A stretch of DNA of 10,780 nt, taken from Thermoflexales bacterium (GTDB lineage Bacteria > Chloroflexota > Anaerolineae > Fen-1058). Below the pieces are notes generated by a model that saw only the letters and a list, made by a program, of their open reading frames with translations, had not been told where the DNA came from and made no database searches. The DNA is taken from assembly GCA_016931085.1 (NCBI GenBank), contig JAFGFO010000439.1, forward strand, positions 1-10,780, in the 5' to 3' direction. A program made the translations under genes and the position numbers. Positions within the stretch are counted from its first letter, which is position 1. Each line of letters starts with the position of its first letter. Of this stretch, positions 1-10,780 are shown piece by piece.

Positions 1-123
1 GCCCAGGCGGTCGTCGTCGAGGCAGTCGAGCGTGACGCGGTGGATGACGGGCGCGGAGGGTTCGGCCTGGTGGGGGATGACGTCTTGAACCAAGTAATGC
101 CGTCCCCCCAGATCATTACCCAT
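1..123 (-). CDS. Unrecognised protein, N-terminal fragment cut by the window edge
   Basis: I read 41 codons from ATG at 123 to the window edge with no stop, beginning MGNDLGGRHYLVQDVIP and later VTLDCLDDDRLG. The start lies 12 bases after the stop of the metacaspase gene, so the two are probably co-transcribed. No convincing Shine-Dalgarno sequence precedes the ATG, so it may rely on coupling to the upstream gene. The composition (alternating hydrophobic and acidic residues, no signal peptide) fits a cytoplasmic protein. I do not recognise the family from this fragment. In its position behind a metacaspase it could be a partner or regulator of it, but that is only context. Confidence 0.55.
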   Translation of the reverse strand, partial: MGNDLGGRHYLVQDVIPHQAEPSAPVIHRVTLDCLDDDRLG

Positions 124-135
124 AAGTCGTTTGAA

Positions 136-1551
136 CTATTTCTCGGCCTTGCGTTCCTCTTTGGCCCGCTGTGCTATCTTTTGAAACGCTGTGCTCATGC
201 CCTTGATCGGGTTGATAAAGGTGTCTACGGCCACCTGCCACGCATCCGGCGCAGTCTCAGCCAGGGTGCGAAACAGCCGCTGCACGCGGCTTTCTTCAGC
301 CTGATCGCCCTTGTGCGCCTCGGCTTCCAATTTTTGCACGGCATCTTGTGCGTCATCCTTATCCGCGCCGGCTGGCAAGGCACCTACTTGCCGCATGATT
401 GCGCCAAAGGCATGGGCGATTTCATCGCCACTTAATCCTTGCCTCACAGTAGCCCGCGCACCACGGCCAATCGCGACCGCTGTGCTGCCCGTGATGTTGC
501 CGACGGTGATCTTGTCCCCACCAACCTTGTCGCCATGCACCTCATCGCCGTGAACGATCTTGTCTCGGCCTACATAATCGCCACCGGCCGTAATCTTGTC
601 GCGGCCAACAGAATCGCCCCCCACGCTGGTCACGCTGCCGGCTGCAATGGGTGCCAAAGGATCAGGCGCGGGCTGCCCCTTGCTCAAACCCTTACCGCCC
701 AACAGCAGCGCAACCGGAAAGTTGCCGCTGATTTGAAAGTCTGGCACCTGGTCGGCATCGCACTCTTTCTTGGCGCTATCAGGCACGCGCCGGTAGACGT
801 GGCTCATCACGTCAGAGACCAATACTTCTTTTGCACCCTCTTGTGGTTGGGCATGGCCGGTGAGCGCCTCAATCAGGTGGTAGGTAAAGATGCTCATCTT
901 GCCGTCTTTACGTATATAGGAACTCTGATCACCTGACGAAGAGCTAAGCACAGCACGGCCTTTGCCGAGCGCCAATGTCTCCATCTTTGCACCCTTGGCG
1001 CTAGGTCCAACAGGGGCCTGTTCACCTTGCATCAGCAGCAAAGGCGTCACGGCTGCCTGGGCATATCCGGCCGGCACAGACAATGCCCCCTTGATACCCA
1101 TCCCCGATGCGTGACAGCAATCAAGCACGACCAACAAGCGGCGCGGCGCAAGCGCGCCAATCGCTTCGGCCAAGTCTGTTGCCCGCAAAGCGCTCAACTT
1201 GACTTTTTCTTCTTTGAAATCGTAGGGCACCAGGAAGAATTCCGCTTGACTGCCCGAGCCTTCCCGCAGGCCATGCCCTGTGTAGTAGACGATAGCAGTT
1301 GTGTTGTCACTGCTATCAGCTTTGATACGCGCCTGTAGCCAATCCAAGCCATTCAGGATGCCCTGGCGAGTGGCGGCCTGGCCGGTGATGGTTTTGACAT
1401 TATCGCTGGGGTAGGCGCAACGTTCCGGGTGTGTCAACACCGTGCTGACTGCATTGATGTCCTTGATGACAGCGGGCAAAGCCCAAGTTGCAACACTGTT
1501 TTCATTCACGCCGATGAGAAGCGCGTAACCATTGGTGAATTGGTCAGTCAT
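136..1551 (-). CDS. Metacaspase (peptidase C14 family) with Gly-Asp repeat stretch and helical C-terminus
   Basis: This 471-residue cytoplasmic protein has a caspase p20-type fold at residues 1-280. The N-terminal strand is YALLIGVNE. The catalytic His is H93 in YYTGHG, and the catalytic Cys is C146 in LDCCHASG, where D144 is the residue that in metacaspases favours a basic P1 residue. Residues about 305-365 form a low-complexity repeat built on Gly-Asp or Gly-Arg-Asp steps (GGDSVGRDKI, GGDYVGRDKI, HGDKVGGDKI, then GNITGSTAVAIGRGA), probably a small beta-solenoid or assembly module. Residues 375-471 are helical and Lys/Glu-rich at the end. Bacterial metacaspases of this kind act in regulated cell death or defence and cleave after Arg or Lys; the substrate here is unknown. 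A GA-rich ribosome site (GAGAGAGGGAC) precedes the ATG. There is no signal peptide. Confidence 0.92.
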   Translation of the reverse strand: MTDQFTNGYALLIGVNENSVATWALPAVIKDINAVSTVLTHPERCAYPSDNVKTITGQAATRQGILNGLDWLQARIKADSSDNTTAIVYYTGHGLREGSGSQAEFFLVPYDFKEEKVKLSALRATDLAEAIGALAPRRLLVVLDCCHASGMGIKGALSVPAGYAQAAVTPLLLMQGEQAPVGPSAKGAKMETLALGKGRAVLSSSSGDQSSYIRKDGKMSIFTYHLIEALTGHAQPQEGAKEVLVSDVMSHVYRRVPDSAKKECDADQVPDFQISGNFPVALLLGGKGLSKGQPAPDPLAPIAAGSVTSVGGDSVGRDKITAGGDYVGRDKIVHGDEVHGDKVGGDKITVGNITGSTAVAIGRGARATVRQGLSGDEIAHAFGAIMRQVGALPAGADKDDAQDAVQKLEAEAHKGDQAEESRVQRLFRTLAETAPDAWQVAVDTFINPIKGMSTAFQKIAQRAKEERKAEK

Positions 1552-1635
1552 GTCCCTCTCTCTCTATGAAATCGCTTTGCTGATGACGGCTTGGGCAATA
1601 CCCCTTACAGCACTCGGGTGAGCGCGAATCATTCC

Positions 1636-1681
1636 AAACACAAACAGGTCACCTGCTGGTTTCCCAGCAAACAGTGACCTG
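1636..1681 (-). terminator. Hairpin with T-rich tail, likely terminator after the recombinase gene
   Basis: Arms CAGGTCAC (1645-1652) and GTGACCTG (1674-1681) enclose a second stem, TGCTGG (1654-1659) with CCAGCA (1664-1669). Read on the minus strand the inner stem closes on a GAAA tetraloop and the outer stem is followed by TTTGTGTTT. This suits a leaky intrinsic terminator between the recombinase gene and the metacaspase gene. The tail is interrupted by G, so it could instead be a stable leader hairpin of the metacaspase message. Confidence 0.5.
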
Positions 1682-1708
1682 TGCGAGCGTCCTGGTTTGG
1701 CGATATTG

Positions 1709-1717
1709 TGATATAAT
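1709..1717 (+). promoter_or_regulatory. Extended -10 promoter on the plus strand
   Basis: TGATATAAT is a perfect TGn-TATAAT extended -10 element. No good -35 lies 17 bases upstream, which extended -10 promoters can tolerate. It points away from the metacaspase gene, into the gap between it and the recombinase gene, and a terminator-like hairpin follows within about 80 bases. Confidence 0.45.
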
Positions 1718-1723
1718 CTCTAT

Positions 1724-1787
1724 TGCCAGGCGCGCCCGCAGCGCCGGCCAATTGCCCGGATGTGTCACCATCGCGGGCACATTTTTA
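1724..1787 (+). ncRNA. Putative short plus-strand RNA of about 64 nt
   Basis: Bounded by the extended -10 element at 1709-1717 and the hairpin/T-tract at 1753-1786. It would contain a 5' hairpin (GGCGC 1729-1733 with GCGCC 1741-1745) and the terminator hairpin. No open reading frame of note fits. It would be antisense to the untranslated region following the recombinase gene. The ends are predicted from signals only. Confidence 0.3.
1753..1787 (+). terminator. Intrinsic terminator, plus strand
   Basis: The stem TGCCCG (1753-1758) with CGGGCA (1774-1779) is followed by CATTTTTAAT. The T-tract (1782-1786) lies on the plus strand only, so it terminates rightward transcripts. The stem is short and the loop long (15 nt). 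Confidence 0.4.
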
Positions 1788-1850
1788 ATCTGATTTAATT
1801 GTACCCTGGTTCTTGTTTATTGCAAAGTTTGAAACGGCGAGGTTGGCTCT

Positions 1851-2744
1851 CTATGACTGCGCCAGCTTTTCCACAGCTGCTCTCCGGTCTGTCTCGGTAG
1901 AACGGGTGTAACGCGCCGTCGTGTTGATATTCTCGTGACCCAGCAAATCGGCCACGGTGACCAGATCGGCGTCCCCGTCACGCAAAAGCAGCGTGGCAAA
2001 GCTGTGCCTGAGGACATGGGGAGACACATTTTCGAGGTTTGCCTGCCTTGCATATTTGGCCAGGATGCGCCACACACCTGACGGTGTGATCGCCTCGCCC
2101 CGCTGGCCAATAAAGAGGTGATCATCGCCAGCCTCAGCCGGGTTGAGGCGCACTACAATGTACTCGCTCAGATACCGGCGTGCCTCGGCGTTTAACGGAA
2201 TCTCGCGAAACTTGCCCCCCTTGCCGTTCCGCACAACGAGTGTGCCCGAACGTGGCTTGATCTCCACGTCGCCCAAAGCAACATTGCACAACTCGCTCAC
2301 GCGCAAGCCAGTATTTGCCAATGTCGTTACAATCGCAATGTGCAACGGCCGGCCCGATTGTTGTACCTTGCGTACGAGCCGGTTGAGATCAGAACGCTCA
2401 AGCGCCTTGGGAGGAGTTTTGGCTTGCCTGACGCCCTTGATTCCGGCCGTGGGGTCAGCTTGGAGAATGCCGGCGCCTACTGCCCACCGGCAAAACGCAG
2501 AGAGCGCGGCCAGCTTGCGGTTGGCGGTAGCGGGCCGGGCCCTGCGGGAGGCAATCAGGTGTGATTGATATGCGCGGACATCCTCGTGGGTGATCCCGGC
2601 CGGATCAAACATCTCGCCATAGGTCTGCTGCGTCCATGCAGCATAATCCCTGAGATCGGCCAGGTAACCACGCCGGGTCATCTCACTCTTGCCCTGGCGG
2701 GCCATATCCGCATCAAAATCGTTGAGATATTTTTCGACCATCAT
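1851..2744 (-). CDS. Tyrosine recombinase, XerC/XerD type
   Basis: The length (297 residues) matches the XerC/XerD family. The N-terminal helical SAM-like DNA-binding domain spans about 1-100. The catalytic domain carries the full set: R148 in NTGLRVSEL, K175 in NGKGGKFREIPL, H243 and R246 in SPHVLRHSF, H270 in LLGHENINTTARYT and nucleophile Y279. All six positions fit an active enzyme that cuts and rejoins DNA through a 3'-phosphotyrosine. On an element like this it could act as integrase or as a dimer resolvase; the Xer-like length and lack of an arm-binding extension slightly favour resolution. ATG occurs at both 2744 and 2741. The AAGGAG site suits 2741 better by spacing (7 rather than 4 bases). 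The gene starts 14 bases after the stop of its upstream neighbour, so the two are likely co-transcribed. No convincing target site was found. Confidence 0.95.
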   Translation of the reverse strand: MMVEKYLNDFDADMARQGKSEMTRRGYLADLRDYAAWTQQTYGEMFDPAGITHEDVRAYQSHLIASRRARPATANRKLAALSAFCRWAVGAGILQADPTAGIKGVRQAKTPPKALERSDLNRLVRKVQQSGRPLHIAIVTTLANTGLRVSELCNVALGDVEIKPRSGTLVVRNGKGGKFREIPLNAEARRYLSEYIVVRLNPAEAGDDHLFIGQRGEAITPSGVWRILAKYARQANLENVSPHVLRHSFATLLLRDGDADLVTVADLLGHENINTTARYTRSTETDRRAAVEKLAQS

Positions 2745-2758
2745 CTCACTCCTTCACC

Positions 2759-3835
2759 TCAGCGTATGCGACGCCATGCCCAACGCCCGCTTTGCATCGC
2801 TTCCAGGCTGGTCAAGCAAATCTCGCCGGCGGGCAGACTTGCCTGGCTAAAGATATCAATTTGTTTTTTCAGTTGATCTTCATTGAACAGTACCAGCGCC
2901 AGGTGATGGGTCAATTCTACTACCTTGCGCCATTTGGTATTGAATCGCTCTGACGCCTCGCGCTGCACTTCGACCGGCCAACGTTGACCATTTATCGTTA
3001 CCATCAGATCAGGCTCGACACGCGTGTTCCAGCGGGCCTGGGCATCAGCCAGGATAACGTCCGGATCGTCGTCAACCTGGTGTCCGGCTGCGCGCAAGAT
3101 GTCGCGCACTTCCAGGATGGCGACCGCATGCGTGATGGATTGGTGTTTGCGCGCAAACACGTACAACTCGGACTCGACCGGTTCTTTGCCAAAGGCCTGG
3201 CGGTAATATGTGCGGGCCAAATCTGTACCCACTACCAGACGCCTGCTTCCCCCTGGCATTATTGAAAAGCCAACTGGCCTGCCTTTTTCTCTATAGTCGT
3301 CGAGCAATCCGGATTTGATCAACTTTTTGATAGCATTACGGACGCCGTTTTTGTTTTGCGCGTGACCACTTGTAATCAGCCGGGCAATAAGTGGCCACGA
3401 ACGTCCCAGTCCCTCGCCCATGACCAGCCGGACAATTTCGGCCTGTAACTCGGAACGCAATTGGACCGTTTCGGCCGGGATGGTCGCCGTCATTGTTTGC
3501 GGCTTTCGCTCCAGCTCGGCAGCCAGTTGGGCCACTTGATCCTGCAAGCGTTGGATCTCTTGCTGTGAGCATGTGTTGATACCCTGAAAAACGTGCATCG
3601 TGTCAAGCGCATCGTGCAATTCCTCTAGCGTCTCGATAGCGAGATCGGCCACAAGGCGATTGGCGTAGATGCGCCGTGAGGGTTTGTAAACGCGGTGTAG
3701 CGCATGTGACCACGTGGCGCGCCATGATCCGATTTCACTCTCACACTCACCGCGTTTGCGCCTGACGCGGTATATATCAGCAATGCCTTGATATACTTTG
3801 TTCAACTGTTCCGTGGTAATGTGTGTCTTGCTCAT
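2759..3835 (-). CDS. Replication-relaxation-like protein: coiled coil, winged helix and PD-(D/E)XK-like fold
   Basis: A 358-residue soluble protein. Residues 1-85 are helical and basic; 88-112 look like a short coiled coil (QQEIQRLQDQVAQLAAELER). Residues about 128-200 look like a winged helix, with SWPLIARLITSG and NAIKKLIKSGLLDDYREKGR as recognition and wing parts. Residues 230-315 resemble the nuclease-fold half of replication-relaxation proteins: THAVAILEVRDIL, then VEPDLMV (E274, D276) and WPVEVQRE (E289, Q291). Q291 stands where active PD-(D/E)XK enzymes usually have Lys, so catalysis is doubtful and DNA binding more likely. Family members help plasmid replication or mobilisation. The start is supported by AGGGAG seven bases upstream. 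The next gene (recombinase) follows after 14 bases. The assignment rests on motif resemblance only. Confidence 0.72.
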   Translation of the reverse strand: MSKTHITTEQLNKVYQGIADIYRVRRKRGECESEIGSWRATWSHALHRVYKPSRRIYANRLVADLAIETLEELHDALDTMHVFQGINTCSQQEIQRLQDQVAQLAAELERKPQTMTATIPAETVQLRSELQAEIVRLVMGEGLGRSWPLIARLITSGHAQNKNGVRNAIKKLIKSGLLDDYREKGRPVGFSIMPGGSRRLVVGTDLARTYYRQAFGKEPVESELYVFARKHQSITHAVAILEVRDILRAAGHQVDDDPDVILADAQARWNTRVEPDLMVTINGQRWPVEVQREASERFNTKWRKVVELTHHLALVLFNEDQLKKQIDIFSQASLPAGEICLTSLEAMQSGRWAWRRIR

Positions 3836-3856
3836 TTTTATACTCCCTGCTATAAT
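3828..3856 (+). promoter_or_regulatory. Sigma70-type promoter, plus strand
   Basis: TTGCTC (3828-3833) and a perfect TATAAT (3851-3856) are separated by 17 bases, the optimal spacing. The -35 hexamer overlaps the first codon of the leftward gene ending at 3835, so rightward initiation here and translation start of that gene share DNA. It would start a transcript near 3863 that ends at the strong terminator at 4001-4044. Confidence 0.7.
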
Positions 3857-3862
3857 ATGGAT

Positions 3863-4044
3863 GGTGGTAGATCGTGCGAGGTATTACACCGCAAACATCC
3901 CGGCGTAGCTACCAATGATGGGACTGGCTTACGCCTTTCCCGCGCCTGGCTATAAGCCTTGCGCACATTGACAAGCCCGCTTGTGAGTACGGCACCACTG
4001 ACCGAGCCCCTCCTGGCATTATGGCCTGTGGGCTCGGTTTTTTT
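3863..4044 (+). ncRNA. Structured small RNA of about 182 nt, family unknown
   Basis: The RNA is defined by the promoter at 3828-3856 and the terminator at 4001-4044. Within it I see several consecutive hairpins: TGCG (3875-3878) with CGCA (3890-3893); GGCGTA (3902-3907) with TACGCC (3930-3935); GCGC (3942-3945) with GCGC (3961-3964) around GGCT/AGCC (3948-3951, 3955-3958); and ACAAG (3971-3975) with CTTGT (3980-3984). GTGGT (3864-3868) could pair with ACCAC (3994-3998) to close the whole fold. It lacks the hallmarks of SRP RNA, tmRNA and RNase P RNA that I would expect to recognise. It is antisense to any minus-strand message running from parR into the gene at 2759-3835, so a countertranscript role is possible. 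Confidence 0.6.
4001..4044 (+). terminator. Strong intrinsic terminator, plus strand
   Basis: A perfect 9-base stem, ACCGAGCCC (4001-4009) with GGGCTCGGT (4030-4038), extends inward with GGC/GCC and is followed by an uninterrupted run of seven T (4038-4044). The T-run is on the plus strand only. Confidence 0.85.
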
Positions 4045-4089
4045 ATGGTATAGGAGTCCGTTCATCAGTTTACCGATTTATCACTTCAT

Positions 4090-4150
4090 CAGGTGGTGGT
4101 GAATCGTGACGGGTGATTCCGGCACGGGAATCCAACACCACTATTGCCTG
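4090..4150. repeat. Imperfect long inverted repeat
   Basis: Outer arms CAGG (4090-4093) and CCTG (4147-4150) continue into TGGTG (4094-4098) with CACCA (4136-4140). A strong inner stem, GATTCC (4115-4120) with GGAATC (4127-4132), surrounds a GGCACG loop. There is no T-tract on either strand. Part of the non-coding stretch between the small RNA and parR. Confidence 0.4.
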
Positions 4151-4155
4151 AACGC

Positions 4156-4233
4156 CATTGTGTCCAGCGACCCCGCTGTGGTCAACGCTCCCCCGGCTCG
4201 TTGTGATCAGCGGTCCCGCTGGGGCCAATGCCA
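4156..4233 (+). repeat. Two degenerate 35-bp direct repeats at 43-bp spacing
   Basis: Copies start at 4156 and 4199. They share most positions, with cores GTCCAGCGACCCCGCTG and GATCAGCGGTCCCGCTG. The 43-bp offset is not a multiple of three and no matching reading frame exists, so this is unlikely to be coding. It could be a protein-binding array or the remains of a tandem duplication, in the gap just downstream of parR. Confidence 0.45.
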
Positions 4234-4244
4234 GTCGTTTCCCC

Positions 4245-4292
4245 ATTTTGATGCGCCATACAAATGTCCTTGATTCTATGGCGCATGAAAAT
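4245..4292. repeat. Long inverted repeat immediately after parR
   Basis: ATTTT-G-ATGCGCCATA (4245-4260) is mirrored by TATGGCGCAT-G-AAAAT (4277-4292): 15 paired positions with one central G/G mismatch around a 16-base loop. The right arm runs into the last base of the parR stop codon. No clean T-tract follows on either strand, so it may be a 3'-end stabiliser, a processing or weak termination hairpin, or a protein-binding site. Confidence 0.7.
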
Positions 4293-4534
4293 CAAAATAC
4301 CAGCGCACCGGCGATGTCTTGGAGCACTTGGCCGTCGTCGACATTCATGCCTTCGGCGACAGCTCGTACTCCACCGGCCCGCATAGTTGCCAGGGTGACT
4401 CTGGCCCTATGCCTGGGCGGGGTGCGCTCGTACAGAGCGATAATGTCGTCATCCTCCCCCTCACGTAGGACAAGGGTCAGGCGGATACGAACTCTTCGAC
4501 TTGTGTCTTGGGGGCGGCCGCGTTTTCTGCTCAT
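4292..4534 (-). CDS. ParR-like ribbon-helix-helix centromere-binding protein
   Basis: An 80-residue basic protein. Residues 13-56 have the layout of ribbon-helix-helix partition adaptors: a beta strand (RVRIRLTLVL), then acidic EGEDDDIIALYERTPP opening the first helix and a second helix (RHRARVTLATMRAGG). In type II partition the adaptor binds centromere repeats and links them to the ends of the ParM filament. Its ATG overlaps the stop of the parM-like gene as ATGA (4531-4534), the usual sign of translational coupling and of fixed stoichiometry. The order parM then parR is the standard order. Sequence alone gives a weak family call; the neighbour makes it likely. Confidence 0.75.
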   Translation of the reverse strand: MSRKRGRPQDTSRRVRIRLTLVLREGEDDDIIALYERTPPRHRARVTLATMRAGGVRAVAEGMNVDDGQVLQDIAGALVF

Positions 4535-5520
4535 TCTTTCTTTTGCGAGAGAGCGAGCTTGTACAAGCCGCGAGCGGTCGCCAGCACCGGGTCATCCGGC
4601 ATCACTGCCCGACCCTCGAAATAGGTTGTGAGCGGGGATCGGAGCAGGATCGCCCCACCGCCCACGAGGACGATGGAGGCAAAGCGCCGCCAGGCCCGCC
4701 CCCACTTTTTCTCGATAAAGCCGCGCACTTCTTCGGCCCACACAGGTATGTGCCCGTTCACATCCAATTGCCCGGCGCGCAGTTGAGCGTCCAGCTCGCC
4801 CAAGGAATAAAATTGCTGCAGATTGACGAGCTCGAGCAGCCGGCGCACGCCGCAGGTCGAGCCGGCGGTAAATTTCTGAACAGGCGATCTGTCCTTGACG
4901 ACCATCAGTTCGACCGTATTGAATCCGACCGAGGCGATTCCCAACTCTTTCTTGAAATCGCCCTTGCGAGCCGGAATAAGCCGGCCGTCATCATCCAGCA
5001 CATGGTCGAACAGCGCGCCCACGGCCTGCGACGTGACCTTGACCTCGGCCACGTCCACCTGGTACTCTTGACCATCGGAGAGCCAGGTGTGCGTGCCTTT
5101 CATCCACCTGCGCACAGCCTCGATGTTAGCCGTGACGGTTGCCTGCTCGCCAGCCATCGGCTCCAACGGCAAGCCGACTGTGATGGACAGCGGTGCATCG
5201 AGCGGGCCGTATTGTTGGGAAAACCTGGTCAAGCAGCCGTAAAGTAACGCGCGCATTTCAGGCGCGCTTGAGAATAGCCGGTCATAGTCCAGGTTTTCGA
5301 CTGCTCGGCCACAATTGTGAGCGCCTGGCCCGACGTGGAACGAGCCGGCCGACGTCACCACTTGCATAGGCAGCTTCTGGCTGCGCAGGCCCATCATGCG
5401 CGCCAGGCGCTGGCCGCCGTTGACCGAAACCTGCGTCTCCATCTCCAACCCTCCCAACGGGCCTTGGAGCTTGAGGGCGCCCATTCCAAAGTCGAACCCC
5501 AAAGATATGCTGTTGTTCAT
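4531..5520 (-). CDS. ParM-like actin-type ATPase for plasmid segregation
   Basis: A 329-residue actin-fold protein. Phosphate-1 motif: LGFDFGMGALKL (residues 7-18, D10). The strand SITVGLPLEP at 112-121 is typical of ParM/StbA-like proteins. Phosphate-2 region: ASVGFNTVELMVV (196-208), where the usual Asp before Gly is replaced by Ser/Val. Adenosine motif: IVLVGGGAILL (283-293). The C-terminus MPDDPVLATARGLYK is the usual end of this family. ParM forms ATP-driven filaments that push plasmid copies apart. The frame is open upstream to 5784, but I chose 5520 because AAGGAG lies 8 bases before it and the phosphate-1 motif begins at once. A large inverted repeat and candidate centromere repeats lie just upstream; the parR-like gene overlaps its stop. 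Confidence 0.88.
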   Translation of the reverse strand: MNNSISLGFDFGMGALKLQGPLGGLEMETQVSVNGGQRLARMMGLRSQKLPMQVVTSAGSFHVGPGAHNCGRAVENLDYDRLFSSAPEMRALLYGCLTRFSQQYGPLDAPLSITVGLPLEPMAGEQATVTANIEAVRRWMKGTHTWLSDGQEYQVDVAEVKVTSQAVGALFDHVLDDDGRLIPARKGDFKKELGIASVGFNTVELMVVKDRSPVQKFTAGSTCGVRRLLELVNLQQFYSLGELDAQLRAGQLDVNGHIPVWAEEVRGFIEKKWGRAWRRFASIVLVGGGAILLRSPLTTYFEGRAVMPDDPVLATARGLYKLALSQKKE

Positions 5521-5582
5521 TTGATTTACTCCTTGTGTGTATGTTTGCCAATACTTATCTATCGCCTGTCTGCTTGTCCCTG

Positions 5583-5626
5583 TGTGGGGGCCAGTGTGCC
5601 CCCTCATTGCCGCACTGGCCCCCACA
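5583..5626. repeat. Perfect 14-bp inverted repeat upstream of parM
   Basis: TGTGGGGGCCAGTG (5583-5596) and CACTGGCCCCCACA (5613-5626) surround a 16-base loop. An alternative hairpin competes with it: GGGGGC (5586-5591) with GCCCCC (5598-5603). It sits about 50 bases before the parM ribosome site in the leader, where it could serve as operator, attenuator or translational control hairpin. There is no T-tract on the minus strand. Confidence 0.75.
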
Positions 5627-5710
5627 AAGAGTGCAATCACAAGCGTGACTGTATCTTGTCTAATCCTCATATTTTGAGTTTCCACTTTCACTTCACCAAT
5701 TTTGCTCACA

Positions 5711-5840
5711 GGATAGGGTTTCGCATCATTTTTGAGTATACGGGATACAAGGATACAGGATGCCAGGCTAAAATCGCCCTCCAACTTGGCCCGTATCCTA
5801 TTCGCCGTGCTCGCATCCCGCTATATCCCCCCCGTATCCC
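5711..5840. repeat. Candidate parC centromere: short phased repeats
   Basis: Rightward half: GTATCC at 5793, GCATCC at 5813, ATATCC at 5823 and GTATCC at 5834, spaced 20, 10 and 11 bases, i.e. on one helical face. Leftward half, in the opposite orientation: GGATAG at 5711, GGATAC at 5743 and 5751, GGATGC at 5758. The cluster lies between the stop of the FtsK-like gene (overlapping its last bases) and parM. Arrays of about 10-11 bp upstream of parM are where ParR binds in type II systems. I see the repeats directly; the centromere role is inferred. Confidence 0.6.
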
Positions 5841-7251
5841 GAGTTTCAGCAGGCGCTGCTGGGCGCAACCCGGCCACTCTAAGCAGCGTCTCAGTCACCC
5901 GCCGCGAACCATTCCGCCCGTTCTGCGGTGTCAGCCACCCCATCTGCTCCCACCTGGTTGCCATGTCATTGATGGTGCCATTACCTCTGTGAAACACCTT
6001 TGCCAACTCGTTGACCGTGAACGCACCACGCAAATTCTCCCAGGCAAAACGGACAAGCTGGCGCTCGAAATCCGAAATCGTCGGACCGCCGCCGGACCGG
6101 CGCAAGTCTTGAACCAGTTTGCCGACAGCCTCGTCGGACAGGCAATATCCCTGCAATTCCATCGGTGGCCCGTCTAGCTTGGCCAACATCCGACCGGGCC
6201 GGTTGCGCGGGATGTCCTGCGCACCCGGACAGCCGGCCACCTGGGCCGCACTCCGGTCATTGACGCGGAAAACGAGCCGGCTGGCCAGGTTGACGTTCAC
6301 CACACGCGGCAGGCCGGACACCGCGGCCGCGTGCTGGGTGGCGCACCACAGGATGACGCCCGCGCTCCGGCCTCGGGTGGCAATGATCTTGAGATAGTCG
6401 GCGACACGGCTCCTGTCGCCCGCCTGCAGCGTCAGGTCGATCGTCTCGTCGATGGCTACCAGGATGAACAGCAACAGATCACCCGCTCGCTTTTTGTTGT
6501 AGGCGGTTATGTCGCGCATCCCCGCCCTGCCAAGCACGTCGCCGCGCCGGTCCACCTCGGCCGCCGCGTTGGCCAGCGCCTTTTCCGCCTGGTCGGGTGT
6601 GGTCGCAATGCCTTCTAGCAGATGGGGCACTCCCTGCCAGGGCGTCAGCTCATTGCGCTTGGGGTCGATCAGCACTAGGCGCAGAAGGTCAGGCCCATTT
6701 GCCTTGAGCAGCGCGCTCAGGGCCGCGTGGACAAACATCGACTTGCCGGCCCCCGTCGCGCCGACGAGCAGCGTGTGCCCCATTTGAGGCAGTGTGAGTT
6801 GCACTGCTCCCTCGCCGCCGATACCAATAGGAACCAACAACTCTCCAATTGGCAGATTGCCAAGATCAAGCGGCACCCGCGTGGGTAGCCGGACCGCGCA
6901 AACCTTGGGCCGCGGTTTCAACTCGACCACGACGGTCAACGGCCGGCGCGTCGTCCAGACCGTTTTTTCCAAAACGTCAGATAGGGTATGGATGATTTTG
7001 GGATCCACCAGGTTATCCGTGGGGAGCCACAGTGTTTCAGTGTCAATCGTATAGCTGGCCATCTCGTCACCCACCAAATGAGCTGCACGAAAACGGATTC
7101 CACGCACGCTGCCATCCTCCTCCTTGTGGGTAAACCCCATCCGGTCGTATGAGCGTAGAATCTTGTAGCCGATGACCTCAGCTTCCTTGATCGGTAAAGC
7201 CGACAAGCCTCTGGCATTCGTTGGTGTCATTGATCTCATTGTTGCTGACAT
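5821..7251 (-). CDS. FtsK/SpoIIIE-type DNA translocase without membrane anchor
   Basis: A 476-residue ATPase of the FtsK/HerA class. Residues 1-150 form a soluble N-terminal region. Walker A: LLVGATGAGKS (K170, S171). Next comes RLVLIDPKRNEL (191-202), a hallmark of FtsK-type pumps. Walker B: LFILVAIDET (D268, E269). ATRGRSAGVILWCATQ (291-306) is the arginine and sensor region. Residues about 395-455 look like a winged helix (FTVNELAKVFHRGNGTINDM), comparable in place to the FtsK gamma domain. Chromosomal FtsK has four N-terminal membrane helices; none is seen here. The start at 7251 is supported by AGAGG eight bases upstream and overlaps the end of a membrane-protein gene by 16 bases. Likely roles are DNA pumping in segregation or double-stranded-DNA conjugation, with the two upstream membrane proteins as anchor. 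Confidence 0.9.
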   Translation of the reverse strand: MSATMRSMTPTNARGLSALPIKEAEVIGYKILRSYDRMGFTHKEEDGSVRGIRFRAAHLVGDEMASYTIDTETLWLPTDNLVDPKIIHTLSDVLEKTVWTTRRPLTVVVELKPRPKVCAVRLPTRVPLDLGNLPIGELLVPIGIGGEGAVQLTLPQMGHTLLVGATGAGKSMFVHAALSALLKANGPDLLRLVLIDPKRNELTPWQGVPHLLEGIATTPDQAEKALANAAAEVDRRGDVLGRAGMRDITAYNKKRAGDLLLFILVAIDETIDLTLQAGDRSRVADYLKIIATRGRSAGVILWCATQHAAAVSGLPRVVNVNLASRLVFRVNDRSAAQVAGCPGAQDIPRNRPGRMLAKLDGPPMELQGYCLSDEAVGKLVQDLRRSGGGPTISDFERQLVRFAWENLRGAFTVNELAKVFHRGNGTINDMATRWEQMGWLTPQNGRNGSRRVTETLLRVAGLRPAAPAETRDTGGI

Positions 7252-8096
7252 GGGTCAGACCTCTGTGCATTGTGATCAAGATAGTCTCTAAACCTGTCGA
7301 TTGCATCTTGATCGTTTATGACTGTTACTCTACTCATACGCGAGCGCCCCGATTCTGGCAGCGCCAGCACAGGCGCAGGCGTCACGTCTACCACAACCCC
7401 GCTCGCTGGTGGGTAGAAGTCAGGCGTGAGTGGCGGCGCGGGTTGTTGGCCTCTGCCGCCGATCTGCTTGGCCCAGGATGCAATAACATATGCCGTGTCG
7501 ATCAGCGCCATAATCGCCGCCGCGTACAGCAAATAGACGCCCAAGTCGTATTGGCGCTGCCGTTCCATGAGCTCTAGCTCGTAGGCATCTTGAAGCGCCT
7601 GCGCCTCAATCGCCTGGCGTGTAGCTGCGGCTGCCTGAGCCTGGTCAGTGGCACGCGCACTCTGCGCTTGAGCAGTCGCTGTCGCTTCCATCGCTTGCTG
7701 GGTTGCCCGAGCCGCCATCGCTTGCTGCGTCGCCGCAACTTCAAGCGTTGCATGCATAATCGCCGCCTGGCTGGTTGCCACAGATGCCACGTACTGAGCC
7801 TGCAAGTCGCCCGCTACCCGAGTCGCCTCGGCCGCCTGTTGAGCTTGCCTGGCCCGCGCTGCCGCTGCCGCCGCCGCCGCTTGCTTGGCCTGCGCTTCCA
7901 ACTGGGCCGCCTGGCTCTGCACGCTGCCGGCCGATCGCATTGCACTGATAGCCGATGTCGTCGCCTGAGCCTCGATAGCGGCCTGGGTAGCCAGCGCGTT
8001 CAAGGCATCCTCGGTCGCCGGCTGCTGGGCACAGACCGGCACAATCAGGACGATCAAAATTAGGCTTACCAACGCGCAGGCCAAAATCTTGGTCAT
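7236..8096 (-). CDS. Ala/Gln-rich coiled-coil envelope protein with inner-membrane helix and cytoplasmic tail
   Basis: 286 residues. Residues 1-23 form a signal peptide or N-terminal anchor (hydrophobic core ACALVSLILIVLIVPVCA, plausible cleavage after VCA). Residues 28-185 are a long Ala/Gln/Thr-rich helix with coiled-coil character and internal repeats (ATQQAMAAR, ATQQAMEAT), somewhat like the TolA stalk. Residues 187-207 form a membrane helix (GVYLLYAAAIMALIDTAYVI). A Pro-rich linker (215-240) and a C-terminal tail follow. The tail VTVINDQDAIDRFRDYL (257-273) closely matches the tail of the neighbouring membrane protein. Topology suggests the stalk is outside and the tail in the cytoplasm. 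Two bases separate it from its upstream neighbour, and it overlaps the translocase gene by 16 bases, so the three are one unit. I know no named family; a scaffold or anchor role is inferred. Confidence 0.85.
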   Translation of the reverse strand: MTKILACALVSLILIVLIVPVCAQQPATEDALNALATQAAIEAQATTSAISAMRSAGSVQSQAAQLEAQAKQAAAAAAAARARQAQQAAEATRVAGDLQAQYVASVATSQAAIMHATLEVAATQQAMAARATQQAMEATATAQAQSARATDQAQAAAATRQAIEAQALQDAYELELMERQRQYDLGVYLLYAAAIMALIDTAYVIASWAKQIGGRGQQPAPPLTPDFYPPASGVVVDVTPAPVLALPESGRSRMSRVTVINDQDAIDRFRDYLDHNAQRSDPCQQQ

Positions 8097-8098
8097 AG

Positions 8099-8884
8099 TT
8101 ACCCCGCCGTTTCCAAGACATATTGGCGATAGTCGGCGATTTGTTTGGGATCGTCGATTACTGTGATTTGCGGCATGCGTTCGTGCACTTCGGGAAGTGC
8201 CGGCTGTACGTGATTGCTTCCCCTTCCTCCCAGGAAAGCTCGCCCGATGCTGATCTGCAAATCTGGCCAGCGATTTTGCGCGGCGGCCAGGCTGACAGCA
8301 TTGGACGATAATGCCGCCTGCAATTGGGCCGGCTCGCTGCCACTAGGCAGGTACTCACCCACTACTTGGGGCAATCCCGATGGCCGGCCGCGCAGCCTGG
8401 CCATAATCTCTGCTGTTATATCGAGCATGGTGGGCACCCGGTACACCGCGCCAGGGTCAAGATTGCGCGACGGATCGTGGATGATTTCCCATCCAAACCC
8501 GCGCCGGATGATCAAAGGATACTGCCCCTTGCCATCAGGATAGATCGTGGTAGCTTGTTTGGCCAGACAAGCCAACCCCACGAAAACTAATCCTACCAGC
8601 CCCACCAGCGCTGCCACACCGACCTCGATAGCCACCAGCGCGCTGCGCAGGACAAGGATAGGCGCTGCCGCCTGGGTCACTTGTCGCTCAATCTCACGCG
8701 CAGCTGCCTTGTCTGCCGCTTCCATTACCACGCGGATAGCCTGGGCCTCGTTCACGGGATTGCCAACCCGCAACCCGTTGCTGTCCAGGTTCCACGAGTA
8801 GCCGGCCATGGACGAGATAACACAGCTTCCCGCCACCAGGGCCAGCACGAGCATCACAATGGTTATTCCACCGCTATGTTTCAT
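8099..8884 (-). CDS. Two-helix membrane protein with C-terminal motif shared with its neighbour
   Basis: 261 residues. Hydrophobic segments at about 8-28 and 76-107 flank a 47-residue predicted extracytoplasmic loop, so both termini are likely in the cytoplasm. Residues 110-230 form a soluble domain (IIRRGFGWEIIHDPSR, VPTMLDITAEIMARLRG) that I do not recognise. The C-terminus ITVIDDPKQIADYRQYV (240-256) shares T-V-I-D/N-D-x3-I-x2-Y/F-R-x-Y with the last residues of the protein encoded at 7236-8096. Start: GGAGGTG lies five to six bases upstream of ATG 8884. The gene overlaps its upstream neighbour's end by 11 bases and is followed after 2 bases by the coiled-coil protein gene. A role as membrane dock for the FtsK-like pump is an inference from order and the shared tail. 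Confidence 0.83.
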   Translation of the reverse strand: MKHSGGITIVMLVLALVAGSCVISSMAGYSWNLDSNGLRVGNPVNEAQAIRVVMEAADKAAAREIERQVTQAAAPILVLRSALVAIEVGVAALVGLVGLVFVGLACLAKQATTIYPDGKGQYPLIIRRGFGWEIIHDPSRNLDPGAVYRVPTMLDITAEIMARLRGRPSGLPQVVGEYLPSGSEPAQLQAALSSNAVSLAAAQNRWPDLQISIGRAFLGGRGSNHVQPALPEVHERMPQITVIDDPKQIADYRQYVLETAG

Positions 8885-9137
8885 CGCTCACCTCCACATG
8901 GTCCTCAACCCATTTGAACGCCTTCCCTATGTCGTCCAGGTGGCCGCCATCCCCTTCGTGCTTGACCGCGTACCAGGCAACTCGCGCCGCTTCGTAGGCC
9001 AGTTGCAAGGCCTTGAAAGCCAGCGTAGAATCGCTGTACAAGCGTTCCAACTGGCCCAAACGATCCTGGAGCATCTGGATCTCATCGGCGTGTTGATCAC
9101 GCCTCGAGTCATTCGGCTTGATGATCAGTTGTGGCAT
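8874..9137 (-). CDS. Small helical cytoplasmic protein, family unknown
   Basis: 87 residues starting MPQLIIKPNDSRRD at ATG 9137. Residues 15-62 are predicted as a long amphipathic helix or coiled coil (ADEIQMLQDRLGQLERLY, then FKALQLAYEAARVAWYA). A short, partly acidic C-terminal helix follows (IGKAFKWVEDHVEVSDET). No signal peptide and no known motif. The reading frame is open further upstream, but the longer version is Cys/Arg-rich and lies over a neighbouring gene in another frame, so I chose the short form; a GA-rich sequence (GAGTGAGAG) precedes this ATG. It overlaps both neighbours (29 bases upstream, 11 bases downstream), so it belongs to the same operon. It may be an accessory subunit of the membrane/translocase set. 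Confidence 0.7.
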   Translation of the reverse strand: MPQLIIKPNDSRRDQHADEIQMLQDRLGQLERLYSDSTLAFKALQLAYEAARVAWYAVKHEGDGGHLDDIGKAFKWVEDHVEVSDET

Positions 9138-9843
9138 TTCTCTCACTCTGTGGGGCATTGCACCAACTGCCACGCAGCGGCCTGACTTCGCCCAAGTCGA
9201 TGACCCCAGGTCGCACGCAAAGATTTCGCTTTGTGAGATAATCGCGCACCTGGTCGGCCAAAGCCTCGGCCTTGTCCCAAGCCGCGTTGTACTCGGCATA
9301 GTTGGGATCCTCGGCGGTTTGTGGCGTGCAGACGAGTTGCATAAATCGGACAGGGATGTAACACGACAAGACACATCCTGTATCGTCAATAGCCCGCACA
9401 TGCACACCTATGCCGGCCAGACGAATGCCGTGCGAACTGCTTGTCTCGGTCATATCCATCACGACTACGCGGGCAATAATGCCGGCTGTATTCTCGTGCA
9501 GTTCTTGTACCAGGTCATCCAGATCGGTAAAGTGAATCACGATATTGCTCATGTTTTCTCTCCTGTCAGCAAACTTGTTTTCTACACAACGGGCACAACT
9601 TGGGCGAATTCTTGCTGCGTTTGAGCTTCCGCCTGAATCAAATGTCGTGTATCGCAAATCTTCGGGTGCACACCAGAAATTCTCAATTATGCCCGTGTAC
9701 TTAAATCCTGGTTCGTTGGGTGGTATATAGGTATCCACGCTGACACTTGTGGGCAAATCGCCCTCAGCGGGCAAAATATCAACGATTGTTCCTCTCAATG
9801 ATGGATGGTTTCGAAAATAGACTTTTTCACCAGCTTTGAACAT
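9109..9843 (-). CDS. Small-beta-barrel (SH3/KOW-like) domain joined in frame to an unknown domain
   Basis: The frame is open from ATG 9843 for 244 residues. Residues 1-65 look like a small beta-barrel: MFKAGEKVYFRNHPSLRGTI, then Pro- and Tyr-rich strands ending EDLRY. Residues 66-97 are an irregular Ser/Arg/Cys stretch that looks less like folded protein. From M98 a second unit starts (MSNIVIHFTDLDDLVQELHE), with strands IIARVVVMDMTE and IGVHVRAIDD, then a helix-rich part (YNAAWDKAEALADQVRDYL). ATG 9552 (M98) has an excellent ribosome site, AGGAGA six bases upstream, so the 147-residue second unit is probably also, or mainly, made on its own. The upstream ATG has AAGGG at a long spacing. Neither unit is a family I can name. 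This could be two genes fused by loss of a stop. Confidence 0.6.
   Translation of the reverse strand: MFKAGEKVYFRNHPSLRGTIVDILPAEGDLPTSVSVDTYIPPNEPGFKYTGIIENFWCAPEDLRYTTFDSGGSSNAARIRPSCARCVENKFADRRENMSNIVIHFTDLDDLVQELHENTAGIIARVVVMDMTETSSSHGIRLAGIGVHVRAIDDTGCVLSCYIPVRFMQLVCTPQTAEDPNYAEYNAAWDKAEALADQVRDYLTKRNLCVRPGVIDLGEVRPLRGSWCNAPQSERNATTDHQAE
9559..9564 (-). promoter_or_regulatory. Ribosome binding site inside the 9109-9843 frame
   Basis: AGGAGA lies six bases before ATG 9552, better than the site before ATG 9843. It argues for independent translation of residues 98-244 as a 147-residue protein. Confidence 0.6.
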
Positions 9844-9925
9844 ACTGTACTGACCCTTTCTCTGCAATAAGCAGCAACACGGCTTTAGCCGCAACGGCAA
9901 CTTTCGCTAGTTGAAGCTTTCACTT

Positions 9926-10498
9926 TTAGGAAGGAGGCTCACTTTGAACATAATCATGTTCTTGCCTGGTTCCGACGACGAAATGTACTTGTACGCTTTG
10001 CCCGACGATGTTGGACAGAGTTCGTTGGATAAGGGAGTGCAGTCGGTTTTCCAACCAGTCTTTGGCGTAACCGTTGTGGACGCCAATGACGAACATGCCG
10101 TTCTCGTAAGACATGACGGTTGCCTGGCGCACCCACGTATCGAACGTGGCGTGCGGCATCTGCATTTGTAGTTGCCCCAGGGCGGTTTGCCAAGCCTTGT
10201 ATTGCTCCGATAGCCCTTGCTCGACCGAAAGGCTTTCATCACCCTCTTTGTCCTCGTCGTAATCCTCGGTTTCGTCCTCGTCATACTCCTCGGTTTCATC
10301 AGCCTGGTGATATGACTTCCCTCTGATAAAAGCTTCCCACTCTGCCGAAACGTCACCATTAGAGTATTTGCGTAGATAGCGCGGCAAAGGTTCATCGCCA
10401 TCCCTCAGTTTGGTCAGAAATAGTCCAGGGACTTTGCCAGCATCATCTTGCTGTCGTCTATCTTTCACTTCGGCCAGAATGGCCCGCAACTCTGACAA
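9926..10498 (-). CDS. Replication-initiator-like protein with DnaA domain I (DnaA_N) at its C-terminus, 5' end uncertain
   Basis: From TTG 10498 there are 190 residues. Residues 1-60 are helical and basic (SELRAILAEVKDRRQ, then VPGLFLTKLRDGDEPLP), a layout seen in the middle of plasmid initiators. Residues 66-88 are an acidic linker with an 8-residue repeat (ETEEYDED, ETEDYDED). Residues 102-175 match DnaA domain I well: AWQTALGQLQMQMPHATFDTW, then ENGMFVIGVHNGYAKDWLENR and GQSVQVHFVV. In DnaA this domain recruits the DnaB helicase and binds other DnaA copies, so here it may load the helicase at the element's origin. TTG 10498 has no ribosome site, and coding-like sequence continues upstream to a TAG at 10700-10702, so the true gene is probably longer or broken. 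Confidence 0.75.
   Translation of the reverse strand: MSELRAILAEVKDRRQQDDAGKVPGLFLTKLRDGDEPLPRYLRKYSNGDVSAEWEAFIRGKSYHQADETEEYDEDETEDYDEDKEGDESLSVEQGLSEQYKAWQTALGQLQMQMPHATFDTWVRQATVMSYENGMFVIGVHNGYAKDWLENRLHSLIQRTLSNIVGQSVQVHFVVGTRQEHDYVQSEPPS
10251..10298 (-). repeat. Tandem 24-bp repeat encoding the acidic linker
   Basis: Two copies of 24 bases, 10251-10274 and 10275-10298, differ at three positions. In frame they encode ETEEYDED and ETEDYDED. The unit length is a multiple of three, so copy-number change would alter linker length without a frameshift. Confidence 0.8.
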
Positions 10499-10780
10499 GG
10501 TGTATTCATGCTGGGCAACGAATTCAAGCGCTTTCTCTAAAGACGTGTCGTTGTGGATTCCTACCTCAGTTTTGAGAAAATCTATTAATTCAGTATCAGC
10601 AGCAGCAAGTTGCCCTCTGCCTTGCGTTTCACCATTGCCGTGTGGCGTCGCGTGTTGCTGCTGCTTCTCTTCTAGTGATTCATCTGGAGAGTGCTTAGCC
10701 TATATTTCGCACTTTAAAAATTGAATAGAGAGCAAGTTGCGGAATCGCCCCATTTGTGGCAAAGTATAGGTGACGAAAAA
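10499..10780 (-). pseudogene. 5' part of the initiator-like gene, interrupted by an in-frame TAG
   Basis: In the frame of the DnaA-domain protein the minus strand is open from 10699 down to the TTG at 10498. It reads as plausible protein: an Asp/Glu/Gln/His-rich linker, then ELIDFLKTEVGIHNDTSLEK and ALEFVAQHEYTLSELRAIL. No ATG, GTG or TTG occurs in this 67-codon stretch. TAG sits at 10700-10702, and the same frame is open again from there to the window edge (FFVTYTLPQMGRFRNLLSIQ). Either the gene carries a nonsense change, a frameshift joins another frame here, or the coding look of this stretch misleads. The rest of the gene would lie beyond the window. Confidence 0.45.

Follow-up and report, generated by a model that had tools for sequence, protein, structure and literature searches.

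A probable split, membrane-tethered pump

The window, i.e., the whole stretch of 10,780 nucleotides from a Thermoflexales bacterium that we analysed, encodes an FtsK-like ATPase directly preceded by two membrane proteins, A and B. We conclude with moderate confidence that this locus specifies a double-stranded-DNA pump that is split and tethered to the membrane, and that the pump belongs to an integrative, plasmid-like element. The family assignment, the gene order, the fusions and the exchange of parts are sequence-based elements of this conclusion; the ring, the docking and the transfer are what we infer.

The ATPase has no membrane part

The ATPase (5821..7251, minus strand, 476 aa) can be divided into an N-terminal domain (residues ~1-115), the motor with the Walker A motif at ~164-171, and C-terminal helices. 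The match to PF01580 (Pfam; E 9.1e-28; 97.7 bits, cut-off 24) assigns it to the FtsK/SpoIIIE family. A hydropathy scan found no transmembrane segment in the N-terminus. The single hydrophobic 19-mer of the protein, residues 259-277, is not a membrane helix since it covers strand 262-268 of the predicted fold. The initial annotation, which had described an FtsK-like protein without a membrane segment, is thus borne out. Unlike the FtsK and SpoIIIE translocases the ATPase lacks an N-terminal membrane domain, and PF17854 and PF09397 were not matched at E 0.1 (Pfam). The same holds for PF13491, and an FtsK membrane domain was not found elsewhere either, PF13491 being absent from the 10 window proteins scanned (Pfam) of this contig, which is cut at both ends.

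In the structure comparison the best match of the predicted ATPase model was the FtsK motor; TcpA was also matched, and the model has a TcpA-like fold on an FtsK-type motor. Its C-terminus shows helices 394-436 and strand 450-452, and we read the C-terminal helices as a putative winged helix. Most rows of the structure search cover residues 117-388 only, and a few FtsK and TcpA chains extend down to residues 14-25. For this reason the idea that the N-terminal domain is a special docking domain was given up; this part could just be the FtsK alpha domain. A profile of this domain missed the ordinary FtsK rows (P0069-P0072) as well as L218 and was weak in L186, L213, L215, L217, and L220. The evidence on the ATPase includes a set of 268 proteins, 120 of the 268 being listed. 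A type VII secretion ATPase was rejected, the EccC/EssC models staying far under their cut-offs (e.g., 70.9 bits against 509).

Membrane proteins A and B

Protein A (8099..8884, minus strand, 261 aa; QITVIDDPKQIADYRQYV) and protein B (7236..8096, minus strand, 286 aa; RVTVINDQDAIDRFRDYL) lie directly upstream of the ATPase, with a gap of 2 bases between A and B and an overlap of 16 bases between B and the ATPase gene; both values had been given in the initial annotation and were confirmed. According to a simple hydropathy scan A has an N-terminal hydrophobic segment (1-19) and a transmembrane segment (90-108), and B has an N-terminal signal or transmembrane segment (4-22), an Ala-rich stretch, a transmembrane segment (187-205), and a cytosolic tail. 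A can be described as a lipobox-like signal with Cys21, an outer helix, the transmembrane segment, a cytosolic part, and a C-terminal tail. Cys21 is invariant in 15/15 aligned relatives and its surroundings fit a lipobox pattern; for these reasons A looks like a lipoprotein.

Neither A nor B matched a family in Pfam (E 0.1) or PHROGs (E 0.01), in agreement with their earlier description as membrane proteins of unknown family, one with an Ala-rich stalk. The predicted model of A was poor (pLDDT 59). A PDB search with A returned two weak matches, both taken as chance; the better one, to a phage coat protein, had E 0.015 and covered 33 positions. A lone weak NCBIfam match of B to DNA polymerase III gamma/tau (14.3 bits against 1260) was taken as compositional.

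Membrane-containing phages combine an FtsK/HerA-type packaging ATPase with small membrane proteins. Following this general plan, the locus could encode the genome-packaging ATPase of such a phage or of a satellite, with the small membrane proteins at the portal. This is extremely improbable and was rejected on the PHROGs results: the 10 window proteins matched no capsid or portal family (E 0.01), and the one terminase-like match of the ATPase (3.9e-9) is far weaker than its FtsK matches. Furthermore, two targeted scans of viral contigs, one with query A2 and one with a degenerate DNA pattern, gave no match, and the phage records listed (20 of 180) are distant FtsK-like proteins. Query A1 was swamped by ordinary FtsK in genome contigs and viral contigs.

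A precedes the motor in related loci

In 11/11 assessable split loci, the window included, A, alone or followed by B, is situated immediately upstream of the ATPase, a figure that rests on reading the upstream open reading frames, with profiles A4 and A5 built from loci that they find again. Thirteen further A-profile matches are independent of the loci used to build A4 and A5. The A-profile search of 396 genomes yielded 22 places in 19 genomes. At 20 of these an FtsK-like ATPase either follows A or is part of the same protein, and two are undecided; it is therefore not the case for A that the membrane-protein genes occur mostly without the FtsK-like gene. In the large scans 4 to 6 candidates were scored in each genome; when scoring was complete, as for 20 genomes of one order and 14 of one family, the same 3 positives resulted. 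Two of the genome samples overlap (same positive, G015).

B is not universal, as a B-like protein is present in 5/11 split loci, one of which (L185) has a protein that is B-like mainly in position and topology (14% identity). Family and gene order both recur in other genomes and are, at the level of sequence comparison, confirmed as beyond chance.

Fusion and exchange of anchor and motor

A and the motor are joined in one chain in ten relatives, one of the ten motors being cut short. The fused motors share 30-34% identity with the window motor over the aligned part. These relatives suggest that the separate pieces work as one machine, and a chance neighbourhood of the genes was ruled out by the conserved order together with the fusions. 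Considering the 11/11 upstream A proteins, the 20/22 A-profile places, and the ten fusions, we take it as very probable that a separate protein provides the anchor in trans, as had been proposed initially.

An alternative is that A and B are unrelated membrane proteins and that the ATPase functions independently of both, as would be the case for TdtA of Thermus. TdtA is an FtsK-HerA family ATPase encoded, as in the window, in an integrative element (the 14.9-kb ICEth1) with an XerC-type integrase. Both the soluble and the envelope fraction were reported to contain TdtA. The four genes listed for its operon in that report include a NurA-type nuclease, a restriction enzyme, and a methylase, with no membrane partner named there (PMC5365140). 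The conserved adjacency and the ten fusions argue against such independence of the window ATPase, which we regard as very unlikely.

In the fused relatives A forms the front part of the motor chain, which lacks the tail and leaves no space for the N-terminal domain. The split protein P0131 and the fused protein P0135 are 60% identical over A, and the C-terminal tail is present in P0131 only. A tail profile trained without the window found window A (1.4e-5) and missed window B (E 20); at E below 1 the tail profile matched training proteins or identical ones only. It matched 0/10 fused proteins, which is weak by itself since other split A proteins also miss it (L177, L178, L179, L181, L184, L185, L186, L166, P0136-P0138, and the second subfamily). 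The tail argument rests on the P0131/P0135 pair, the end of the alignment of window A with P0128, and the comparison of A with B, whose tail likeness fails in L177 and L185.

The A tree and the motor tree disagree, which indicates that anchor and motor have been exchanged in evolution. The first A tree was calculated without the split A proteins P0122, P0123, and P0131. In the A tree including them, window A is nearest to P0122, inside a group of 11 that contains the seven fused proteins (98/98). The second trees were calculated without L213, L215, L217, L218, L220, and L221.

Proposed mechanism and comparison with known systems

In the split pump that we favour, the ATPase, an FtsK-type motor without membrane part, would assemble into a cytosolic ring. 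A, joined by B in some elements, would contribute one transmembrane helix and an outer stalk held by a lipid or signal anchor, and the cytosolic part with its short C-terminal tail would dock on the ring, perhaps on the N-terminal domain of the ATPase. The pump would most likely move the DNA of the element through the envelope, in the manner of TraB of actinomycete elements, and the neighbouring partition NTPase would keep the element in dividing cells. Were this so, the membrane part of an FtsK-type pump would be a separate, exchangeable module, and the contribution of the membrane domain to a DNA translocase would become testable, related anchors occurring both in-chain and as separate proteins.

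The initial annotation had not recognised the arrangement as a described system. This view is weakened by the pIP501 TraJ/TraI class and by a Priestia plasmid layout; precedents exist both for separate-anchor coupling ATPases (pIP501 TraJ/TraI) and for FtsK-type transfer ATPases (TcpA, TraB). One listed class of coupling ATPases has no membrane domain of its own and relies on a membrane partner, with TraJ/TraI as example (PMC7431656, PMC13037476). As in the window, an ATPase without transmembrane segments is combined with a separate membrane protein, TraI being the putative membrane anchor. In contrast to the FtsK-type window motor, TraJ is VirD4-like and belongs to a complete type IV secretion system. 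TcpA, the coupling protein of the Clostridium perfringens plasmid pCW3, has its own transmembrane part, whereas the window ATPase has none. A TcpA mutant lacking this part (46-104) is reported to still transfer at a reduced rate (PMC7431656), so that an anchor is not always needed.

The TraJ/TraI precedent and the match to TcpA could also mean that the window encodes an FtsK counterpart of TraJ/TraI, i.e., that the ATPase serves a relaxase and a type IV secretion channel of the conventional kind, both encoded elsewhere, as their coupling protein. We consider this distinctly unlikely. No relaxase family was found among the 10 window proteins scanned (Pfam), and PF03432 was found in 1/18 relatives' genomes, there on another contig (one relaxase family, with its control matched in 1/14 genomes).

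Like TraB of Streptomyces plasmids and AICEs, the window combines an integrase (PF00589) with one FtsK-type ATPase (PF01580). Unlike TraB, the window ATPase does not reach the cut-off of the TraB model NF041214 (27.2 bits against 800). The membrane protein SpdB2 has been reported to interact with TraB (PMC3218068, PMC4170104). AICEs are reported to be confined to Actinomycetales and to be recognised by a tyrosine or serine integrase (PF00589/PF07508), a PF01580 Tra protein, and RepSA/RepAM/Prim-Pol (PMC3218068). The window contains the integrase (1.1e-34) and the PF01580 Tra-type protein; RepAM or Prim-Pol were not matched by Pfam among the 10 window proteins scanned of the contig, which is cut at both ends. 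A further hallmark of AICEs is that double-stranded DNA is transferred without a type IV secretion system. We tentatively put forward the possibility that Chloroflexota elements have a double-stranded-DNA conjugation machine free of relaxase and type IV secretion system, in which an FtsK-type ring would plug via a short tail into exchangeable lipoprotein-stalk anchors, with anchor and motor swapped, split, and fused; this would be AICE-like transfer outside Actinobacteria.

A trio of a small protein, an FtsK-domain protein, and a third protein on Priestia megaterium plasmids resembles the window and has the same order on the 3 plasmids viewed. In the one sequence checked, a 99-aa protein with two transmembrane segments precedes a 377-aa FtsK without any. 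The membrane protein does not match the A or B profiles (E ~0.3), and the FtsK gave no N-domain match. The third protein matches Replic_Relax only below the threshold (21.3 bits, cut-off 25.3).

Partition genes and the rest of the element

A ParM/Alp-type actin-like partition protein (4531..5517, minus strand, ATG at 5517; PF17989 4.4e-11, PF21522 9.6e-7) adjoins the pump. It matched ParM structures at ~1e-3 and the partition protein family phrog_691 at 7.5e-21. The overlapping gene (4292..4534, minus strand) encodes an 80-aa protein without a Pfam family match, which has a relative beside the L180 actin gene and is a probable ParR-like partner. Between the pump gene and the actin gene lies a 17-bp inverted repeat (5580..5629, 94% complementary) that may be a terminator or centromere-like.

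Double-stranded-DNA transfer appears to be the likeliest function of the pump, with segregation as the main rival: the same split pump could act without cell-to-cell transfer, clearing the DNA of the element from the closing septum or, together with the neighbouring ParM, ParA, or TubZ filament, placing copies in the daughter cells. This is consistent with the ParM gene next door, with the FtsK motor as best structural match, and with the partition NTPases on 12/26 contigs, which fall into three unrelated kinds (actin, ParA, and tubulin type) and were counted with phmmer seeds from the same loci and confirmed by Pfam. However, the partition type varies while the pump stays, which points to a replaceable plasmid module and not to one machine; 14/26 contigs, many of just 3-8 kb, show no partition NTPase; and integrases beside several pumps suit an element that must move. 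We consider segregation fairly unlikely.

The element is incomplete, the contig being cut at both ends; a circular contig was rejected as the ends do not overlap. Clt-like repeats were not found in the window: short repeats considered as clt or iteron candidates gave two-copy matches only, and a GGATAC-like motif was not above chance there. The tyrosine recombinase of the XerC/integrase type is encoded at 1851..2744 (minus strand). A 358-aa protein (2759..3835, minus strand) without a family in Pfam or PHROGs resembles, by eye, replication-relaxation proteins, which no search confirmed. At 9926..10498 (minus strand) a DnaA N-terminal domain protein is encoded (PF11638, 2.6e-10), and DnaA_N proteins recur on the relatives' contigs L212, L217, L218, and L220.

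Gene organization of the window

The contig is complete in the window (10,780 bases), and no overlap was found between the two window ends. All main genes lie on the minus strand, in the order DnaA_N-domain protein, two small proteins, protein A (8884–8099), protein B (8096–7236), FtsK-like ATPase (7251–5821), ParM/Alp-type actin (5517–4531), a small protein overlapping the actin gene (4534–4292), a 358-aa protein without family assignment, tyrosine recombinase and caspase-domain protein. The tight spacing upstream of the ATPase was verified, with a gap of 2 bases between A and B and an overlap of 16 bases between B and the ATPase. The named relatives are Thermoflexales and Chloroflexi, the class in which further relatives turned up is that of an Anaerolineae bacterium, and we infer that the host group of the element is Chloroflexota.

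Inverted repeats at 4245–4292 and 5580–5629 lie on either side of the pair formed by the actin gene and the overlapping small gene and could be either terminators or centromere-like sites. The caspase-domain protein (136–1551, minus strand), situated beside the integrase, carries a Caspase domain (PF00656), a TCAD2 domain and GDxVGRDKI-like repeats and is probably cargo with a role in conflict or defence.

Association of protein A with the ATPase

Related loci (L-numbers) were collected with a profile of the ATPase (A1) in genome samples at the level of phylum, class, order and family. The phylum sample, of 400 genomes, contained one genome with the ATPase (two genes), and the class sample, of 396, contained nine (ten genes). 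A further sample of 301 genomes returned the same single genome as the phylum sample, and full scoring of 20 genomes from a single order and 14 from a single family returned the same three positives. Together with the window 13 loci are available, two of which, L182 and L187, were left out of the upstream count because the sequence there is missing or too short. The initial annotation had proposed that the ATPase is anchored in trans by two upstream membrane proteins. Conservation of this trio holds for A, since an A-type protein, alone or followed by B, is found immediately upstream in all 11 assessable loci, but only in part for B, as a B-like protein lies between A and the ATPase in only five of them (window, L177, L180, L183, and L185). 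In L186 the stalk and the A domain are both in a single partner. Gene B of L180 (7486–8433, reverse complement) has an in-frame stop between the stalk and the transmembrane (TM) part.

It was also tested for A whether the membrane protein genes occur mostly without the FtsK-like gene. A profile of protein A (A4) gave 22 places in 19 of the same 396 genomes at E ≤ 1e-4; nine were loci already known, and the other 13 were fetched and searched. An FtsK-like ATPase follows A in eight of these (L213, L215–L220, and L223), the ATPases of L216 and L223 being cut by the contig end, that of L219 consisting of the first part only followed by a stop, and that of L218 having an uncertain start. In three more (L211, L221, and L222, the last with a motor cut short) A is fused to the ATPase. 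In L212 the contig ends 141 bases beyond A; L214 has a short A frame, and its remaining sequence of roughly 0.6 kb showed no ATPase. The partnership is kept in 20 of the 22 places, and none clearly breaks it.

Fused relatives

Profile A4 matched 18 proteins of the protein database (P-numbers), seven of which (P0128, P0129, P0130, and P0132–P0135; 554–629 aa) are single chains in which A precedes a PF01580 motor. P0128 is 42% identical to residues 7–209 of window A, the alignment stopping before the window tail (237–256), and its motor is 34% identical to residues 119–304 of the window ATPase. A profile of the N-domain of the ATPase matched 66 of 68 split ATPases (A and motor as separate proteins) at E ≤ 1e-3, the two missed, P0057 and P0064, being N-truncated; it matched none of nine fused chains, all of which contain the A domain, and as a control it also missed the four ordinary FtsK proteins among the rows listed. 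The fused chains have only 7–71 residues between A and motor and therefore no room for an N-domain of about 115 residues.

A DUF2637 membrane protein (1.3e-20) precedes the fused pump in L221 (6133–6984, plus strand), and a phmmer relative of it (2.7e-18), with no Pfam DUF2637 match, lies beside the fused pump in L211 (3669–4595, minus strand).

Trees of anchors and motors

All trees have long branches, and several rows are unsure. The first trees comprised 27 motors and 25 A domains; in them the window motor grouped with L177, L180, and L183 (97/95) and window A with seven fused proteins (98/99). After addition of the split A proteins P0122, P0123, and P0131, P0122 was nearest to window A, in a group of 11 including the seven fused proteins (98/98); the A proteins of L177, L178, L180, and L183 fall outside this group. 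In the later motor tree the window belongs to a group of six with precisely these four loci and P0011 (100/100). The disagreement between A and motor trees points to an exchange of anchors and motors. P0131 and P0011 are probably neighbours, as their contigs are equal in length (8827) and source (jgi), and would then represent a fused-type anchor adjoining a split-type motor.

Membrane proteins and their tails

The N-terminal hydrophobic segment of A is closed by Cys21, a residue conserved in all 15 relatives aligned. Behind it come an outer helix, a TM segment (90–108), a cytosolic region and the C-terminal tail. A lipobox pattern was fitted by window A and all seven fused database proteins; it was not fitted by A of L177, L178, L179, L181, L184, L185, L166, P0131, and P0136–P0138, nor by any B protein. 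With a lipoprotein signal, A would have its N-terminus outside the cell membrane and a cytosolic tail. B consists of a signal, the long Ala-rich stalk that had been noted initially, a TM segment (187–205) and a cytosolic tail.

The split P0131 and the fused P0135, adjacent within the fused group of the A tree (96/99), share 60% identity across 252 residues of A; their alignment stops at P0131 residue 255, ahead of the P0131 tail (285–304). A tail profile matched none of 10 fused chains and likewise no split protein beyond its own training set, and so adds little; this weakness is offset by the P0131/P0135 pair. The C-terminal ends of window A and B are related (score 53, reached once in 2000 shuffles and four times in 5000), as are those in L180 (0 of 5000) and L183 (1 of 5000); the shuffle comparison found no such likeness in L177 and L185. 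Window A against B tails from other loci scored 22–31. A tail common to both partners and absent from the fused anchor has the appearance expected of a docking peptide, and it may serve in docking.

Comparison with known systems

According to PMC7431656, the grouping of coupling proteins includes members without a membrane domain, for example TraJ/TraI of pIP501, FtsK-like coupling proteins form another group, and transfer persists at a lower rate when TcpA lacks its TM part. TraI has been described as the likely anchor of TraJ (PMC13037476). The FtsK-HerA ATPase TdtA of Thermus, encoded in an element of 14.9 kb, has been found in both the soluble and the envelope fraction (PMC5365140). Three Priestia megaterium plasmids (L210, L231, and L232) encode, one after the other, a small protein, an FtsK and a Replic_Relax-like protein; in the one plasmid checked the small protein has two TMs and the FtsK lacks any. 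This is a second split arrangement, in Bacillota, apparently unrelated to that of the window.

Literature searches on Chloroflexi/Anaerolineae FtsK elements, soluble FtsK with an anchor, TM-less coupling proteins, pIP501 anchors, and replication-relaxation with FtsK, judged by titles and abstract openings in a coverage that excludes most subscription journals, found no published description of a window-type system. The initial impression that the arrangement is unlike any described system is weakened, since TM-less coupling ATPases with an anchor (TraJ/TraI) and FtsK-like coupling proteins are already known.

Genetic surroundings and possible function

The surroundings were surveyed on 26 contigs (window, L166, L177–L187, and L211–L223). 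A partition NTPase is present on 12 of them, and many of the remaining 14 are short (3–8 kb). It is of the actin type in the window, L180, L183, L186, L213, L220, and L223, of the ParA type in L185, L217, L218, and L221, and of the tubulin type in L179, where a Tubulin/FtsZ-type GTPase (677–1858, minus strand; PF00091, 7.7e-13) takes the place of the actin-type protein of other relatives. DnaA_N proteins occur on five contigs (window, L212, L217, L218, and L220), tyrosine recombinases also on five (window, L181, L182, L214, and L218) and serine recombinases on L179. These surroundings are consistent with a plasmid-like, integrative element that carries a small DNA pump.

On comparison with TraB elements (PMC3218068 and PMC4170104), the pump would most likely function in the transfer of double-stranded DNA; the main rival is that it serves segregation instead. 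Among 18 genomes that host relatives, one has the relaxase PF03432, on a different contig; the control matched in one of 14 genomes.

IstB-like ATPases are encoded in L220 (11537–12526, plus strand), there joined to a DnaA_N domain, and in L180 (16639–17391, minus strand), and may provide these elements with a module for replication or helicase loading. In L183, the only locus where such genes were noticed, the pump contig also carries, about 3.6 kb further downstream, Tad/Flp pilus-like genes (9520–15998, plus strand) comprising SAF, a weak RcpC, a ParA-like protein, a T2SSE ATPase and a weak T2SSF.
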